From contig NZ_JACYOX010000032.1 in NCBI RefSeq assembly GCF_015352955.1, forward strand, positions 1 through 64,000: a stretch of DNA of 64,000 nt. The letters are read 5' to 3'. This document shows, one piece after another, positions 1 through 64,000 of the stretch. The stretch's first letter is position 1. Each line of letters begins with the position of its first letter. The position numbers were made by a program, and so were the translations under genes. Under the pieces are notes generated by a model. It had not been told where the DNA came from. It ran no database searches and saw only the letters and a list, made by a program, of their open reading frames with translations. Origin of the DNA: Noviherbaspirillum soli. Lineage in GTDB: Bacteria; Pseudomonadota; Gammaproteobacteria; Burkholderiales; Burkholderiaceae_D.

Positions 1-122
1 AGGACGCCGGCCTGGTTGAAGTCGCCGATCTGGGACAGGTTGGCATTGAAGCCGCCGCTGATGGCAGCCATTTGTTGCGCGTCGAGGGAAGTGGCGACAG
101 CCAGGTCTTTGATGTTCAGCAT
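1..122 (-). CDS. Small protein with double-glycine leader-like N-terminus (partial)
   Basis: The first 40 codons are visible; the rest runs off the left edge. A strong ribosome site (AAGGAG, about 128-134) lies just upstream of ATG 122. The N-terminus begins MLNIKDLAVATSLDAQQ and continues into MAAISGGFN. The short charged helix followed by an Ile-Ser-Gly-Gly step resembles the double-glycine leaders of peptides matured by C39-peptidase ABC exporters. The visible part after GG is Asn/Gln-rich (FNANLSQIGDFNQAG). The reading frame and ribosome site are seen directly; the exported-peptide interpretation is inferred from the motif. It could equally be an ordinary small cytosolic protein, because the C-terminus and the neighbouring genes on that side are not visible. 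Confidence 0.6.
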   Translation of the reverse strand, partial: MLNIKDLAVATSLDAQQMAAISGGFNANLSQIGDFNQAGV

Positions 123-667
123 GATGAGACTCCTTGAAGGTGGTTGGTTTGGGTTGGTGAGCTTTTGTCTGGGCTCGCTATCCCTATTGCATAGCCCGTG
201 CCAGGTCGCTCAATCGCGGGAAAATCCCTGCTGGCGGGGTAAAACGATGATGGGCTGACATCAAAAGCGGCGTAAAGGCGGGCTGAAGACCCGCTGCCGG
301 TCGTTGTCTGGTCTGGTCCGGACAGACACTTTCATGAGCACTGTCGTGCAGAGCCTTACAGAATGCCTTCCTTCTTGCCAGCCTGACAGCGCTATTTCGG
401 CATTTATTGAAAGCCTGAAAACGCACTGGCCTGGCGGCAGTCGGTTTTCTGCATACAGTGCATGCGGAGTCCCGAACGAGGCCATGCCGTGGAGGTTGAC
501 TCGCCAGTTCAACAGGCATGACCAAAGCAGCTTGCAAGACCGTTGCGTTTGCCAGACAAGGCGGTGCCGGCCTTCCGCGAGACTGATCTTGCGCAAACGG
601 TTCCGCATTTGCCAGGCCGATATTGAACGCACTGGAACGCAGGTCCAGCATCGGCAAGGAGTTCGCC
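123..667. other. Gene-poor stretch, no supported gene
   Basis: Apart from the promoter and ribosome site of the gene to the left, I see nothing supportable here. Several overlapping open frames exist on both strands, but they have no ribosome site, no recognisable motif and unnatural composition rich in Arg, Cys and Trp. Confidence 0.5.
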
Positions 668-829
668 ATGTACCAGTCAGGCAAGCCAGACAGGGAACAG
701 GTCCGCCAGTGGCTCAGGCATGAAATCGCATTGCACAGGCCGCCGCCGGATCCGCGTGAAATCCGCAGGCAGCTCGGCTGGCGCCAGGCCAGTCGGGATG
801 AAGAGAATGGCAAGCACAGCAGAAGGTAG
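668..829 (+). CDS. Small conserved hypothetical protein (53 aa)
   Basis: A 53-residue charged protein starting MYQSGKPDREQVRQWL. The start is set by AAGGAG at 656-661, six bases before ATG 668; a longer frame from 623 has no such site. The core pattern (charged amphipathic helix, then HRPPPDPREIRRQLGW) resembles short soluble proteins I associate with Burkholderiales, in which a Pro-rich turn is followed by an I-R-R-x-L-G-W helix. It has no signal peptide or membrane segment. The function is unknown, and it has no operon partner since both flanks are gene-poor. Family resemblance is from memory and not checked. Confidence 0.6.
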   Translation: MYQSGKPDREQVRQWLRHEIALHRPPPDPREIRRQLGWRQASRDEENGKHSRR

Positions 830-1389
830 ACATTGCTGATCATTGCTGATGGGTCGCGGCTGCGGGTTGCGCCTGCAGCGCTCGCTACAAGCGGCTTCAC
901 GGCACATGGGGTGATCGGCGCGCCCTGACGTCTGGTCAGGAGCCGCCTGGTTCATGGCTGACCAGGTGGATAGATGCGCAGGCTGCACGCTGTCGACACT
1001 GCCTTGTCGACACGGTGAGATCGCCACGGGCCTTTTGCGCATGTTTGCGCAAGGCTGCGTGCTCAAAGGCAAGTCCCGAGTCCTTGCACATTCGCCGAGG
1101 CCACAAGCACGCCATCATCGCGGCAATGCCGCTCGAATTCCCGCTGGGCTCTTGCCAGACAAAGAAATCCATTGGTTTCGACCTGGACATGATGGATTGA
1201 GATCGGGGGCTGATATGACTTATCACCCGCTTGCCGCCGCAAGGTCAGAAATGTGTCGCGTGCTTCATTACCTACTTCATTGCCGGGCGCTACAGCTGAT
1301 GCAAATTATGCATAACAAGGAAATAACTTCATGTTACCGTCGCTTGTCCCTCAAGGAGGACAGCACATTAAGCGCTAATAGGAGAGGAA
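830..1389. other. Gene-poor stretch upstream of an EamA transporter gene
   Basis: No convincing gene is present. The last 100 bases are AT-richer and should hold the promoter of the downstream transporter, though no clear -35/-10 pair could be assigned. Overlapping frames on both strands (for example 936-1226 minus and 954-1445 plus) lack ribosome sites and recognisable motifs. Confidence 0.45.
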
Positions 1390-2253
1390 ATGAACCGGGT
1401 GCGAAGCGGGTGGTGGGACGGCATGTTGGGAGTGATCATTTTTAGTGGTTCACTCCCCGCGACGCGTGCTGCGGTAGCGGACTTTGATCCGATTTTTCTC
1501 ACTGTCGCACGCGCTACCATCGCCGGCCTGCTTGCAGCATGCCTGCTATTTTTCAGAAACGAAAAGCGCCCCAGTCGCAAGCAGTTGTTTTCTTTGGCAA
1601 TCGTCGCGGGCGGCGTCGTCGTTGGATTCCCACTCTTTACCGCGCTCGCACTAAGACATATAACCGCTGCGCATTCCATCGTTTTTATTGGATTGCTCCC
1701 GTTAGCCACCGCGATCTTCGCGGTACTTCGTGGAGGTGAGCGCCCGTCCCTTGGCTTTTGGCTATTTTCTTTTCTGGGCAGTTCTTTGGTGGTGGGATTT
1801 GCGCTGGCCCACGGCGTGTCTGCTTCTGCAGTCGGCGATACCCTTATGTTGGCCGCAATTATTATCTGCGGACTGGGCTACGCCGAAGGCGCAGCGTTAT
1901 CCCGCGCGCTTGGTGGATGGCAAGTCATTTCCTGGGCTTTGGTCATTTCGCTACCCGTCATGTTCCCACTGACGCTGATCGAGATGCCGGTTTCAATGGC
2001 AGAGGTAAGCCCGTACGGTTGGATAGGGCTCGCTTATGTTTCGCTGTTCAGCATGTTGATCGGTTTTGTGTTCTGGTACCGCGGGCTGGCACTAGGCGGG
2101 ACGGCTGCAGTGGGACAACTTCAGTTGCTTCAGCCGTTTTTTGGCCTCGTGCTGGCGGGTACGTTCCTTCATGAACAGATATCAGGCCTCATGATTGCGG
2201 TCACAGCGGGGATTGTTCTGTGTGTCGCCGGGGCGAGGAAATTCTCTCGCTAG
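1390..2253 (+). CDS. EamA-family (drug/metabolite transporter) inner-membrane protein
   Basis: A 287-residue very hydrophobic protein with about ten membrane segments arranged as two EamA halves (roughly residues 10-135 and 145-285), the usual length and layout of DMT exporters such as RhaT/YdcZ/YddG relatives. GGAGAGG at 1381-1387 sets the start. Motifs typical of the family are visible: a first-half segment with LTVARATIAGLLAA, ITAAHSIVFIGLLPL, and a second-half GLALGGTAAVGQLQLLQP before the last helices. It probably exports amino acids or related metabolites; the substrate cannot be told. No divergent regulator is adjacent, unlike many members of this family. Confidence 0.88.
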   Translation: MNRVRSGWWDGMLGVIIFSGSLPATRAAVADFDPIFLTVARATIAGLLAACLLFFRNEKRPSRKQLFSLAIVAGGVVVGFPLFTALALRHITAAHSIVFIGLLPLATAIFAVLRGGERPSLGFWLFSFLGSSLVVGFALAHGVSASAVGDTLMLAAIIICGLGYAEGAALSRALGGWQVISWALVISLPVMFPLTLIEMPVSMAEVSPYGWIGLAYVSLFSMLIGFVFWYRGLALGGTAAVGQLQLLQPFFGLVLAGTFLHEQISGLMIAVTAGIVLCVAGARKFSR

Positions 2254-2654
2254 CTGTACCAGGGAGAACCAGTTCACTCTCGGGCAGGGTAGCGAAAAAC
2301 GCCCCTTCTTTTCTAGCGGCATCGACAAACCGGCATCGGGGCGCGCAGCAGACTTATTTGCTTTTCTGCAGGCAGTGCTGACGCCTGCTTCGAATTGGCT
2401 CTCGTCAGTGCGGCCTCAGCCGCTATTTCGGATCGATAGAGGTTGAGCCGATGCGATAGCTCTGTGAAGGACTGCTGCATGCTATGAGAACGGAAGCGAG
2501 GAGAAGTGAAATGGCTAAGCGGTGAATCATGGTGATCTGCCCATGGGACTTGACGTTTGACATGAGCGCCGAGTGAAATGTGATCAGCCACGCCATTCAA
2601 TTCAGCATGACCGCGATAGTCTCCGGGCAGCTGCTTTCGTTTGCATTCTTTAAG
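2254..2654. other. Intergenic stretch, nothing identified
   Basis: This lies between the 3' ends of the EamA gene and a convergent lipoprotein gene. A 95-codon frame on the minus strand (2313-2600) has no ribosome site or recognisable features. No convincing intrinsic terminator was found. Confidence 0.4.
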
Positions 2655-3161
2655 CTAGGGCCTAATATTTCCCCATGCAACCCCGTAGTCGCGTTTCGCT
2701 CCGCCGTCGGTCACGTCGACGATTAGAGCGTGGTATTTTTTTTCATCGTGCCGGTAGTGCAATTCATATTTGTGCCCTTTTTTGAAATCATGAAAAATTT
2801 TGATCGGCTTCAAGGTGAACACAGATCTGTAAGTCGTTGTGACAATGGTTCCTTTAGGAGGCACCCCTACATTGTCAGATGACGAAGTGGTCGAACTCAA
2901 TGAGAAAACGACTTGTTGCGGACCCGGCTGTACTTCAAACTCTGTTCCCTTCATCGAGATGTCATTGCCTGTGAGCTTGATGTCTGGTTTATAGCCGGCG
3001 ATGCTATAAATAGTAGTCTGTCTGTCCACCATCAGGACGGAGACGTCCTCGACGGGAAGTTGTTGTCCCTCATAGGTCTTGATCGGAATGGGGGCAGCGC
3101 AGCCCGCTAACACTGAAACGGTGGCTGTGGCGAGAACGAATTTAAGTAACCGGGCTTTCAT
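2655..3161 (-). CDS. Predicted lipoprotein of unknown function (168 aa)
   Basis: The N-terminus is a clear lipoprotein signal: positively charged start MKARLLKF, a hydrophobic run, then lipobox LAGC with the acylated Cys near residue 21, followed by Ala (no Asp+2 inner-membrane retention signal). The mature part of about 148 residues is polar and beta-strand-rich (for example PIKTYEGQQLPVEDVSVLMVD and TVTDGGAKRDYGVAWG-like ends). The pattern of an early V-x-V-L-x-V-D segment resembles short outer-membrane lipoproteins of unknown role. GC content is visibly lower than in the metabolic genes to the right, suggesting accessory origin. Function unknown. Confidence 0.75.
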   Translation of the reverse strand: MKARLLKFVLATATVSVLAGCAAPIPIKTYEGQQLPVEDVSVLMVDRQTTIYSIAGYKPDIKLTGNDISMKGTEFEVQPGPQQVVFSLSSTTSSSDNVGVPPKGTIVTTTYRSVFTLKPIKIFHDFKKGHKYELHYRHDEKKYHALIVDVTDGGAKRDYGVAWGNIRP

Positions 3162-3716
3162 AGTTTGACTTCATTGAATTAACGAAGGGTGCCAGGCAAA
3201 AAATCACGCCGGCGGTAAGTGCAGCAGCTTTTTCTGAGCGGATCAATCCAACTCGATAATTCTTAAAAGAAACATTTTTATTATTGCAGCTTCCTCTGGG
3301 CAACGCCAGCAGGAAATGCAAGCCGCAGAAAAATAAAGAAGGCCGACAGAGAACCCGCCGCTTGCGCGCAGCTGCCAATACTTCAGAAAGTCATTTTCGA
3401 CGATCCCGGCATATGCCTAGCTCGACGGCCCGGCTGCTTATGGCCGACTATCGCGGTTGCTGCAACCGAAAAGGGAGAAACGATTCTACGGCCGGCGGTC
3501 AATTCCGCATCGCGAGCGTTCTCTTTGAGACGAGAGACAGATTGCCTGGCATAGGCAGGCCGCAATGTTCCCAGCAATTTGATATGCGGCGTTTTGTGCC
3601 ATTGATGTTTGAGTTTCGGTCAGCCGCCTCATATCGACTGGCCGAATACTCCGCAGGGAAGCAGCAGGACAATGGCAGGCCGCTGGCGACGTGCCATCAG
3701 AAGCATTTTTAACGGC
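3162..3716. other. Intergenic stretch, nothing identified
   Basis: This holds the promoter region of the lipoprotein gene (AT-rich close to 3260-3290) and the 3' flank of the next minus-strand gene. Open frames here (for example 3284-3712 plus and 3383-3577 minus) are short, lack ribosome sites and look random. Confidence 0.4.
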
Positions 3717-4406
3717 TTATTGATGAAGATTATCCGCTCGAGAGGTATTTCCCTCTTTCATCACGGCATCGCCCATCCCTTCGCCGAGTCTGTAAATGCG
3801 TACCCTGAATTCCCCTGCGTTATCCCCCAACGGGTTGTTGATATCGTTCACGGCAAGAAATAGGTAACGGTATTCTCCTGTAGAAGGCGCTCTCGCAATG
3901 CCCTTGTCGTTGATTAAGACAAAGCCGTAGGGGAAATCACTGAATGATGTAGGGTAAGCTGAGGCCGAAAAGCCTGCTACAAGTGCGCCATTAGGAGCAC
4001 CGGGCAAATGCCCACGCAGTTGTTCGCCGAGGGGAAGCAGCGATTTGCGTGAACCGGCAACCGGATCGCTATATATTGGGCCAGCTCGATCGCGAAAATA
4101 TTGGAATGCGCCGGAATCAGGTGGCGGCGTGACAACTATTGTTCCGTCAGCGAATGTTTTATAGCCTCCGTTAAGTGTAGAAAGGTCGACCACGTCATGA
4201 GGCTTGGCTCGAATCAGGAATGATTCGCCTGGAGCAGCGAGTATTCCCGTGGCGTTGAAAAACTGATCGGCTCGTACAGAAAAAAATGGACGATTGGATT
4301 CTGATGGCGAAGGCAGGGAATCTGGAGAAGCCGATGCAGTTAAAGGCAACAGCGAGAAAGGGATGACAGCCAGTCCGAGAATTGCCAAAGTCTTGAACTT
4401 GCGCAT
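3717..4406 (-). CDS. Secreted protein with LecA/PA-IL-like C-terminal region
   Basis: A 229-residue protein with a Sec signal peptide (MRKFKTLAILGL, hydrophobic core, cleavage near TASA-SP at residue 27). AAAGGAG at 4414-4420 sets the start. The mature protein has a segment starting FFSVRADQFFNATGILAAPG, a glycine-rich middle ending NGALVAGF, and a C-terminal strand pattern LFLAVNDINNP followed by DNAGEFRVRI. That last pattern (L-x-V-N-D, D-N-x-G-x-F-x-V-x-I) is the hallmark of the calcium-dependent galactophilic lectin fold of Pseudomonas LecA, in which those Asp/Asn residues bind calcium. I infer a secreted carbohydrate-binding protein; the N-terminal part is uncertain. It has lower GC than the core genes nearby. 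Confidence 0.65.
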   Translation of the reverse strand: MRKFKTLAILGLAVIPFSLLPLTASASPDSLPSPSESNRPFFSVRADQFFNATGILAAPGESFLIRAKPHDVVDLSTLNGGYKTFADGTIVVTPPPDSGAFQYFRDRAGPIYSDPVAGSRKSLLPLGEQLRGHLPGAPNGALVAGFSASAYPTSFSDFPYGFVLINDKGIARAPSTGEYRYLFLAVNDINNPLGDNAGEFRVRIYRLGEGMGDAVMKEGNTSRADNLHQ

Positions 4407-4873
4407 GATGATGCTCCTTTAAAAACACAACCAGATGAGTGCATTCATTGCTTGCGGGTATAAAGGATTCCCTCAGCGGTTACATTGAGGCGCACCGACG
4501 GTGCCGATATGCTGTTTGTTATTTGACCAACTGAGGGTGACGATAGTACGCCGCCTTATTGGGTGAGTGAGGTACATCAATCCGCCAGCCATATGCATTG
4601 ATATGCGTGGCGATCGCGCCTCGCATATTCCGTGGAGGTTGGGGACACCAAGGCGATCAAGCGCCCTGTTCAAGGCGAACAGCGTCGGCTAGGCCTGGTC
4701 TGAGGTCAACGTGGACGAGGGCGGTTCAAGTTCATTCGGCGACTTTAAAATGAAGATGAAGAACCGATGCATCTGTGCTGGATGATGATCGCTCCAGACC
4801 GACGTGCCTTCCTGATGCGACATCTGCCAAACACAGGCGGGCCAGATCACAGTCGCACAGCCTGCTTCCGATC
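4407..4873. other. Intergenic stretch, nothing identified
   Basis: Only the ribosome site and presumed promoter of the lectin-like gene are supportable. A 66-codon minus frame at 4473-4673 and frames at 4732-5400 have no ribosome site or protein-like features. Confidence 0.4.
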
Positions 4874-4903
4874 CTAAGAAAACGGCCCGACACCGTCGGG
4901 CCG
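4874..4903 (-). terminator. Rho-independent terminator of the DUF4148 gene
   Basis: A perfect 9-bp stem (CGGCCCGAC at 4883-4891 and its complement at 4895-4903) with a 3-base loop is followed, on the minus strand, by TTTTCTT at 4876-4882. It lies 22 bases past the stop of the minus-strand DUF4148 gene. Confidence 0.85.
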
Positions 4904-4925
4904 TGTGCCGCTTCAGCCGACGCAG

Positions 4926-5228
4926 TCAGCCGAAGTAGATATCCTTCACGTCGCCGGGATGGCGTTGCCGCGCCGCTTCCCTCGCTTCCATGCGAACCTC
5001 CTGCCGGGTGCGCTCTCCTTTTGCATAGACCGGGTCCTGGCCGGTGTGCTGCTGCATCACCATCTGGTGCTTGGCATAGGCCTGCGCCATCTGCTGACGC
5101 ACCTCGGCACGGGTCATCGACGGCCTGAAGCCGGCGTCGGGTGCGACAAACTCGGTCTGGTCTGCATAAGAGGAAGCAGCTGCGGCCAGGAGGGCGGCAG
5201 CAGCGATCATGTGTTTGACAGTCATCAT
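4926..5228 (-). CDS. DUF4148 periplasmic protein (100 aa)
   Basis: A short protein with a Sec signal peptide (MMTVKHMIAAAALLAAAASSYA, cleavage after Ala about residue 22). The mature charged part contains SMTRAEVRQQMAQAYA and later TRQEVRMEAREAARQ. A signal peptide followed by a repeated T-R-x-E-V-R helix is the signature of the DUF4148 family, common in Burkholderiales periplasms and of unknown role. AGGAG at 5232-5236 precedes the tandem ATGs at 5228 and 5225. It is monocistronic, ending in the adjacent terminator. Confidence 0.85.
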   Translation of the reverse strand: MMTVKHMIAAAALLAAAASSYADQTEFVAPDAGFRPSMTRAEVRQQMAQAYAKHQMVMQQHTGQDPVYAKGERTRQEVRMEAREAARQRHPGDVKDIYFG

Positions 5229-5750
5229 CGTCTCCTAAGGTAAGGAACAAGGCTTGTTGACCGGCGTAATGCCCGTGTTGACAACGGCTGCGGCGCTCGA
5301 GGCCTGCACAGACACGGATGCCGGGAATCCGAGCCACGCTGTCCCAGCCGGGCTCACGACAGTCATTGCATACCGCGTGCCAGCGCCGCCTGACTGGCAA
5401 AACACAGCAGAAAACCCTGAAATCCGACAGTTTTACAATCGGCGCCGGCGCTGTCTTGCATGGTTGTCAAATCTTTGGCAGCTCGGCTGTCTGCCTCGGC
5501 CATACAAATCGTTGACGGCTGTTCGCACGGACCGTACTACCGGCCGGCAGGAAAAGAAATAGCTGTTTTATCGATAGCGCAATTGCGGCCTTGATTGCGC
5601 TTTCCATTTCGTCATTTCAGGAATGGCATGGGCCACCATCGCATCATATTCATTCTGATGATAATGGGTAACACAATCCGGAATTGGAAAGCCGCGGCAT
5701 GAACACTTATATTGGAACCATCGAAACAAATCACAAAGTCGAGGCAGAAA
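5229..5750. other. Intergenic stretch between divergent small genes
   Basis: This must hold the promoters of the divergent DUF4148 gene and of the 67-residue protein gene to the right. No frame with a ribosome site and protein-like composition was found. The distal half is AT-richer. Confidence 0.4.
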
Positions 5751-5954
5751 ATGACCAGTTCCATGATGACCTATTCCGGCGCCGCCATTCCTTCCTTTTT
5801 CGCGAAACAAGGCGCTTCCCGCCCCGGCCTGTCGCTGCGTGGATGGCTGAGCATTGCAGCAGGCGCACTGGCGATGGCTTCCTCCGTGCCGTCCACCGGC
5901 CGCATCAGCAGCAAGCAGGTTGACCAGCTCCGCAAAGTCGCTGCATCCGTCTGA
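5751..5954 (+). CDS. Small protein of unknown function (67 aa)
   Basis: The start ATG 5751 is preceded by GAGG at 5741-5744; a longer frame from 5712 lacks a ribosome site. The protein begins MTSSMMTYSGAAIPSFF and has one moderately hydrophobic stretch (WLSIAAGALAMASSV, about residues 32-46), then a short basic tail (RISSKQVDQLRKVAASV). It may be a single-span membrane or peripheral protein. A good intrinsic terminator lies 48 bases downstream, making it an independent unit. I do not recognise the family. Confidence 0.6.
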   Translation: MTSSMMTYSGAAIPSFFAKQGASRPGLSLRGWLSIAAGALAMASSVPSTGRISSKQVDQLRKVAASV

Positions 5955-6002
5955 TTGAATGCCAATCAATCCGCTGCGGCGGATTTGATAACCGAGATAA
6001 TA

Positions 6003-6029
6003 ATGCCAGCCAATCGCTGGCATTTTTTT
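6003..6029 (+). terminator. Rho-independent terminator after the 67-aa protein gene
   Basis: An 8-bp stem (ATGCCAGC at 6003-6010 with GCTGGCAT at 6016-6023) and a 5-base loop run into a seven-T tract. The rest of 6030-6276, up to the next stop codon, holds only a short tandem CTTTTAG repeat near 6171-6182 and no gene. Confidence 0.85.
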
Positions 6030-6276
6030 CGGGCGCCAGATTGCCAATCCCGATAACCGGGCAATGCACGAATGGCGCAAATGGCAATCGGGAATGAAAA
6101 TCGTCGCTGCTTATTCGGCAAGGCGATTTACGAAAGCATTACCCTGACCTTATTGCGCAGTTGCTTTTAGCTTTTAGCTTTCAGGCCGGTGCTGATAATG
6201 TCCGTTTTTTCATGACTACCATCCAGCGCGCACCCGCCTTGCCGCGTAAATGCACGAATTGCATGGTCCGGCGACA

Positions 6277-6735
6277 TCAGCGGACCGGGAAGATGCTCGA
6301 GTTCTTCACTTCCTCGATCACGGCATAGGTATGGGTTTCCCGGACGCCCTTGAGCTGCAACAGCGATTTGCCGAGAAAGGTCCGGTAAGCCGCCATGTCC
6401 TTCACCCTTACCTTGATCAGGTAATCGAAGCCGCCTGCCACCATGTGGCACTCCAGCACCTCGGGTACCTTGTGGACCGCGCGCTTGAACTCGTCGAACA
6501 CATCCGGCGTGGTGCGGTCCAGCACCACCTCGATGAAGACCAGCAGCGCCACATCCAGCAGTTCCGGGTTCAGCCTGGCCGTGTAGCCCAGGATATAACC
6601 GGCTTCCTGCAGCTTGCGCACCCGCTCCAGGCAGGCCGCGGCGGACAGGTTCACCCGCGATGCCAGTTCGAGGTTGGAGATGCGGCCGTCCTGCTGTAGT
6701 TCGGCCAGGATTTTCTTGTTGGTCTTGTCGAGCAT
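6277..6735 (-). CDS. putR: Lrp/AsnC-family regulator, probable proline-responsive activator of putA
   Basis: A 152-residue protein of typical Lrp length: an N-terminal winged helix-turn-helix (about residues 4-60, with LDKTNKKILAELQQDGR and LSAAACLERVRKLQEAG) and a C-terminal RAM effector domain (about 70-145, with the FDYLIKVRVKD core). It is transcribed divergently from putA with a 158-bp AT-rich intergenic region. In many alpha- and betaproteobacteria an Lrp relative (PutR/BkdR type) activates the divergent putA in response to proline. Since the PutA here has no DNA-binding domain of its own, that role is likely. Other Lrp functions cannot be excluded. Confidence 0.85.
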   Translation of the reverse strand: MLDKTNKKILAELQQDGRISNLELASRVNLSAAACLERVRKLQEAGYILGYTARLNPELLDVALLVFIEVVLDRTTPDVFDEFKRAVHKVPEVLECHMVAGGFDYLIKVRVKDMAAYRTFLGKSLLQLKGVRETHTYAVIEEVKNSSIFPVR

Positions 6736-6744
6736 GGCATTATC

Positions 6745-6812
6745 TTGGGTAAATTTAATTTGGCTTTACAATTTTAAGGCAAATTTTCTTAATAATATCT
6801 AGCCAAATGCCG
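6745..6812. promoter_or_regulatory. putR-putA divergent control region with inverted ATTTGGC boxes
   Basis: The intergenic DNA is much AT-richer than its surroundings and contains ATTTGGC at 6758-6764 and its complement GCCAAAT at 6802-6808, with further AAATTT/AATTTT tracts between. A symmetric arrangement over about 50 bp with A/T tracts is compatible with binding by an Lrp-type oligomer. This is inferred from pattern only. Confidence 0.4.
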
Positions 6813-6893
6813 GAATTAATATTGGTTTCTTTCTCCTAGAATGACAGGACATGCAGGCGACCCGGCCCGCACCCTGACACCAGGACGATCCCA

Positions 6894-9800
6894 ATGAACA
6901 AGCCCGATGCCGTTGCATTCACCCCCGCTGACGCCCTGCCGCCATTTGCCGCGCTGGCAGCGGAGGCGGGGCCCGAGCCGGACGCGCTGCGCCAGGCGCT
7001 GCGCGCAGCCTGCCGTCGCGACGAAAGGCATGCGGTGCAGGCCCTGCTGGCCGAAGCGGCGCGGGACGCGGACGTCGCAAGCCAGGCGCAGGCGCTGGCC
7101 GCAACACTGGTGCGGAACGTGCGCAGCCGCCGTGCCCGCGCCTCCGGCGTGGATGCGCTGATGCATGAGTTTTCCCTGTCGTCGCAGGAAGGCATCGCGC
7201 TGATGTGCCTGGCCGAGGCCCTGCTGCGCATTCCCGACCGGGAAACCGCGGACCGCCTCATTGCCGAGAAGATCAGCCGCGGCGACTGGCAGCGCCACCT
7301 GGGCGGCTCGCCCTCCCTGTTCGTCAATGCCGCCACCTGGGCGCTGGTGGTGACCGGCAGGCTGGTGGCGCCGCAGGACGCCAGCCATCGTGGGCTTGGC
7401 ACGGCGCTGGGCAGGCTGATTGCGCGCGGCGGCGAGCCGCTGATCCGGCGCGGCGTGGACCTTGCGATCCGCATGCTGGGACGCCAGTTCGTCACCGGCC
7501 AGACCATAGACGAAGCCCTGGCGCATGGCCGCGCCAACGAGGAACGCGGCTACCGCTATTCCTTTGACATGCTGGGCGAGGCGGCCCTGACGATGGAGGA
7601 TGCCGACACCTATTACCGCCTGTATGAACAGGCGATCGATGCAATCGGCCGCGCCGGCGCCGGACGGGGCATCCGGCAGGGTCCGGGCATCTCGGTCAAG
7701 CTGTCGGCGCTCCATCCGCGCTACAGCGTGGCGCAGCGTGACCGGGTGATGGCCGAGCTGCTGCCGCGCCTGAAGAAGCTGGCGATGCTGGCCAGGCACC
7801 ATGACATCGGCATCAATATCGATGCCGAGGAAGCCGACCGGCTGGAGCTGTCGCTGGACCTGCTGGAAGCACTGGCCCTCGATCCCGATACCGCCGGCTT
7901 CGACGGCATCGGCTTCGTGGTCCAGGCCTACCAGAAGCGTTCCCCCGCGCTGATTGCCTGCATCGTCGACCTGGCCCGGCGCGCCGGCCGCCGGCTGATG
8001 GTGCGGCTGGTCAAGGGCGCCTACTGGGACGCGGAAATCAAGCGCGCCCAGGTCGATGGCATGCCCGACTATCCGGTCTATACCCGCAAGGCGCATACCG
8101 ACCTGTGCTACCTGGTCTGCGCGCAACGGCTGCTGGCGGCAAGCGACGTGATCTATCCGCAGTTCGCAACCCACAATGCGCTGACGCTGGCCACGGTCCA
8201 TGCGCATGCGCAGCGGCTGGGCGTAACGGACTATGAATTCCAGTGCCTGCACGGCATGGGCGAAACCCTGTATGACCAGGTGGTGGGCATGGACGGCCTG
8301 GGCCGCGCCTGCCGCATCTACGCGCCGGTCGGCTCGCACCAGACGCTGCTGGCCTACCTTGTGCGGCGGCTGCTGGAAAACGGCGCGAACACCTCCTTCG
8401 TCAACCAGATCGTGGACGAACAGGTGCCGCTCGAGCGGCTGCTGGCCGATCCGGTGCAGGCCGCGGCGCAGTCCGGCGGTACGCCCCATCCGGCGATTTC
8501 GCTGCCGGCGGCGCTGTATGGCCCCCGCCGGCGCAATTCCACCGGCATGGACTTCAATGACCGCAACGCGCTGCGCGAGATCGCGCCGGCGCTGCAGGCA
8601 CTGGGCCAGCGCTTCTGGCACGCCGCGCCGCTGCTGGCGCAGGAGGACCTGGCCGCGGGGGATGCCGGCCTGCCCGTCACCAACCCGGCTGACCGCTCGG
8701 ACCAGGTTGGCCTGGTGCACGAAACGTCCGAGGCGCAGAGGCAAGCCGCGCTGGCAGCGGCGGCGGAAGAAGCGCCACGCTGGCAGGCAATGACGCCGGC
8801 ATCCCGCGCTGCGCTGCTGCTGCGCGCGGCCGACTTGCTGGAAGGGGAACGGCTGCCCCTGATGTCGCTGGCGGTGCGCGAAGCCGGCAAGTCGCTGCCG
8901 AATGCGCTGGCCGAAATGCGCGAGGCGGTCGATTTCCTGCGTTATTACGCTGTCCAGGCCAGCCAGGCGCCGGCCGCGCCCGCGCTCGGGCCGGTGCTGT
9001 GCATCAGCCCGTGGAATTTCCCGCTGGCGATCTTCATCGGCCAGGTCAGCGCCGCGCTGGCCGCAGGCAACGTGGTGCTGGCCAAGCCGGCGGAACAGAC
9101 GCCGCTGATGGCGCATCTGGCCACCACGCTGCTGCATCAGGCAGGCATACCGCGCGCCGCGCTGCAACTGCTACCCGGCCCCGGCGACACCGTGGGCGCG
9201 GCCCTGGTGGCCGATGCGCGCATCCGCGGCGTGCTCTTTACCGGCTCCACCGAGGTGGCTGCGCTGATCAACCGCCAGCTTGCCGGGCGCGGCGCGGCGC
9301 AAGGCTGTGCGCCGGCGCTAGTCGCCGAAACCGGCGGCCAGAACGCGATGATCGTCGACTCGTCCGCGCTGCCGGAACAGGTGGTGCAGGACGTGCTGGC
9401 ATCGGCTTTCGACAGCGCCGGCCAGCGCTGCTCGGCGCTGCGGGTGCTATGCCTGCAGGACGATGTCGCCGACCATGTGCTGGGCATGCTCAGGGGCGCG
9501 CTGCGCGAGCTGCGCATCGGCGTGCCGGACCGGCTCGCCACCGACATCGGCCCGGTCATCGATGAGGATGCGCGCCGCGCGCTTACAGACTACATCGACC
9601 GCGCCGCCAGCCATGCGCTGGAGATGTTCCAGCTGCCGCTGCCCGACGCCTGCCGGCGCGGCAGCTTCGTTGCGCCCACGGTCATCGTGATCGACGATTT
9701 CTCCCGCCTGCAGCATGAGGTCTTCGGGCCGGTGCTGCATGTGCTGCGCTACCGCCGCGACCACCTGCCGCAGTTGCTGGCGCAGATCAATGCCAGCGGC

Positions 9801-10595
9801 TATGGCCTGACGCTGGGCATCCACTCGCGCATCGATGAAACGGTGGAAGGCATCGCGGGGCGGGCGCATGTGGGCAACATCTATGTGAACCGCAACATGG
9901 TTGGCGCGGTGGTCGGCGTGCAGCCCTTCGGTGGCGAAGGCAAGTCCGGCACTGGCCCGAAGGCGGGCGGCCCGCTGTATCTGCGCCGTCTGCAGCACGC
10001 GGCCGACAGCGGCATCGCGGCTTCCGACCTGGCCGCGCAGCCGCCCGCGCAAGATGCCGGACTGCAAGCCTTGCAGGATTGGGCGCGAGCCAATGGCGAC
10101 ACGATGCTGATCGCCCTGACCCAGCGCTATGCGCGGGACAGCCTGCTCGGCCGCGCGCTGCACCTGCCGGGCCCGACCGGCGAAAGCAATATCCTGCGCT
10201 TCGCCGCCCGCGGATCAGTGCTGTGCGCGGCGCCCGATCGTGCGGCGCTGTTCAACCAATTGGCGGCTGTGCTGGCGACCGGCAATCACGCCTTGATGAG
10301 CGCTGCGGCCTGCGCCTTGCTGCCAGCCGGGTTGCCGCAGGCGGTCAGCGCAAGAATCATTATCGTGGCCAATGTCGCCAGCCATCCCGCGATATCGCTG
10401 GCCCTGTGCGACCAGGCTTGCTGCGCGGCTCTCTTGCCGGTGCTGGCGGCCCGCGAAGGCGCGCTGACGCCGGTGGCGCAAACCCATGGCAGCGAACCGA
10501 TTGCCCTGTGGCGGCTGGTGGCCGAGCGCACCGTGTCCGTCAACACCACCGCGGCCGGCGGCAATACCGGCCTGATGACGCTGGAGGGCGCCTGA
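6894..10595 (+). CDS. putA: Bifunctional proline dehydrogenase / glutamate-semialdehyde dehydrogenase
   Basis: A 1233-residue PutA that oxidises proline to glutamate: FAD-dependent proline dehydrogenase (about residues 170-470) then NAD-dependent P5C dehydrogenase (about 560-1030). Visible motifs include LVKGAYWDAEIKRAQ, YEFQCLHGMGE, LCISPWNFPLAIF, the nucleotide site FTGSTEV, and the catalytic Cys846 in GQRCSALR. The N-terminus enters the helical arm domain directly and lacks the ribbon-helix-helix DNA-binding domain of E. coli-type PutA, so it should not repress itself. The C-terminal 200 residues form the extra domain of long PutAs, which covers the substrate-channelling tunnel. AGGA near 6882 precedes the start. 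Its stop lies one base from that of the convergent gtrA-like gene. Confidence 0.96.
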   Translation: MNKPDAVAFTPADALPPFAALAAEAGPEPDALRQALRAACRRDERHAVQALLAEAARDADVASQAQALAATLVRNVRSRRARASGVDALMHEFSLSSQEGIALMCLAEALLRIPDRETADRLIAEKISRGDWQRHLGGSPSLFVNAATWALVVTGRLVAPQDASHRGLGTALGRLIARGGEPLIRRGVDLAIRMLGRQFVTGQTIDEALAHGRANEERGYRYSFDMLGEAALTMEDADTYYRLYEQAIDAIGRAGAGRGIRQGPGISVKLSALHPRYSVAQRDRVMAELLPRLKKLAMLARHHDIGINIDAEEADRLELSLDLLEALALDPDTAGFDGIGFVVQAYQKRSPALIACIVDLARRAGRRLMVRLVKGAYWDAEIKRAQVDGMPDYPVYTRKAHTDLCYLVCAQRLLAASDVIYPQFATHNALTLATVHAHAQRLGVTDYEFQCLHGMGETLYDQVVGMDGLGRACRIYAPVGSHQTLLAYLVRRLLENGANTSFVNQIVDEQVPLERLLADPVQAAAQSGGTPHPAISLPAALYGPRRRNSTGMDFNDRNALREIAPALQALGQRFWHAAPLLAQEDLAAGDAGLPVTNPADRSDQVGLVHETSEAQRQAALAAAAEEAPRWQAMTPASRAALLLRAADLLEGERLPLMSLAVREAGKSLPNALAEMREAVDFLRYYAVQASQAPAAPALGPVLCISPWNFPLAIFIGQVSAALAAGNVVLAKPAEQTPLMAHLATTLLHQAGIPRAALQLLPGPGDTVGAALVADARIRGVLFTGSTEVAALINRQLAGRGAAQGCAPALVAETGGQNAMIVDSSALPEQVVQDVLASAFDSAGQRCSALRVLCLQDDVADHVLGMLRGALRELRIGVPDRLATDIGPVIDEDARRALTDYIDRAASHALEMFQLPLPDACRRGSFVAPTVIVIDDFSRLQHEVFGPVLHVLRYRRDHLPQLLAQINASGYGLTLGIHSRIDETVEGIAGRAHVGNIYVNRNMVGAVVGVQPFGGEGKSGTGPKAGGPLYLRRLQHAADSGIAASDLAAQPPAQDAGLQALQDWARANGDTMLIALTQRYARDSLLGRALHLPGPTGESNILRFAARGSVLCAAPDRAALFNQLAAVLATGNHALMSAAACALLPAGLPQAVSARIIIVANVASHPAISLALCDQACCAALLPVLAAREGALTPVAQTHGSEPIALWRLVAERTVSVNTTAAGGNTGLMTLEGA

Positions 10596-10596
10596 A

Positions 10597-10980
10597 TTAC
10601 CCGTCCGTGAAGGCGAAGTAACGGCTCCCGATGTAGGCAACGCCCGTATATACGACTGCTCCCAATATATGCGGCAGAAAACCATCATGGCTGACCAAAT
10701 CGCGTGTCATGAAAAGAGCAGCAAGGTTTGCCAGGTAGGCCGCCCCGCATACCTGGGCATATCGCCACATGCTCCTCGATACCTTGGCTTCAGAAAGGAA
10801 AGTCCACCTTCTGTTCGCGAAAAAACTCCACATGAAACCAACAAGGTAACCGGTGAGATTCGAAGCGAGATCATTGAGTCCTAAAACAGACCAGCAGAAA
10901 TAAATGATACTAATCCCGAGCAACGTATTGCTGGCGCCAACCAATGCGAACTTGATCAGAGATATTGATAACAAATTCAT
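10597..10980 (-). CDS. GtrA-family small membrane protein
   Basis: A 127-residue protein with four predicted membrane helices, including LIKFALVGASNTLLGI near the start and NLTGYLVGFMWSFFANRRWTF in the middle, which is the signature region of GtrA-like proteins. GtrA relatives are thought to flip or help flip undecaprenyl-linked sugars during O-antigen, teichoic acid or exopolysaccharide modification. The gene overlaps the upstream methyltransferase gene by 4 bases (ATGA), so they are translationally coupled. No glycosyltransferase is nearby, which is unusual. GC is clearly lower than in putA. Confidence 0.85.
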   Translation of the reverse strand: MNLLSISLIKFALVGASNTLLGISIIYFCWSVLGLNDLASNLTGYLVGFMWSFFANRRWTFLSEAKVSRSMWRYAQVCGAAYLANLAALFMTRDLVSHDGFLPHILGAVVYTGVAYIGSRYFAFTDG

Positions 10981-11675
10981 ATATTTCGCGCCACGATAAA
11001 GTATTGCGCGCCAAGAGGTAATTTGCGCATGAACTTTTCCAGTGGGCGGGCAAATGACAAGAAACTGGGAAAGAACATTCGGTATACAGCTTCGGCATTT
11101 TTCCAGCCGGCCTTGGCTATCCGTTGTTCAAGCGCGCTTGCATGCATTAGCACTGCATGTTCATCGAAAGGGCAGTTGCGAACCGCCGACACGGTAAGCG
11201 GATTAACCGGATTATGTTCAAAGATTACCAGCATGCCATTCCTCCTGGTAACGCGCCTGAGCTCAGCAAGCCAGTGCTCATGCTCGGCATGAGAGATATG
11301 ATGGAACACGCATGCGGAAAAGCAGAGGTCGAAGCTTCCGGCTTCGAACGGCAGTTTGAATTCGTCAATCTCGGCATAGCAGGCAGGAATATTCCTATAG
11401 CGCGAGCGGCTGATATCCAGGCTACGGCGGGATACGTCGGCACATGTAATTCTGGCTGAAGGAAAGAAATCGTTGAAATGAGGCAGTGAGTTTCCGATTC
11501 CAGAACCGAAGTCGAGGATGGCTTCTGCTTTGATTCCTGCTTTGGCTGTCTCGTGTCTTACGTCCTCTATTTTGTAGCGTGCAAAAAACTCGGGGGATTC
11601 TCCAGAAGCTTTTATATTCTTGCTGTGCAGGGCTAGGTACTCATCCGCGATTTGGTCAAATTCGGCTTTATCCAT
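10977..11675 (-). CDS. Class I SAM-dependent methyltransferase
   Basis: A 232-residue protein with the Rossmann methyltransferase fold. Motif I is ILDFGSGIGNSLP (about residues 52-64), the acidic strand-2 end is ITCADVSRRSL, and motif post-III is FDLCFSACVFHHI with the usual H-H-I. A C-terminal extension rich in Phe/Pro/Leu (FFPSFLSFARPLEKFMRKLP) resembles methyltransferases found beside polyprenyl-sugar genes. The coupled GtrA gene downstream suggests a lipid-linked or surface-glycan substrate (inference). The ribosome site is weak. The two genes are AT-richer than their neighbours, consistent with horizontal acquisition. Confidence 0.82.
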   Translation of the reverse strand: MDKAEFDQIADEYLALHSKNIKASGESPEFFARYKIEDVRHETAKAGIKAEAILDFGSGIGNSLPHFNDFFPSARITCADVSRRSLDISRSRYRNIPACYAEIDEFKLPFEAGSFDLCFSACVFHHISHAEHEHWLAELRRVTRRNGMLVIFEHNPVNPLTVSAVRNCPFDEHAVLMHASALEQRIAKAGWKNAEAVYRMFFPSFLSFARPLEKFMRKLPLGAQYFIVARNI

Positions 11676-12144
11676 GGATTGATCCGTTATTTCATTGCTA
11701 GTTGGTCGATGCTTAATAATTCAACTCGTCAATAAAATGAGGCAATTAAGATGGAAGGATCTGCGCTTGTTAACGATTCGCAGTTGGTAAAAACATCCAT
11801 GTTTCCCCTTCCCGCAGGTCCAATGCTGATCTATATCAGCCAGGGCCGTTCCGGGATTGAATTTTCGGGACTTTAGAACCGGCTTGCCAACCATGGCGGA
11901 TAACACTCCGCCTCTACAGCCAGAGCCCCATGGCGAGTCTTGTTGACTCCATGACAAAACACCTTCCTTTTGTACAGTCACGCGAACAAGGCATTTTTGG
12001 TCGATATCAACTTAGGGGGCATAACGCGTCACGCTGGTGAGCAAGTTATTCCACGTCCGGAGAAACAGGACCGCATCGGGCACTTTTTGCAGCAGGCAAC
12101 GTCAAACGAAGCTTGCCAATTAATCAACCCAGAGGAGGAAACCG
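11676..12144. other. Intergenic stretch, nothing identified
   Basis: This lies between the divergent methyltransferase and DUF2892-like genes and must contain both promoters. Short frames on both strands (for example 11721-11981 minus) lack ribosome sites and protein-like features. Confidence 0.4.
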
Positions 12145-12567
12145 ATGAGCCATGCCCTGACCACTGTCCAGAATGATGAAGCTGACCGTGTGCGCCGCTC
12201 CACCGCGCTCGATGTGAACCGCCAGATCGACCGCCAGACCGAAGCCAACATCATGCATTACCTCAACGCCACGCCGGAGGTGATCCGCGAGCGCGTCGAG
12301 GAGTTGGACCATGAATGGGACATCGAGCGCATGCTGGAGGTCAACGCATCCACCCTCGCGCTGACCGGCCTGGTGCTGGGCGCCACCGTGAACAAGAAGT
12401 GGCTGATCCTGCCCGGCATCGTGCTGCCCTTCCTGCTGCAGCATGGCCTGCGCGGCTGGTGTCCGCCGCTGCCGGTGCTGCGCCACCTCGGCGTGCGCAC
12501 CCGCGGCGAGATAGACCGTGAGAAATATGCGCTGCTGGCCTCGATCAAGGACCAGCCCGCCACCTGA
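12145..12567 (+). CDS. DUF2892-like small membrane protein (140 aa)
   Basis: A strong ribosome site (AGAGGAGG, 12131-12138) precedes ATG 12145. The N-terminal half is charged and helical (DRQTEANIMHYL, then IRERVEELDHEWDIERMLE). The second half has two hydrophobic stretches (LALTGLVLGATVNKKWLILP and GIVLPFLLQHGLRG) forming a membrane hairpin similar to the YgaP-like inner-membrane domain, ending in WCPPLPVLRHLGVRTRGEID. The W-C-P-P-L-P-x-x-R-x-L-G-x-R-T end is typical of this family. Function unknown. It is a single-gene unit. Confidence 0.75.
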   Translation: MSHALTTVQNDEADRVRRSTALDVNRQIDRQTEANIMHYLNATPEVIRERVEELDHEWDIERMLEVNASTLALTGLVLGATVNKKWLILPGIVLPFLLQHGLRGWCPPLPVLRHLGVRTRGEIDREKYALLASIKDQPAT

Positions 12568-12724
12568 GCGCGTTCCTGATAGACGGTGCTTCCCGCAGGA
12601 ACCACCGTCCCCAACGATCCTCTATCTTTAACTGGAACGCACAAGTGAATCGACAAAACATTAGCGCTATTGACTTTTAGATTGGCTATACTCCCCGGAC
12701 TTCAGCCAACCAAGTCCATCAGCC

Positions 12725-13420
12725 ATGACAGTGCGGGCCATTCTTTTCGACGCATACGGAACCCTGTTCGACGTCTATTCCATCGGCGCGCTGGCTGAGC
12801 GCTTCTATCCCGGCAAGGGCGCGCTGCTCGCTGAGCTGTGGCGCGACAAGCAGATCCAGTACAGCCAGCTGCGCACCCTGTGCAGCACCTACAAGCCCTT
12901 CTGGGAAATCACGCAGGATGCGCTGGTCTTTGCCTGCCGCAAGCTGGGCCTTGAACTGGACCTGGAAGCGCAGAACACCATGATGGGCCAGTACGCAAAG
13001 CTGCAGGCCTTCCCTGAAAACCTGGCCTCGCTGCGGCAGTTGAAGGAAGGCGGCATGAAGATGGCCATCCTTTCCAACGGCAATCCCGAAATGCTGGCAG
13101 CCGCCGTGCAGAATGCCGGCATGGACGGCCTGTTCAGCCATGTGCTTTCCGCCGACGCGGTGCGCAAGTTCAAGACTGCGCCGGAAGCCTACCAGCTCGG
13201 CACCGACATGCTGGGCATGGCAGCGCGCGACATCCTGTTTGTCTCCAGCAATGGCTGGGACATCTGCGGCGCGAGCTGGTTTGGCTACAAGACATTCTGG
13301 GTCAACCGCGCCGGTGCGCCGATGGAAGAGCTGGGCGTCACGCCCAGCGGCCAGGCGCGGCTGCTGTCGGACCTGCCGGCCTTTATCGACGCCGAGGCGC
13401 GCCGCGGCGCCAGCCGATGA
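12725..13420 (+). CDS. (S)-2-haloacid dehalogenase, type II
   Basis: A 231-residue HAD-superfamily hydrolase matching L-2-haloacid dehalogenases, which displace halide from 2-haloalkanoates to give 2-hydroxyacids (glycolate from monochloroacetate). All catalytic positions known from the Pseudomonas YL enzyme can be matched: nucleophile Asp9 in FDAYGTLFDV, the Arg in LWRDKQIQYS, Ser-Asn in ILSNGN, Lys and Tyr in KFKTAPEAYQ, and the Ser/Asn/Asp set in FVSSNGWDICGA. No clear ribosome site precedes ATG 12725. It lies 44 bases upstream of malate synthase G and may be co-transcribed with it. Confidence 0.9.
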   Translation: MTVRAILFDAYGTLFDVYSIGALAERFYPGKGALLAELWRDKQIQYSQLRTLCSTYKPFWEITQDALVFACRKLGLELDLEAQNTMMGQYAKLQAFPENLASLRQLKEGGMKMAILSNGNPEMLAAAVQNAGMDGLFSHVLSADAVRKFKTAPEAYQLGTDMLGMAARDILFVSSNGWDICGASWFGYKTFWVNRAGAPMEELGVTPSGQARLLSDLPAFIDAEARRGASR

Positions 13421-13464
13421 TTTTTCTTTCCCGATTTTAAATAACGACAACACGAGGCTTAACC

Positions 13465-15690
13465 ATGACTGACCGCACTACCTGCCACGGACTGCAGATC
13501 GCCACCCCGCTCTACCGCTTCATCGAAGACCGCGTGCTGCCCGGCACCGGCGTCGACAGCGCCGCCTTCTGGCAAGGCTTCGACGCCATCGTGCGCGACC
13601 TGGCGCCCAAGAACATCGCGCTGCTGGCCGAACGCGACCGCCTGCAGACCGAGCTGGACAACTGGCACCGCGCCAATCCCGGCCCGCTGAAGGATACCGC
13701 TGCCTACCGCGCCTTCCTGGAAAAGATCGGCTACATGAATCCGCAGCCGGACGACTTCACGATCACCACCTCGAACGTCGACGCCGAACTGGCAGTGCAG
13801 GCCGGCCCGCAACTGGTGGTGCCCATCCTCAACGCACGCTATGCGCTTAACGCCGCCAATGCGCGCTGGGGCTCGCTGTACGACGCTCTGTATGGCACCG
13901 ATGCCATCGCCGAGACCGGCGGCGCCACCCGCAGCGGCCCCAACGGCGAAGGCTACAACCCGGTGCGCGGCGCCAAGGTGATCGGCTTTGCGCGCGACTT
14001 CCTCGACCGCATCGCGCCGCTGGCCCAGGGCAGCCATCACGACGCCGCCGGCTACACCGTCGATGGCGGCAAGCTGGTCGTGGCGCTGAAAAACGGCGCT
14101 GCCACCGGCCTGGCCGACGCATCGAAATTCGTCGGCTATCGCGGCGACGCCGGCGCGCCGACCTCGGTGCTGCTGAAGAACAATGGCCTGCATGTCGACA
14201 TCATCATCGACCGCAGCACCCCGATCGGCAGCAATGACGCCGCCGGCGTGGCCGACCTCGTGATCGAGGCGGCGCTGTCGACCATCCTCGACCTGGAAGA
14301 CTCGGTCGCCGCGGTCGATGCCGAGGACAAGGTGCTGGCCTATTCCAACTGGCTGGGCATCCTGCAGGCCAGCCTGTCGGAAACCATCACCAAGGGCGGC
14401 AATGCCTTCACCCGCAGCCTGAACCCGGACCGCGAATACACCGCCGGCGCCGGCGCCACCGATGCGAAGGACGGCGTGGTCACGCTGCATGGCCGCTCGC
14501 TGCTGTTCCTGCGCAATGTCGGCCACCTGATGACCAACCCGGCCATCCTGTATGACGGCGACAAGGAAATCCCGGAAGGCATCATGGATGCGGTGGTCAC
14601 CGTGGCGATCGCGCTGCATGACCTGAAGCGCAAGCCCGACCAGAAGATCGGCAACTCGCGCACCGGCTCGGTCTACATCGTCAAGCCCAAGATGCATGGC
14701 CCGGCCGAAGTGGCCTTTGCCAGCGAACTGTTCGGCCGCGTCGAGGCGCTGCTGGGCCTGCCGGCCGAGACGGTCAAGCTGGGCATCATGGACGAGGAAC
14801 GCCGCACCAGCGTCAACCTCAAGGCCTGCATCCGCGAGGCCACCGGCCGCGTGGCCTTCATCAACACCGGCTTCCTGGACCGCACCGGCGACGAGATGCA
14901 CACCGCCATGCAGGCCGGCCCGATGATGCGCAAGGGCGACATGAAGACCAGCACCTGGCTCACCGCCTACGAGAAGAGCAACGTGCTGATCGGCCTGTCC
15001 TGCGGCCTGCGCGGCCGTGCCCAGATCGGCAAGGGCATGTGGGCCATGCCGGACATGATGGCAGCGATGCTGGAGCAGAAGATCAATCATCCCAAGGCCG
15101 GCGCCAACACCGCCTGGGTGCCTTCCCCAACCGGCGCCACGCTGCATGCGCTGCATTACCACCAGGTGAACGTGGCCGAGATCCAGCAGCAGCTGGAAAA
15201 GACCGCCAATGCCGGCGAGATCGACAGTCTGCGCAATGCGCTGCTGCAGATCCCGGTGGTGGCGGAAGCGAAATGGTCGGCCGAGGAAATCCAGCAGGAG
15301 CTGGACAACAATGCACAGGGCATCCTCGGCTATGTGGTGCGCTGGATCGACCAGGGCGTGGGCTGCTCCAAGGTGCCCGACATCCACAACGTCGGCCTGA
15401 TGGAAGACCGCGCCACGCTGCGCATCTCCAGCCAGCACATTGCGAACTGGCTGCTGCACGGCGTGGTCAACGAGGCGCAGGTCACGGAAACCCTGCAGCG
15501 CATGGCGCGCGTGGTGGACGCACAGAACGAGAACGACCCGTTCTACACGCCGATGGCGCCGGACTTCGAGGCTTCCTATGCCTACCGCGCCGCGCGCGAC
15601 CTGGTGTTCCAGGGCCTGACGCAGCCGAGCGGCTACACCGAGCCGCTGCTGCATGCATGGCGCCTGAAGGTCAAGGCGGCGCGTCGCTAA
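13465..15690 (+). CDS. glcB: Malate synthase G
   Basis: A 741-residue monomeric malate synthase (isoform G), condensing glyoxylate with acetyl-CoA to malate. The length and overall sequence fit the G isoform (E. coli 723). Visible conserved segments include [20 protein letters not shown], the acidic active-site strand [43 protein letters not shown] (metal and acetyl-CoA region) and the C-terminal catalytic-Asp region near [10 protein letters not shown]-type sequence ([14 protein letters not shown]). GAGG near 13453 precedes ATG. A strong terminator follows at 15742-15780. Immediately upstream is a haloacid dehalogenase whose two-carbon product, once oxidised, would be the substrate. Confidence 0.96.
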
Positions 15691-15741
15691 GGCGCTGCCG
15701 ACCAGGCCTCATGCAGCGTGCTGCGGCACGCTGCAGACCTG

Positions 15742-15780
15742 ACCCGCTTGCCAGGCTACCCGCCTGCAAGCGGGTTTTTT
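15742..15780 (+). terminator. Rho-independent terminator of glcB
   Basis: ACCCGCTTG at 15742-15750 pairs perfectly with CAAGCGGGT at 15767-15775. The stem extends inward through CAGG/CCTG with one bulge and is followed by six T (15775-15780). Confidence 0.85.
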
Positions 15781-15911
15781 GTCGAGGATGGCGCGCAGCG
15801 TCATCCCCATTGCGTTCCCTTGCCAGATCGCATCAAGCCGTATAATCAATTCCCGGCGCCGTTCCACCCACCCAAAGCTTGTACGCCCCCCACGAATCCC
15901 GCGGAGAATGC

Positions 15912-18404
15912 ATGGCAAACTGGCTTAGCGAAATTTCCGAAAAAAGCAGCGCATTCATGCCCCACGGGCATTGTTATCTCTGGATACCCAGCCTGCTGTG
16001 GATGCATGTGGTGTCGGATGCGCTGATCGGCATTGCCTATCTCGGCATCTCCTTTGTCCTCTACCTGCTGGTGCGGAAAATCAGGCTGCCCTTCAGCCCG
16101 GTGTTCATAGCCTTCGGCCTGTTCATCGGCCTGTGCGGCATCACCCACTTCATGAAGATATGGACGGTATGGCATCCGGACTACCTGCTGGACGGCCTGG
16201 TAAAGCTTGCCACCGCGGCCGCATCGGTTGCCACCGCCATCGGCCTGCTGTATATCCGGCCGCAAATCGAGCAAACCGTGGCGGCGGCCCGTCTCTCCGA
16301 AGAGCGCCGCGTGGAGCTGGAACGTGCCCACACCGAACTGGAAGCCCTGTACCGCAAGGTGAAGGAGCTCGATGAACTCAAGACCCAGTTCTTTGCCAAT
16401 GTCTCGCATGAACTGCGCACGCCCCTGACCCTGATGCTGGGTCCGGCCGAGCGCATGCGCGAAGATGCCGGCCTGAACCAGCAGCAGCGCCATGAACTTG
16501 ACCTGATCACCCGCAATGGCCGCAGCCTGCTGCGCCATGTCAACGACCTGCTGGACATCACCAAGCTGGAATCGCGTGAAATGCAACCGCATCGGACAAG
16601 GGTAGAACTGCAGCCATGGATCGAACAACTCGCGGCGCAGTTCGAGCCGATTGCCAGGCAGCGGCAATTGCGCTTCGATGTGGTGGCCGATGAAGCCATG
16701 CTGATCGAAGCCGATGCCGACATGATCGAGCGCGTCGTCATCAACCTGTTGTCGAATGCATTCAAGTTCACGCCAATAGGCGGCGAAGTGATCCTGCGGC
16801 TCGCGCGCGACGCCGGCCATCTGCTGCTCACCGTGGACGACAGCGGCCCCGGCATCGCCGAAGAAGCGCGCGAACTGGTCTTTGAACGCTTCCGCCAGGC
16901 CGATGGCAGCATCACCCGGCAATACGGCGGCACCGGGCTCGGCCTGGCCATCGTGAAAGACCTGGTCGGGCTGCATGGCGGCTCGGTGAAGGTTGATGCC
17001 AGTCCTGCCGGCGGCGCCCGCCTTACGGTGCAACTGCCGCTGAGCGCCAATGCCAATGCCGCCGTGCGGAATGCCCCACCCGCAGCCAGCCCCGCCACCC
17101 GGCTGGCGCTGTCGGCCATGCTGGAGGAGCTGGAGGAGCTGGGCCCGGCCGCAGCGGTCGAGCAGCCCGACGCGCCGCGTCCGCAGCGGCCATCGGTGCT
17201 GGTGGTGGAAGACAACCAGGACATGCGCCGCTTCCTGGCCGACACGCTGGCGCAGCACTACAACGTGGTCACCGCCGCGGACGGCCAGGAAGGCTATGAG
17301 CGCTTCCGGAAGCTGCAGCCCGATCTGGTCGTCAGCGACATCATGATGCCCCTGATGAGCGGCGAGCAGCTGGTGAAGGCCATACGCGGCAGCGGCGACA
17401 CGCCCGCCGCCACGCCCATCCTGCTGCTCAGCGCCAAGGCCGGTGATGACCTGCGGGTAAGGCTGCTGCGCGGTGGCGCGCAGGACTACCTGACCAAGCC
17501 CTTCCTGCCGCAGGAACTGCTGGCGCGCGCAGCAAACCTGGTAGCAACCAAGCGTGCAGGCGACCAGCTGCGCGGCGCGCTGGCCAGCGCCTCGCTGGAC
17601 ATCGAGGCGCTGGCATCGGAGCTGGTGACGCGGCACAGGCAACTCGAAGCCACGCGCGATGCGGCCGAGGTGGCGCGTGAACAGGCTGAACGCGCAAACC
17701 GGGTCAAGGGACTGTTTCTCGGCATGGTCTCGCACGAATTGCGTACGCCGATCGCCACCATCGACATGAATGTGCAGTTGCTGGAACGCAGCGGCGGCCT
17801 GCCCGACCCTGCCGCCACCCGCCTGCAACGCATGGCGCGCGCGACGCGCCAACTGGCCGGGCTGGTGGAAAGCCTGCTTGAACACACCCGCCTGGAAAGC
17901 GGGAAAATCGAGGCGCGTCCGGAGTCGCTCGATGTCGCGGCGATCGTGCATGAAGTGCTGGCCGCGCATGCCGACCAGGTTTCCGGCGCAGTGACGCTGT
18001 CGCTTGAGCCGCAGCAGACAGACCTGCCGCCCCTTGTCAGCGATGCCCGACTGCTGCGCATCGTCCTGGCCAACCTGATATCCAATGCCCTGAAATTCAC
18101 CAGCCAAGGTGCTGTAACGGTCCGATTGATGATGGAACGTGACGCACACGTGTTTGAAGTGACTGATACCGGGCAGGGCATTGACGAAGCTGATACAGCG
18201 CGGATCTTCCAGCCGTTCGAACGGCTCGAGCCGGTGCAGCACAAGAGTCTGCCCGGCGTTGGCCTGGGCCTGGCCCTGGTGGACCAGATCGTGCGGGCTC
18301 TGGGAGGCAGCATCACGGTGAGTTCCCGCCTGGGACTGGGCAGCCGCTTCCGCGTGCGCCTGCCCAGCCACGGCGTCCGTGAAACATTAACGCAACCGAC
18401 ATGA
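15912..18404 (+). CDS. Hybrid sensor kinase with ethylene-receptor-like membrane domain and two kinase modules
   Basis: An 830-residue protein. The start at 15912 is preferred because GGAG (15903-15906) precedes it; a start 11 codons upstream lacks a site. Residues 20-115 form three membrane helices resembling the ethylene-binding domain of ETR1-type receptors: Asp36 in helix 1 and Cys75/His79 in LCGITHFMKIW, the positions that hold Cu(I) in ETR1. There is no GAF domain. Then follow a coiled linker, HisKA-1 (His166 in FANVSHELRTP), HATPase-1 (NLLSNAFKFTP, DDSGPGI, GGTGLGLAI), a receiver (VLVVEDNQD, phospho-acceptor Asp476 in VVSDIMMP, Lys in YLTKPF), a coiled coil, HisKA-2 (His608 in GMVSHELRTP) and HATPase-2 (LISNALKFTS, DTGQGI, VGLGLALV). 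It is followed 13 bases later by a stand-alone receiver. The ligand is inferred, not shown. Confidence 0.88.
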   Translation: MANWLSEISEKSSAFMPHGHCYLWIPSLLWMHVVSDALIGIAYLGISFVLYLLVRKIRLPFSPVFIAFGLFIGLCGITHFMKIWTVWHPDYLLDGLVKLATAAASVATAIGLLYIRPQIEQTVAAARLSEERRVELERAHTELEALYRKVKELDELKTQFFANVSHELRTPLTLMLGPAERMREDAGLNQQQRHELDLITRNGRSLLRHVNDLLDITKLESREMQPHRTRVELQPWIEQLAAQFEPIARQRQLRFDVVADEAMLIEADADMIERVVINLLSNAFKFTPIGGEVILRLARDAGHLLLTVDDSGPGIAEEARELVFERFRQADGSITRQYGGTGLGLAIVKDLVGLHGGSVKVDASPAGGARLTVQLPLSANANAAVRNAPPAASPATRLALSAMLEELEELGPAAAVEQPDAPRPQRPSVLVVEDNQDMRRFLADTLAQHYNVVTAADGQEGYERFRKLQPDLVVSDIMMPLMSGEQLVKAIRGSGDTPAATPILLLSAKAGDDLRVRLLRGGAQDYLTKPFLPQELLARAANLVATKRAGDQLRGALASASLDIEALASELVTRHRQLEATRDAAEVAREQAERANRVKGLFLGMVSHELRTPIATIDMNVQLLERSGGLPDPAATRLQRMARATRQLAGLVESLLEHTRLESGKIEARPESLDVAAIVHEVLAAHADQVSGAVTLSLEPQQTDLPPLVSDARLLRIVLANLISNALKFTSQGAVTVRLMMERDAHVFEVTDTGQGIDEADTARIFQPFERLEPVQHKSLPGVGLGLALVDQIVRALGGSITVSSRLGLGSRFRVRLPSHGVRETLTQPT

Positions 18405-18417
18405 AACGGAGAGACGG

Positions 18418-18792
18418 ATGCCATGCAAGCACATCGTTGTGATTGAAGATGACACCGACTTGCGCGAGACGATGAAGGATCTTCTCGAGATGGAGGGTTT
18501 CCGCGTCTTTACCGCCAGCAATGGCAGGGAAGGCTTGCGCCAGATCGAGCAGAATGGCCAGCCCTGCCTCATTCTGCTGGATCTGATGATGCCGGTGATG
18601 AACGGCTGGGAGTTCCTGGAAACCTTGCGCCGAAAGCACACAGCGCCGCTGGCGCAAACGCCGGTGGCGGTGGTGTCGGCCGCGGCCGATATCGCCGATG
18701 TCGAGCGCGATTACGGCTGCAGCGTGTTGAAGAAGCCGGTCAGCCTGGAAAGCCTGTTCGCCCTTGCGCATGCGCATTGCGATCTGTGCTAG
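18418..18792 (+). CDS. Single-domain response regulator (CheY-like)
   Basis: A 124-residue receiver domain without an output domain: acidic pair in VVIEDDTDLRE, phospho-acceptor Asp55 in LILLDLMMPVMNGWEF, a switch Ser/Ala position in VAVVSAAAD, and the conserved Lys in VLKKPVSLESL. It begins 13 bases after the double-kinase gene and is presumably co-transcribed, so it is the likely final phospho-acceptor. Having no DNA-binding part, it should act by protein-protein contact or as a phosphate sink. Confidence 0.9.
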   Translation: MPCKHIVVIEDDTDLRETMKDLLEMEGFRVFTASNGREGLRQIEQNGQPCLILLDLMMPVMNGWEFLETLRRKHTAPLAQTPVAVVSAAADIADVERDYGCSVLKKPVSLESLFALAHAHCDLC

Positions 18793-18837
18793 ATCACCTT
18801 CGGATAAGCGACCGGGAATTCGCTCTTCAACAGCCTG

Positions 18838-19239
18838 CTAGCCGCCGCCAGCATCCCGCCGCACCGGCGGATAACGCCACCATGCCAGCGTGACCAGCGC
18901 GCCGAAGACGCTGTAGGCCAGCACGAAAATCCAGGCAGGCAGCCGATAGTAAAGGAGCCTGCCGAGCCAGTAGGCGATGAAGCCGTCTGCATGGCTGCCC
19001 GTTTCACCCGGGCCGCGCAGCCAGACTTCCAGCGTGGTCAATGGACAGTCCAGGCCCAGCCAGGCTTGCCCGACCACGATGCCGATCCCCGCAAGATGCG
19101 CCAGCCGGAACCACCAGCCATTGACCCAGCGCCAGCCCGCCTGGTTGCCGGCGAAAATCAGCACCAGCCCGCCGACGATGAACAGTACCACCGCGGCATG
19201 CAGGGTCAGCACGATGTCGGCAAGAAGGGAATGAGACAT
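18838..19239 (-). CDS. DUF2784-family membrane protein
   Basis: A 133-residue protein with four membrane helices. The family signature is visible: VLTLHAAVVLFIVGGLVL, then AGWRWVNGWWFRLAHLAGI, and the extracytoplasmic CPLTTLEVWLR loop with its conserved Cys, followed by LLYYRLPAWIFVLAYSVFG. The ATG at 19239 is preferred over an in-frame TTG nine bases upstream. Function unknown. It is followed on the minus strand by no other gene and lies downstream of two minus-strand small genes, so the three may form an operon. Confidence 0.8.
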   Translation of the reverse strand: MSHSLLADIVLTLHAAVVLFIVGGLVLIFAGNQAGWRWVNGWWFRLAHLAGIGIVVGQAWLGLDCPLTTLEVWLRGPGETGSHADGFIAYWLGRLLYYRLPAWIFVLAYSVFGALVTLAWWRYPPVRRDAGGG

Positions 19240-19254
19240 GGACGCCAAGCACCA

Positions 19255-19578
19255 TCAGGCCGGCGCGGCGAGACTGTCGTACCAGTCGCGGTAAGGAGAA
19301 TTTTTGACCAGGTGCCGGTTGTAATCGGGCGCGTCATCGGTCCACCAGACGGGGCCGCGCTCGCCCAGCGCTATTTTGGCCGCATCGACCTGCGCTCTCG
19401 CAGCATGTAACGCGTCCGCGTCGTCGGCACGCAGCGCCACACCCACGGCCCGGCGCGCGCGCATGAGCTCACGGGTGAGAGCGCTGCGGCGCTCTGGCGG
19501 CAATGCCGGATTGCTGGTACGCCAGAGCCTGCCGCGCACCACGAAGTAACGCCCATCGGGCGTGACGGGATATTTCAT
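19255..19578 (-). CDS. Conserved hypothetical protein (107 aa)
   Basis: A soluble 107-residue protein starting MKYPVTPDGRYFVVRGRLWR, with an Arg-rich helical middle (RRSALTRELMRARRAVGVAL) and a distinctive C-terminal block GERGPVWWTDDAPDYNRHLV. Proteins with this layout are widespread in proteobacteria and are sometimes labelled 'biopolymer transporter Tol', a name with no support in the sequence. AGAGG upstream supports the start. It is probably in one transcript with the downstream DUF2784 gene, 15 bases away. Confidence 0.75.
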   Translation of the reverse strand: MKYPVTPDGRYFVVRGRLWRTSNPALPPERRSALTRELMRARRAVGVALRADDADALHAARAQVDAAKIALGERGPVWWTDDAPDYNRHLVKNSPYRDWYDSLAAPA

Positions 19579-19640
19579 GCAGCCTCTTGTGAAGGCCGGG
19601 CCGCCTGCCGCGCGGAGCGCGGCACAGCGGCGGCAGTGCC

Positions 19641-19919
19641 TCAGGCCTTCAGATGTGCCGAGATCAGCTTGGTCATTTCAAACATGGAGACCTGCTTCTT
19701 GCCTTCGAAGACAGCTTCCAGCTTGGCGTCGGCATTGATCATGCGACGGTTGGCCGCATCCTGCAGATCATGCTTCTTGATGTAGTCCCACACTTTCTTG
19801 GTGACTTCGGTGCGCGGCATCGGCTCGGCGCCGACCACTTCAGCCAACACCTTCGAAGGCGTCACGGGCTTCATGAACGCCGCGTTTGGCTTGCTCTCTT
19901 TTTTTGCTGCTGTTGCCAT
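19641..19919 (-). CDS. SWIB/MDM2-domain protein
   Basis: A 92-residue protein consisting of a basic N-terminus (MATAAKKESKPNAAF) and a single SWIB domain: MKPVTPSKVLAEVVGAEPMPRTEVTKKVW, then YIKKHDLQDAANRRMINADAKL and FEMTKLISAHL. SWIB domains are best known from eukaryotic chromatin remodellers; stand-alone bacterial copies occur in Chlamydia, where one is fused to topoisomerase, and in many proteobacteria. A nucleoid or protein-binding role is plausible but unproven. GGAG precedes the start. A 16-bp perfect hairpin lies 28 bases upstream in its leader. Confidence 0.88.
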   Translation of the reverse strand: MATAAKKESKPNAAFMKPVTPSKVLAEVVGAEPMPRTEVTKKVWDYIKKHDLQDAANRRMINADAKLEAVFEGKKQVSMFEMTKLISAHLKA

Positions 19920-19946
19920 GAATTACTCCAAAGTTCAGTCATATAA

Positions 19947-19992
19947 AAGCGCAAAACCCCGCATGCAATGGATCAGGCGGGGTTTTGCGCTT
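19947..19992 (-). promoter_or_regulatory. Perfect 16-bp hairpin in the SWIB gene leader
   Basis: AAGCGCAAAACCCCGC (19947-19962) pairs perfectly with its complement at 19977-19992 around a 14-base loop. Read on the minus strand, the hairpin ends in a T-rich run (TTTTATAT) 28 bases before the SWIB start codon. It could terminate read-through from upstream minus-strand transcription or act as an attenuator of the SWIB gene. Confidence 0.55.
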
Positions 19993-20143
19993 CAAGCGCC
20001 GGAAAAGCCGGAACGTCGCGAATTCTATCCTACTTCCTCCGGGCTGCATAACCGCCAGGGAGTGGCCCACCTTTGAAGGATATCAACACCGCTGCGGCAT
20101 GGCCGCTACACTGGCGTCCAAGTTCACGAATGAGGGAAAAGCG

Positions 20144-20371
20144 ATGACATCCATCGATGCATTTGTCAGAAAGCAGAAACCGGGCGCGCAGTTCGTTGTC
20201 AGCGCGCAGATGCTGCGCATGAAACCGCAGGAATTCGACACGCTGGCACAACAATGGCTGGATGATGGAGGGCCGGGCTTCAATGTCACCGGCGTGCCGC
20301 ACCGCGTCGTGGTGGACGGGCAATTCCTGATCAGCCGCGTCACCGTGATCCGTACCAGCGCCGTAGTCTGA
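20144..20371 (+). CDS. Small protein of unknown function (75 aa)
   Basis: ATG 20144 has GAGGG at 20132-20136. The protein begins MTSIDAFVRKQKPGAQFVVS and contains MKPQEFDTLAQQWLDDGG and VPHRVVVDGQFLISRVTVIR. The composition is natural (mixed alpha/beta, soluble). It is convergent with the LysR gene to its right and divergent from the SWIB gene to its left. I do not recognise the family; no membrane segment or signal peptide. Confidence 0.55.
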   Translation: MTSIDAFVRKQKPGAQFVVSAQMLRMKPQEFDTLAQQWLDDGGPGFNVTGVPHRVVVDGQFLISRVTVIRTSAVV

Positions 20372-20402
20372 ACGCATTCCACAGCGACTTGCTTGCTCTC
20401 GT

Positions 20403-21275
20403 TCAGTCGGCCTTCAGCATCGCCAGGAAGGCCGCGGCGGCGATCGAATCCTGCCGGCCGCGCTGGCGCACGATGCAGATGTGACGCCGGAACGCCGGGT
20501 CGGACAGCGGGATCTTCACCACGTCCGCGTTCTGGAAATGAAACATCGCCACCGCCGGCACAATCGCAATGCCGACGCCGCTGGCAACCAGCCCGGCAGC
20601 GGTTGCCATGGTCGATACTTCCATCGCCGTTTTCAGCCGCTGCGGGAACATCACCGCGTCGATCTGCTGCCGGATGCTGCTGTACCGGTCCTGCTGCACC
20701 AGCGGGTAATCCAGCAGATCGGTGCCATGGACCGCCGGCCTGCCCGCCAGCGGATGGCCCGGCGGGCACACCACGAAAAAGCAATCCGGCCATGCCGGCT
20801 CGGCCTCGAACTCGGTCGACGGCAACGCGGCCGTCAGCGCGAAGTCGACCTGGCCGCGCCGCAGCAGGTCCAGGCAGTCATCGGCAGTCACGTCCCGCAG
20901 CGCCAGTTCCAGCTGTGGATGGCGCGCTCTGAACCGGGCAATCACCGGCGGCAGCCGCCAGGCTGCGATCGAAGGCAGCGCTGCAACCGCGACCCGGCCG
21001 GTGCGCAATGCGGTGTAGTCGCGCATCTCGGCCAGCGCGCTATCGAACTCTGCCAGCAGCCGCGTGGCGGACCTGGCGAAGGCGCCGCCTTCCACCGTCA
21101 GTTCGACGCGCCGGGTACCGCGGTCGAACAGCCGCACGCCCAGGTTTTGTTCGAGGCTGCGGATCAGCATGCTGAACGCGGGCTGCGACAGATGGGCAGC
21201 TTCCGCGGCGCGTGTGAAATTCTTCTTTTCGGCAAGCGCCAGAAACGCCTTGAGGTGGCGGGTTGAAATGTCCAT
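20403..21275 (-). CDS. LysR-family transcriptional regulator
   Basis: A 290-residue regulator with an N-terminal winged helix (residues 1-60: FLALAEKKNFTRAAEAAHLSQ and LEQNLGVRLFDRGTRRVELT) and a periplasmic-binding-like effector domain (about 90-290, with VAALPSIAAWRLPPVIARFR and the AAGLVASGVGIAIVPA loop). It is transcribed divergently from the altronate-dehydratase-like gene, 143 bp away, the classic arrangement for local control of a catabolic gene by a sugar-acid-derived inducer (inference). Confidence 0.9.
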   Translation of the reverse strand: MDISTRHLKAFLALAEKKNFTRAAEAAHLSQPAFSMLIRSLEQNLGVRLFDRGTRRVELTVEGGAFARSATRLLAEFDSALAEMRDYTALRTGRVAVAALPSIAAWRLPPVIARFRARHPQLELALRDVTADDCLDLLRRGQVDFALTAALPSTEFEAEPAWPDCFFVVCPPGHPLAGRPAVHGTDLLDYPLVQQDRYSSIRQQIDAVMFPQRLKTAMEVSTMATAAGLVASGVGIAIVPAVAMFHFQNADVVKIPLSDPAFRRHICIVRQRGRQDSIAAAAFLAMLKAD

Positions 21276-21418
21276 GGCTTGTCAGGTCGGCGACTGATTG
21301 ATTTGGCATTCGAATAGGTTCATCAGAATTATCAATTTTTATTTCGGATCGTGCTGGCAAATAATCGGCATCGCGGCCAGCGGATATCCGCATGGCCATG
21401 CCTGACCCGGAGAGAAAG

Positions 21419-22966
21419 ATGATAGAAACCTCGCAAAAGCAATTCCTCGGCCCCGTGATCCGCCTGCATCCGGGCGACAACGTCGTGGTCGCGCGTACCG
21501 ACATCGGCATAGGCATGGAAGTGCCGGCGGAGCGTTTCGTCAGCCGCAGCCAGGTGCCGGCCGGCTACAAGATCGCCTCGCGCCCGATCCGCAAGGATGA
21601 GCCGATACGCAAGTACAACGTGGTGGTGGGCTTTGCGGCCATCGACATCCCGGCCGGCACGCTGGTCCATGGCCACAACACCGAGTTCCGCGAATTCCAG
21701 CGCGATTATGCGCATGCATCCGAGTTCGCGCCCGTCGACTACCTTCCCGAAGGCCAGCGCGCGACTTTCCAGGGCATCGTGCGCGCCGATGGCCGCGTCG
21801 CCACGCGCAACTACATCGGCATCCTGTCCACCGTCAATTGCTCGGCCACCGCGGTGCGCCGCATTGCCGACTGGTTCACGCCGGAGCGGCTGGCCGACTA
21901 TTCGAATGTCGATGGCGTGGTGGCCTTCAGCCACTCACTGGGTTGCGGCATGGAAATGACGGGCGAGCCGATGGCGCTGCTGCGGCGGACCATGGCCGGC
22001 TATGCGCGCCACGCCAACCTGGCGGCAGTGCTGGTGGTGGGCCTGGGCTGCGAGCGCAACCAGTTGAACGGCCTGCTGGCGGACGAGCGGCTGGAAGCCG
22101 GCCCGCTGCTGCGCACCTTCGTCATGCAGGACACCGGCGGCACCAGGAAGACCATCGAAGCCGGCGTGGCGGCGGTCCGGGAACTGCTGCCGGCAGCCAA
22201 CCGGGTACAGCGCCAGACCGTCTCGGCCAGCCACCTGTGCGTGGGCCTGCAGTGCGGCGGCTCGGACGGCTTTTCCTCGATCACGGCGAATCCGGCGCTG
22301 GGTTCGGCGGTGGATCTTCTGGCGCGCCATGGCGGCACCGCCATCCTGTCCGAAACGCCCGAGATCTATGGCGTGGAACACACCCTGACCCGGCGTTCGG
22401 CCAACCGCGAGGTTGGCGAACAGCTGCTTGAGCGCATCCGCTGGTGGAAGGATGTCTATTCGGTCGGGCGCGACGTGCAGATCAACGGCCAGGTCAGCCC
22501 CGGCAACCAGGCCGGCGGGCTGGCGAACATCTTCGAAAAGTCGCTGGGCTCATCGATGAAGGGCGGCACCGGCCCGCTGATGGCGGTCTATCGTTATGCC
22601 GAGCCGGTAACGGCCAAGGGCCTGGTATTCATGGACACGCCGGGTTATGACCCGGTATCGGCCACGGGCCAGATCGCCGGCGGCGCCAACCTGATCGCCT
22701 TCACCACCGGCCGCGGCTCGATGTTTGGCGCCAAGCCGGTGCCTTCGATCAAGCTGGCGACGAACACGCCGATGTATCAGCGGCTGGAGGAAGACATGGA
22801 CATCAACTGCGGCGAGATCCTGGACGGTTCGATGTCGATCGAGGCGATGGGGGAAAGGATCTTTGAACTGATGCTGCGCACGGCGTCCGGCGAGGCCAGC
22901 AAGAGTGAATTGCTGGGCCTGGGGGACAACGAGTTCGTGCCCTGGCAGATCGGGATCATGAGTTAG
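21419..22966 (+). CDS. UxaA-family dehydratase (altronate/galactarate dehydratase-like)
   Basis: A 515-residue protein with an N-terminal SAF domain (about residues 10-80, VIRLHPGDNVVVARTDIGIG) and a C-terminal UxaA/GarD catalytic domain. The latter has VATRNYIGILSTVNCSATAV, FSHSLGCGMEM, VVGLGCERNQLNG, LQCGGSDGFSSITANPALG, GAQ-free region TARKT-like TGGTRKTIEAG, and the C-terminal NCGEILDG. The Cys and Asp/Glu residues around these loops bind Fe(II) in the family. It dehydrates D-altronate or a related aldonate/aldarate to a 2-keto-3-deoxy acid; the exact substrate is uncertain. GGAGAG at 21409-21414 favours ATG 21419 over an upstream ATG at 21392. A divergent LysR gene probably controls it. 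Confidence 0.88.
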   Translation: MIETSQKQFLGPVIRLHPGDNVVVARTDIGIGMEVPAERFVSRSQVPAGYKIASRPIRKDEPIRKYNVVVGFAAIDIPAGTLVHGHNTEFREFQRDYAHASEFAPVDYLPEGQRATFQGIVRADGRVATRNYIGILSTVNCSATAVRRIADWFTPERLADYSNVDGVVAFSHSLGCGMEMTGEPMALLRRTMAGYARHANLAAVLVVGLGCERNQLNGLLADERLEAGPLLRTFVMQDTGGTRKTIEAGVAAVRELLPAANRVQRQTVSASHLCVGLQCGGSDGFSSITANPALGSAVDLLARHGGTAILSETPEIYGVEHTLTRRSANREVGEQLLERIRWWKDVYSVGRDVQINGQVSPGNQAGGLANIFEKSLGSSMKGGTGPLMAVYRYAEPVTAKGLVFMDTPGYDPVSATGQIAGGANLIAFTTGRGSMFGAKPVPSIKLATNTPMYQRLEEDMDINCGEILDGSMSIEAMGERIFELMLRTASGEASKSELLGLGDNEFVPWQIGIMS

Positions 22967-23066
22967 GGGGTGGAGGCCAGGGCGTAGCGCACGCCGGGGC
23001 CTTGGCTGCGGGCATTGCTGGTCACAACCTTGTTGAACGGGGAAGCCTGGATTACGCGCGGCGGGC

Positions 23067-23330
23067 TAGCGCATTTCCAGCCTGACTGGCATCCACCGGC
23101 CAAGCAGGATTGCCTTTGGAAGAGTCGCCCGAGGCTTAGTAGGGTGCAATACCCGAAGGGCATTGCACGCGGCCGCATACCGCAAAGACCATCTCAAGGA
23201 CCTTCGCTGGTCCACGTATGGTGGAATGCCCCTTCGGGGTATTCCACCCTACAGCATCAGGGGTATGTGCAGGATGCAGGGTGCGCCGCGCCTAAACCTG
23301 CGGCATGAGGCTAGTCTGGCCAAATTCGCT
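23067..23330. repeat. Dispersed repeat, copy A (inverted copy at 49292-49561)
   Basis: About 264 bp that match, in reverse complement, the segment 49292-49561 with scattered substitutions and small indels. Shared landmarks include GACTCTTCCAAAGGCAA, GGACCAGCGAAGGT and CAGCCTCATGCCGC (as read in copy B). Two strong hairpins lie inside: 23144-23168 (GTGCAAT...ATTGCAC) and 23220-23248 (GGTGGAAT...ATTCCACC). No coding capacity is convincing; frames across it are Trp/Pro/Arg-rich and have no ribosome site. It sits about 100 bp after the stop of the UxaA-family gene. This is probably a non-autonomous repeat family in the genome. Confidence 0.8.
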
Positions 23331-23393
23331 CTAATGGATAACGGCTGGAGCCATTGCGGTTGCGGTTGACGTACGCGCATCGACAGTGCCGTC

Positions 23394-23475
23394 GATGCCT
23401 GAAGCGGGGTGCGGCTAAACTTGCTACGCTGCGCGGCGCTCTGACAGACGCCGCACCTTATCCGCTTCAGGCATC
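23394..23475. repeat. Nested inverted repeat (possible large hairpin)
   Basis: GATGCCTGAAGCGG at 23394-23407 pairs perfectly with 23462-23475, and the adjoining GGTGCGGC (23408-23415) pairs with GCCGCACC (23450-23457), leaving a 4-base bulge and a 34-base loop. About 22 bp of stem with no T-tract suggests a REP-like or structural element rather than a simple terminator. Just to its right (about 23530-23560) is a short CTCCTG tandem repeat. The remainder of 23476-23630 holds no supported gene. Confidence 0.6.
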
Positions 23476-23630
23476 GCCGTCATGGCGCGATCAACGGGAC
23501 TTAACAGCAACGGCAACTTCAAAAGCAACTGCAACTGCTCCCGCTCCTGCTCCTGCTCCTGCCCGTTCAACTTCCCCAAGCCCCTGCGCCAACCACGCAC
23601 CAGCCCGCCGGCAAGGCCAAAACCCCCATA

Positions 23631-24401
23631 CTATTCCAGGTCATCCCTGGTCTCGTCCGCCACTGTCTCATGCCGCATCGCCGCTGCAGCCAGCGCATGC
23701 GCCGTCACCGGCATGGCTTCCTTGCGTTCGCTGTATCTGCTGGTCAGGTAATCCGAACGGTCGCGTACCAGCAACGTAAATTTGTACAGCTCTTCCATCA
23801 CGTCCACCAGCCGGTCATAGTAGGCCGAAGGCTTCATCCGGCCGCTGTCATCGAATTCCTGATAGGCCTTGGCCACCGAGGACTGATTCGGGATCGTGAC
23901 CATCCGCATCCAGCGGCCGAGCACCCGCAATTGGTTCACCGCATTGAACGATTGGGAACCGCCGCATACCTGCATCAGCGCAAGCGCGCGGCCCTGGGTC
24001 GGCCGGATGCTGCCGATCTCCAGCGGCAGCCAGTCGATCTGCGACTTGAAGATCCCGGTCATCGCTCCATGGCGCTCCGGGCTGCACCAGACCTGGCCTT
24101 CGGACCACGCCGACAGCGTGCGCAGCTCCTGCACTTTCGGATGGTCGGGCGTGACGCTGTCCACCATGGGCAGGCCGTGCGGATCGAATACCCTGGTCTC
24201 GGCGCCGAAATGCCGCAGCAGCCGTTCTGCTTCCAGGGTCAGCAGGCGGCTGTAGGACTGCGGCCTGAGCGAGCCGTACAGCAGCAGGATGCGCGGCGGG
24301 TGGCTGAAGGCTGGCGCCGGCGCCGGCGCTAGCTTGTCCAGGGTGGGCAGATCCAGATGCGGGCCACTGATGTTGGGCAGGTTCGACAGGTCGCTATTCA
24401 T
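23631..24401 (-). CDS. arsH: ArsH NADPH-dependent FMN reductase / organoarsenical oxidase
   Basis: A 256-residue flavodoxin-like protein. The start at 24401 ([13 protein letters not shown]) is chosen because it overlaps the stop of the aquaporin gene (ATGAATAG), while the longer frame upstream is a shadow of that gene. Family blocks are seen: [19 protein letters not shown] (FMN phosphate loop), [40 protein letters not shown] and [17 protein letters not shown]. ArsH reduces FMN with NADPH and oxidises trivalent methylated or aromatic arsenicals, or helps against oxidative stress. It is the last gene of the arsR-arsC-aquaporin-arsH operon. The C-terminal tail beyond residue 225 is long and charged, as in proteobacterial members. 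Confidence 0.93.
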
Positions 24402-25083
24402 GTTGATGTCCGGGGGTGACTGGCTGCCCCTGCGCGGAAAACAGCCATTTGAAGGTGATGACCGCCGCGGCGGCGCCCAGCAATTGCGCCGCGATGAAAC
24501 CCGGCGTGTCCTGCGCACGGATGCCGGCAAAGGTATCCGAGGCGGCGCGCGCCAGGGTGACGGCGGGATTGGCGAAGGAAGTCGAGGCAGTGAACCAGTA
24601 GGCCGCCGTGATATACGCAGCCACGGCGAACGGCGTGACCGCCGGCCTGGTGCGCGAGCAGCTGATGATCACGGCAAGCAGCCCGAAGGTGGCGATGAAT
24701 TCGCTCCACCACTGCGCCGGCCCGGTGCGGGCATGCTGTGAAGCGAAGAACAGGGCCTCCCCGAACATGCCGTGGGCGGCCGCCACGCCGGCAAAGGCGC
24801 CGCCAATCTGCGCGGCGACATACAGCAGCGCATGCGGCCAGTGGATATGGCCGAAGTACACATCGCCCAGGGTCACGGCGGGGTTGAAATGGGCGCCTGA
24901 AACAGGGCCGAAGGTCAGGATCAGCGCAATCAGTCCGGCACCCGTTGCCAGCGTATTGCCCATCAACGCCACGGCGACATTGCCGCCTGCAAGGCGCTCG
25001 CCCATGATGCCCGAGCCGATGACGACCGCCAGCAGAAACGCCGTGCCGAGGAATTCGCCAACCAGCCTGCGCGACAACGTCAT
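24394..25083 (-). CDS. aqpS: Aquaglyceroporin-like channel in ars operon (AqpS type)
   Basis: A 229-residue MIP channel with six membrane helices and both pore half-helices carrying intact NPA motifs ([15 protein letters not shown] and [15 protein letters not shown]). The start [16 protein letters not shown] at 25083 overlaps the arsC stop by 4 bases (ATGA), and its 3' end overlaps arsH by 8 bases, so all are coupled. In Sinorhizobium meliloti an aquaglyceroporin (AqpS) takes the place of ArsB in the ars operon and lets arsenite produced by ArsC leave down its gradient. The same role is inferred here since no ArsB or Acr3 is present in the operon. Confidence 0.92.
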
Positions 25084-25580
25084 ACCGGGCTCGCGCCTAT
25101 CCTGGCGAGTTTCTGCCTGATGGCCGGCGTGTCCAGCAGATCTGGTGGCAGGGAGAGGAATGCCTCCATCCTCTGCCGGATCTGCCCATATACCTTGGCG
25201 AAGGCAGCACGCTTCTCCGCATCGCTGCCTTCCACCGCCGCCGGGTCTTCGAAGCCCCAGTGCGCGGTCGCCGGATGGCCCGGCCAGTACGGACAGGCCT
25301 CGCCGGCGGCGTTGTCGCATACCGTGATGATGAAGTCCATGTGCGGCGCATCCGGCCCGGCAAACTCGTCCCAGCTCTTGCTGCGTAGCCTGTCGACTGG
25401 ATAACCGGCTTTCTCCACCAGTTCCATCGCATGCGGATTGACCTTGCCGCCGGGCCGGCTGCCGGCGCTATAGCCCTGGAAGCGGCCCCGGCCCAGGGTC
25501 GTGACCAGCGCTTCGGCCATGATGCTGCGGGCTGAATTGCCGGTGCACAGGAAAAGGACGTTATGGATTTTTTCAGACAT
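25080..25580 (-). CDS. arsC: Arsenate reductase, low-molecular-weight phosphatase type
   Basis: A 166-residue enzyme reducing arsenate to arsenite. The P-loop VLFLCTGNSARSIMAEAL contains the nucleophilic Cys12 and Arg18 (CX5R). Cys88 and Cys96 in ITVCDNAAGEACPYWPG lie where the redox relay cysteines of thioredoxin-linked ArsC enzymes are found; HWGFEDPAA supplies the general-acid Asp region. The start at 25580 (MSEKIHNV) fits the family; the frame extends 21 codons upstream without support. It lies 34 bases after arsR and is coupled to the aquaporin by ATGA. Confidence 0.92.
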   Translation of the reverse strand: MSEKIHNVLFLCTGNSARSIMAEALVTTLGRGRFQGYSAGSRPGGKVNPHAMELVEKAGYPVDRLRSKSWDEFAGPDAPHMDFIITVCDNAAGEACPYWPGHPATAHWGFEDPAAVEGSDAEKRAAFAKVYGQIRQRMEAFLSLPPDLLDTPAIRQKLARIGASPV

Positions 25581-25614
25581 GATGGCGCCAGTGGATGAAG
25601 GGATCGAGTGTGGT

Positions 25615-25956
25615 TCAGGATGCGGTGCCGGCATCGGCCGCACAGGCAGGCGCGCAGTCCGGCAGGCACGGATCGCCGCCGCAGCAGTTCTCCGTCAGGT
25701 ATTGCACCAGGCCGTTCATGGTTTCGAAGCGGGCCGAATAGAAGATCTGCCGGCCTTCATGGCGCGGCTGTATCAGCCCGGCACGGACCAGGTCCTTCAG
25801 GTGGAAGGATGTGGCGGCGGGCGACATGCCCAACCCGGCAGCGATGGTGCCGGCATTGAGCCCTTCGGGTCCGGCCTGCACCAGCAGGCGGAATGCCGCG
25901 AGACGATGCTCATGCGCCAGCGCGTTCAGCGCGGCAATGATGGCGGTGGAATTCAT
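25615..25956 (-). CDS. arsR: ArsR-family arsenite-responsive repressor
   Basis: A 113-residue winged-helix repressor (LNALAHEHRLAAFRLLVQAG, then MSPAATSFHLKDLVRAGLI and RHEGRQIFYSAR). The classic E. coli metal site CxCxxC in the recognition helix is absent. Instead there is a Cys-rich C-terminus (ENCCGGDPCLPDCAPAC, from about residue 90), typical of ArsR proteins that bind As(III) with C-terminal cysteines. It is the first gene of the operon and probably represses it. No ribosome site precedes ATG 25956 and a TATAAT lies 8 bases upstream, hinting at a leaderless mRNA. Confidence 0.93.
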   Translation of the reverse strand: MNSTAIIAALNALAHEHRLAAFRLLVQAGPEGLNAGTIAAGLGMSPAATSFHLKDLVRAGLIQPRHEGRQIFYSARFETMNGLVQYLTENCCGGDPCLPDCAPACAADAGTAS

Positions 25957-25963
25957 GGCCGCG

Positions 25964-25969
25964 ATTATA
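25964..25969 (-). promoter_or_regulatory. Predicted -10 box of the ars operon
   Basis: Read on the minus strand, TATAAT lies within an AT-rich run (ATTTCAATAAAACTTATATAAT) directly before ATG of arsR at 25956. Transcription would then start at or within two bases of the start codon. The AT-rich imperfect symmetry around it is a plausible ArsR operator. No clear -35 hexamer was identified. Confidence 0.5.
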
Positions 25970-26086
25970 TAAGTTTTATTGAAATATTAAAGAGGTATTT
26001 AAATTTTTGACGGATCTCCTTCGTGTTGCGAGACTCAGCCACACCGCTGTCCTTGCATTTCTCGTAAGGCAGCCAGCCAAGGCCAG

Positions 26087-27790
26087 TCAGCTGCGGCTCC
26101 CGCTCGACGCGGTACCGCCCCGCCGCGTGATCGAATGCGCAATCGCTGCCTGCAGCTCCCCCATGGTGTAGGGCTTGGCCAGAAACACCGCGCCTGCATG
26201 CTCCAGCCGCTCGGGCGCAATCATGTAGCCGCTGCAGAGCAGCACCGGCAGGCCGGGATGTCGCCTTGCCAGCAAGGTCGCCAGGTCGATGCCGTCGATG
26301 CGGCCCGGCATCGACACATCGGAAAACACCAGGTCGAACCGCGCAAGGTCCTGTACCAGCGCCTCTTCGGCGCAGGCCGCCCGCTCCACCTGGCAGCCAA
26401 GCTGCTGCAGCACGGTGGTGGTTGCTTCGGCCAGGGCATCGTTGTCTTCCACGCACAGCACGCGCAGTCCGGACCAGGCCGGCGATGGCGGCGGCGATGC
26501 CGCATCGGTATCCGTGGTCGAGGTGGCCGACAGGCTGCGTGGCAGCGCCAGCGATATTGCGGCGCCGGCCGTGGTCGCCCCGATCCACACGGCGCCTCCT
26601 GACTGCGTGGCGAAGCCATAGACCTGGCTCAGGCCCAGCCCGGCCTGGCCGCTGTCCTTCCTGGTGGTGAAGAAAGGCTCGAACGCCTGGCTGGCGATCT
26701 CGGGGGGCATGCCGGGTCCCGTGTCGCTGACCGAGATGATGACGAATTCGCCCTCCAGGGAGGACGCTTTGGGAAATGCCGGCGACGGCAGGTGTGCATT
26801 CTGCGCGCGGATGTCCAGCGCGCCGCCTTCCTGCATCGCCTCCCTGGCGTTGATGGCCAGGTTCAGGATGGCCGCTTCCAGCTGGGTCGGATCGGCGCGC
26901 ACGTTCCATAGCTCGCCGGGCAGGTCGAGCGACAGCCTGATCCGCTCCTCCAGCGCCTGCTGAAGATCGTCGCGCATGCCAAGCAGCTTGCGCCGCACGC
27001 TGATGTCCTGCGGCTGCAGCGGCTGGCGGCGCGCGAAGGCAAGCAGCTGGTGGGTCAGCTTGGCGCCGCGCCGGGCTGCCCTCTGGATGGCCTGCACCGC
27101 GCGTTCGCGCCGCGCCGCATCCAGCGCCGGCGTCTGGCCCAGCAGGGTGGACGACAGGGAGATCACCTGCAGGATGTTGTTGAAGTCATGCGCCACGCCG
27201 CCGGTCAGCCGGCCGATCGCTTCCAGCCGCCTGGCTTCGGCCAGGGCCTGTTCCAGGTGCTCCCTTTCCTCGATGGCCGCATACAGGGCGTCGGTGCGTT
27301 CCCTTACGCGCTGTTCCAGCTCCTCGGCAGCCGCCCGCAGTTCCGCCATCTGGCCGCGCACGACCCGCTGCCATGCACGGCCGCGCAGCGCGGCGCGGAT
27401 GGCGATCAGAAGGCTTTGCTGGTGCAGCGGACGCTCCAGCACGGTGGCATTGCCAAGCTCATTGAACAGCGACCAGCGGGCGCTGCTGCCCGCCCTGCCG
27501 CGGCTGCCGCTGAGCAGCACGATCGGTATGTCCGACCACGGCGGCTGGCTGCGCAGGCAGGCCATCAGCGCCGGCAGATCCGCTTCCAGCGCCTCCTCGA
27601 CCAGCACCATGGCGCAGATGTCGTCGCCAAAGTGCGCACACAGCGTCGCCACGCTGTCGCAGACCAGCGCCTGCGCGCCGGCGCCTTCGATGACGCCGGT
27701 GATCACCTGCGCATCCTGGCCAAACGGCGCCAGCACCTGCACCAGCGGCACGGCTTGCGGCGCATCCGGCGGCAACGGCGGCGAGCTCAT
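26087..27790 (-). CDS. Hybrid histidine kinase with degenerate N-terminal and intact C-terminal receivers
   Basis: A 567-residue soluble protein without membrane segments. Residues 15-137 resemble a receiver domain in which the phospho-acceptor position is Glu (MVLVEEALEADLPAL, residues 61-75), so it is probably not phosphorylated. A coiled coil (150-190) leads to HisKA with His201 in LTGGVAHDFNNILQ and a HATPase domain (NLAINAREAM, DTGPGM, GLGLSQVYGF). The C-terminal receiver (441-567) has VLCVEDNDALA and Asp491 in LVFSDVSMPG. The start at 27790 lies two bases after the stop of the KaiC-like gene, so they are co-expressed and likely work together: the ATPase could feed a signal into the kinase (inference). 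Confidence 0.87.
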   Translation of the reverse strand: MSSPPLPPDAPQAVPLVQVLAPFGQDAQVITGVIEGAGAQALVCDSVATLCAHFGDDICAMVLVEEALEADLPALMACLRSQPPWSDIPIVLLSGSRGRAGSSARWSLFNELGNATVLERPLHQQSLLIAIRAALRGRAWQRVVRGQMAELRAAAEELEQRVRERTDALYAAIEEREHLEQALAEARRLEAIGRLTGGVAHDFNNILQVISLSSTLLGQTPALDAARRERAVQAIQRAARRGAKLTHQLLAFARRQPLQPQDISVRRKLLGMRDDLQQALEERIRLSLDLPGELWNVRADPTQLEAAILNLAINAREAMQEGGALDIRAQNAHLPSPAFPKASSLEGEFVIISVSDTGPGMPPEIASQAFEPFFTTRKDSGQAGLGLSQVYGFATQSGGAVWIGATTAGAAISLALPRSLSATSTTDTDAASPPPSPAWSGLRVLCVEDNDALAEATTTVLQQLGCQVERAACAEEALVQDLARFDLVFSDVSMPGRIDGIDLATLLARRHPGLPVLLCSGYMIAPERLEHAGAVFLAKPYTMGELQAAIAHSITRRGGTASSGSRS

Positions 27791-27792
27791 TG

Positions 27793-29268
27793 TCAGGGCG
27801 TCCGTGCAGCGGTCGCTGCACGGGCACGATGCGCAGCGCCGGCATGGGCATCGACAAAGGGCGTCTGCTGCTGCACCCGCTCGCCCAGCCCGATGCCGGT
27901 GGCAGAGAGCAGATATTCCCGGATCGCGCATTCATGCTGGCCGGGGCGCTTCTTGACCACGGTGATGCCTTTCCTCACGACGCCGTCGCGCACGAAGAAA
28001 TGCAGCAGGATCACCGCATCGCTGATCAGCGTCACGCCCAGCGGGTCGGTGCCCTTGTCCGCTCCGGACGCATGGCCCAGCACCAGGATGCACAGCACGC
28101 CCTGGTGATTGAGATAGGTGAACAGCTCATGCAGCTGCGGCAGCAGCGCGTCCTGTTCCTCGATGGTTTCCAGATAGGAGTTCAGGCTGTCGATCACCAC
28201 GATCCTGGCATGCCGGTGCTCCACTTCCTGCCGCACCTTCCAGATGAATTCGCCGGGAGAAATGCGCGACGGGTTGATGCGTTCCCACTGGATCACCCGG
28301 CTCTCGATCGGCGCATGCACATCGAGGTTGAGCCCGCGGGCGCGGTCGTACAGGGTCTCCAGTGTTTCGTCGAACGAGAAGTAGGCGACATGCTCGCCGC
28401 GCCCGGCGCCGGCGATGGCATACTGCAGCGCCAGCGAGGACTTGCCGACGCCAGTCGGACCCTGCAGGACCGTGGTGGTGCCGCGCATCAGGCCGCCGCC
28501 GAGCAGCACGTCGAGCTCGCCGATGCCGGACGACACGCTGCCGCGTTCGTAGTCGCGATGGTGCTCGTCGGCGATCAGGCTGGGAAACACCAGCACCTCG
28601 CTGCGCACGATGGCGAAGTCATGCCAGCCGCTCTGGAAATCGCCGCCGCGCATCTTGACCACCCGCAGCCGGCGCCGCGCCGAGCCAAAGGCGCGCTCGC
28701 GCTGCTCCAGCGAGATCACGCCATGCACCGAGCCCTGCAGGTCATGCTCCCTGTGCTCCGAGGTAAGGTCGTCGAGCAGGAGCGCGGTGCAGTGCTGCTG
28801 CAGCAGGAACTGGCGCAAGGCGATGATCTGGCGCCGGTAGCCCGCCGCCTCGGTCGCAAGCAGCCGCAATTCGGTCATCGAATCGATCACGACCCGGTGC
28901 GGCCTGTGCTCCAGGATTTTTTTCGAGATCGATTCAATGGTGGCATTGAGTTCCACTTCGCTGGGAAACAGCACGCTCTGTTCCTGCCCCAGCCTGGCTT
29001 CGGCGGGAATCAGCTCGCAGATCTCGATGCCGTCGGTCGACCAGCCATGGCTATCGGCGCAGGCCAGCAATTCCTTTCTGGTTTCGGACAGCGTGATGTA
29101 GAGGCAGGCCTCGCCGCTCTGCACGCCGCTGAGCAGAAAGCGCAGGCCGAAGGTGGTCTTGCCGGTGCCCGGCAGGCCCTCGATCAGGTGAATCCGGTCC
29201 GCCAGCAGGCCGCCGCGCAGCACCACGTCGAATTCGGGAATGCCGGTGAGTATTCTTTTTTGGTCCAT
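27793..29268 (-). CDS. KaiC-like double-domain RecA-type ATPase
   Basis: A 491-residue protein made of two KaiC domains. Domain 1 has Walker A GLPGTGKT (31-38) and Walker B-like RVVIDSMTEL; domain 2 has Walker A GPTGVGKS (270-277) and RIVVIDSLNSY. In KaiC two adjacent glutamates follow each Walker A domain; here the pairs are Ser-Glu (LSETRKEL) and Asp-Glu (SFDETLETL), so only the second acid is kept. In domain 2 the region equivalent to the KaiC Ser431/Thr432 phosphosites reads GVTLISDAVILL, apparently keeping one hydroxyl residue and losing the other (my manual alignment). The start at 29268 begins the conserved MDQKRILTGIPEFD; the longer frame is unsupported. No KaiA or KaiB gene is near; a hybrid kinase follows directly. 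Confidence 0.9.
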   Translation of the reverse strand: MDQKRILTGIPEFDVVLRGGLLADRIHLIEGLPGTGKTTFGLRFLLSGVQSGEACLYITLSETRKELLACADSHGWSTDGIEICELIPAEARLGQEQSVLFPSEVELNATIESISKKILEHRPHRVVIDSMTELRLLATEAAGYRRQIIALRQFLLQQHCTALLLDDLTSEHREHDLQGSVHGVISLEQRERAFGSARRRLRVVKMRGGDFQSGWHDFAIVRSEVLVFPSLIADEHHRDYERGSVSSGIGELDVLLGGGLMRGTTTVLQGPTGVGKSSLALQYAIAGAGRGEHVAYFSFDETLETLYDRARGLNLDVHAPIESRVIQWERINPSRISPGEFIWKVRQEVEHRHARIVVIDSLNSYLETIEEQDALLPQLHELFTYLNHQGVLCILVLGHASGADKGTDPLGVTLISDAVILLHFFVRDGVVRKGITVVKKRPGQHECAIREYLLSATGIGLGERVQQQTPFVDAHAGAAHRARAATAARTP

Positions 29269-29540
29269 TGCAATTCCCGGCGCGGTGCTCTGTCCCACAG
29301 GCAAAGCCAGAGGCAACGGCCATAACAGTCGAGTTAAAGTGCTGCCAATGTAGGGCAATCGGGATGGCGACTCGTTATATACGCGCAAGGGAGACGCCGA
29401 TTCAGCCGGCTGTCTCGGCTCGCCGTTGCCGCAACGCTCACCTGCATGGATGCTGCGCAAGCCGAAGGCAGCCATGCCGCATCCGGACTATGATGCCCCG
29501 AACCGACACGCCCATCCGGCCGCGGAGAACAGGAGAACCC

Positions 29541-30980
29541 ATGAAAAGAGTTGAAGTCGATGTTGCCGTCATCGGCGCCGGCAGCGCCGGCATGACGGCT
29601 TACCGTGCCGCGCTGGCTTATACCCAGAAGGTGGTCGTGATCGAGTCCGGCCCGTATGGCACGACCTGCGCCCGGGTCGGCTGCATGCCCAGCAAGCTGC
29701 TCATTGCCGCCGCCGAAGCGGCACATGCGGTGGCGCGCGCACCGCTTTTCGGCGTGGCCGCCAGCGGCTGCCATGTCGACGGCCGCGCCGTGATGCGGCG
29801 GGTGCGCGAGGAACGCGACCGCTTCGCCGGTTTCGTGGTCGATTCGGTCGAAACCTGGCCGCAAGAGCACAGGCTGCGCGGTCCGGCGCGCTTCGTTGCG
29901 CCCCACCTGCTGCGGGTGGGCGAGGAGATCGAAGTGGAGGCCGGCCGCATCGTGATTGCCACCGGCTCCAGCCCGGTCGTGCCGCCCGGCTGGCGCGAGA
30001 CGCTGGGCGACAGGCTGGTCGTCAGCGACGACGTGTTCTACTGGGACGACCTGCCGCGCTCGGTGGCCGTGGCCGGCGCCGGCGTGATCGGCCTGGAACT
30101 GGCGCAGGCGCTGTCGAGGCTGGGCGTGCGGGTGCGCCTCTTCGGGCGCAATGGCAGCGTCGGCCCCCTCTCCGATCCGGCGGTGGTGGCTGTGGCACGC
30201 AGCATCTTCACCAGCGACATGCCCTTTTCTGCGTATGCCGAGCACCTGCAGCCGACATTGCAGGATGGCCAGGTGAAGATGGCGTTTTCGGAACAGGGCG
30301 TTCTCAGGGAGGAATCGTTCGAACGCCTGCTGGTGGCGGTGGGCCGCCGCGCCAATCTGCACGATCTGGACCTGCAGCACGCGGGCCTCGGGCTGGAGGA
30401 ATTCGGCGTGCCGAAGTCCGATCCCAACACCGGCCAGATCGATGGCAGCCACGTCTTCATGGCCGGCGACGCCAGCGCGAACATGCCGCTGCTGCATGAA
30501 GCCACCGACGAGGGCGTGATTGCCGGCGCCAACGCCGGCCGCTATCCGCATGTGCAGAGCCGCCTGCGCCGCGCGCCGCTGGGCATTGTCTTCACCGATC
30601 CGCAGATGGCCATCGTCGGCGGCGGCCATGCGGCGCTGACCAAGCGCGGGACCCGCTTCGAGACCGGCGAGGCCAGCTTCGAAGACCAGGGACGCAGCCG
30701 GGTGATGGCGGAAAACCGCGGCCTGGTACGGGTCTACGGCGAGCCCGGCAGCGGCCGCTTCCTGGGCGCGGAAATGGTGGGCCCGGCTGCCGAGCACATC
30801 GGCCACCTGCTGGCGTGGGCGCTGCAGCAGCAGCAGACCGTGCAGCAGATGGTGGACAGCCCGTTCTACCATCCCACCGTGGAGGAAGGCCTGCGCAGCG
30901 CGCTGCGCCAGCTGGCGCGCAAGCTCAAGCCGGTGGCGCTGGATCTGGAAAAATGCCGCGACTGCACGCCGGGCACATGA
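29541..30980 (+). CDS. FAD-dependent dihydrolipoyl dehydrogenase-like disulfide reductase
   Basis: A 479-residue class I pyridine nucleotide-disulfide oxidoreductase. It has the FAD site VAVIGAGSAGMTAYRAAL, redox-active CxxxxC in TTCARVGCMPSKLL, the NAD(P) site VAVAGAGVIGLELAQAL, the second FAD site VFMAGDASANMPLLHEA, and a C-terminal FYHPTVEEGLRSAL with the His-Glu pair. AGGAG at 29531-29535 sets the start. It is not linked to E1/E2 2-oxoacid dehydrogenase genes, so it may act on lipoamide from elsewhere or on another disulfide. It is divergent from the KaiC-like gene. The tail ends CRDCTPGT with two extra Cys, which is unusual. Confidence 0.88.
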   Translation: MKRVEVDVAVIGAGSAGMTAYRAALAYTQKVVVIESGPYGTTCARVGCMPSKLLIAAAEAAHAVARAPLFGVAASGCHVDGRAVMRRVREERDRFAGFVVDSVETWPQEHRLRGPARFVAPHLLRVGEEIEVEAGRIVIATGSSPVVPPGWRETLGDRLVVSDDVFYWDDLPRSVAVAGAGVIGLELAQALSRLGVRVRLFGRNGSVGPLSDPAVVAVARSIFTSDMPFSAYAEHLQPTLQDGQVKMAFSEQGVLREESFERLLVAVGRRANLHDLDLQHAGLGLEEFGVPKSDPNTGQIDGSHVFMAGDASANMPLLHEATDEGVIAGANAGRYPHVQSRLRRAPLGIVFTDPQMAIVGGGHAALTKRGTRFETGEASFEDQGRSRVMAENRGLVRVYGEPGSGRFLGAEMVGPAAEHIGHLLAWALQQQQTVQQMVDSPFYHPTVEEGLRSALRQLARKLKPVALDLEKCRDCTPGT

Positions 30981-31104
30981 GCCTGCCTGGCAGGCCCGGC
31001 CGGACATCATGGGCCGACAGGCCGATGATGTCCGTCGATATGGGGCAGGCGCATGCGCCATGCACGGCCAGCATGGCGTGCATGCCTGCAGCGCCGACCC
31101 GCCC

Positions 31105-31437
31105 TCAGGGCGCCTTGACCGTGACGGCGATGCCGCTGAAGTAGGCCGCCACCAGCGCGATGTCCTGGTCGGACAGGTTCTTGGCCATCGTGTTCATCAT
31201 TTCATTCTCGCGCTTGCCCGACTTGTAATCCTTCAGCGCCTTGACCAGATAGCCTTCATTCTGCCCTGCAAGATTGGGCGCATCCGGCACCTTGGCCAGG
31301 CCGTCGGCGCCATGGCAGACGAAGCACTGGCCAGCCTTTGCCTTGGCGGCCGCCATGTCCGCCGCCATCGACTGGCCGCTGACGGCAGCGGCCAGCGCCG
31401 CGAGCAGCAGCGCGGCGGCCCGCTTATTGCCCGGCAT
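31105..31437 (-). CDS. Periplasmic class I cytochrome c
   Basis: A 110-residue protein: signal peptide (MPGNKRAAALLLAALAAAVSGQSMA, cleavage near AA-D), then a small cytochrome c with one CXXCH heme site (GQCFVCHGADG) and a distal Met in ENEMMNTMAKNLSDQDI. The start at 31437 overlaps the end of the upstream sugar dehydrogenase gene by 14 bases, a tight coupling. It probably accepts electrons from that dehydrogenase and passes them to the respiratory chain (inference from pairing). Confidence 0.9.
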   Translation of the reverse strand: MPGNKRAAALLLAALAAAVSGQSMAADMAAAKAKAGQCFVCHGADGLAKVPDAPNLAGQNEGYLVKALKDYKSGKRENEMMNTMAKNLSDQDIALVAAYFSGIAVTVKAP

Positions 31438-32677
31438 AGGACACCCGGTAGATCGCGCCGGCATAGTCATCCGACACCAGGAGCGAACCGTCCGGCAGCA
31501 TTGCCACATCCACCGGGCGTCCGAGGTATTCCTTGTTTGGCGTCAGCCAGCCTTCGGCAAACACTTCGGTCTTGTCGGCGGTGCCGTCGGCCTTCAGCGA
31601 GGTGTACAGCACCCTGGCGCCGACCGGCGTAGTGCGGTTCCATGAGCCATGCTGCGCGCTGAAGATGCCGCCCTGGTACTTGGCCGGGAACATGGAGCCG
31701 CGGTAGAACGTCATGCCAAGGTCGGCTGCATGCGCGGCCGTTTCGACCTGCGGGAAGACGACGTTGGCCGGCGGGTTGTCATCCTTGTATTCCACGGTTC
31801 GGACCTTGCCGCCGCCATACCAGGGGAAACCGAAATGCTGCCCGGCCTTGGTGGCGCGATTGATCTCTCCCGGCGGCGTGTCGTCGCCCATGCCGTCGAC
31901 CTGGTTGTCAGTGAACCAGAGGGTCTTGTCCTTGGGATTGAAATCGAGGCCGACGGAATTGCGCACGCCCTGGGCAAATACCTCGCGGTTCTTGGCATCC
32001 CGGTCCATGCGCAGGATGCCCATCATGCCCGTCTTCGCATAGATCGGCAGCTTTTCCTTGGCCGGCACATTGAACGGATTGCCCATGGTGATGTAGAGCT
32101 TGTTATCCGGGCCGATGCGGCAGGCGCGCGCGCCGTGGTTGAAGCTCTCCTCCTCCACCGGGATCAGCTGCCCCTGCGGCACCACGGTGGCCGCGGCGAC
32201 ATCCGGTCCTTCATAAAAGAATTCGGCAGCCGGGAAAGCCAGCACCCGGTTATGCTCGACCACGTACAGGATGCCGTCCGGCGAGAAGCACACGCCGTTC
32301 GGCACCTTCATGCTGATGGAAGGCGAGAACGGCTTGACCTCGTCCGCCACGCGGGTCTTGGCCCGATCGGTGACTGCCCAGACCTGGGTCTTGCGGGTGC
32401 CGACGAAAAGGATGCCGGTCGACGGTCCGACCGCCATGTGGCGCGCATCGGGCACGATGGCATACAGGTCGATCTTGAAGCCGGGCGGCAGCTTGACGTT
32501 CTTCAGGTTGTTCCGGATTGCCTCGGCCTTGGCGCCCGTCTGGGGAATGGTCTCCATGTTCAGGTTGGCGCCGGTGGACTGGAAGTTCTCCAGCTTTTTC
32601 ATGTTGTCCTGCGACATGGCAGCCAGCGGTATGGAAAAAGCAACGACCGATGCGACTACATGAGCCTTGATGTCCAT
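31424..32677 (-). CDS. PQQ-dependent soluble sugar dehydrogenase (YliI/sorbosone dehydrogenase type)
   Basis: A 417-residue periplasmic six-bladed beta-propeller. The start at 32677 (MDIKAHVVASVV) has GGAG upstream and begins a signal peptide ending near AAMSQ. Typical segments are VKLPPGFKIDLYA, ARHMAVGPSTGILFVGTR, VPNGVCFSPDGILYVVEHNRV, CRIGPDNKLYITMGNPFN, and the family signature SAQHGSWNRTTPVGARV. It ends with VDVAMLPDGSLLVSDDYAGAIYRV. It should oxidise an aldose or related polyol using PQQ, whose synthesis genes are not in this window. The overlapping cytochrome c gene is its likely electron acceptor. Confidence 0.9.
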   Translation of the reverse strand: MDIKAHVVASVVAFSIPLAAMSQDNMKKLENFQSTGANLNMETIPQTGAKAEAIRNNLKNVKLPPGFKIDLYAIVPDARHMAVGPSTGILFVGTRKTQVWAVTDRAKTRVADEVKPFSPSISMKVPNGVCFSPDGILYVVEHNRVLAFPAAEFFYEGPDVAAATVVPQGQLIPVEEESFNHGARACRIGPDNKLYITMGNPFNVPAKEKLPIYAKTGMMGILRMDRDAKNREVFAQGVRNSVGLDFNPKDKTLWFTDNQVDGMGDDTPPGEINRATKAGQHFGFPWYGGGKVRTVEYKDDNPPANVVFPQVETAAHAADLGMTFYRGSMFPAKYQGGIFSAQHGSWNRTTPVGARVLYTSLKADGTADKTEVFAEGWLTPNKEYLGRPVDVAMLPDGSLLVSDDYAGAIYRVSYAGQ

Positions 32678-32942
32678 CTTGTCTCCGTCTAAGTATTTGA
32701 GTGTTTGTGCAGATGTCATGGTTGACCGCAAGTCAGCCTAATCTGTGTCTTGTGTTCAAGGTTTGAAGAAAATCAACTACTCCCGCTTGTTCTTGCAGAT
32801 AGCGCAGTTCAGCCACAAAACTTCCCTGGTAGTTGAACGTCTTACAAGAGCCGCGGTATGTCGTTTCGCTGTGCCGCTCCAAAATGCCCATATGGATAGC
32901 GGCAGCCCGGCAGACAATCACTCTTCTTTCCAGGAGGCTCGC

Positions 32943-33314
32943 ATGAATGCTTCACATCCTCTCACCGCGGTGGCAGCCTTGCTGCTGCTGGGATCGCTTG
33001 CCGGCACCGCAGCGGCGCAGCAATCGCCGTCGACCACCGGGCAGACCCCAAACACCCTGACCGGCGGCGCCGAAGCGGCCCCGACCGACAAGGCAACACC
33101 AGGCAGCCCCGACGCCGCCGCCGGAAGGAGCATGCCACAGCAAACGTCGGGTTCCAGCGCTGGCGGCAGTACGCTGACGGGCGGCGCTGAAGGCACGACG
33201 ACGGACCGGGGCACGCCGCAGGGGCCGGCCACGAGCGGCAGCGCCGCCGCGCCAGCCGGCAGCGGCGCGGGCGGCATGCAGCAGCAGGAAGGCATGGGCA
33301 CGCAGCGGAAATAG
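32943..33314 (+). CDS. Secreted low-complexity Gly/Thr/Ala-rich protein (123 aa)
   Basis: AGGAGG at 32931-32936 precedes ATG 32943; a longer frame from 32745 is unsupported. The N-terminus is a Sec signal peptide (MNASHPLTAVAALLLLGSLAGTAAA). The mature part is disordered and contains an internal duplication: TLTGGAEAAPTDKATPGSP and TLTGGAEGTTTDRGTPQGP about 35 residues apart. It ends with GAGGMQQQEGMGTQRK. The function is unknown; proteins of this type are periplasmic or cell-surface. It is divergent from the sugar dehydrogenase, across a 265-bp gap. Confidence 0.7.
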   Translation: MNASHPLTAVAALLLLGSLAGTAAAQQSPSTTGQTPNTLTGGAEAAPTDKATPGSPDAAAGRSMPQQTSGSSAGGSTLTGGAEGTTTDRGTPQGPATSGSAAAPAGSGAGGMQQQEGMGTQRK

Positions 33315-33358
33315 CCCATGCAAAGCGCGCCGCGGATGCGCCGCTGCCGCGCAGGCTC

Positions 33359-33769
33359 CTAGAGCACGGTCACGACCACGCGCCTTCGCTGCGCTCCGCT
33401 GCGGTGCTCCCAGAGATAAATGCCCTGCCACGTTCCCAGCAGCAGGCGCCCGGCGCCGACTGGCACCATCAGGCCCGCGTCGGTCAGTACGCTTCGGGCA
33501 TGCGCGGCCATGTCGTCGGGCCCTTCGGCATCATGCCGGTAGGCGGGATCGCCGTCGGGCGCCAGCCGCGCCATCACCGTGTCCAGATCGCGCAGCACGT
33601 CGGGATCGGCATTCTCGGTAATGGTCAGGGAACAGCTCGTATGCTGGACAAAGACATGTGCCAGCCCCGACTGCACGCGGGAATCCGCGACGACACCCGC
33701 CACCGCGTCGGTAATGTCCCGCAGGCCACGCCCGGAAGTGGAAAACGTAAGGATGGACTGATGTGCCAT
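33359..33769 (-). CDS. YjbQ/UPF0047 family protein
   Basis: A 136-residue protein of the YjbQ family, beginning MAHQSILTFSTSGRGLRDIT. Signature segments are HVFVQHTSCSLTITENADP (conserved His and Glu/Asp around a presumed active site) and the C-terminal GAGRLLLGTWQGIYLWEHR. Members have been reported to have weak thiamin-phosphate synthase activity, but the physiological role is unclear. AGGAG nine bases before ATG 33769 supports the start; the longer frame upstream is spurious. Monocistronic. Confidence 0.9.
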   Translation of the reverse strand: MAHQSILTFSTSGRGLRDITDAVAGVVADSRVQSGLAHVFVQHTSCSLTITENADPDVLRDLDTVMARLAPDGDPAYRHDAEGPDDMAAHARSVLTDAGLMVPVGAGRLLLGTWQGIYLWEHRSGAQRRRVVVTVL

Positions 33770-33953
33770 GGAAGGATGCTCCTGTCGATGTATTCCGCCA
33801 GCCTGCTTCATACCCGAATACTGGCGGGATGGCGAGGGCTGCTGCCTTCCATGGCATGCCCCGAACGCACCTGGCATGAAGGCTGCGCGTTGACGCGCTG
33901 AAACGGCTCGCATCGAAAAGGCGCGGATTCCCGCACACTGTCGCTTGATACCT

Positions 33954-34099
33954 AACCCTATCCATAACGTCCCGGATGAAACCGATGGTTTCTTCGTCTG
34001 GCAGGACGGGCGAGGACCCAATAGCCCAGCTATCGACGACGATCCCAACGCAGCCAGGCGGAAAAAGACGCGGTTTCATGGGACGTTATGGATTGGGTT
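33954..34099. repeat. Long inverted repeat with 86-base spacer
   Basis: The left arm 33954-33984 (AACCCTATCCATAACGTCCC...) and right arm 34071-34099 (...GGGACGTTATGGATTGGGTT) are complementary over about 28 of 31 positions with a 2-base gap. The 86-base spacer has no gene. It lies between divergent yjbQ and the antiporter gene and could be a small terminal-inverted-repeat element, a hairpin RNA, or a binding site. No target-site duplication was obvious. Confidence 0.6.
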
Positions 34100-34300
34100 T
34101 GGTATAAGTTGAACCGCTACAATCCGGAATCGATGCCAGGCCTCTTCGCCCCGCATGCCAGGGCCATGCGGTCCATTGAAAAGCAAGGACGGCCCGGGCG
34201 CGCGCCGCGTCGGGCCGGACATGATGCGGACAGGGTGCAGCCAAACCCCGATCGCGCTGCCTGCCCTGCACATCCCTGGCCTGGCCGGAACCGGCTGCCA

Positions 34301-35431
34301 ATGTTTTCCACTCTCTTCAACCTTTTTCGAAAGCCGCCATTGAAACTGAGCGCCACCCTGCCTGCATGGTCCATCGCCGCGCCGGCGCTTGCCTGGGTCC
34401 TCCTTGCCGCATCCTATTTCGGGCTGGGTCAACGACTCGGCGTTTTCTTCACGCTCCTGCTGGTGCTTGGCCTCTTTGCCGGCGTGCTTGCCGCGGTGTT
34501 CCATGCCGAGGTGGTGGCGCACCGGGTCGGCGAGCCGTATGGCACGCTGGTGCTGGCCATCGCCGTCACGGCAATCGAAGTCGCGCTGATCGTCTCATTG
34601 ATGATTGCCGGCGGCCCGGAAACGACGGGCCTGGCGCGCGACACGGTGTTCGCCGCGGTGATGATCATCCTTAACGGCATGGTCGGCCTGTGCCTGCTTG
34701 CAGGCGGGCGCAAGCATGGCGAGCAGACCTTCGGCCTGTATGGCGTCTCCGCCGCGCTGGCCACCCTTACCGCGATCTCGGTGCTGACCATGGTGCTGCC
34801 TAACTATACGACCACGACGGCGGGGCCGGTCTACAGCAACAGCCAGCTTGCCTTCATCGCCATCGTGTCGCTGGTGCTGTACGGCACATTCGTGCTGGTG
34901 CAGACCGTGCGCCACCGCGACTACTTCCTCCCGGAAGCAGCGGCCGACGAGGGAATCCACGCCGCGCCGCCGACGGGAAAGATGGCGGCCACCAGTGCGG
35001 CACTGCTGTTTGCCTGCCTGGTGAGCGTGGTGCTGCTGGCGAAGTCCCTGTCGCCGGCCGTGGAGGCGGCGGTGGCGGCCGCGGGCGCGCCCAAGGCGCT
35101 GGTAGGGATCATCATCGCCGCCGTGGTGCTGCTGCCGGAAAGCATTGCCGCCTATCAGGCCGCACGCGCCAACCGGCTGCAGACCAGCCTCAATCTGGCC
35201 CTCGGCTCGGCGCTGGCCAGCATCGGGCTGACCATACCCGCCGTTGCCATCGTGTCGCTCGTGACAGGCTGGACGCTGTCGCTCGGGATCGACATCAAGT
35301 CCACCGTGCTGCTGGTGCTGTCCATCGTCGTGGCCACGCTGTCGCTGGGCACCGGCCGCACGACGGTAATGCAGGGCACGGTGCATCTGGTGATTTTCGC
35401 GGTCTATTTGTTTACCACCATCGTGCCGTGA
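34301..35431 (+). CDS. ChaA-type calcium/sodium:proton antiporter
   Basis: A 376-residue membrane protein of the CaCA superfamily with about eleven helices in two halves. The two acidic alpha-repeat motifs are clear: GEPYGTLVLAIAVTAIEVALI in the first half and VVLLPESIAAYQAARANRLQTS, followed by LNLALGSALASIGLTIPAVA, in the second. ChaA exports Ca2+ or Na+ in exchange for protons, chiefly at high pH. The ribosome site before 34301 is weak; frames reaching further upstream into 34088-34300 look non-coding. It is convergent with the VOC gene. Confidence 0.88.
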   Translation: MFSTLFNLFRKPPLKLSATLPAWSIAAPALAWVLLAASYFGLGQRLGVFFTLLLVLGLFAGVLAAVFHAEVVAHRVGEPYGTLVLAIAVTAIEVALIVSLMIAGGPETTGLARDTVFAAVMIILNGMVGLCLLAGGRKHGEQTFGLYGVSAALATLTAISVLTMVLPNYTTTTAGPVYSNSQLAFIAIVSLVLYGTFVLVQTVRHRDYFLPEAAADEGIHAAPPTGKMAATSAALLFACLVSVVLLAKSLSPAVEAAVAAAGAPKALVGIIIAAVVLLPESIAAYQAARANRLQTSLNLALGSALASIGLTIPAVAIVSLVTGWTLSLGIDIKSTVLLVLSIVVATLSLGTGRTTVMQGTVHLVIFAVYLFTTIVP

Positions 35432-35559
35432 GCCGGAAGGCGCAACCCTGGCCACAACGTCCTGGAAGTACGGCTGCGGCAGGCGCTCCGGGTACAACCG
35501 GAAGGCCGGGCGGCCAGGCGCATGAAGCTTCGCGACCGCGGCCGGCCGCCCGGCGTGGA

Positions 35560-35952
35560 CTATTTGCCGCGATAGATGGCGCAGAGCTTGTGGCCGTCCG
35601 GGTCACGCACATAGGCCAGGTGCAGCGGCCCCATGCTGCCATCGCGCAGGCCCGGCGGGTCCTCGATCGACTTGCCGCCGTGGGCAACGGCAACGTCGTG
35701 GAATGTCTTGACCTGCTCCGGCGAGCTGCACTTGAAGCCGATGGTGCCGCCGTTGGCGGGCGTGGCCTCCTCGCCGTTGATGGGCTCGCTGATGGAAAAG
35801 GTGCTGCCGTCATGCCGGTAAAACAGGCGGGTATGGCCGGAGTCGGCCTTGTGTCGCATCGGTTCGCCGGCTCCCAGCACGCCGAGCACCGCGTCGTAGA
35901 AACGCTTTGAGCGTTCAATATCGTTCGATCCAATCATGATGTGATTGAGCAT
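35560..35952 (-). CDS. VOC-superfamily (glyoxalase-like) protein
   Basis: A 130-residue single-module VOC protein: MLNHIMIGSNDIERSKRFYDAVLGVLG, then GTIGFKCSSPEQVKTFHDVAVAHGG and LHLAYVRDPDGHKLCAIYRG. The first His (near residue 4), the central Thr/Gly strand and the C-terminal PDGHKLCA place it with small uncharacterised lyase/isomerase-like members, probably metal-dependent and dimeric. GAGGAG upstream of ATG 35952 supports the start. Substrate unknown. Confidence 0.87.
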   Translation of the reverse strand: MLNHIMIGSNDIERSKRFYDAVLGVLGAGEPMRHKADSGHTRLFYRHDGSTFSISEPINGEEATPANGGTIGFKCSSPEQVKTFHDVAVAHGGKSIEDPPGLRDGSMGPLHLAYVRDPDGHKLCAIYRGK

Positions 35953-36211
35953 TGCTTGTCTCCTCTGACGCACCGGCAGGCAGCCGGGCTGGTTTATGAA
36001 CATTCATCGCAACTTGCCGGGACTGGCAGGACGTAAACACTTCTCCTCGCCAGACTGCGCGACAGGCGCTGTCCGCGGCAAGCGGCCCAGTGTAAGGAAC
36101 AACGTGCCAGCTTGCAATGTTGGAATCGCTACCCGGACTGTCCGGCAAAGCCGCGCAGCGGCCTCTGGCCAGGCGTGCCGGCGCGGACCGTACGGGCATG
36201 CCTGGGGATTT

Positions 36212-36997
36212 CTAGAACAGATAGCGCACGAACAGGGTGGCGGCATGGCGTGCATGCTCTGGCTGGGCCAGCGTGCCGCGCGGCTCTCCATGACGGTAGG
36301 CCGTCACTTCCTCGCTGCGCGGCACCTTGATCGATTCCAGGCGCATGCCCACCGAAAGCGGGATTGCCGTCCACGGTTGGTAGAGCAGGTCCGCGGCAAG
36401 GCCGGTTGCGCCATGGGTGCGCAGCGATGCGTCGTCGAGCAGTCCGGAAAAGCCCACCTTCAGGCGTTCCGGCCCGGCGCGCACGATCGCAAGGCTCGCT
36501 TCGACGCGACCGCCGCTGCCCGTCTGCCAGCGCTGCTCCAGCCCCAGCGCCAGCCGCGGCGACCAGTTCCTTTCGCGCAGGCCCACGGCATTGCCGCCGC
36601 CCTCGATATCGCGCCGCCAGTGATCAATCTCGGCATAGCCCACGAGGCGTGTCGACCCATGCAGCCGGTAGCGTGCGCCCAGGCGTGCCTGGGCCAGTGT
36701 AGTGCGCGTCTGGCTCCGGTAGGATCGACCATTCTGCAGTTGACCGTCATAGTCCAGATCGGCATCGAAGACGCTGGCTGCGGTAAACAGGTCAACGTCC
36801 TCGCCGCGATAGTCCAGGGCCGCGCCCAGGCCGGGGAGCCAGCCATGTTCGGCAACGACGCGCCGGCCGCGCTGGTTGTACTCGGCAACGCTCGCATGCC
36901 GCATGCCGAGGTCAAGCGCCGTCTGCCACTGCGCCGCCGCGGTCAGCGGCAGCATGGCGGCAAGCATGGCCGCCGCAGCTGAAATGAATGTATGCAT
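36212..36997 (-). CDS. Predicted outer-membrane beta-barrel protein (261 aa)
   Basis: Signal peptide MHTFISAAAAMLAAMLPLTAAAQ, then alternating hydrophobic/polar strands with many Arg, Tyr and Trp (for example TRLVGYAEIDHWRRDIEG and ARLGARYRLHG) and a terminal Phe (TLFVRYLF), the usual C-terminal signal for BAM-dependent outer-membrane barrels. About ten to twelve strands are expected. The start at 36997 is chosen for the signal peptide; the frame extends to 37087 without support. The gene follows the lipoprotein gene by 62 bases and may form a functional pair with it. Family not recognised. Confidence 0.7.
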   Translation of the reverse strand: MHTFISAAAAMLAAMLPLTAAAQWQTALDLGMRHASVAEYNQRGRRVVAEHGWLPGLGAALDYRGEDVDLFTAASVFDADLDYDGQLQNGRSYRSQTRTTLAQARLGARYRLHGSTRLVGYAEIDHWRRDIEGGGNAVGLRERNWSPRLALGLEQRWQTGSGGRVEASLAIVRAGPERLKVGFSGLLDDASLRTHGATGLAADLLYQPWTAIPLSVGMRLESIKVPRSEEVTAYRHGEPRGTLAQPEHARHAATLFVRYLF

Positions 36998-37059
36998 AAG
37001 GAAAGGCGCCACCTGGCGGTGACGCCTGCCACGCGGTGCGTGAATGGATTGATGCAGGA

Positions 37060-38127
37060 TTATTTCAGCGTATCGAACTCGGTCCACGCCAGGGTACGGG
37101 TCGTGCTTACCGTGCCATCGCCGTTCTCGCTGTAATCGAGGCGGACGGAACTGCTGTTGAGGGCAGTGACAGTCACTGTCGCCGGCGCACCCCGGACAAT
37201 CAGCGCACCGGAAGACGGATGGTCGCTGGAGCTGTTCACGACGATCGGCTGCAGCGTATCCACCGAGAAGGCGTAGGGACCGCCGAGCTTGGGCGAGGTG
37301 CCGGTCAAGCTGTACTTGACGGACAGCGAGATAGTGCCGTTCGTGTCGGTGCCGATGAAGCTGTAGCCTTTCAGCTGGTAGCTGCCGGTGGTTGCGCCGC
37401 TTTGGACAACCGAAAATCCAAGCGCGCTGCCGGAAATACCCACGTTGACCGTGCTCGAACCGTTCTGGCTTGCCGAGATTGCGATATCTCCATTGATGGC
37501 GACGCTTTCCGTGCCATTGATGAAAGTGAAGTTATCGTAGGCGCCCGCCAACGTCATGCTGTAGCGGGTGGAGTTGACCGGATCGCCCGACACGGCGGTG
37601 ACCTTCAGGCTCAACTTGCCGTTAAATGCGGGCAAGCCCGATTCCTTGCAGTTTGCCGCGGTTATCGAGGCGCTGTCGCCGACAGTCACGCTCTGGTCGC
37701 TTGCGATGGATTCGTTGACCGTAATGGACCCGCCGCCGCTGCAACTCTCGGTATAGACAGCGCCGGTGACCAATGCCGCGTTCCTGGCGCGGAAGCGCTT
37801 GTAGATATCAAGCGTGGCGTCGCCAAGGCTGAGCGATGTGCCGTTGACTTCGACACCGCTCGTCAGCGAGCCAGCTAATTGATCCAGGTTCAGCACTTGG
37901 CCGACCGGGCTGACCGCCGCCGATGCAACTTCCGAATAGTTGGCCTTCGTGATGGTGGCAGCGGTTGTTGTCGTGCTTGTGGCCGCGCCGGCATCGCTTG
38001 TGCCGGCATTGCTTGTACCGGCATTGCCGGCGTCATTGCCGCCGCCGCCTCCGCCGCCGCAGGCGGAAAGGATCAGGGAAAGCATCAGTGCAGCCGGGGT
38101 GGCAGCGGCCCAGTGTTTAGGTCTCAT
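37060..38127 (-). CDS. Predicted surface lipoprotein with Gly-rich linker (355 aa)
   Basis: Lipoprotein signal MRPKHWAAATPAALMLSLILSAC with lipobox LSAC at residues 20-23, then seven glycines and a Ser/Thr/Ala-rich linker (GTSNAGTSDAGAATSTTTTAAT) to about residue 60. The rest is Ser/Thr/Asn/Gly-rich beta structure with VYTESCSGGGSITVNESIAS and ITAANCKESGLPAFNG (a possible disulfide pair). It looks like an exported, probably surface-exposed beta-solenoid or beta-sandwich protein. The poly-Gly tether after the lipidated Cys is common in Burkholderiales lipoproteins. It is followed closely by the beta-barrel gene. Function unknown. Confidence 0.75.
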   Translation of the reverse strand: MRPKHWAAATPAALMLSLILSACGGGGGGGNDAGNAGTSNAGTSDAGAATSTTTTAATITKANYSEVASAAVSPVGQVLNLDQLAGSLTSGVEVNGTSLSLGDATLDIYKRFRARNAALVTGAVYTESCSGGGSITVNESIASDQSVTVGDSASITAANCKESGLPAFNGKLSLKVTAVSGDPVNSTRYSMTLAGAYDNFTFINGTESVAINGDIAISASQNGSSTVNVGISGSALGFSVVQSGATTGSYQLKGYSFIGTDTNGTISLSVKYSLTGTSPKLGGPYAFSVDTLQPIVVNSSSDHPSSGALIVRGAPATVTVTALNSSSVRLDYSENGDGTVSTTRTLAWTEFDTLK

Positions 38128-38351
38128 GGAATATGGTCAGATGAACATGCATTATTTTTTTCCGGGCAGGTGACCTCCGTCCCCAGCGCCGGCTCCCTTA
38201 GCGATTTTTTCGCTATAGAAATTATAATTGTATGATGCAAATTTCACTAGAACAATATTTCCAAAAGCAAACCTGATTGCCTCTACAGCCAACGCGCCAC
38301 CGCCTGTGCGCTCAACCGGCAGCCAAACCCGCGATGCCGTCCCTTTCCCGC

Positions 38352-39518
38352 CTAACGCCCGGCCAGCCGGCTCTCATACAGCGCAGCCACCAGGTCCGAC
38401 TGGGTGACGATGCCGGCGAAGCGGCCGTCCTCGTCCACCACCGGCATGTGATGCAGGCCGAGGTCTGCCATCAGCGGCACCAGGTCGACGATGGGCAGGT
38501 CGGCCGGCGCGGTCTTCACTGGCCGCGCCATGATCTGCCCTGCCACTTCCGGCTTTTCCGAATGCAGCATCGGCACCGGACGCAGCAGGCTGCGCAGGCT
38601 GTCGCGCAGGCGGTGGAAGTCGGCCGGGTCGCTGTGGCGCAGGAAATCGGAATGGGTGACGATGCCGATCACCCGGCGCGCCCGGTCCAGCACCGGCAGC
38701 GCATGCACCCGGTGCGCCTGCATCAGGTGCCAGGCCTCGGCCAGCGGCGTGCCGAACTCCACCGTGATGCCGTCGCGCGACATGATGTCGGCGCAGCGGA
38801 TGATGCCGAAGCGCCGGCTGTAGGCCTGCATCTCGGTCTGCACGAACAGCGCTTCGAGGTCGTCGCGGCTGACGTCCAGCACCTGGTTGTAGTTGCGCAG
38901 CACGGTGTCGAGGTCTTCGGCGGTGAAGCCTAGGCGCTGGGTCGGCGCGATGTCGGCGGTCTTGTGCGGATGCGCCGGCGCGGCGGTCTGGCGATGCGGA
39001 TAGCGCCTGCCGGTGGCATTGTTGTAGAACAGCGCGGTGACCAGCATCAGCGCAGAGTTCAGCGCCACCGGCGTCAGCGCGAACTGGTAACCCATCGCAT
39101 GGACGGCCGGGCCGCCGAGCACGGCGGTCAGCGCCACCGCGCCGGCCGGCGGATGCAGGCAGCGCAGGATGAACATGGCCGAGATCGCCAGACAGCCGGC
39201 AATGGCGGCGGCCAGCGCGATGTCATCCACCAGCTTGACGCAGGTGATGCCGATCAGGGCCGAGATCAGGTTGCCGCCGATGACGGACCAGGGCTGGGCC
39301 AGCGGGCTGGCCGGCACGCAGAACAGCAGCACGGCCGAAGCGCCCATGGGCGCGATCATGAAGGCCGCGCCGCTCTTGCCCAGCAAACCGTAGCTGACGA
39401 TGGCTGTCAGCACCAGGCCGAACAATGCGCCGAGCGCGGCGCGCATCTGCTCGAAACGGTTGCCGGCATTGGGCGCGGGCAGGAAGTGGGCCAGATAGGA
39501 AAGCAGGCGGCTGATCAT
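38352..39518 (-). CDS. HPP-family membrane protein with tandem CBS domains
   Basis: A 388-residue protein: an N-terminal HPP integral membrane domain of four to five helices (residues 25-165), with the family motif RCLHPPAGAVALTAVLGG and an earlier AFMIAPMGASAVLLF, followed by a cytosolic pair of CBS domains (about 240-385: IMSRDGITVEFGTPLAEAWHLM and HALPVLDRARRVIGIVTHSDFL; then DLVPLMADLGLHHMPVVDEDG). HPP proteins have been linked to nitrite transport in cyanobacteria and chloroplasts, while CBS pairs sense adenine nucleotides. The substrate here is unknown. Single gene, weak ribosome site. Confidence 0.88.
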   Translation of the reverse strand: MISRLLSYLAHFLPAPNAGNRFEQMRAALGALFGLVLTAIVSYGLLGKSGAAFMIAPMGASAVLLFCVPASPLAQPWSVIGGNLISALIGITCVKLVDDIALAAAIAGCLAISAMFILRCLHPPAGAVALTAVLGGPAVHAMGYQFALTPVALNSALMLVTALFYNNATGRRYPHRQTAAPAHPHKTADIAPTQRLGFTAEDLDTVLRNYNQVLDVSRDDLEALFVQTEMQAYSRRFGIIRCADIMSRDGITVEFGTPLAEAWHLMQAHRVHALPVLDRARRVIGIVTHSDFLRHSDPADFHRLRDSLRSLLRPVPMLHSEKPEVAGQIMARPVKTAPADLPIVDLVPLMADLGLHHMPVVDEDGRFAGIVTQSDLVAALYESRLAGR

Positions 39519-39612
39519 AGATATTGACGGTGAGGCCCGTGACTGGGCGCGCCATTAGATCATGCCCGGCGTTGACTTTCAGTTAGCTGGCCGGGCGCCG
39601 GGGCCATCCGGC

Positions 39613-42600
39613 TCAGTCGATCGCGCGGTGCCAGTAGGTGCGGTAGCGGCGGTTCAGGCCGGGCGAAGGCGGCGTGATCACCTTGGTGCCGCTGATGGCC
39701 GCCTGGTAGCTCTTGCCGCCTATCCTGACCGAGATCGGGATCGGCGTCGGCGGATAGCCGCCGCCGGCGCGCACCTGGTAACGGTCCACCAGGGTCATGG
39801 TGCCGCTCTGGTTGACGTCGAAGGTGGCGGAGCCGTCGAGGTAGCTCAGCATGTAGAGCCGGGCTTCGCCGAGGCTGGAAGTGCAGCTGTTGTTGTTGGC
39901 CGAAGCCGGCGTGTTGGTGCCGAAAATCACCGAGCCGGACAGCGTGGTAGAGCCGCTGACGACCTTCTCCCCGCTTGCCAGCTTGATGTACCAGCCGCTT
40001 GCCACCTGCAGCGCGGCCTTGGCGGCGCTGGCCTGGGCGGCGGTGCCGACCTGCACCAGGTCGGCGCTGGCGTCATAGAGCTTGCCGGTCTCGCCGGTGG
40101 TGGCGCCGGCGGTGCCTTCCACGATCGGCGTGGCGCGCACCGCGTTAAGCGCATGGTCGTCCTTGATCATGTAATAGCGGTTCTGGACCGTGGTCTCGAA
40201 CGGATGCTCGCGGTCGCCGGAACCAAGCAGCAGGGTGTCGAACGCATTGCTGCTGGAGGCCGGGATGATGTCCGGCGCATACAGGAACTTGCGGGCATTG
40301 ACGCCGGTGCCGCCGAGCGCGGCCACCTTGGTGACGGTCCAGTTCGATGGCGTCGGGTCGTCGACATTGATGCGCCAGACATTGGCGCCGGTGTCGGCGG
40401 CGTAGATGCGGTCTGTCTTGCCGTCGCCGTTGGAGTCGTACAGCGAGACATTGGCCGGGATGGCATAGCTCATGCCGGAAACCGTGTTGTTGTACAGCGC
40501 GCCCGCGGGCGCCGGGCCGGCCTGCCAGATCGGATTGCCGGTCAGCGCGTCGGCCACCATCACGCCACGGCCCATGGTGGCCGTGGCCTGCAGCGTCGGG
40601 TCGTTGGCGGCGGCATCGTAGCCCAGGCCGAATACCAGCACCGGGTTGGCCTGATAGCGCAGCTTGGCGATCTTGAGATCGGACCAGCTGTCGCCCATTT
40701 CCTGGTAGCCGCTGCTGGCCGACGTGCGCTTCCACAGAAAGCGCGGCGCGGCCGGGTTGCTGACGTCGAGCGCATAGATCAGGCGGCCGCCGCGGCGCAT
40801 GGTGACGAACAGATAGGCCTTGTCGCCGCGGGTGTAGTCGATGATGCCGTCGCCGGCGGTGGACTGGGTGTAGACCGTGGTCGATCCGTCGACGAAATAC
40901 GGCTTGGGACTGGTGGTGGAAATGATGGGCGTGTGGTCGCGCATGCGCTTGAAGCGGTCGAAATGCTCGGGCGCGATGAAGCTCCACAATTCACTCCCGG
41001 AGCCGGTGGCGGTGTCCTGGCCTCCCTTGACCGCATGCAGCATGCCGTCGTTGGCGCCATAGAACACCACGATGTCGTTGTCGGTCCTGCCATAGTTCAC
41101 CACGGCCGGCCGTGAATGCAGCACGTCGCCATGGGCGAAGCCGCGGATGGCGGTGGTGCTGATCGGCGTCACCGGGCTGTCATCCGACTTGGTATTGCCG
41201 CCACGGACCCAGTTGATGATGTTGTCGCGCTCGGTGCTGTCTGCAGCGCCCAGCAGCGCGGTGGTAATGGCGGTGTTGGCGGTGCTGAACGGTGTCGTGG
41301 ACAGCGTGCTGCCGCTGCTGCTGGCGCAGGTGCCGGTGCAGGTATAGACGTTGCGGGTGGACTGGCTGGTCGGGAAGGCGGTGCGCAAGTACTGGGCGGC
41401 GCCGCCCTTTTCCACCAGCTGCCCGTCCGGCGAATCGGAGGTGCCGCCCGCCGCCTGCGAGCCCGGATAGTAGACCGAGTCCCAGAATGACGAGGCGGCG
41501 GTCCAGAAGCTGACGGCGGTGGGCAGCACGAAGCCGTTGTCGGGGTTTTCCGCCGCATTGCCGAGGGCATCGGCCAGGAACAGGCTGGCCGGCGTGGTGG
41601 AAGTGTTAACGCCCAGCTTGTACTGCTTCATGTTGCCGGCCCAGTTCGGCTTGCCTTCCGAATGCGGGCGGAACAGGCCGAGGTAGACCTGGTTCAGATA
41701 GGTGCCGCGCACGCTGACCGATACCGGCAGCGAGGCCGAGGCGAACACCGAGTTGACCGCCTCCACCCGCTTCAGGATGTCGTTCAGCGCATCGTCCAGC
41801 GCCACGTCGCTGCCGGCCTGGTAGTACTTGCCGTTGCCCTGCGCCGCCATGTTCATCATCATGGTCGAGAAGTCGCGGTTCTGCTGGGCGTTGTAGGCAT
41901 CGATGGCGAAGGTGGTGACGGTGCCGTTGATCGCGGCGGCGCTGCCCGGGCCCAGGTCCGGCCGGTTGGCCAGAAAGCGGGCCCAGGCCGACTGCACGTC
42001 CGGCACCGACTTGTAGTTGTAGGTCTGCAGCGTGGTCGCGGCCGGATCGGTCGGCAGCGGCACCGGCGGCAGTTGGCCCTGGCGGTTGTTGCCGATGAAG
42101 ATGATGTAGGTCTTGCCGCAGCCGCCGGAGATGTTGGGCGGGTTGTAGCGCGACCGGTTGGCCGAGCCCTGGTAGGCATAGCCGCTGCTGAGATATCTTG
42201 CCGTCGTCAGCACGCGCGGGTTGCCGGCATAGTCGGCATTGCCCGCCATGCCGGCCCAGCTCTGCGCGCCGGTTATGTAGAGCCAGGCTTCATAAAGGGT
42301 GTTGGCATAGTTGCCCGCGGACTGCTCGATCTTTTCGCTGGATGCATTGACGTCGATGCCGCCAAGGATGGACTGCAGCGCGGTATTGTTCTCTGCAATG
42401 CTGACATCGCGCATGCCATAGCGCACATAACCGCCATCCTTGGTGCTGGTGTCGAACATCATCAGCGCGACGTTGGTCGGCTTGGTCAGGTTGGCCACGA
42501 ATTTCTTGATCGACTTCAGCTCGGCCTCGCCCTGCGTGGGCGAGCCCGACCACTGCTGCGACGCCTTGGACCAGTTGGAGGTGTTGTCCAGGATGAAGAT

Positions 42601-42729
42601 GATGTTGGGCGCCTGGCCCGAGGTGGCGCCGGCCGCGCCGAAGATATCGGTATCGTCCGCCGCGCTGGTCAGCGAGAGCGTGGCCAGAACGGCGAAGGCC
42701 AGCAGGTGGAACAGTTGGTTCAGTTTCAT
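39613..42729 (-). CDS. pilY1: PilY1, type IV pilus tip-associated adhesin
   Basis: A 1038-residue secreted protein: signal peptide (MKLNQLFHLLAFAVLATLSL...SAA), a von Willebrand A-like domain (about 40-330) with NIIFILDNTSNWS, a modified metal site (D-x-T-x-N at 48-52 rather than D-x-S-x-S), and a C-terminal PilY1 beta-propeller (about 500-1000). The propeller contains a calcium loop DSNGDGKTD at 765-773, the counterpart of the Ca2+ site that controls pilus extension and retraction in Pseudomonas PilY1. It is the last gene of the minor-pilin operon and caps the primed pilus with the minor pilins, mediating adhesion and surface sensing. The start at 42729 (MKLNQ) is preferred over an ATG six codons upstream. 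Confidence 0.92.
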   Translation of the reverse strand: MKLNQLFHLLAFAVLATLSLTSAADDTDIFGAAGATSGQAPNIIFILDNTSNWSKASQQWSGSPTQGEAELKSIKKFVANLTKPTNVALMMFDTSTKDGGYVRYGMRDVSIAENNTALQSILGGIDVNASSEKIEQSAGNYANTLYEAWLYITGAQSWAGMAGNADYAGNPRVLTTARYLSSGYAYQGSANRSRYNPPNISGGCGKTYIIFIGNNRQGQLPPVPLPTDPAATTLQTYNYKSVPDVQSAWARFLANRPDLGPGSAAAINGTVTTFAIDAYNAQQNRDFSTMMMNMAAQGNGKYYQAGSDVALDDALNDILKRVEAVNSVFASASLPVSVSVRGTYLNQVYLGLFRPHSEGKPNWAGNMKQYKLGVNTSTTPASLFLADALGNAAENPDNGFVLPTAVSFWTAASSFWDSVYYPGSQAAGGTSDSPDGQLVEKGGAAQYLRTAFPTSQSTRNVYTCTGTCASSSGSTLSTTPFSTANTAITTALLGAADSTERDNIINWVRGGNTKSDDSPVTPISTTAIRGFAHGDVLHSRPAVVNYGRTDNDIVVFYGANDGMLHAVKGGQDTATGSGSELWSFIAPEHFDRFKRMRDHTPIISTTSPKPYFVDGSTTVYTQSTAGDGIIDYTRGDKAYLFVTMRRGGRLIYALDVSNPAAPRFLWKRTSASSGYQEMGDSWSDLKIAKLRYQANPVLVFGLGYDAAANDPTLQATATMGRGVMVADALTGNPIWQAGPAPAGALYNNTVSGMSYAIPANVSLYDSNGDGKTDRIYAADTGANVWRINVDDPTPSNWTVTKVAALGGTGVNARKFLYAPDIIPASSSNAFDTLLLGSGDREHPFETTVQNRYYMIKDDHALNAVRATPIVEGTAGATTGETGKLYDASADLVQVGTAAQASAAKAALQVASGWYIKLASGEKVVSGSTTLSGSVIFGTNTPASANNNSCTSSLGEARLYMLSYLDGSATFDVNQSGTMTLVDRYQVRAGGGYPPTPIPISVRIGGKSYQAAISGTKVITPPSPGLNRRYRTYWHRAID

Positions 42730-42807
42730 CGTGACTCCGAAATGCACTACGCAGACTTGACTTGAATGCCATGGCGGCGGCGCCCGGCGGCCGCCAGGAT
42801 CATGCCG

Positions 42808-43287
42808 TCACCCCGGACAATTGGCGGTGGAATCGAGCCGCACCTTGGCGCCCTGGTGCGCGGTGGCGGTGGCGCCGGTCCGGGTGTCGGTGACCTGCAC
42901 CGCGATATCCCAGTAGGAATCCTTGGGCGCGGAATCGGCGAAGTCGACGCTGTAGCCGTCCACCGTCACCAGCTTCAGGCATACCGGCGCCGACACCACC
43001 ACGGTGTACTCGGCGCTGCCGTCGCCGTCGGCATCGACGGACAGGCTTCTTTGCACCGGCGTATAGAAATTGTTGACGTCGCTGAGCACGTCTTCGAGCG
43101 CCTGCTGGGCCTGGGCAGCCGCCTCGTCCCGGGCCTGGACATTGCCGACGATCTTCAGGTTGGCGTTGCTGGTGCGTATGCCCGACACCACCAGCAGCGT
43201 GAGCACCACCAGCATGATCAGGCCCACCAGCAGGGTGGCGCCCTGCTGCCGGCGCGCGGTGTCGGGTCGGATTGACGGCGCCATCAT
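42808..43287 (-). CDS. pilX: PilX, minor type IV pilin
   Basis: A 159-residue minor pilin with a short leader (MMAPSIRPDTARRQQG) and hydrophobic N-terminal helix ATLLVGLIMLVVLTLLVVSG after the prepilin cleavage site. The usual Glu5 of the mature pilin is absent, as is common in PilX. The soluble part contains an acidic DADGDGSAEYTV loop and two Cys. The start overlaps the pilW stop (ATGATGG at 43284-43287), indicating translational coupling. A frame extending upstream is a shadow of pilW. Confidence 0.88.
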   Translation of the reverse strand: MMAPSIRPDTARRQQGATLLVGLIMLVVLTLLVVSGIRTSNANLKIVGNVQARDEAAAQAQQALEDVLSDVNNFYTPVQRSLSVDADGDGSAEYTVVVSAPVCLKLVTVDGYSVDFADSAPKDSYWDIAVQVTDTRTGATATAHQGAKVRLDSTANCPG

Positions 43288-44354
43288 TCCCTCCGGCTGC
43301 TCGGGTTCACCACGCGCGCCATCGCGGTGTAGACATGGCGCTTGTAGGCATCGGAAAACGGGCCGACCGAGCCGGCCGCGCCCATGCCATAGGTCTTGGC
43401 GTCGACCTTGCCGGCGCTGGGTTCGCTGGAACGGGCCAGCAGGTTGATCTGCACCGCCATCACATTGGGCCAGTCGGCCACCGCCGGCGCGGTCACATAG
43501 GTGTCGCCCGGCACCGCGCTGGTGGCGCTGGCCACGCCATAGTCCAGCTGCATGTTCTGGATGCCGTCGACCAGCGGCGTCTCGGTGGCGGCCACCACGC
43601 CGCCCGATACGCCAAGGTCCATGCGCTTCAGGGTGGGCACCGGACGGCCATTGTCGGCGCCCGCGGTGCAGGCAGTGGCGCCGGCAGCATAGACATTGCA
43701 CGGGCTGATGTAGAAGATGCGGGCGACGTAGCGGCGCAGCTCGGCCGGCGTGGTGTTGTTCTTCTGGACCAGGGTGTAGACCGTGGGCGTGGCCGGCGTG
43801 GGGTCGGGGCCGACGCCGCTCTTCAAGGCATCAGGCGTGGTCTGCAGATAGAGTTGCCCCGCCTGCGCGTTGAGCACCGTGGCCGGCACGTTGGTCGCTT
43901 CGGCGCGGCGCACCACCAGGATGTCGGTGCCGGCCACGAAATTGGCGGCCGGCAGGCAGTTGGCGAGCTCGGTCGGCACCGTGGCCGGCGCGTTATAGCC
44001 CTGCAGCGGCATGGCCAGCGACGATTCCAGCAACGCCAGGGTGGCGGCATTGGCGGCGCTGTTGCAGGGCAGCGCGGGCAACGCCGACAGCGCCGTCATC
44101 GCGCCGGAGAACTGGCCGAAGTAACCGGCGTGCTGGATCTCGTCCTGCAGCAGGGTCAGTGCATAGCGCCCGTTCTCGATCTGCCGGGCCGACTTCTCGA
44201 GTTCGCCGCGGGCGCCGCTCTGCGCCGCGATCAGCGAGCTGATGCCGGCCAGCAGCAGGAGGCCGATCACGATGGAGATCATCAGCTCCACCAGCGACAG
44301 GCCGTGCTGGCGGCGGGCCAGGGTAAGTCGGGTCTCGGTGAGGATGGCGGTCAT
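43284..44354 (-). CDS. pilW: PilW, minor type IV pilin
   Basis: A 356-residue protein with prepilin peptidase site QHG-LSLVELMISIVIGLLLLAG (Glu5 of the mature form present) and a large periplasmic part typical of PilW. This part includes GARGELEKSARQIENGRYALTLL and several Cys (LPALPCNSAANAAT, ISPCNVYAAGATACTAG) that should form disulfides. PilV, PilW, PilX and FimT prime pilus assembly together with PilY1. It lies 12 bases after pilV and overlaps pilX. Confidence 0.92.
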   Translation of the reverse strand: MTAILTETRLTLARRQHGLSLVELMISIVIGLLLLAGISSLIAAQSGARGELEKSARQIENGRYALTLLQDEIQHAGYFGQFSGAMTALSALPALPCNSAANAATLALLESSLAMPLQGYNAPATVPTELANCLPAANFVAGTDILVVRRAEATNVPATVLNAQAGQLYLQTTPDALKSGVGPDPTPATPTVYTLVQKNNTTPAELRRYVARIFYISPCNVYAAGATACTAGADNGRPVPTLKRMDLGVSGGVVAATETPLVDGIQNMQLDYGVASATSAVPGDTYVTAPAVADWPNVMAVQINLLARSSEPSAGKVDAKTYGMGAAGSVGPFSDAYKRHVYTAMARVVNPSSRRE

Positions 44355-44366
44355 GGCGGCGTGCGC

Positions 44367-44960
44367 TTAATTGAGGTTGGCGATCTTCAGCGACGCGCTG
44401 ACCACGCGCCGCTTGGCTTCGCTGCCATACAGGCCGGCGCCGCACTTGAGGCTGGCCGCCGGCGCCGCGCTGTCGACCAGGCCCTGCCAGGCCACGCTGA
44501 CCAGGTAGACGCCGGTGGCGGCGGTATAGGTGACGCAGCCGCGGGCGCCGATCATGGCGCCGACCAGGTTGCCGCTGCTGGTTTCGGCCGCGCCCTTGAG
44601 CAGGCTGTCCCAGGCGGCTAGGTCGCTGTTGGCGGTGGTGTAGGCCTGCACCGTGCTGAGAGAACAGGCCGGCAGCGCCGACGAGCCGGTGCCGATATAG
44701 GGCGTACCGGCGGCGGCGTCGGTGATGGCATAGCAGCCGGCGGCGGTGCGGTTGGCATTGATGCGGCCCACCATGTCCTGCAGCAGCACCAGCGCCTGGC
44801 CGCGCTGGTAGGACTCCATCTCGCCGCGCTGGCTGTGGGCCATCAGCTTGACCAGGCCGAGCAGGCCGGTCAGCAGGATGAACATCGTGACCAGCACTTC
44901 GATCATGCCAAAGCCGCGTATCCGGCGTGGAAGGCGCGGCAGCCTGCGCGGCGCGCTCAT
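44367..44960 (-). CDS. pilV: PilV, minor type IV pilin
   Basis: A 197-residue minor pilin: leader MSAPRRLPRLPRRIRG, cleavage before FGMIEVLVTMFILLTGLLGLVKLMA (Glu5 present), then a pilin head with Cys pairs (AGCYAITDAA, LPACSLSTVQ, ARGCVTYT, LKCGAGLY). The 3' end lies 12 bases before pilW and the start overlaps the fimT stop by 4 bases (ATGA), so the operon is translationally coupled. Confidence 0.92.
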   Translation of the reverse strand: MSAPRRLPRLPRRIRGFGMIEVLVTMFILLTGLLGLVKLMAHSQRGEMESYQRGQALVLLQDMVGRINANRTAAGCYAITDAAAGTPYIGTGSSALPACSLSTVQAYTTANSDLAAWDSLLKGAAETSSGNLVGAMIGARGCVTYTAATGVYLVSVAWQGLVDSAAPAASLKCGAGLYGSEAKRRVVSASLKIANLN

Positions 44961-45451
44961 GAACAGGCTCCGCTGCGACTGGCCGGCAGGCCGCCGAGGC
45001 TGACCGTGATGCAGCGGCTGGCCGCGGCGGCAGCGCCGCTGGCGCTCAGGGAAAATGACACCGCGCTGGTGCCCGGGCGGCCGTTGCCGCGATAGACCAG
45101 GCTGTCGGCCGCCGCGGTGACGGCGAGGCCGGGAAATGCCTCGTGGCTGCTGACCACCGTGGCGCCGACGGTCATGGTCCAGCCGTTCTGCCAGCCGCCG
45201 GTGGCGGCGCTGACGGTGACGTCGGCATTGCGCTTCAAAGCCTCGCTGCGCGCGTGGTACAGCACGGCGGTGAGGTCGAAGGCCGCGGTCTTGATGCGCT
45301 GGGCGGAGACGAAACTGCGATAGGAAGGCAGGGCCACCGCCGCCAGGATGCCGGCGATCACGATAGTGATCATCAGTTCGATCAGCGTGAAGCCGCCGTC
45401 CGCATGGCGCGGCACGGGCTTGCTCTGGCCGGGGGGGATGGCAGCCGTCAT
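44957..45451 (-). CDS. fimT: FimT/GspH-family minor pilin
   Basis: A 164-residue pseudopilin: leader MTAAIPPGQSKPVPRHADGG, then FTLIELMITIVIAGILAAVALPSY (cleavage before Phe, Glu5 present) and a GspH/FimT-type head ending CITVSLGGLPASRSGAC with two Cys. FimT-like minor pilins in other bacteria can bind DNA and promote natural transformation; whether this one does cannot be told here. The start at 45451 is chosen because it gives the standard leader; the longer frame is a shadow of pilE. Confidence 0.9.
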   Translation of the reverse strand: MTAAIPPGQSKPVPRHADGGFTLIELMITIVIAGILAAVALPSYRSFVSAQRIKTAAFDLTAVLYHARSEALKRNADVTVSAATGGWQNGWTMTVGATVVSSHEAFPGLAVTAAADSLVYRGNGRPGTSAVSFSLSASGAAAAASRCITVSLGGLPASRSGACS

Positions 45452-45459
45452 GGTTGCGC

Positions 45460-45912
45460 CTACCAGCAGCTCGCCACCGAACCGGTGCCGCTCTTGCCCT
45501 TGACGCCGGCCTGGGTGTAGGTCAGCGTGCCGCATTTGCCGTCCTGGCTCAGCTGGCTGCCGATGGGGGTGGCGGTGACGACATGGGTCGGCGGGGTCTG
45601 CGCATTGTCGGCGGTCACGGCCACGGTGTAATAGGAAGCGACCTCGGTTGGCGTGCTCACGCCGAGCGCGGTATTGCTGTCGGCATAGCGCCGGGCATCG
45701 AGCAGGTACTGCTCCTGCCGGCTTGCCAGCTCCAGCATGAAGCTCTCGACGGCGGCGCGCCGGGCCTTGACCGTGTACTGGATGTAGGACGGGTAGGCGA
45801 CGGCGGCGAGGATGCCGGCGATCACCATGGCAATCAGCAGCTCGATCAGCGTGAAGCCCGCCTGCGGCATGCGGGCGCGGAGGGCTGGTCGGCGGCAAGG
45901 GAGCTGGGCCAT
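45460..45912 (-). CDS. pilE: PilE, type IV pilin-like minor pilin
   Basis: A 150-residue pilin with leader MAQLPCRRPALRARMPQAG and classical helix FTLIELLIAMVIAGILAAVAYPSYIQYTVKARR. The head ends GKCGTLTYTQ...GSVASCW with the disulfide pair of PilE-like proteins. It is the first gene of the minor-pilin operon (pilE-fimT-pilV-pilW-pilX-pilY1), so promoter elements should lie at 45913-46050, where the DNA is AT-richer. The ribosome site is weak; an alternative start 14 codons in gives a shorter leader. It could also be called pilE2 or a ComP-like pilin. Confidence 0.85.
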   Translation of the reverse strand: MAQLPCRRPALRARMPQAGFTLIELLIAMVIAGILAAVAYPSYIQYTVKARRAAVESFMLELASRQEQYLLDARRYADSNTALGVSTPTEVASYYTVAVTADNAQTPPTHVVTATPIGSQLSQDGKCGTLTYTQAGVKGKSGTGSVASCW

Positions 45913-46050
45913 GATGAATGTTTCTCTACGTCATTGTTTATTTGCGGAAATATACACCAGTTAAAGGCAAAGCGCGCAATAGTTGCGAACTCTTCAACGT
46001 GAAATGTCGGGAAAAGTGTCGGAAAGCGGTGAAAGTCGGCCTGCCGGCGG

Positions 46051-46953
46051 TCAGCCTTCCACCCTGGCCGCAAGGTAGTCGAGCATGCGCAGCGCTGCCG
46101 GCTGCAGCAATGCCTGGTCGCGAAAGCAGACCGCGAAGCGCCGGCTGGCCCAGTCGTCCGTCAGCGGCACCAGCTTCACGTTGGCGAAGGCCGCATAGAC
46201 CGAGCCGACCTGCATCGGGATCACGCTCACGCCCAGCCCGGCCGCCACGGCGCGGAAGGCGGCGTCGAAATTGGACACGATCACCCGGTAATCGAGGTTG
46301 CCGCCGGCCTGGGCCGCGGCGCGCTGCAGCATCCGGTGCACCGCGGAATTGGCCTGCAGGCCCACATGCTCCAGGTCCAGGGTCTCGCGCAGGGCGATGC
46401 TGTTTCGGCCAGCCAGCGGGTGGCCGGCCTGTACCGCCAGGGCCAGCTGGTCGCGGCGGTAGGGACGCCGCTGCAGGCCGTCGAAGTCGGCGGTATCCCA
46501 CAGCACGCCGAGCGCGGCCCGGCCGTCGCGCACCGCCAGCACGATATCGCGCGACAGCGCCTCCTCGATGTCCACCTTGACGTTGCGGTTGGACTCCTCG
46601 CGCATGAAGGCGGCGACGTCGTCCAGCAGCGCTTCGGCGATCGCCGAGGCGCTGGCCACCAGCCGCACGTGGCCGCGCACGCCGCCGCTGAAGGCGGCAA
46701 TGTCGCTCTCCATGCGCTCCATCGTGAAGAGCACCGTGCGCGCATGTTCCAGCAGCGCCACGCCGGCCGGCGTGGGCTGCACGCCGCGGCGGCTCCGCAC
46801 CAGGAGCGGCGTGCCGAGCGCGGCCTCGAGCTGGGCGATGCGCTTGCTGATGGCCGAGGGCTCGATATGCTCCTGGACGGCGGCGCGCTTGATGTTCTGC
46901 AGGTCGCATACCGCCACCAGCAGGCGCAGCGTCTTGATGTCGATATCGCGCAT
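46051..46953 (-). CDS. LysR-family transcriptional regulator
   Basis: A 300-residue regulator. The winged-helix part (residues 1-62: MRDIDIKTLRLLVAVCDLQNI and IEPSAISKRIAQLEAALGTPLLVRSRRGV) and effector domain (about 90-295, with VRLVASASAIAEALLDDVAAF and AAGLGVSVIPMQVG) are clear. GGAG lies before ATG 46953. It is divergent from the HMG-CoA-lyase-like / CoA-transferase operon with a gap of about 140 bp, and so is the likely controller of that operon, responding to its substrate (inference). Confidence 0.9.
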   Translation of the reverse strand: MRDIDIKTLRLLVAVCDLQNIKRAAVQEHIEPSAISKRIAQLEAALGTPLLVRSRRGVQPTPAGVALLEHARTVLFTMERMESDIAAFSGGVRGHVRLVASASAIAEALLDDVAAFMREESNRNVKVDIEEALSRDIVLAVRDGRAALGVLWDTADFDGLQRRPYRRDQLALAVQAGHPLAGRNSIALRETLDLEHVGLQANSAVHRMLQRAAAQAGGNLDYRVIVSNFDAAFRAVAAGLGVSVIPMQVGSVYAAFANVKLVPLTDDWASRRFAVCFRDQALLQPAALRMLDYLAARVEG

Positions 46954-47092
46954 GGCGATCTCCAGTACCCCGGATGAGATTCCGAAATGGAATCTGAAGG
47001 CTGGCAATATACCACTTGTGATCCCAATGCGAATCTCTAGAATCCAGTCATCCGGAGGCCGCGCCATGCAGCCCCTCAGCCAAGGAAAACCC

Positions 47093-48058
47093 ATGAGCCA
47101 GTTACCCCAGCGCGTCGCCGTGCGCGAAGTCGGCCTGCGCGACGGCCTGCAGAGCATTCCCGTCGTCCTGCCCACCGAACGCAAGATCGAATGGATACGC
47201 CGCGAATACGAAGCAGGCGTGCGTGAGATCGAGGTCGGCTCCTTCGTGCCGGCGCGGCTGTTGCCGCAGCTGGCCGACACCGCCGACCTTCTGGCCTATG
47301 CCCGCACCCTGCCCGGCCTGTCGGCCTCGGTGCTGGTGCCCAACTTCAAGGGCGCCGAGCGCGCCATCGAAGGCTGCGCCGACCTGATGATCGTGCCGCT
47401 GTCGGCCAGCCATGCGCACAGCCTGGCCAACCTGCGCAGGACGCCGGACGAGGTGGTGGCCGAAGTGGCGAAGATCCGCGCCGCGCGCGACGCCGCCGGC
47501 GCAAAGACCCTCATCGAGGGCGGCGTCGGCACGGCGTTTGGCTGCACCCTGCAGGGCGAGGTCAGGGTCGAGGAAGTGCTGCGCCTGATGCAGGCCCTGC
47601 TCGACGCCGGCGCCGACCGCGTCAGCCTGGCCGACACCGTCGGCCAGGCCGACCCGCGCATGGTGCGCGATCTGTTCAGCCGGGCAGTGGCGATCGCCGG
47701 CGAGCGCCTCTGGTGCGGCCATTTCCACGATACCCGCGGCATGGCGCTGGCCAATGTGTATGCCGCGCTGGAAGCCGGCGTGAACCGCTTCGATGCCTCG
47801 CTGGCCGGCATCGGCGGCTGCCCGCATGCGCCGGGCGCGTCCGGCAACGCCGCCACCGAAGACCTGGCCTACATGCTGGCCAGCATGGGGCTGGACACCG
47901 GCATCGACCTGCCCGCGCTGCTGGCGCTGCGCGCCGACGTGGCCGGCTGGCTGGAAGGCCAGTCGCTGCACGGCACCTTGTGGCGCGCCGGCCTGCCGCA
48001 GACATTCACCAACCATCAGGCTGCACGCGCCGCACAAGGACAAGGAAGCCAGCAATGA
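47093..48058 (+). CDS. Hydroxymethylglutaryl-CoA lyase-family protein
   Basis: A 321-residue TIM-barrel enzyme of the HMG-CoA lyase family, which cleaves a 3-hydroxy-3-methylglutaryl-type CoA ester into acetyl-CoA and an oxoacid. The catalytic set is complete: metal Asp in VAVREVGLRDGLQ, metal His pair in WCGHFHDTRGMALAN, and the signature loop GIGGCPHAPGASGNAATEDL with the catalytic Cys. ATG 47093 has AAGGA upstream; ATG 47066 with a GGAGG site is an alternative that adds nine residues. Its stop overlaps the CoA-transferase start by 4 bases. It may act on HMG-CoA (leucine catabolism or imported HMG) or a close homologue. Confidence 0.9.
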   Translation: MSQLPQRVAVREVGLRDGLQSIPVVLPTERKIEWIRREYEAGVREIEVGSFVPARLLPQLADTADLLAYARTLPGLSASVLVPNFKGAERAIEGCADLMIVPLSASHAHSLANLRRTPDEVVAEVAKIRAARDAAGAKTLIEGGVGTAFGCTLQGEVRVEEVLRLMQALLDAGADRVSLADTVGQADPRMVRDLFSRAVAIAGERLWCGHFHDTRGMALANVYAALEAGVNRFDASLAGIGGCPHAPGASGNAATEDLAYMLASMGLDTGIDLPALLALRADVAGWLEGQSLHGTLWRAGLPQTFTNHQAARAAQGQGSQQ

Positions 48059-49227
48059 ACGAACCCGATACCGCCGGCGCCACCCTGCCCCTGGCCGGGC
48101 TGCGCGTGATCGAATTCACCCACATGGTGATGGGCCCCACCTGCGGCATGATCCTGGCCGACCTGGGCGCCGAAGTCATCAAGATCGAGCCGCCGGAAGG
48201 CGACAAGACCCGCAAGCTGCCGGGCCTGGGCATCGGCTTCTTCCGCAGCTTCAACCGCAACAAGAAGAGCGTGGTGCTGGACATCAGCCAGCCCGATGGC
48301 CTGGCCGCCGCGGTCGAGCTGATCGGCGGCTGCGACGTGATGCTGGAGAACTTCCGGCCCGGCATGATGGCTTCCCTGGGCCTGGACTATGCCACGCTGT
48401 CGGCGAAGTATCCGCACCTGATCTACGTTTCGCACAAGGGCTTCCTGCCCGGCCCGTATGAAAAGCGGCTGGCGCTGGATGAAGTGGTGCAGATGATGGG
48501 CGGCCTGTCCTACATGACCGGGCCGGAAGGCCGTCCGCTGCGCGCCGGCACCTCGGTCAACGACATCATGGGCGGCATGTTCGGCGCCATCGGCGTGCTG
48601 GCGGCGCTGCGCGAGCGCGACCGCACTGGCCGCGGCCAGGAAATCCAGAGCGCGCTGTTCGAGAACTGCGTGTTCCTGGCGTCCCAGCACATGCAGCAGT
48701 ACTCGATGACGGGCGAAGCGCCGCCGCCGATGCCTTCGCGCATATCGGCCTGGAGCGTCTACGACGTGTTCACGCTGGCCGGCGGCGACCAGCTGTTCAT
48801 CGGCGCCGTCAGCGACAAGCAGTTCCGTACCCTGTGCCAGCTGCTGGAGCGAACCGACCTGCTGGATGTGCCGGAATATGCGACCAATGCGCAGCGGGTG
48901 GCGGTGCGGCCGGAACTGCTGGCGCAGCTCAGTGGGATCGTCGCCAGCCATCGCATCGACGAACTGTCGGCCAGGCTGGAGGCGGCCGGCCTGCCCTACG
49001 CGCCCATCGTGCGTCCGGACCAGCTGCTGCAGGACCCGCACCTGAAGGCCAGCGGCGGCCTGGCGCCGATGCAGACCGACGAGGGCGGCAGCACCGATGT
49101 CGTGCTGCTGCCGCTCCTGATGGGCGGCCGCCGTCCCGGCGTGCGCCATGCCTTGCCCAAGATCGGCGAACACACCGGGGAAGTGCTGGCCACCATCGGC
49201 CGTGGCAACCGGGGCGAACGGAAATGA
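48055..49227 (+). CDS. Class III (CaiB/BaiF) CoA-transferase
   Basis: A 390-residue family III CoA-transferase. The N-terminal LAGLRVIEFTHMVMGPTCGMILADLGAEVIKIEPP and central active-site region ALDEVVQMMGGLSYMTGPEG (nucleophilic Asp) are standard, as is the EIQSALFENCVFLASQ segment. It is coupled to the HMG-CoA-lyase-like gene by ATGA overlap. Pairing suggests it makes the CoA ester that the lyase then splits. Human SUGCT, a class III enzyme, makes glutaryl- and HMG-CoA from succinyl-CoA, so an HMG-type dicarboxylate is a reasonable guess (inference). Confidence 0.9.
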   Translation: MNEPDTAGATLPLAGLRVIEFTHMVMGPTCGMILADLGAEVIKIEPPEGDKTRKLPGLGIGFFRSFNRNKKSVVLDISQPDGLAAAVELIGGCDVMLENFRPGMMASLGLDYATLSAKYPHLIYVSHKGFLPGPYEKRLALDEVVQMMGGLSYMTGPEGRPLRAGTSVNDIMGGMFGAIGVLAALRERDRTGRGQEIQSALFENCVFLASQHMQQYSMTGEAPPPMPSRISAWSVYDVFTLAGGDQLFIGAVSDKQFRTLCQLLERTDLLDVPEYATNAQRVAVRPELLAQLSGIVASHRIDELSARLEAAGLPYAPIVRPDQLLQDPHLKASGGLAPMQTDEGGSTDVVLLPLLMGGRRPGVRHALPKIGEHTGEVLATIGRGNRGERK

Positions 49228-49291
49228 TCGCATGGCGGCAAGCGGCATAGTCGAGTACGCCGCAGGCGGGACTGCATCCCGGACACGCTAT

Positions 49292-49561
49292 AGTGAATTT
49301 GGCCAGACCAGCCTCATGCCGCGAACTCAAGTACGGCGCATCTTGCATCCTGCGCTTCTGGCATGCCCCTGATGCCGCATGGTGGAATACCCCAAAGGGG
49401 CATTCCACCATGCGTGGACCAGCGAAGGTCGTTGACATGATCTTTGCGGTATGCGACCGCGGTGCAATGCCCTTCGGGTATTGCACCCTACATCCCTGTG
49501 CGACTCTTCCAAAGGCAACCTTGCTTGGCCGGTTGATGCCAGTCAGGCTGGGAATGCGCTA
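49292..49561. repeat. Dispersed repeat, copy B (inverted copy at 23067-23330)
   Basis: About 270 bp that match copy A in reverse complement. Internal hairpins are at 49381-49409 (GGTGGAATACCCC...ATTCCACC) and 49461-49487 (GGTGCAATGCCC...TATTGCACC). Mismatches within the stems are partly compensated, and the loops differ (AAA versus TTC), which argues the stems are kept by selection or by the amplification mechanism. It fills the space between the stop of the CoA-transferase gene and the end of the convergent chemoreceptor gene and may terminate both. No coding capacity. Confidence 0.8.
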
Positions 49562-49616
49562 ACGATTGCGCTGCGCGCGTCGGTCACGCGCCACAGCTGG
49601 CCGCAAGGCCGAGCGC

Positions 49617-51203
49617 CTATCCCGCGTGGTGCGGGCCGTCCCGGTCGTTCGCCTCGTCGAGCGTGAAGGTGGCGACCGTTCCCGCCAGCACCACCGCCTG
49701 CGCGCGCAGGTCGCTGGCCGCGGCCGCCGCCTGTTCCACCCGGGCCGCATTGCGCTGGGTCGCCTGGTCGATCTGGCTGATTGCGGCATTGGCCTGGCCG
49801 ACCCCGGCGCTCTGCTCGCGGCTGGCCGCGCTGATGCGGGCCATGATGCAGCTCAGCTGTTCCACGTCCTGCGCGATCTCCCGGATGCCGGCGCCTGCCT
49901 GGCGCACCAGCGCACCACCCTCTTCCACCTGCTGCGCCGATGCGCCGATGAGTCCCTTGATCTCGCGCGCCGCCGCCGCCGAACGGCCCGCCAGGCCGCG
50001 CACCTCGGTGGCCACCACCGCGAAGCCGCGTCCCTGTTCGCCCGCCCGGGCTGCTTCCACCGCCGCGTTCAGCGCCAGGATGTTGGTCTGAAAGGCAATC
50101 GCGTCGATCAGGTTGACGATTTCCGCGACGTCGCGCGACGACTGGCCAACCCGCGCCATGCTCTCGACCGCCTGCGCCATCAGGCCGGCGCCGCGGCTGG
50201 CCGACAGCGCCGCGCCGGTGGCAAGCGCGCCGGCTTCGGCCGCGCCGTCGGCATTCTGCTGTACCGTCTGCGCCAGCTGCGCCATCGATGCCGCGGTTTC
50301 CTGCAGCGATGCCGCCTGCGACTCGGTATGTCCGGCCAGCGCGGCGTTGCCTTCGGCAATCCGGCGCGACGCCGCCGCGATCGCCTCGGCGCCTCCCCGC
50401 ACCTGGTGAACGATCTGCGCCAGGCTGGCATGCATCGCCTGTTGCGCGCCCAGCAGCTGGCCGACCTCGTCGGCACCGGCCGCCGTGATGTCGAACGCAC
50501 GCAGGTCTCCCTGCGACACCCTGAGAGCGATATCGCGCGCCTGCCGCAGCGGCGGCACCAGGCTGCGCGACAGGCGCCAGGCAAGCGCCATGCCCAGCGC
50601 CAGCGACAGTGCGCCAAGTCCGCCCAGCATCACGATGCTGGCGCGGTAGGCACGGGCGGCCGATCGCGACATCGCACCGGCCGCCTCGGTCTGGTAGGCC
50701 AGCAGCGCGGCAATGCCCTGCCGGTATTGCTGGAACAGGGGCGTCATCTTTTCCGCGAAAAGCCGCTCCGCTTCCGGGATGCGGCCGCCTTCCTTGAACC
50801 GGAACACCTCGGTCCGGCTTTGCAGATAGCCGCTGCGGCGCCTGGCAACGTCCGCCGCCAGTGCACTTTCGCGCGCATCCAGCGCTTGGGCGCGCATGCG
50901 CCCGTCCAGGGTTTCGGCCATGGCATCGCCATGCGACAGCAGCGCCTCGAAATACTGCGCCAGCTCCATGCTGTCGCTCCTTGCAATGGACACCGCGTAG
51001 GCGCCATTGAGATCGACCGCGTTGAGCCAGTCCGATGCCAGCTGCTGCCGCGCCAGCCTGTCGTCCACCAGAAGCCGCGCGGTCTCGTGGGTGGCGCGCA
51101 ACTGGGCCAACGCGATCACGGTCATGCAGGCCATCAGCAGCAGCAGGAAGGCGAAACAGGCGAGCAGGCGCGCGCCTATGGTCTTGAGGGATATACGGAA
51201 CAT
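49617..51203 (-). CDS. Methyl-accepting chemotaxis protein
   Basis: A 528-residue chemoreceptor: membrane helix 1 (about 11-33), a periplasmic four-helix-bundle type sensor domain (about 35-188), membrane helix 2 (about 190-212), HAMP (about 213-265), and a cytoplasmic signalling domain with the highly conserved tip [34 protein letters not shown]. It lacks a C-terminal NWETF-type pentapeptide, ending DGPHHAG, so it would rely on other receptors for adaptation enzyme docking. It is adjacent to and co-oriented with a Bug binding-protein gene and convergent with the CoA-transferase operon, hinting at chemotaxis towards the same nutrient (inference). Confidence 0.93.
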
Positions 51204-51310
51204 CGCACCAACTTTTTATTTTGTTGGCGCGATGGTAATAAGGGAATGTGACGGCAGCATTACCTACCGGAAATGTTTTCGCGGAATCACGGGATGCGGT
51301 CTGTGCCGCC

Positions 51311-52288
51311 TCACTCCATCGTGGCGCCCGATTCCTTGACGATCTTCGCGTAGCGCGCCACCTCCTGCTGGAAGAACTGCGCGGTGGCCTCGGGCGTTGT
51401 GCCGCGCGGCGTGATGCCCTGCTGCGCCATTGCTTCCTGCACTTCCCTGTTCTGCAGCGCGCTGCGGACGTCGGCATACAGCTTGTCGACCACCTGCTGC
51501 GGCACGCCGGCGGGCGCGATCAGCGCGATCCAGCCTTCCATGTCGTAGCCGGGCAAGCCCTGCTCGGCCAGCGTCGGCACGTCGGGCAGGATGGACGAGC
51601 GGGTTTTGGTCGTTACGCCGATGGCGCGCAGCTTGCCGGCCTTGATGTGCTGCGCCACGCCGGTCACGCCCAGCACCGCCAGCTGCACCTGGCCGCCGAG
51701 CAGGTCGGTGGTCAGCTGGCCGGTGCCCTTGTAGGGCACATGCCTGATATCCAGGCCGCCGGCTTCGCTCTTGAAGGCTTCCGCCGCCAGGTGCAGGATG
51801 GTGCCATTGCCCGACGAGCCGTAATTGAGTTCGCCGGGTTTCTTCCTGGCCAGCGCGATCAGTTCCTTCATGTCCTTCGCCGCCACCGAGGGATGCGCCA
51901 CCAGCACGAACGGCGAGCCGCCGATCACCGAGACCGGCTTGATGTCCTTGAGCGTATCGAACGGCATGGACTTGTAGATGCTGGGATTGACGGCATGGTT
52001 GTTCGACACCATGCCGATCACGCTGCCGTCCCTGGCGCCGCGCACGATCTGGCTGGTGCCGGTCACGCCGCCCGCGCCTGGCAGGTTCTCGATGACCACC
52101 GGCTGGCCCAGCAGCCTGGACAGCGGATTGCCTATGGTACGCGCCAGCGCGTCCACGCTGGAGCCGGGCGCATTGGGCACGATCATCCTGACCGGCTTGC
52201 CATCGGCCATGGCCGGCAGGGCCGGAACAATTAGGGAAAGGACCAGCGCGGCCGCCGTGGCCCGCCGCTTCCGATTGCAAGTGCTCAT
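51311..52288 (-). CDS. Bug-type (TctC) solute-binding protein
   Basis: A 325-residue periplasmic binding protein of the tripartite tricarboxylate transporter (Bug) family. It has a signal peptide (MSTCNRKRRATAAALVLSLIVPALPAMA), then PVRMIVPNAPGSSVDALARTIG, LGQPVVIENLPGAGGVTGT, HVPYKGTGQLTTDLLGGQVQ and VPTLAEQGLPGYDMEGW, all family landmarks lining the carboxylate site. GGAG precedes the start. No TctA/TctB membrane genes are adjacent, as is usual for the expanded Bug family of Burkholderiales, which use shared or distant permeases. The ligand is probably a carboxylate. Confidence 0.92.
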   Translation of the reverse strand: MSTCNRKRRATAAALVLSLIVPALPAMADGKPVRMIVPNAPGSSVDALARTIGNPLSRLLGQPVVIENLPGAGGVTGTSQIVRGARDGSVIGMVSNNHAVNPSIYKSMPFDTLKDIKPVSVIGGSPFVLVAHPSVAAKDMKELIALARKKPGELNYGSSGNGTILHLAAEAFKSEAGGLDIRHVPYKGTGQLTTDLLGGQVQLAVLGVTGVAQHIKAGKLRAIGVTTKTRSSILPDVPTLAEQGLPGYDMEGWIALIAPAGVPQQVVDKLYADVRSALQNREVQEAMAQQGITPRGTTPEATAQFFQQEVARYAKIVKESGATME

Positions 52289-52501
52289 GTCGTGTCTCCG
52301 TGAGGGATGGACCCTGCCTGTGCGCCTGGTGCAGCGCTGCGCACGGCATCCTGCGCCGGGTCGTTTTTATCGATGGAGGCGATTTTTCAACATTCCCCAA
52401 ACGCAGGCAAGTGATATCTCGGCAGCCTTTCGGTTCCTGCCCGGAACTCCTGATCCGTGGACAGGCTGGCCGGAACGCTGTTGGCGTCCGGGCCATCGTC
52501 C

Positions 52502-52992
52502 ATGGACATGACATCGACATTGCTCCCCGTGAGAAACTTCTCGCTCGATGCAAGCGCAGGGAAGGTCCTGCGTGCGCTGCAGGACAACTGCCGGATCCGC
52601 TGGCGGAACGGGCCGGCAAGCTCGGCATGCCCACCACGCCATGCTGGCGGCGCCGGAAGGCGCTGGAGGAACAGGGCTATATCAAGCGGCATGCGGCCAT
52701 CGTCGACCGGCGCAAGGGGGACTGGATGTCTGCCGCCATGCCGGCATCTCGCTGGCGCGGCATGCGGAAGGCGTGGCCGCCAGCTTCGAGGCGACGATGA
52801 AGATGCGGTCCGAGGTCGTGGACTGCTACGGGACGACCGGCACGTCGGATTGCCTGGTCAGGATCGTTGTGGCCGACATGGATGCGCATCACGACGTCCT
52901 GCACAACCTGCTGTCCCGGCTCGATGGCGCGGCGCAGGCCAGCACCGGGGTGGCGCTGCGTTAGGTCAAGAGCGATACGGCGCTGCCGTTTC
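52502..52992 (+). pseudogene. Decayed Lrp/AsnC-family regulator gene
   Basis: Three reading frames together spell an Lrp protein. Frame 1 gives LDASAGKVLRALQDNCRI. After a shift near 52595, frame 2 gives PLAERAGKLGMPTTPCWRRRKALEEQGYIKRHAAIVDRRK. After a shift near 52720, frame 3 gives ISLARHAEGVAASFEATM and VDCYGTTGTSDCLVRIVVADMDAHHD. Then an in-frame TAG (52962-52964) is followed by VKSDTALPF, the usual Lrp C-terminal end. Two frameshifts plus one nonsense codon make loss of function near certain, unless sequencing errors are involved. A strong terminator remains 60 bases downstream. It probably once controlled the divergent Bug gene. Confidence 0.8.
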
Positions 52993-53054
52993 GATACTTC
53001 CGCACCCGGACCCGTCATGGATCAGGACTGCCTTCAGGTCCATGACGGGCTTCA

Positions 53055-53093
53055 GCGGCGCGCTGCCATGCCAGGGCAGCGCGCCGCGTTTTT
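53055..53093 (+). terminator. Rho-independent terminator of the lrp pseudogene
   Basis: GCGGCGCGCTGCC (53055-53067) pairs perfectly with 53075-53087 around a 7-base loop and is followed by five T. It faces the + strand, so it belongs to the former lrp gene and not to the minus-strand gene on its right. Confidence 0.85.
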
Positions 53094-53104
53094 ACTGCTT
53101 CTTC

Positions 53105-53314
53105 CTATCGGTTCTGACGGCCCCTGGCTCCGCGGTCCGGCGTGGCCGAACGGTTCTCGGAACTCTGCTGTTTATTGAGGCTTCTGGTGGTCATGCCGTT
53201 GGGCATCGACTCATCTTCCATTTCAGCGCGGTAGCTGCTGCCATACAGCTCATCATCCTTGCTTGCAGCCGCAGCCGCCACTTTGTAGCCTCGGTGTCCA
53301 GCACTATGGGTCAT
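53105..53314 (-). CDS. Small hydrophilic protein of unknown function (69 aa)
   Basis: A strong ribosome site (AAGGAG) lies seven bases before ATG 53314. The protein starts MTHSAGHRGYKVAAAAASKD and continues with ELYGSSYRAEMEDESMPNGMTTR, ending in a polar, Gln/Ser/Arg-rich tail. It is highly charged, probably disordered, with no signal peptide. A longer frame to 53425 is unsupported. Family not recognised. Confidence 0.6.
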   Translation of the reverse strand: MTHSAGHRGYKVAAAAASKDDELYGSSYRAEMEDESMPNGMTTRSLNKQQSSENRSATPDRGARGRQNR

Positions 53315-53640
53315 GTCTTTCTCCTTGATGGTTATGCAAAGGTGTAGGCATGCAGAGCAACGGGCGCACCCTTGCGGACACCCGCTGATTCTTCGATGGA
53401 AAAACGGCGCAGACCGCCACGCCACGGCAAAGGTGACTGGTTTGACCCGTACGGAATCATCAGTTGCAAACGACTGCTCGGCAGTACGCAGCAGGCTTGA
53501 TCCGGATCAAAGAGATCGCGCCTGGAGGGAGCAGCCGTTGTAAGAAACCTAACGATAAATGATCTGCCACAAGCCGCTGCTCTGCTTGCTGCTTTCAAAA
53601 GAGTCAAGGCCGGGCGGAGGGCTGCGCGAGCCCGGATGCG
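53315..53640. other. Intergenic stretch, no gene seen
   Basis: This contains the promoter of the 69-residue protein gene and the 3' flank of a LysR gene. A TTGATCCGGATCAA palindrome at about 53497-53510 is a possible protein-binding site. No gene is supported. Confidence 0.4.
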
Positions 53641-54549
53641 TCATCCTGCATCGGCTCGTGCCAGGGCCGAGCGCAGCATGTCCATCAATGCGAGCGCAAC
53701 CGGGTGCAACTGGCTGCCCTTGCGCCTGATCAGCCCCATTGTCCGGCTGATGCGCGGACCATGCAGCGCGACTCCCACCAGGTCGGGATGGGTGTCCCCG
53801 GCGAAGGCCAGGCCGGGCACCGCGGCCACGCCCAGGCCGGCCCTGACCATGGCCATCGCGCCGGCGATGTGGCTGGCCTCATAGAAAATCGCCGGTCGCT
53901 TGGAGGCCTTTGCCAGCGCATTGTCGATCAGGGCCCGGTTGCCGCTGGTGCCGGCGACGGCGATGAAGCTCTCCGTCGCCAGGTCATCCCAACTGACGGC
54001 GGACCGGGTCGCCAGGCGGTGGCCGCGCGGCATCGCCAGCAGGAAATGCTCGCTGCGTATGCCTTCGAACTCGATATCGGCTTCCTGTGCGCCCGTGAAG
54101 CTGACGCCGAAATCTGCAATGCCCGACACCACGCTGTCGAGCACCTGCGCGGCGCCCTCGTCGATCATTTTCACCCTGGCATTGGGATAGACCGACGAGA
54201 AGGATTTCAGCACCGAAGGCAGCAGGTGTGACGCCACGGTGGGCACGCAGGCCACCGTCACCAGCGCGCCGCGCTGGACCGTGGTTTCCGACACGCTGCG
54301 CATGGCCAGTTCCAGCGCTTCCAGCGCCGCCTGCGCATGCGGCAGAAACTGTTCCCCTGCCCTGGTCAGCGAGACGCGCCGCGTGGTGCGTTCCAGAAGC
54401 TGGGTGCCAATGGCGGTTTCCAGCCGTTCGATGCGGCGGCTCAACGCCGGCTGCGAAACGAACAGTTCCTCGGCTGCCGCCTTGAAGCTGGACTTCTCGG
54501 CAATGCGGAGAAAGGCAATGATTTCATCAATCTGGAGAGCGATGCGCAT
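53641..54549 (-). CDS. LysR-family transcriptional regulator
   Basis: A 302-residue regulator with helix-turn-helix FLRIAEKSSFKAAAEELFVSQPALSRRIERLE and effector domain ending GLGVAAVPGLAFAGDTHP. It is divergent from the Bug/ModA-like operon across about 180 bp containing AT-rich DNA, and is the likely controller of those genes. It ends in a gene-poor stretch to the left. Confidence 0.9.
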   Translation of the reverse strand: MRIALQIDEIIAFLRIAEKSSFKAAAEELFVSQPALSRRIERLETAIGTQLLERTTRRVSLTRAGEQFLPHAQAALEALELAMRSVSETTVQRGALVTVACVPTVASHLLPSVLKSFSSVYPNARVKMIDEGAAQVLDSVVSGIADFGVSFTGAQEADIEFEGIRSEHFLLAMPRGHRLATRSAVSWDDLATESFIAVAGTSGNRALIDNALAKASKRPAIFYEASHIAGAMAMVRAGLGVAAVPGLAFAGDTHPDLVGVALHGPRISRTMGLIRRKGSQLHPVALALMDMLRSALARADAG

Positions 54550-54730
54550 CGTGCATGAATTTATGAGAATTAATCAATTTACTTATTAATGCACATTGTG
54601 CATGATGCGCCCTCGTTCCGCCTGTACAACGCATATGCCCTCATGCCGGGCACGGATATGGCCATCGGCATGTGCAATGCGGCTACGGCAGGCAGGCAAA
54701 ACCGCCCACGTCAAATTTTCCAGGCTCATC

Positions 54731-55720
54731 ATGAATCCAAGCAAGCGACTCACTCTTTGCGCCGGCCTCCTTGCCGTCGTTGCAGCCATTGGCGCCATGC
54801 CGTCCGCGCACGCCGACCAATGGCCGGGCAAGCAGCCGATCAGGCTGGTGGTGCCCTATGCGGCGGGCGGCTTCGCCGACCTGCGCGCGCGCCAGATAGC
54901 GATCAGGCTCGGACACGCGCTCGGCGCGAATGTGATCGTCGACAACAAGCCGGGCGCCGGCGGCGTGATCGGCACCGACTTCGTGGCCAAGGCGGCGCCG
55001 GACGGCAATACGATAGGCATGGGCAATCTGGCGCCGCTGGCAGTCAATCCGACGCTGATGAAGACGGTGCCCTACAACGTGGCGAAGAGCCTGCAGCCGG
55101 TGGTGCTGATCGAGAAGGCGCCGCTGTTCCTGACGACCCAGCCCGATTCGGGCTTTTCCAGCGTGGCCGACGTGATCGCCAAGGCCCGCGCCACTCCCGG
55201 CAAGCTGACCTTCGCCTCGTCCGGCGTCGGCGGCGCGCACCACCTGTCGGGCGAGATGTTCAACATGCTGGCCGGCATCCAGCTCACCCATGTTCCCTAC
55301 AAGGGCGGCGCGCCAGCCACCACAGACCTGCTGGCTGGCCATGTGCCGCTGATGTTCGAAATGGGTTATTCGGCGCTGCCCAACCTGCGCTCGGGCAAAC
55401 TGAAGGCGCTGGCTGTGAGCAGCAACAAGCGCCTGGCGGTGGCGCCGGACGTGATGACCATGCAGGAAGCCGGCGTCAAGAACTTCGTCTCCTATAACTG
55501 GCAGGGCCTGGTCGTGCCCGCAGGCACGCCGGCCGCCATCGTCAGCCGGCTCAACAAGGAGGTCAATGCCATCCTGGCTGCGCCTGACGTGAAGAAAAGC
55601 ATCGAGGACACCGGCGCCGAAGTGGGCGGCGGCAGCCCGGAAGACTTCGCCAAGCTGATCCAGCAGGAAACCGTGACCTGGGCCAATGTGATCAAGGCCG
55701 CCAAGATCGAACCGCAATAA
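54731..55720 (+). CDS. Bug-type (TctC) solute-binding protein
   Basis: A 329-residue periplasmic binding protein. The start at 54731 gives the signal peptide MNPSKRLTLCAGLLAVVAAIGAMPSAHA; the frame upstream is spurious. Family blocks: IRLVVPYAAGGFADLRARQI, NVIVDNKPGAGGVIGTDFVA, FASSGVGGAHHLSGEMF, THVPYKGGAPATTDLLAGHV. Followed 45 bases later by a ModA-like binding protein gene, in what looks like one operon controlled by the divergent LysR. The ligand is probably a carboxylate; there are no permease genes here. Confidence 0.92.
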   Translation: MNPSKRLTLCAGLLAVVAAIGAMPSAHADQWPGKQPIRLVVPYAAGGFADLRARQIAIRLGHALGANVIVDNKPGAGGVIGTDFVAKAAPDGNTIGMGNLAPLAVNPTLMKTVPYNVAKSLQPVVLIEKAPLFLTTQPDSGFSSVADVIAKARATPGKLTFASSGVGGAHHLSGEMFNMLAGIQLTHVPYKGGAPATTDLLAGHVPLMFEMGYSALPNLRSGKLKALAVSSNKRLAVAPDVMTMQEAGVKNFVSYNWQGLVVPAGTPAAIVSRLNKEVNAILAAPDVKKSIEDTGAEVGGGSPEDFAKLIQQETVTWANVIKAAKIEPQ

Positions 55721-55765
55721 ATCCGGGCACCCTGCTCGATACGAACGATAACGGGAGACAGACAA

Positions 55766-56572
55766 ATGATCCGTACCATGGTGAAGGGCCTGCGCCAGGC
55801 AGTGGCGTTTTCCCTGCTGGCCTCGACGCTGGCCGCGGCGCCGGCCCATGCCCAGGCGGCGCAGGAAGTGAAGGTGATGATTTCGGGCGGCTTCAGCGCC
55901 GCCTATGACGCGCTGGTGCCGCAGTTCGAAGCCGGCCACGGCTACAAGGTCGTCACCGTGCACGGGCCGTCGATGGGCGCCACGCCGCAGGCCATTCCCA
56001 ACCGCCTGGCGCGCGGCGAAGCGGCGGATGTGGTCATCCTTGCCGACTCGGCCCTGGGCCAGCTGATCGAGCAGAACCGGGTGCTGCCCGCCTCCCGCAC
56101 CGAGCTGGTTCGCTCCGTCATTGCAATGGCCGTCAGGGAAGGCGCGCCGGTGCCGCCGTTGCGGACCAGGGACGATCTGATCAAGGCGGTGCTGAACGCG
56201 AAATCCATCGCGGTGTCGGATAGCGCCAGCGGCGTCTACATCTCCACCCAGATGTACAGGAAGCTGGGCGTGGAGGAACAGGTCAGGGACAAGAGCCGCA
56301 TGATCCCCGCCGAGCCGGTCGGCAAGGTCGTGGCGCGCGGCGATGCCGAGATCGGCTTCCAGCAGCTGAGCGAACTGAAGCCGATCAGGGGCATCACCAT
56401 CGTGGGCCCGATCCCGGCGGAAGCGCAGAAGGTGACGGTGTTTTCCGCCGGCATCGTCAAGGGCGCGCAGAACGAGAAAGGCGCGCAGGAACTGATCCGT
56501 TTCCTCGCTTCCGGCGAGGCGCATCCGACCATGCGCGACAGCGGGCTGGAACCGGCTGCGGCGGCCAGGTAG
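55766..56572 (+). CDS. ModA-like periplasmic substrate-binding protein
   Basis: A 268-residue secreted binding protein: signal peptide (MIRTMVKGLRQAVAFSLLASTLAAAPAHA), then VKVMISGGFSAAYDALVPQFEAGHGY, an oxyanion-binding pattern PSMGATPQAIPNRLARGEAADVVILAD and ASGVYISTQMYRKLGV. This resembles molybdate/tungstate or generic oxyanion binding proteins of the ModA superfamily (PBP type 2), of which divergent members bind organic acids. No ABC permease or ATPase follows. Together with the Bug protein it forms an unusual pair of orphan binding proteins. Confidence 0.85.
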   Translation: MIRTMVKGLRQAVAFSLLASTLAAAPAHAQAAQEVKVMISGGFSAAYDALVPQFEAGHGYKVVTVHGPSMGATPQAIPNRLARGEAADVVILADSALGQLIEQNRVLPASRTELVRSVIAMAVREGAPVPPLRTRDDLIKAVLNAKSIAVSDSASGVYISTQMYRKLGVEEQVRDKSRMIPAEPVGKVVARGDAEIGFQQLSELKPIRGITIVGPIPAEAQKVTVFSAGIVKGAQNEKGAQELIRFLASGEAHPTMRDSGLEPAAAAR

Positions 56573-56638
56573 GCCGTTTTTCCCGGCCCCTTGCCAGGCC
56601 CGTGTCGAAGACCTTCGCCGTAGGCCGATACTGCTGAC

Positions 56639-57343
56639 CTACCCCCTCCCCACCACAGGGATCGCCGCGCCATTGATGGCGCGGGCGCCCTCCGACGCCA
56701 GAAAGGCGATCACCTCAGCAAGCGCATCCGGGCTTACCCAGCGTCCCGGGTCCGCATCGGGCATGGCGGCGCGATTTTCCGGCGTGTCGATCACGCTTGG
56801 CAGCACGCAGTTCACATTGATCCGCTTGTCCTTCAGTTCGGCTGCCATGGCTTCGGTGATGCGGATCACCGCATCCTTGGACGCGCAGTAGGCGGCCATG
56901 CCCGGCACGCCCTTCAGCGCGGAATTGGCGGCGACGCTGACGATCCTGCCGCCGCCGGAGGCAATCATCCCCGGCACCACCGCGCGCACTGCATGCACCA
57001 CGCTCCTCGTGTTCAGGCCGAACAGGAAGTCCCAATCCTCGTCCGGCGTTTCATGCACCGGCGGACCCATGCGGAAACCGCCGGCGATATTGCACAGCAC
57101 GTCGATGCCGCCAAACCGTTCCTGCGCGGCCCTGACCGCGGCATCGACCTGGCCTTGCACCAGCAGGTCGGCTGCCAGCAGCAGCTGGCGCTCATTGTCG
57201 TCGCCATACACGCGGCGCAGATGCGCGCCGTCGCGCTCGAGCAATACCAGCCTGGCGCCGCGCCGGGCAAACAGTTGTGCCAGCGCGCGGCCGAGATTGC
57301 CGCCCGCGCCTGTCACCAGCACGGTCTGATTACTGTGGTCCAT
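56639..57343 (-). CDS. Short-chain dehydrogenase/reductase
   Basis: A 234-residue SDR. The start at 57343 (MDHSNQTVLVTGAGGNLGRAL) has GAGGAG upstream. The NAD(P) motif TGAGGNLG, the ICNIAGG-like NAG element (VLCNIAGGFRM), catalytic Ser in SVAANSALKG, and Tyr/Lys in AAYCASKDAVI are present. The C-terminus GARAINGAAIPVVGRG is standard. The substrate is unknown. The gene is followed by no partner and lies downstream of phhA on the same strand (41 bases), perhaps co-transcribed as an ancillary reductase; a pterin-recycling role, as in dihydropteridine reductase, is possible but only inferred from position. Confidence 0.88.
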   Translation of the reverse strand: MDHSNQTVLVTGAGGNLGRALAQLFARRGARLVLLERDGAHLRRVYGDDNERQLLLAADLLVQGQVDAAVRAAQERFGGIDVLCNIAGGFRMGPPVHETPDEDWDFLFGLNTRSVVHAVRAVVPGMIASGGGRIVSVAANSALKGVPGMAAYCASKDAVIRITEAMAAELKDKRINVNCVLPSVIDTPENRAAMPDADPGRWVSPDALAEVIAFLASEGARAINGAAIPVVGRG

Positions 57344-57384
57344 GGGGTCTCCTCGATGAATGATGGGGATGCATGCCGCAGGCG

Positions 57385-58251
57385 TCACGCGCCTGCGGCA
57401 CGCCTGGCGCGATGGTAGGCGCCGGTGCCCCGGGTCAGCACGCGATCGCTGGGCAGCACGGTGCCCGGCTCCAGTTCGTCCTGGCCGCGCACGGCCTCAT
57501 ACAGCGGAGCGAAATCGATTTTCGCGAGATCCAGCAGCGCATCGAAGCTGGGAATGACGAAATAAGTTTCCTGGAAATCGTCGATGCGATAGCGGGTGCG
57601 CATCACCCGTTCCAGGTCGAAGCCGATGCGGTTGGGGGAAGGATCCTCCACCGCAAACAGCGACTCCGAATGGGAAGAGGCAATGCCGGCGCCGTAGATG
57701 CGCAGGCCTTCGTCCTGCTGCACCAGCCCGAACTCGACGGTGTACCAGTAAACCCGCGCCAGCTGATCCAGCACGCCAAGCTTCTTTGCCTTCAGTCCGC
57801 CCTCGCCATAGGCCTGGATGTAGTCGGCGATGACCGGGTTCATCAGCATCGGCACGTGGCCGAACACATCATGGAAGATGTCCGGTTCCTGCAGGTAATC
57901 AAGCTGCTCGGCGCGGCGTATGAACTGACCCGCGGGAAAGCGCCGATTGGCCAGATGCGCGAAGAACACTTCATCCGGCACCAGGCCGGGCACCGCCACC
58001 ACCTGCCAGCCGGTATGCCGTATCAGCACCTCGCTCAGTGCGCGGAAATCCGGAATCTGGTCCGCGCCTATCGGAAGGGCGCGCATGCCGGCGACGAACT
58101 CATCGCAGGCCCGCTCGGGCAGCAATGCGGTCTGCCGCTCGAACAGGGTCTTCCAGACGGCGTGTTCCTGCGCGGTGTAGTGTTCCCAGCCCTGGTCTAT
58201 CACCCAGTCGGCGCGCTGCGGCTGTGCGATGGCATGATCCATCGTTTCCAT
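57385..58251 (-). CDS. phhA: Phenylalanine 4-monooxygenase
   Basis: A 288-residue bacterial phenylalanine hydroxylase converting phenylalanine to tyrosine with tetrahydropterin and O2. The iron ligands (2-His-1-Glu) are visible in PDIFHDVFGHVPML and YWYTVEFGLVQQ; other landmarks are WVIDQGWEHYTAQEHAVW, FPAGQFIRRAEQLDYLQ and SPNRIGFDLERVM. The start METMDHAIAQ has GAGGAG ten bases upstream. It is preceded by phhB (28 bases) in an operon with the pterin-recycling dehydratase. Confidence 0.95.
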   Translation of the reverse strand: METMDHAIAQPQRADWVIDQGWEHYTAQEHAVWKTLFERQTALLPERACDEFVAGMRALPIGADQIPDFRALSEVLIRHTGWQVVAVPGLVPDEVFFAHLANRRFPAGQFIRRAEQLDYLQEPDIFHDVFGHVPMLMNPVIADYIQAYGEGGLKAKKLGVLDQLARVYWYTVEFGLVQQDEGLRIYGAGIASSHSESLFAVEDPSPNRIGFDLERVMRTRYRIDDFQETYFVIPSFDALLDLAKIDFAPLYEAVRGQDELEPGTVLPSDRVLTRGTGAYHRARRAAGA

Positions 58252-58279
58252 TGTCGTGGTCTCCTCGGTCAGCCAGCGA

Positions 58280-58603
58280 TCAGGCGCCCTCGGCCAGCTG
58301 CGGCTGCGCGGCAAAGCCCGCATAGACCGCATCGGCATAGCCTGCAAGGTCGATGTCCTTCTGCGTCAGGCCATTGGCGTCATGGGTGGTATAGGTAATG
58401 GTCACCCGGTTGTAGACATTGGACCACTCGGGATGATGGTTGCGCTTTTCCGCCATGAGCGCCAGCTGCGTCATGAAGGCAAAGGCCTGCGGGAAATCCC
58501 GGAATTGGAAAGTGCGGCTGATGGCGTCGCGCTGGCTGTCGTGCGCCCAGTCGGGCAATGTCGCCAGCAGGGCCGCTGCGCGGGTCGAATCGAGTTTTTC
58601 CAT
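58280..58603 (-). CDS. phhB: Pterin-4a-carbinolamine dehydratase
   Basis: A 107-residue protein that dehydrates the 4a-carbinolamine left by phenylalanine hydroxylase so that the pterin can be reduced again. The signature [24 protein letters not shown] is complete, with the paired His and the downstream His/Asp. AAGGAGG lies just before ATG 58603; the long frame upstream is unsupported. A 8-bp GC hairpin (58628-58649) followed by four T lies in the leader. Confidence 0.94.
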
Positions 58604-58627
58604 GGTGCCTCCTTGTCGGGCAAAACG

Positions 58628-58649
58628 GCGGCGCCGGTATTGGCGCCGC
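58628..58649 (-). promoter_or_regulatory. Hairpin in the phhB leader
   Basis: GCGGCGCC (58628-58635) pairs with 58642-58649 around a 6-base loop; on the minus strand it is followed by CCGTTTTG, about 25 bases before the phhB start. It may attenuate phhB or end read-through from upstream. No leader peptide was seen. Confidence 0.35.
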
Positions 58650-58855
58650 GCGCATGCATTGGGATCAGTCGTCAGATCCGTTTTCCGGCCCGGCGTTGCA
58701 GGCCGGGCGGCAAGCAAAATCATATGCCAGGCATTCGGAAATAGTATTCCCGCTTTATAAGCAAACCTAAGCAAACCCTCCAAGAAAGTACGACGCATTC
58801 CTGCGGGTTATGACCTTGTCTTTGTCGTTACATGCCAGGCCGGCAGCGAGCCGGG

Positions 58856-59932
58856 CTATTGCACTTCCAGCACGCCGCGACGGATCTGGTCGCGTTCCAG
58901 CGATTCGAACAGCGCCTTGAAGTTGCCTTCGCCGAATCCCTCGTCGCCCTTGCGCTGGATGAACTCGAAGAACACCGGGCCAAGCACCGGCTGAGAAAAA
59001 ATCTGCAACAGAAGGCGCTTCTCGCCGCCCGCGGTGCTGCCGTCGAGCAGGATGCCGCGTGTCTGCAACTCCGATACCTGCTCGCCATGGCCCGGCAGAC
59101 GGCTCTCGAGCATCTCGTAATAGGTCGCCGGCGGCGCGGTATTGAGCGGCACGCCGGCCATCTTCAGTTGGTCCAGCGTCGACACCAGGTCGTCGGTGAT
59201 CAGGGCGATATGCTGTATGCCTTCGCCGTTGAACTGCATCAGGAATTCCTCGATCTGGCCGCCGCCCTGCTTCGATTCCTCGTTCAGCGGAATGCGGATC
59301 TTGCCGTCAGGCGCGGTCATCGCCTTGGATGTCAGGCCGGTATATTCGCCGGAAATGTCGAAGTAGCGGATCTCGCGGAAATTGAACAGCTTCTCGTAAA
59401 AGCCGGCCCAGTAGGACATGCGGCCGCGATACACGTTATGCGTCAGGTGATCGATCAGCTTCAGCCCATGGCCGCACGGATGGCGGTCCACGCCTTCCAG
59501 GAATTCGAAATCGATGTCATAGATCGACTTGCCTTCCTCGAAGCGGTCGATCAGGTAAAGCGGCGCGCCGCCGATGCCCTTGACCGCAGGCAGCCGCAAC
59601 TCCATCGGCCCGGTCGGAATGTCCACCGGCTGGGCGCCGAGCGCCAGCGCCGCCTTGTAGGCCTTGTGCGCATCCTTCACGCGGAATGCCATGCCGCAGG
59701 CGGACGGACCATGCTCCGCGGCGAAATAGGAGGCAATGCTGTTGGGCTCATTGTTGATGATGAAGTTGATGTCGCCCTGCCGGTACAGCACCACATCCTT
59801 GGAACGATGCCTGGCAACCCTGGTGAAGCCCATCATCTCGAATACCGGTTCCAGCACGTTCGGGGTGGGCGAGGCGAACTCGACGAATTCGAAGCCCATG
59901 AGGCCCATGGGATTGTCAAACAGATCGGACAT
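58856..59932 (-). CDS. hppD: 4-hydroxyphenylpyruvate dioxygenase
   Basis: A 358-residue enzyme converting 4-hydroxyphenylpyruvate to homogentisate. The two VOC repeats and the C-terminal iron ligands are seen: His in [16 protein letters not shown], His in [15 protein letters not shown], Glu in [13 protein letters not shown]. Also visible are [18 protein letters not shown] and [21 protein letters not shown] sits before the start at 59932 ([20 protein letters not shown]). It ends near phhB but in a separate unit, and a divergent Lrp-family regulator controls it. With phhA and phhB it forms the phenylalanine-to-homogentisate route; the maleylacetoacetate steps are outside the window. Confidence 0.96.
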
Positions 59933-60037
59933 GGCGGTTTCCTGAAAGGAGGGTTGTACGGTCGGGCACGGGCGGTTTTCCCGCACGCCCGGCGGCGATT
60001 CATCCTTTAAGTGTAAGTTGTATCTCGCGCATTTTTT

Positions 60038-60081
60038 GCGCAAATTTGCTGCTATATTGGCCTTCTGATGCACAAATTTCG
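60038..60081. promoter_or_regulatory. Probable Lrp-type operator between hppD and its regulator
   Basis: Two similar boxes, GCGCAAATTTGC (60038-60049) and GCACAAATTTCG (60070-60081), are 32 bp apart (about three helical turns), inside AT-rich DNA. A TATATT (60053-60058) between them could be the -10 of the + strand regulator gene. Repeated GCxCAAATTT boxes on one helix face suit cooperative binding by an Lrp-like octamer. Confidence 0.5.
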
Positions 60082-60108
60082 CACCATTTTTGATATTCAG
60101 GAGAAATT

Positions 60109-60633
60109 TTGACGACAATTACCGTAGACCGATTCGATGTCGAGTTACTGGCCAGCCTGCAGCGGGACGGCAAGGCCACCAACAGCGCTCTGGGGGAGAA
60201 GGTTCATCTGTCGACATCGCAGGTCAGCCGCCGCATACAGCGCCTTGAAGAATCCGGCGTGATCAGCCAGTTCGCCGCCATACTCGACCCGGACATCCTC
60301 GGCCTCGGCGTGATCGCCTTCACCTCGGTGACCCTGGAGCGGCATGGCGAAGCGCGCAGCGAGGCATTCGAAAGCGCAGTGGCGGACATGCCCGAAGTGC
60401 TGGAATGCCTTTCGGTGACGGGCGAGGCGGACTATGTGCTGCGGGTGCTGGCGCCCGACCTGGCCTCGTTTTCCAGCTTCATGATGAAGCGCCTGCTGCG
60501 CCTGCCGGGGGTGGCGAACGTGAAATCCAACATCGCGCTCAAGAAGATCAAGCAGACGCATGTGCTGCCGCTGGACCATATCAAGCAGCCGGAACAGGCC
60601 AGCCCGAAGCTGGTTTATTCAAGCCAGATCTAG
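60109..60633 (+). CDS. Lrp/AsnC-family regulator of tyrosine/phenylalanine catabolism
   Basis: A 174-residue Lrp protein starting at TTG 60109 (AGGAG at 60099-60103, five bases spacing; no usable ATG in frame nearby). The helix-turn-helix ([46 protein letters not shown], residues 7-55) and RAM domain ([21 protein letters not shown] region) are standard. The C-terminal extension ([17 protein letters not shown]) is about 20 residues longer than usual. Divergence from hppD and flanking boxes suggest it activates hppD in response to tyrosine or phenylalanine; this is inferred from context. Confidence 0.88.
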
Positions 60634-60741
60634 CCGCAAAACCGCGACGTTGCCAGAACATAAGCAAGCCCAAGCAGGGGCCATTCCGGTAAAACTACGC
60701 TTTTTCCGCAGAAACCTCTCGAAAAAACTGATGTTGTCTAG

Positions 60742-60855
60742 TGCTATAGTCGGCCCCACTGGCTCCTGGCTATACAGGAGCGGCGCTTTTGCGCGGCGAC
60801 GCCCTCCGGCGCCGTGCCATCTCTCCTCCAACCCTTAACAGTCAGGCTAGCAAAC
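60742..60855 (+). promoter_or_regulatory. Promoter and structured leader of the terC-like gene
   Basis: An extended -10 promoter (TGCTATAGT, 60742-60750) predicts transcription from about 60757. The resulting 100-base leader can form three hairpins: GCTCCTG/CAGGAGC with a 6-base loop (about 60762-60781), a GCGC-TTTT-GCGC hairpin, and a GGCG...CGCC stem before the start codon. TerC-family genes in many proteobacteria are controlled by a manganese riboswitch (yybP-ykoY), but I could not find its conserved core here, so the structure may be a different element or none. Confidence 0.4.
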
Positions 60856-61596
60856 ATGGACTTCACCAATCCCGCATTCTGGATGGCGGTGCTGCAGATC
60901 GTCGCCATCGATATCGTTCTCGGCGGCGACAACGCCGTGGTCATCGGACTGGCATGCCGCCGTCTCCCGGAACGCCAGCGCAAGCTCGGCATCATCTGGG
61001 GCATGGCCGGCGCCATTGGCCTGCGCGTCGTGCTGATCCTGTTCGCAGTCACCCTGCTCGCCGTGCCTTATCTGAAGCTGGTCGGCGCTGCCCTGCTGCT
61101 CTGGATCGGCATCAAGCTGCTGCTGCCGGAGCAGGAGGAAGGCCATAACATCGAAGCCGGCACCACGCTTGCCGCGGCCATCAAGACCATCATCGTGGCC
61201 GACGCCGTGATGAGCCTGGACAACGTGATCGCCATTGCGGGCGCCGCCGGCGACAGCAAATTCCTGATCATCTTCGGCCTGCTGCTGAGCATCCCGATCA
61301 TCATGCTGGGCAGCCAGCTGGTGATCAAGCTGATGGACCGCTTTCCCATCGTCATCGTGCTGGGCGGCGCCCTGCTGGGCTGGATCGCCGGCGGCATGGT
61401 GGTCACCGACGTCGCCACCAAGGACTGGGTTGCCGCCAACCTGCCGGCCGCCACTTGGATCGGACCGGTAGTGGGTGCGATACTGGTGGTCGTTGTCGGC
61501 AAGATGCTGGCGGCGCGCGCCCAGGCCCGCGTCCCGGCGATGGAAGACCTGGCTGCGTCGCATGACAAGCCTTCCGCCAGTTCCGGCAACAAATAA
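60856..61596 (+). CDS. TerC-family integral membrane protein
   Basis: A 246-residue protein with about seven helices, starting MDFTNPAFWMAVLQIVAIDIVLGGDNAVVIG. Paired acidic motifs GGDNAVVIGLA and MSLDNVIAIAGAAGD are the family's conserved membrane Asp residues. Members (Alx, MntY-like, YkoY) are implicated in Mn2+ efflux or metal homeostasis, or metallation of exported proteins. The ATG at 60856 is preferred to one 14 codons upstream in the leader. A hairpin terminator of moderate strength separates it from uspA. Confidence 0.9.
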   Translation: MDFTNPAFWMAVLQIVAIDIVLGGDNAVVIGLACRRLPERQRKLGIIWGMAGAIGLRVVLILFAVTLLAVPYLKLVGAALLLWIGIKLLLPEQEEGHNIEAGTTLAAAIKTIIVADAVMSLDNVIAIAGAAGDSKFLIIFGLLLSIPIIMLGSQLVIKLMDRFPIVIVLGGALLGWIAGGMVVTDVATKDWVAANLPAATWIGPVVGAILVVVVGKMLAARAQARVPAMEDLAASHDKPSASSGNK

Positions 61597-61616
61597 AACA
61601 AGCGTCAATACATGAC

Positions 61617-61640
61617 AAGGCGTGCGCTAGCACGCCTTTC
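61617..61640 (+). terminator. Possible terminator between terC-like and uspA-like genes
   Basis: AAGGCGTGC (61617-61625) pairs perfectly with 61630-61638 around a GCTA loop. The following T-tract is poor (TTTCCTT), so termination may be partial. Confidence 0.5.
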
Positions 61641-61669
61641 CTTGCTCATAACTACTGCGGAGAAGATCA

Positions 61670-62095
61670 ATGCTGAAAATACTGTTGGCCATAGACGGAT
61701 CGGAAAATGCCCTGCGCGCCGTTTCCTACCTTATCAAGCGCGCCTCCGCGACCAAGGACCAGTACCAGGTGTCGCTGGTCAACGTCCAGTATCCGCTGCA
61801 TGGTACAGTTGCCACCTTCATCAGCGGAGCGCAGGTCAAGCAGTATCACCATGACGAAGGCGTGAAGGCGCTGGCGCCGGCGCAGGCCCTGCTGGATGGC
61901 GCCGGCATCGCGCATAGCGAGCACCTGTTCGTGGGCGAGCCGGCGGAAGTGATTTCCCGCTTTGCCCGCGAGAACGGATGCGACGAAATCATGATCGGCA
62001 ATCGCGGCCTGGGCAATATCGGCAGCCTGCTGGTCGGCTCGGTGGCAAGCAAGATCATTCACCTGTCGGAAGTGCCGGTCGTGCTGGTGAAGTAA
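61670..62095 (+). CDS. Universal stress protein (UspA family)
   Basis: A 141-residue UspA-fold protein: first strand MLKILLAIDGSENALRAVSYL, and the ATP-binding pattern GNRGLGNIGSLLVGSVASKI (G-x2-G-x9-G-S) near the C-terminus, so it is an ATP-binding rather than UspA-type non-binding member. It has the standard length for the family and is probably a stress-survival protein. The ribosome site is GGAG before ATG 61670. It lies 48 bases before ubiX. Confidence 0.93.
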   Translation: MLKILLAIDGSENALRAVSYLIKRASATKDQYQVSLVNVQYPLHGTVATFISGAQVKQYHHDEGVKALAPAQALLDGAGIAHSEHLFVGEPAEVISRFARENGCDEIMIGNRGLGNIGSLLVGSVASKIIHLSEVPVVLVK

Positions 62096-62143
62096 AATTC
62101 CGCCGCAGCGGCCGGTTTCCCGGCCGCATCACCGGAGATTGCC

Positions 62144-62740
62144 ATGCAAGCCAGCCCGCCCGAACCCGCTCGTCTCATCGTAGGCATCAGCGGCGCTTCC
62201 GGCGTCATCTATGGCGTGCGCATGTTGCAGATGCTGCGCACTCTGGGCGTGGAAACCCACCTGGTCATGAGCAAGTCCGCCCAGCTCACCCTCACCCATG
62301 AAACCGATATGAGCGTTGCCGAGGTCAAGGCCCTGGCGGAAGTCACCTATTCCAACGCCGACATCGGCGCCGCCATTGCCAGCGGCTCATTCCGGGTAAG
62401 CGGCATGGTCATCGCGCCGTGCTCGATCAAAAGCCTGTCGGAAATCGCCAGCGGCATCACCGGCAGCCTGCTCTCCCGCGCGGCCGACGTAACACTCAAG
62501 GAACGACGCCGCCTGGTGCTGATGCTGAGGGAAACGCCGCTGCACCTTGGCCACCTGCGCAGCATGGTGGCAGTCACCGAAGCCGGCGCCATTATCAGCC
62601 CGCCGGTGCCGGCCTTCTATGCCAAGCCGGCATCGATCGACGAGATGGTCGACCATAGCGTGGGACGGGTGCTCGACCTGTTCGGCATCGAGTCGGGCGC
62701 GGTGCGGCGCTGGAATCCGGGCAGCGACACCGTTGCCTGA
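62144..62740 (+). CDS. ubiX: UbiX flavin prenyltransferase
   Basis: A 198-residue enzyme making prenylated FMN for the UbiD decarboxylase in ubiquinone synthesis. Landmarks are the FMN loop LIVGISGASGVIYGV, APCSIKSLSEIASGITGSLLSRAADVTLKERRRLVLMLRE (with Ser and Glu/Arg active-site residues) and the C-terminal PPVPAFYAKPASIDEMVDHSVGRVLDLFGI. GGAG before ATG 62144. Its length matches the family. No ubiD gene is adjacent. Confidence 0.95.
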   Translation: MQASPPEPARLIVGISGASGVIYGVRMLQMLRTLGVETHLVMSKSAQLTLTHETDMSVAEVKALAEVTYSNADIGAAIASGSFRVSGMVIAPCSIKSLSEIASGITGSLLSRAADVTLKERRRLVLMLRETPLHLGHLRSMVAVTEAGAIISPPVPAFYAKPASIDEMVDHSVGRVLDLFGIESGAVRRWNPGSDTVA

Positions 62741-62764
62741 TCACGCAGGAAAACACCCATGAAA

Positions 62765-62796
62765 AAACCCCGCCTCCTGTAAGGAAGGCGGGGTTT
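62765..62796. terminator. Bidirectional terminator between ubiX and ftsH
   Basis: AAACCCCGCCT (62765-62775) pairs perfectly with 62786-62796 around a 10-base loop. A-rich on the left (GAAAAAACCC) and T-rich on the right (GTTTCTTGTT), it can terminate both the + strand ubiX transcript and the minus-strand ftsH transcript. Confidence 0.85.
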
Positions 62797-62824
62797 CTTG
62801 TTGTGCTGCTTGGGCTTGCCTGGC

Positions 62825-64000
62825 TCAGACGGTGGCAGGCGCGCTCGGTGCGATCGGGCCGGAACTGGACTGCCGCTTCTCCGGCACGCCGTATTTCGGC
62901 GGACGCGGCTCGCCGCCGGACATGATGTCCTTCACCTGGTCGGAATCCAGGGTTTCCCATTCCAGCAGCGCGTTGGTCATCACTTCCACCTTCTCGCGAT
63001 TGGCTTCCAGCAGACTGCGGGCCAGGGCGTACTGACGGTCCAGTATGCTGCGGATTTCCTCGTCCACCTTCTGCTGGGTTTCCTCGGAAATGGTGGGCGC
63101 GGACATACCGCCCATGCCCTGGTCGTCATCCACATACACCATGGTGCCCAGCGCTTCGGACATGCCGTAGCGAGTCACCATCGCGCGCGCCAGCTTGGTT
63201 GCGCGCTCGAAGTCGTTGGAAGCGCCGGTCGACATCTGGTGCATGAACAGCTCTTCCGCGATCCGTCCGCCGAACAGGATGGCGATGTCTTCCAGCATCT
63301 TGTCCTTGTACATGTTGACGCGATCATGCTCGGGCAGCTGCCAGGTCAGGCCCAGCGCGAAGCCGCGCGGCATGATGGTGACCTTGTGGACCGGGTCCGC
63401 CTTGGGCAGCAGGGCGGCAATCACGGCATGGCCGGACTCGTGGTAGGCAGTATTGCGGCGCTCTTCCTCCCGCATCACGGCCGACTTGCGCTCCGGACCC
63501 ATGATGATCTTGTCCTTGGCATCCTCGAAGTCCTGCATGTCAACGATCTGCTTGTTGCGGCGTGCCGCGAACAAGGCTGCCTCGTTCACCAGGTTAGCCA
63601 GCTCGGCGCCCGAAAAGCCCGGCGTGCCGCGGGCCAGCACATGGGCCTGCACGTCCTTGGAAATCGGCACCTTGCGCATATGCACGTTCAGCACCTGCTC
63701 GCGACCGCGTATGTCCGGCAAGCCGACCATCACCTGACGGTCGAAACGACCCGGACGCAGCAGCGCCTTGTCCAGCACGTCCGCGCGGTTGGTCGCCGCG
63801 ATCACGATCACACCCGAGTTGGGCTCGAAGCCGTCCATCTCGACCAGCATCTGGTTCAGCGTCTGCTCACGCTCGTCATTGCCGCCGCCCATGCCATTGC
63901 CGCGCTGGCGGCCGACGGCATCGATCTCGTCGATGAAGATGATGCAGGGCGCATGCTGCTTGGCATTCTGGAACATGTCGCGCACCCGGGAGGCGCCGAC
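62825..64000 (-). CDS. ftsH: FtsH ATP-dependent zinc metalloprotease (partial)
   Basis: The C-terminal 391 residues are in the window; the N-terminal membrane and Walker A parts lie beyond the right edge. Visible are Walker [17 protein letters not shown], the second-region-of-homology arginine finger [21 protein letters not shown], and the protease zinc site [16 protein letters not shown] (HExxH). The membrane-anchored AAA protease degrades misfolded membrane proteins and short-lived regulators such as LpxC and sigma-32. The tail ends [16 protein letters not shown]... Gene strand is minus; it converges on ubiX. Confidence 0.96.

Follow-up and report, generated by a model that had tools for sequence, protein, structure and literature searches.

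The window, the whole 64,000-nucleotide stretch of Noviherbaspirillum soli DNA that was analysed, comes from a 5.6-Mb assembly of 105 contigs and carries a gene pair for a large sensor kinase and a lone receiver. The frame upstream of the kinase gene, recognised from its translation, is presumably malate synthase G. The features of the locus are as follows.

15758..15775, + strand: hairpin and T run resembling an intrinsic terminator, separating the operon from the malate synthase G-like frame (scan; weak by count)
15820..15846, + strand: possible promoter with TTGCCA and TATAAT around a 15-base spacer (identified by eye)
15912..18404, + strand: sensor kinase gene, ETR1_N-HisKA-HATPase-REC-HisKA-HATPase, 830 aa, with ATG at 15912 and the stop ending at 18404 (frame translation, domain profiles)
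15993..16268, + strand: ETR1_N domain, residues 28-119 (Pfam, alignment, AlphaFold2); site residues Asp36, Tyr43, Ile46, Ser47 (Pro36 in ETR1), Ile72, Cys75, His79 and Lys98
16380..16574, + strand: HisKA 1, residues 157-221, His166 (Pfam, residue check)
16713..17045, + strand: HATPase 1, residues 268-378 (Pfam)
17196..17528, + strand: internal receiver, residues 429-539, Asp476 (Pfam Response_reg, residue check)
17694..17909, + strand: HisKA 2, about residues 595-666, His608 (domain profiles, residue check)
18030..18377, + strand: HATPase 2, about residues 707-822 (domain profiles)
18418..18792, + strand: stand-alone receiver, 124 aa, Asp55, 13 bases past the kinase stop (Pfam)

The hairpin is weak by count, as three terminator-like sites were observed against 2.2 expected in shuffles, and a promoter scan upstream of the kinase gene that required a spacer of 16-18 found nothing. 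The aligned first position of the kinase is Met in three orthologues. Pfam matches HisKA in two stretches of the kinase, HATPase_c in two stretches and Response_reg once (429-539), and finds one receiver and nothing more in the product of the downstream gene. The domain anatomy of the 830-aa kinase and of the lone receiver is thereby confirmed, and the two complete kinase modules with His166, His608 and Asp476, as well as the separate single-domain regulator, lie where the sequence-only reading had placed them. The pair is kept in the source genome and in three related genomes; in genome G059 it is retained, and the other neighbours from the window that were tested were not found in the 10 kb. 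Conservation in four genomes, together with the catalytic residues invariant in 18 of 18 family members, argues that the pair is not due to chance. Among the listed matches out of 158 counted in the source genome, only the window gene is full-length, the others listed being partial kinase or receiver matches.

The N-terminal region of the kinase is of the ETR1 type, as had been read from the letters alone. Pfam detects ETR1_N (PF25487) at residues 28-119 with an E-value of 6.6e-31 and 106.9 bits against a cut-off of 27. An AlphaFold2 model of the first 150 residues, made with 60 aligned domains, places helices at 26-56, 62-87 and 91-149 with a mean pLDDT of 91.9, in agreement with the three helices proposed earlier and, in number, with the three membrane helices of the ETR1_N family. 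A Foldseek search of the PDB with the sensor model gave nothing at E ≤ 0.001. For comparison of the binding site, 142 distinct ETR1_N domains were aligned with ETR1. Asp25, Cys65 and His69 of ETR1 align with Asp36, Cys75 and His79 of the window protein, as anticipated, and the ETR1 residues Asp25, Tyr32, Ile35, Pro36, Ile62, Cys65, His69, Lys91 and Ser98 correspond to Asp, Tyr, Ile, Ser, Ile, Cys, His, Lys and Ser, respectively. Of the seven residues that ETR1 needs to bind ethylene, one of which we take to be Tyr32, six are retained, and Pro36 is replaced by Ser47. C65 and H69 of ETR1 are linked with copper and I35, P36 and I62 are among the residues essential to bind ethylene (PMC6586836), a change of C65 or D25 in AtETR1 abolishes binding (PMC11819568), and the conserved Asp reportedly forms a pair with a conserved Lys (PMC13012798). 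To judge from the alignment, the window protein probably has an ETR1-type copper site. Ethylene would be a plausible ligand, weakened by the replacement of Pro36 by Ser47. The earlier proposal of a copper-dependent sensor for ethylene or a small hydrophobic gas thus stands as regards the aligned Asp/Cys/His site and loses ground at the seventh binding residue. A plant-hormone context via ACC deaminase (TIGR01274) was rejected, as the best match in the source genome scored 269 bits against a cut-off of 392 and none of five genomes rose above it.

The replacement of Pro36 is shared with a wider group. At ETR1 position 36, the 142 domains have Pro in 107, Ser in 23, Ala in nine, Thr in two and Gly in one. 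In a quick tree of these domains, computed from 112 columns, which are few for that many rows, the window domain falls within a 28-sequence clade (SH-aLRT 99). Pro36 is missing in all 28 clade domains, which have Ser, Ala or Thr, versus 7 of the 114 outside. Twenty clade members have the double-kinase layout and eight a single kinase, indicating that Pro36 loss is wider than the layout. Tree-based pairs numbered two or three on supported branches and gave no significance for a dependence between Pro36 loss and layout. Pro36 loss marks the clade, its coupling to the layout lacking significance. The copper/ethylene site also varies within the layout group, since at position 25 Asn stands in five of the 20 layout proteins of the window's clade, each of which also has Arg at 91, and one of the 20 carries Gly at 65. 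The Gly65 bearer, the Sericytochromatia member L118, has the copper-binding Cys replaced and the His kept and is a natural site variant. Across the 142 domains, positions 25 and 91 (ETR1 numbering) go together, with Asp/Lys in 116 and Asn/Arg in 10 of the 14 Asn-bearers; this pairing fits the reported Asp-Lys pair, but a tree-based test of the covariation had three independent pairs at supported branches, a number too small for significance.

Both kinases look active, as judged from conservation. The catalytic residues were aligned in 18 of the group of 20 (the window and 17 loci, with L076 and L124 left out), and His166, Asn282, Asp310, Asp434, Asp476, Lys529, His608, Asn725 and Asp752 are invariant in all 18, as are Gly754 and Gly756 of kinase 2. 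By a simple counting method applied to one species pair, the window and G002, dN/dS is 0.16 for the whole protein, 0.05 for the sensor and about 0.15 for kinase 2. Among eight segments, the sensor is the best conserved, with a mean identity to the window of 62% over the 17 other rows, and HisKA 2 is the least, with 44%. In the full-length AlphaFold2 model (mean pLDDT 76.7, pTM 0.50), a helix spanning 91-183 runs unbroken from membrane helix 3 into kinase 1. Further helices are modelled at 533-557 and 566-626, the latter leading into kinase 2, and pLDDT falls below 50 at 559-571 in the link between the receiver and kinase 2.

The lone receiver accompanies many of the layout proteins. Among 23 layout-bearing loci, it lies directly downstream, that is, on the same strand and within 170 bases of the kinase stop, in 13. 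In three others it is directly upstream, divergent upstream or 1.07 kb downstream (one each), and it was not found nearby in seven, among them L127, for which the downstream sequence covers only about 180 bases. Identity to the window's lone receiver ranges from 91 to 45% over the seven proteobacterial loci besides the window, with 91, 70 and 60% in the three nearest, and is 29-39% in five more distant loci, a level that any receivers might show. An Oscillatoria protein (L120:251-3337) has ETR1_N-HK-REC-HK-REC in one chain, with a further lone receiver gene downstream. The downstream lone receivers and this receiver fused behind kinase 2 support transfer of phosphate from kinase 2 to a receiver, as far as gene order and fusion can indicate. 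In a Phragmitibacter MAG (L173:267-3520), the gene for a Pro36-less ETR1_N kinase precedes a lone receiver gene, behind which comes a REC-PAS-kinase gene; this may be the same logic in split form, although the REC-PAS-kinase is of the HisKA_3 type.

The double kinase core behind this domain had been considered unusual, a view to be corrected, as the layout has both relatives and a precedent. PF25487 matches occur in three of the four genomes of the genus; in the larger, overlapping genome sets, those above the cut-off number 43 of 245 for the family, 25 of 399 for the order and 12 of 369 for the class. Matches in frames of at least 640 aa were read with home-made domain profiles, shorter frames being taken as too short for the layout, and L098 and L099, which lie below the PF25487 cut-off, have no such domain by these profiles. 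Within these lineage sets, the double-kinase layout occurs in four genomes (G000, G002, G003 and G059). With the orthologue alignment as query, named genomes of bacteria and archaea yielded 338 relatives, and the full layout is present in 20 of the best 80, a proportion that is no estimate of frequency as such a scan favours query-like proteins. These 20 belong to Noviherbaspirillum, Polaromonas, Methylibium, Lysobacter, Myxococcota, Bradymonadales, Bdellovibrionota, Sericytochromatia, Cyanobacteria, Elusimicrobiota and Verrucomicrobiota, and a Legionella anisa protein is complete except for a recognisable second HisKA. Of eight layout proteins besides the window's that were scanned with Pfam, seven have HisKA and HATPase twice each plus one or more receivers, and the eighth (Legionella) shows one HisKA. 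The patchy spread over phyla suggests that gene transfer may lie behind it. A relative of 40% identity and 97% query coverage, an overall match only, is found in a 1.2-Mb record of Kovacikia minuta in a plasmid collection.

When identical ETR1_N domains were counted once, 23 distinct layout proteins remained, Legionella included. A quick tree of 130 kinase modules puts the first kinases of all 23 on one side of a branch (support 97). The second kinases, with 22 rows, need four changes on this tree, which does not support a single origin of kinase 2. A full-length tree groups 20 of the proteins against two Verrucomicrobia and Legionella (100/100), and these three keep Pro36. The output domains linked to this domain in bacterial proteins are diverse, according to a review (PMC7700396). 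In the family, order and class genomes of the window, ETR1_N is joined to PAS, GGDEF and EAL in seven of ten proteins scanned (L081, L082, L084, L086, L087, L094 and L095), and an eighth, L043, has GAF-GGDEF; cyclic-di-GMP outputs are possible for the ETR1_N-GGDEF/EAL proteins.

The closest known systems each share part of this architecture. Plant ETR1 has the three-helix domain, the Asp/Cys/His site, a kinase and a receiver, and differs from the window protein in the presence of Pro36, a GAF domain and a single kinase module. AzoEtr1/AzoRR-etr1 of Azospirillum brasilense likewise combines an ETR1_N-type domain, a histidine kinase and an adjacent single-domain regulator (135 aa), probably in one operon, whereas AzoEtr1 has 525 aa, a PAS domain, one kinase and all seven residues, and its ethylene binding has been shown (PMC11819568). 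The cyanobacterial SynEtr1 and GeiEtr1/2 also place an ethylene-binding-type domain ahead of a kinase, but have phytochrome-like, GAF or PAS domains between and one kinase, and GeiEtr1/2 have all seven residues (PMC6682694). The double kinase core is absent from the ethylene receptors described in this cited literature. Leptospira LvrA has DHp-CA-REC-DHp-CA in a single chain of 832 aa, compared with 830 aa here, but is described with a cytosolic PAS input and no membrane helices, and its partner LvrB is a REC-kinase rather than a lone receiver (PMC5863495). The window protein scores 512.5 bits against the NCBIfam LvrA model NF047465, below the cut-off of 1200; the LvrA-type order with all phospho-sites is present, and the adjacent gene encodes a lone receiver, not a REC-kinase. 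Phosphorylation of LvrB by LvrA stimulates the autokinase activity of LvrB by way of its Asp56 (PMC5863495), and LvrB structures indicate that receiver phosphorylation frees the catalytic domains (PMC13269768). LvrB has its receiver directly N-terminal to the kinase core, as in window residues 429-822, but is a separate protein with an uninterrupted receiver-kinase helix, in contrast to the broken link in the window model (PMC13269768). The double kinase is part of a family of scattered distribution, for which LvrA provides a published precedent at the kinase level. The layout with an ethylene-binding domain was not found in the literature searched, supplements and most subscription papers being outside its scope, and may have been drawn in an earlier publication.

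The window protein can be viewed as an ETR1-type sensor set on an LvrA-like chain. In the mechanism proposed here, to which we give an even chance, the copper(I)-loaded three-helix membrane domain would be the sensor, and binding of ethylene, or of some other small ligand of hydrophobic or metal-binding character, would alter the third membrane helix, which would run straight into the dimerisation helix of kinase 1 without PAS or GAF. Kinase 1 (His166) would phosphorylate Asp476 of the internal receiver, the phosphorylated receiver would gate kinase 2 via the helical link in the manner of LvrB, and kinase 2 (His608) would phosphorylate Asp55 of the separate regulator as the output. Copper, ligand, direction of phosphate flow and gating are the parts that we infer. 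The internal phospho-relay of the sequence-only reading was a good guess, and the internal receiver may in addition gate kinase 2, which is likely by analogy with LvrA/LvrB. The ETR1_N match and its site, the modelled helices leading into the two kinases, the invariant catalytic residues, dN/dS, the linked receivers, the Oscillatoria fusion and the precedents AzoEtr1, LvrA and LvrB count for the cascade, and the replaced Pro36, the non-uniform site, the loci without a near receiver, the 29-39% identity of the distant receivers and the low-pLDDT link count against it. No assay of a clade member came to light in the literature searched.

Other readings differ in the ligand or in the wiring. With the same wiring, the Pro36-less clade might lack hormone-level ethylene sensing and read copper(I), another small ligand or only high ethylene, a serious contender that we nevertheless hold at rather below even. 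Pro36, which is essential for ethylene binding in ETR1 (PMC6586836), is missing throughout the clade and retained in 107 of the 142 domains overall, and AzoEtr1, SynEtr1 by published alignment and two Geitlerinema proteins are described with all seven residues (PMC11819568, PMC6682694). However, the window protein retains the other six residues together with Lys98 and Ser105, and has Ser, which may act differently from Ala, at the Pro36 position. The sensor is moreover the most conserved of the eight segments among the 18 members, so that some demanding function appears to be retained.

Hybrid kinases can use their own receiver as a phosphate sink. Given this and the completeness of both His modules, the two kinases could converge on the separate regulator, the internal receiver serving as a phosphate sink or as a brake on kinase 1; we consider this unlikely, as the receiver stands immediately ahead of kinase 2, a Rec-controlled kinase layout, and the LvrA/LvrB data favour activation by the receiver (PMC5863495, PMC13269768). 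Decay of kinase 2, or a purely structural role for it, is highly improbable. HisKA 2 is the least conserved segment, and Pfam detects no second HisKA in the Legionella anisa member, but all 18 aligned rows share His608, Asn725, Asp752, Gly754 and Gly756, and the single pair compared gives kinase 2 a dN/dS of about 0.15. Returning to the gated cascade, an extension to the whole branch can be offered tentatively and with some doubt: the widespread Pro36-less branch, in 20 of 28 members fused to kinase-receiver-kinase, might have left ethylene for another ligand or for copper, with one kinase switching on the next.

Only a small number of bacterial ethylene receptors have been tested; the ones in the cited papers keep all seven binding residues. 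The Pro36-less clade is a natural experiment on Pro36 and on ETR1-type sensing outside plants. The fused kinase-receiver-kinase would allow a sensor, a receiver and possibly a receiver-gated kinase to be studied in one protein.
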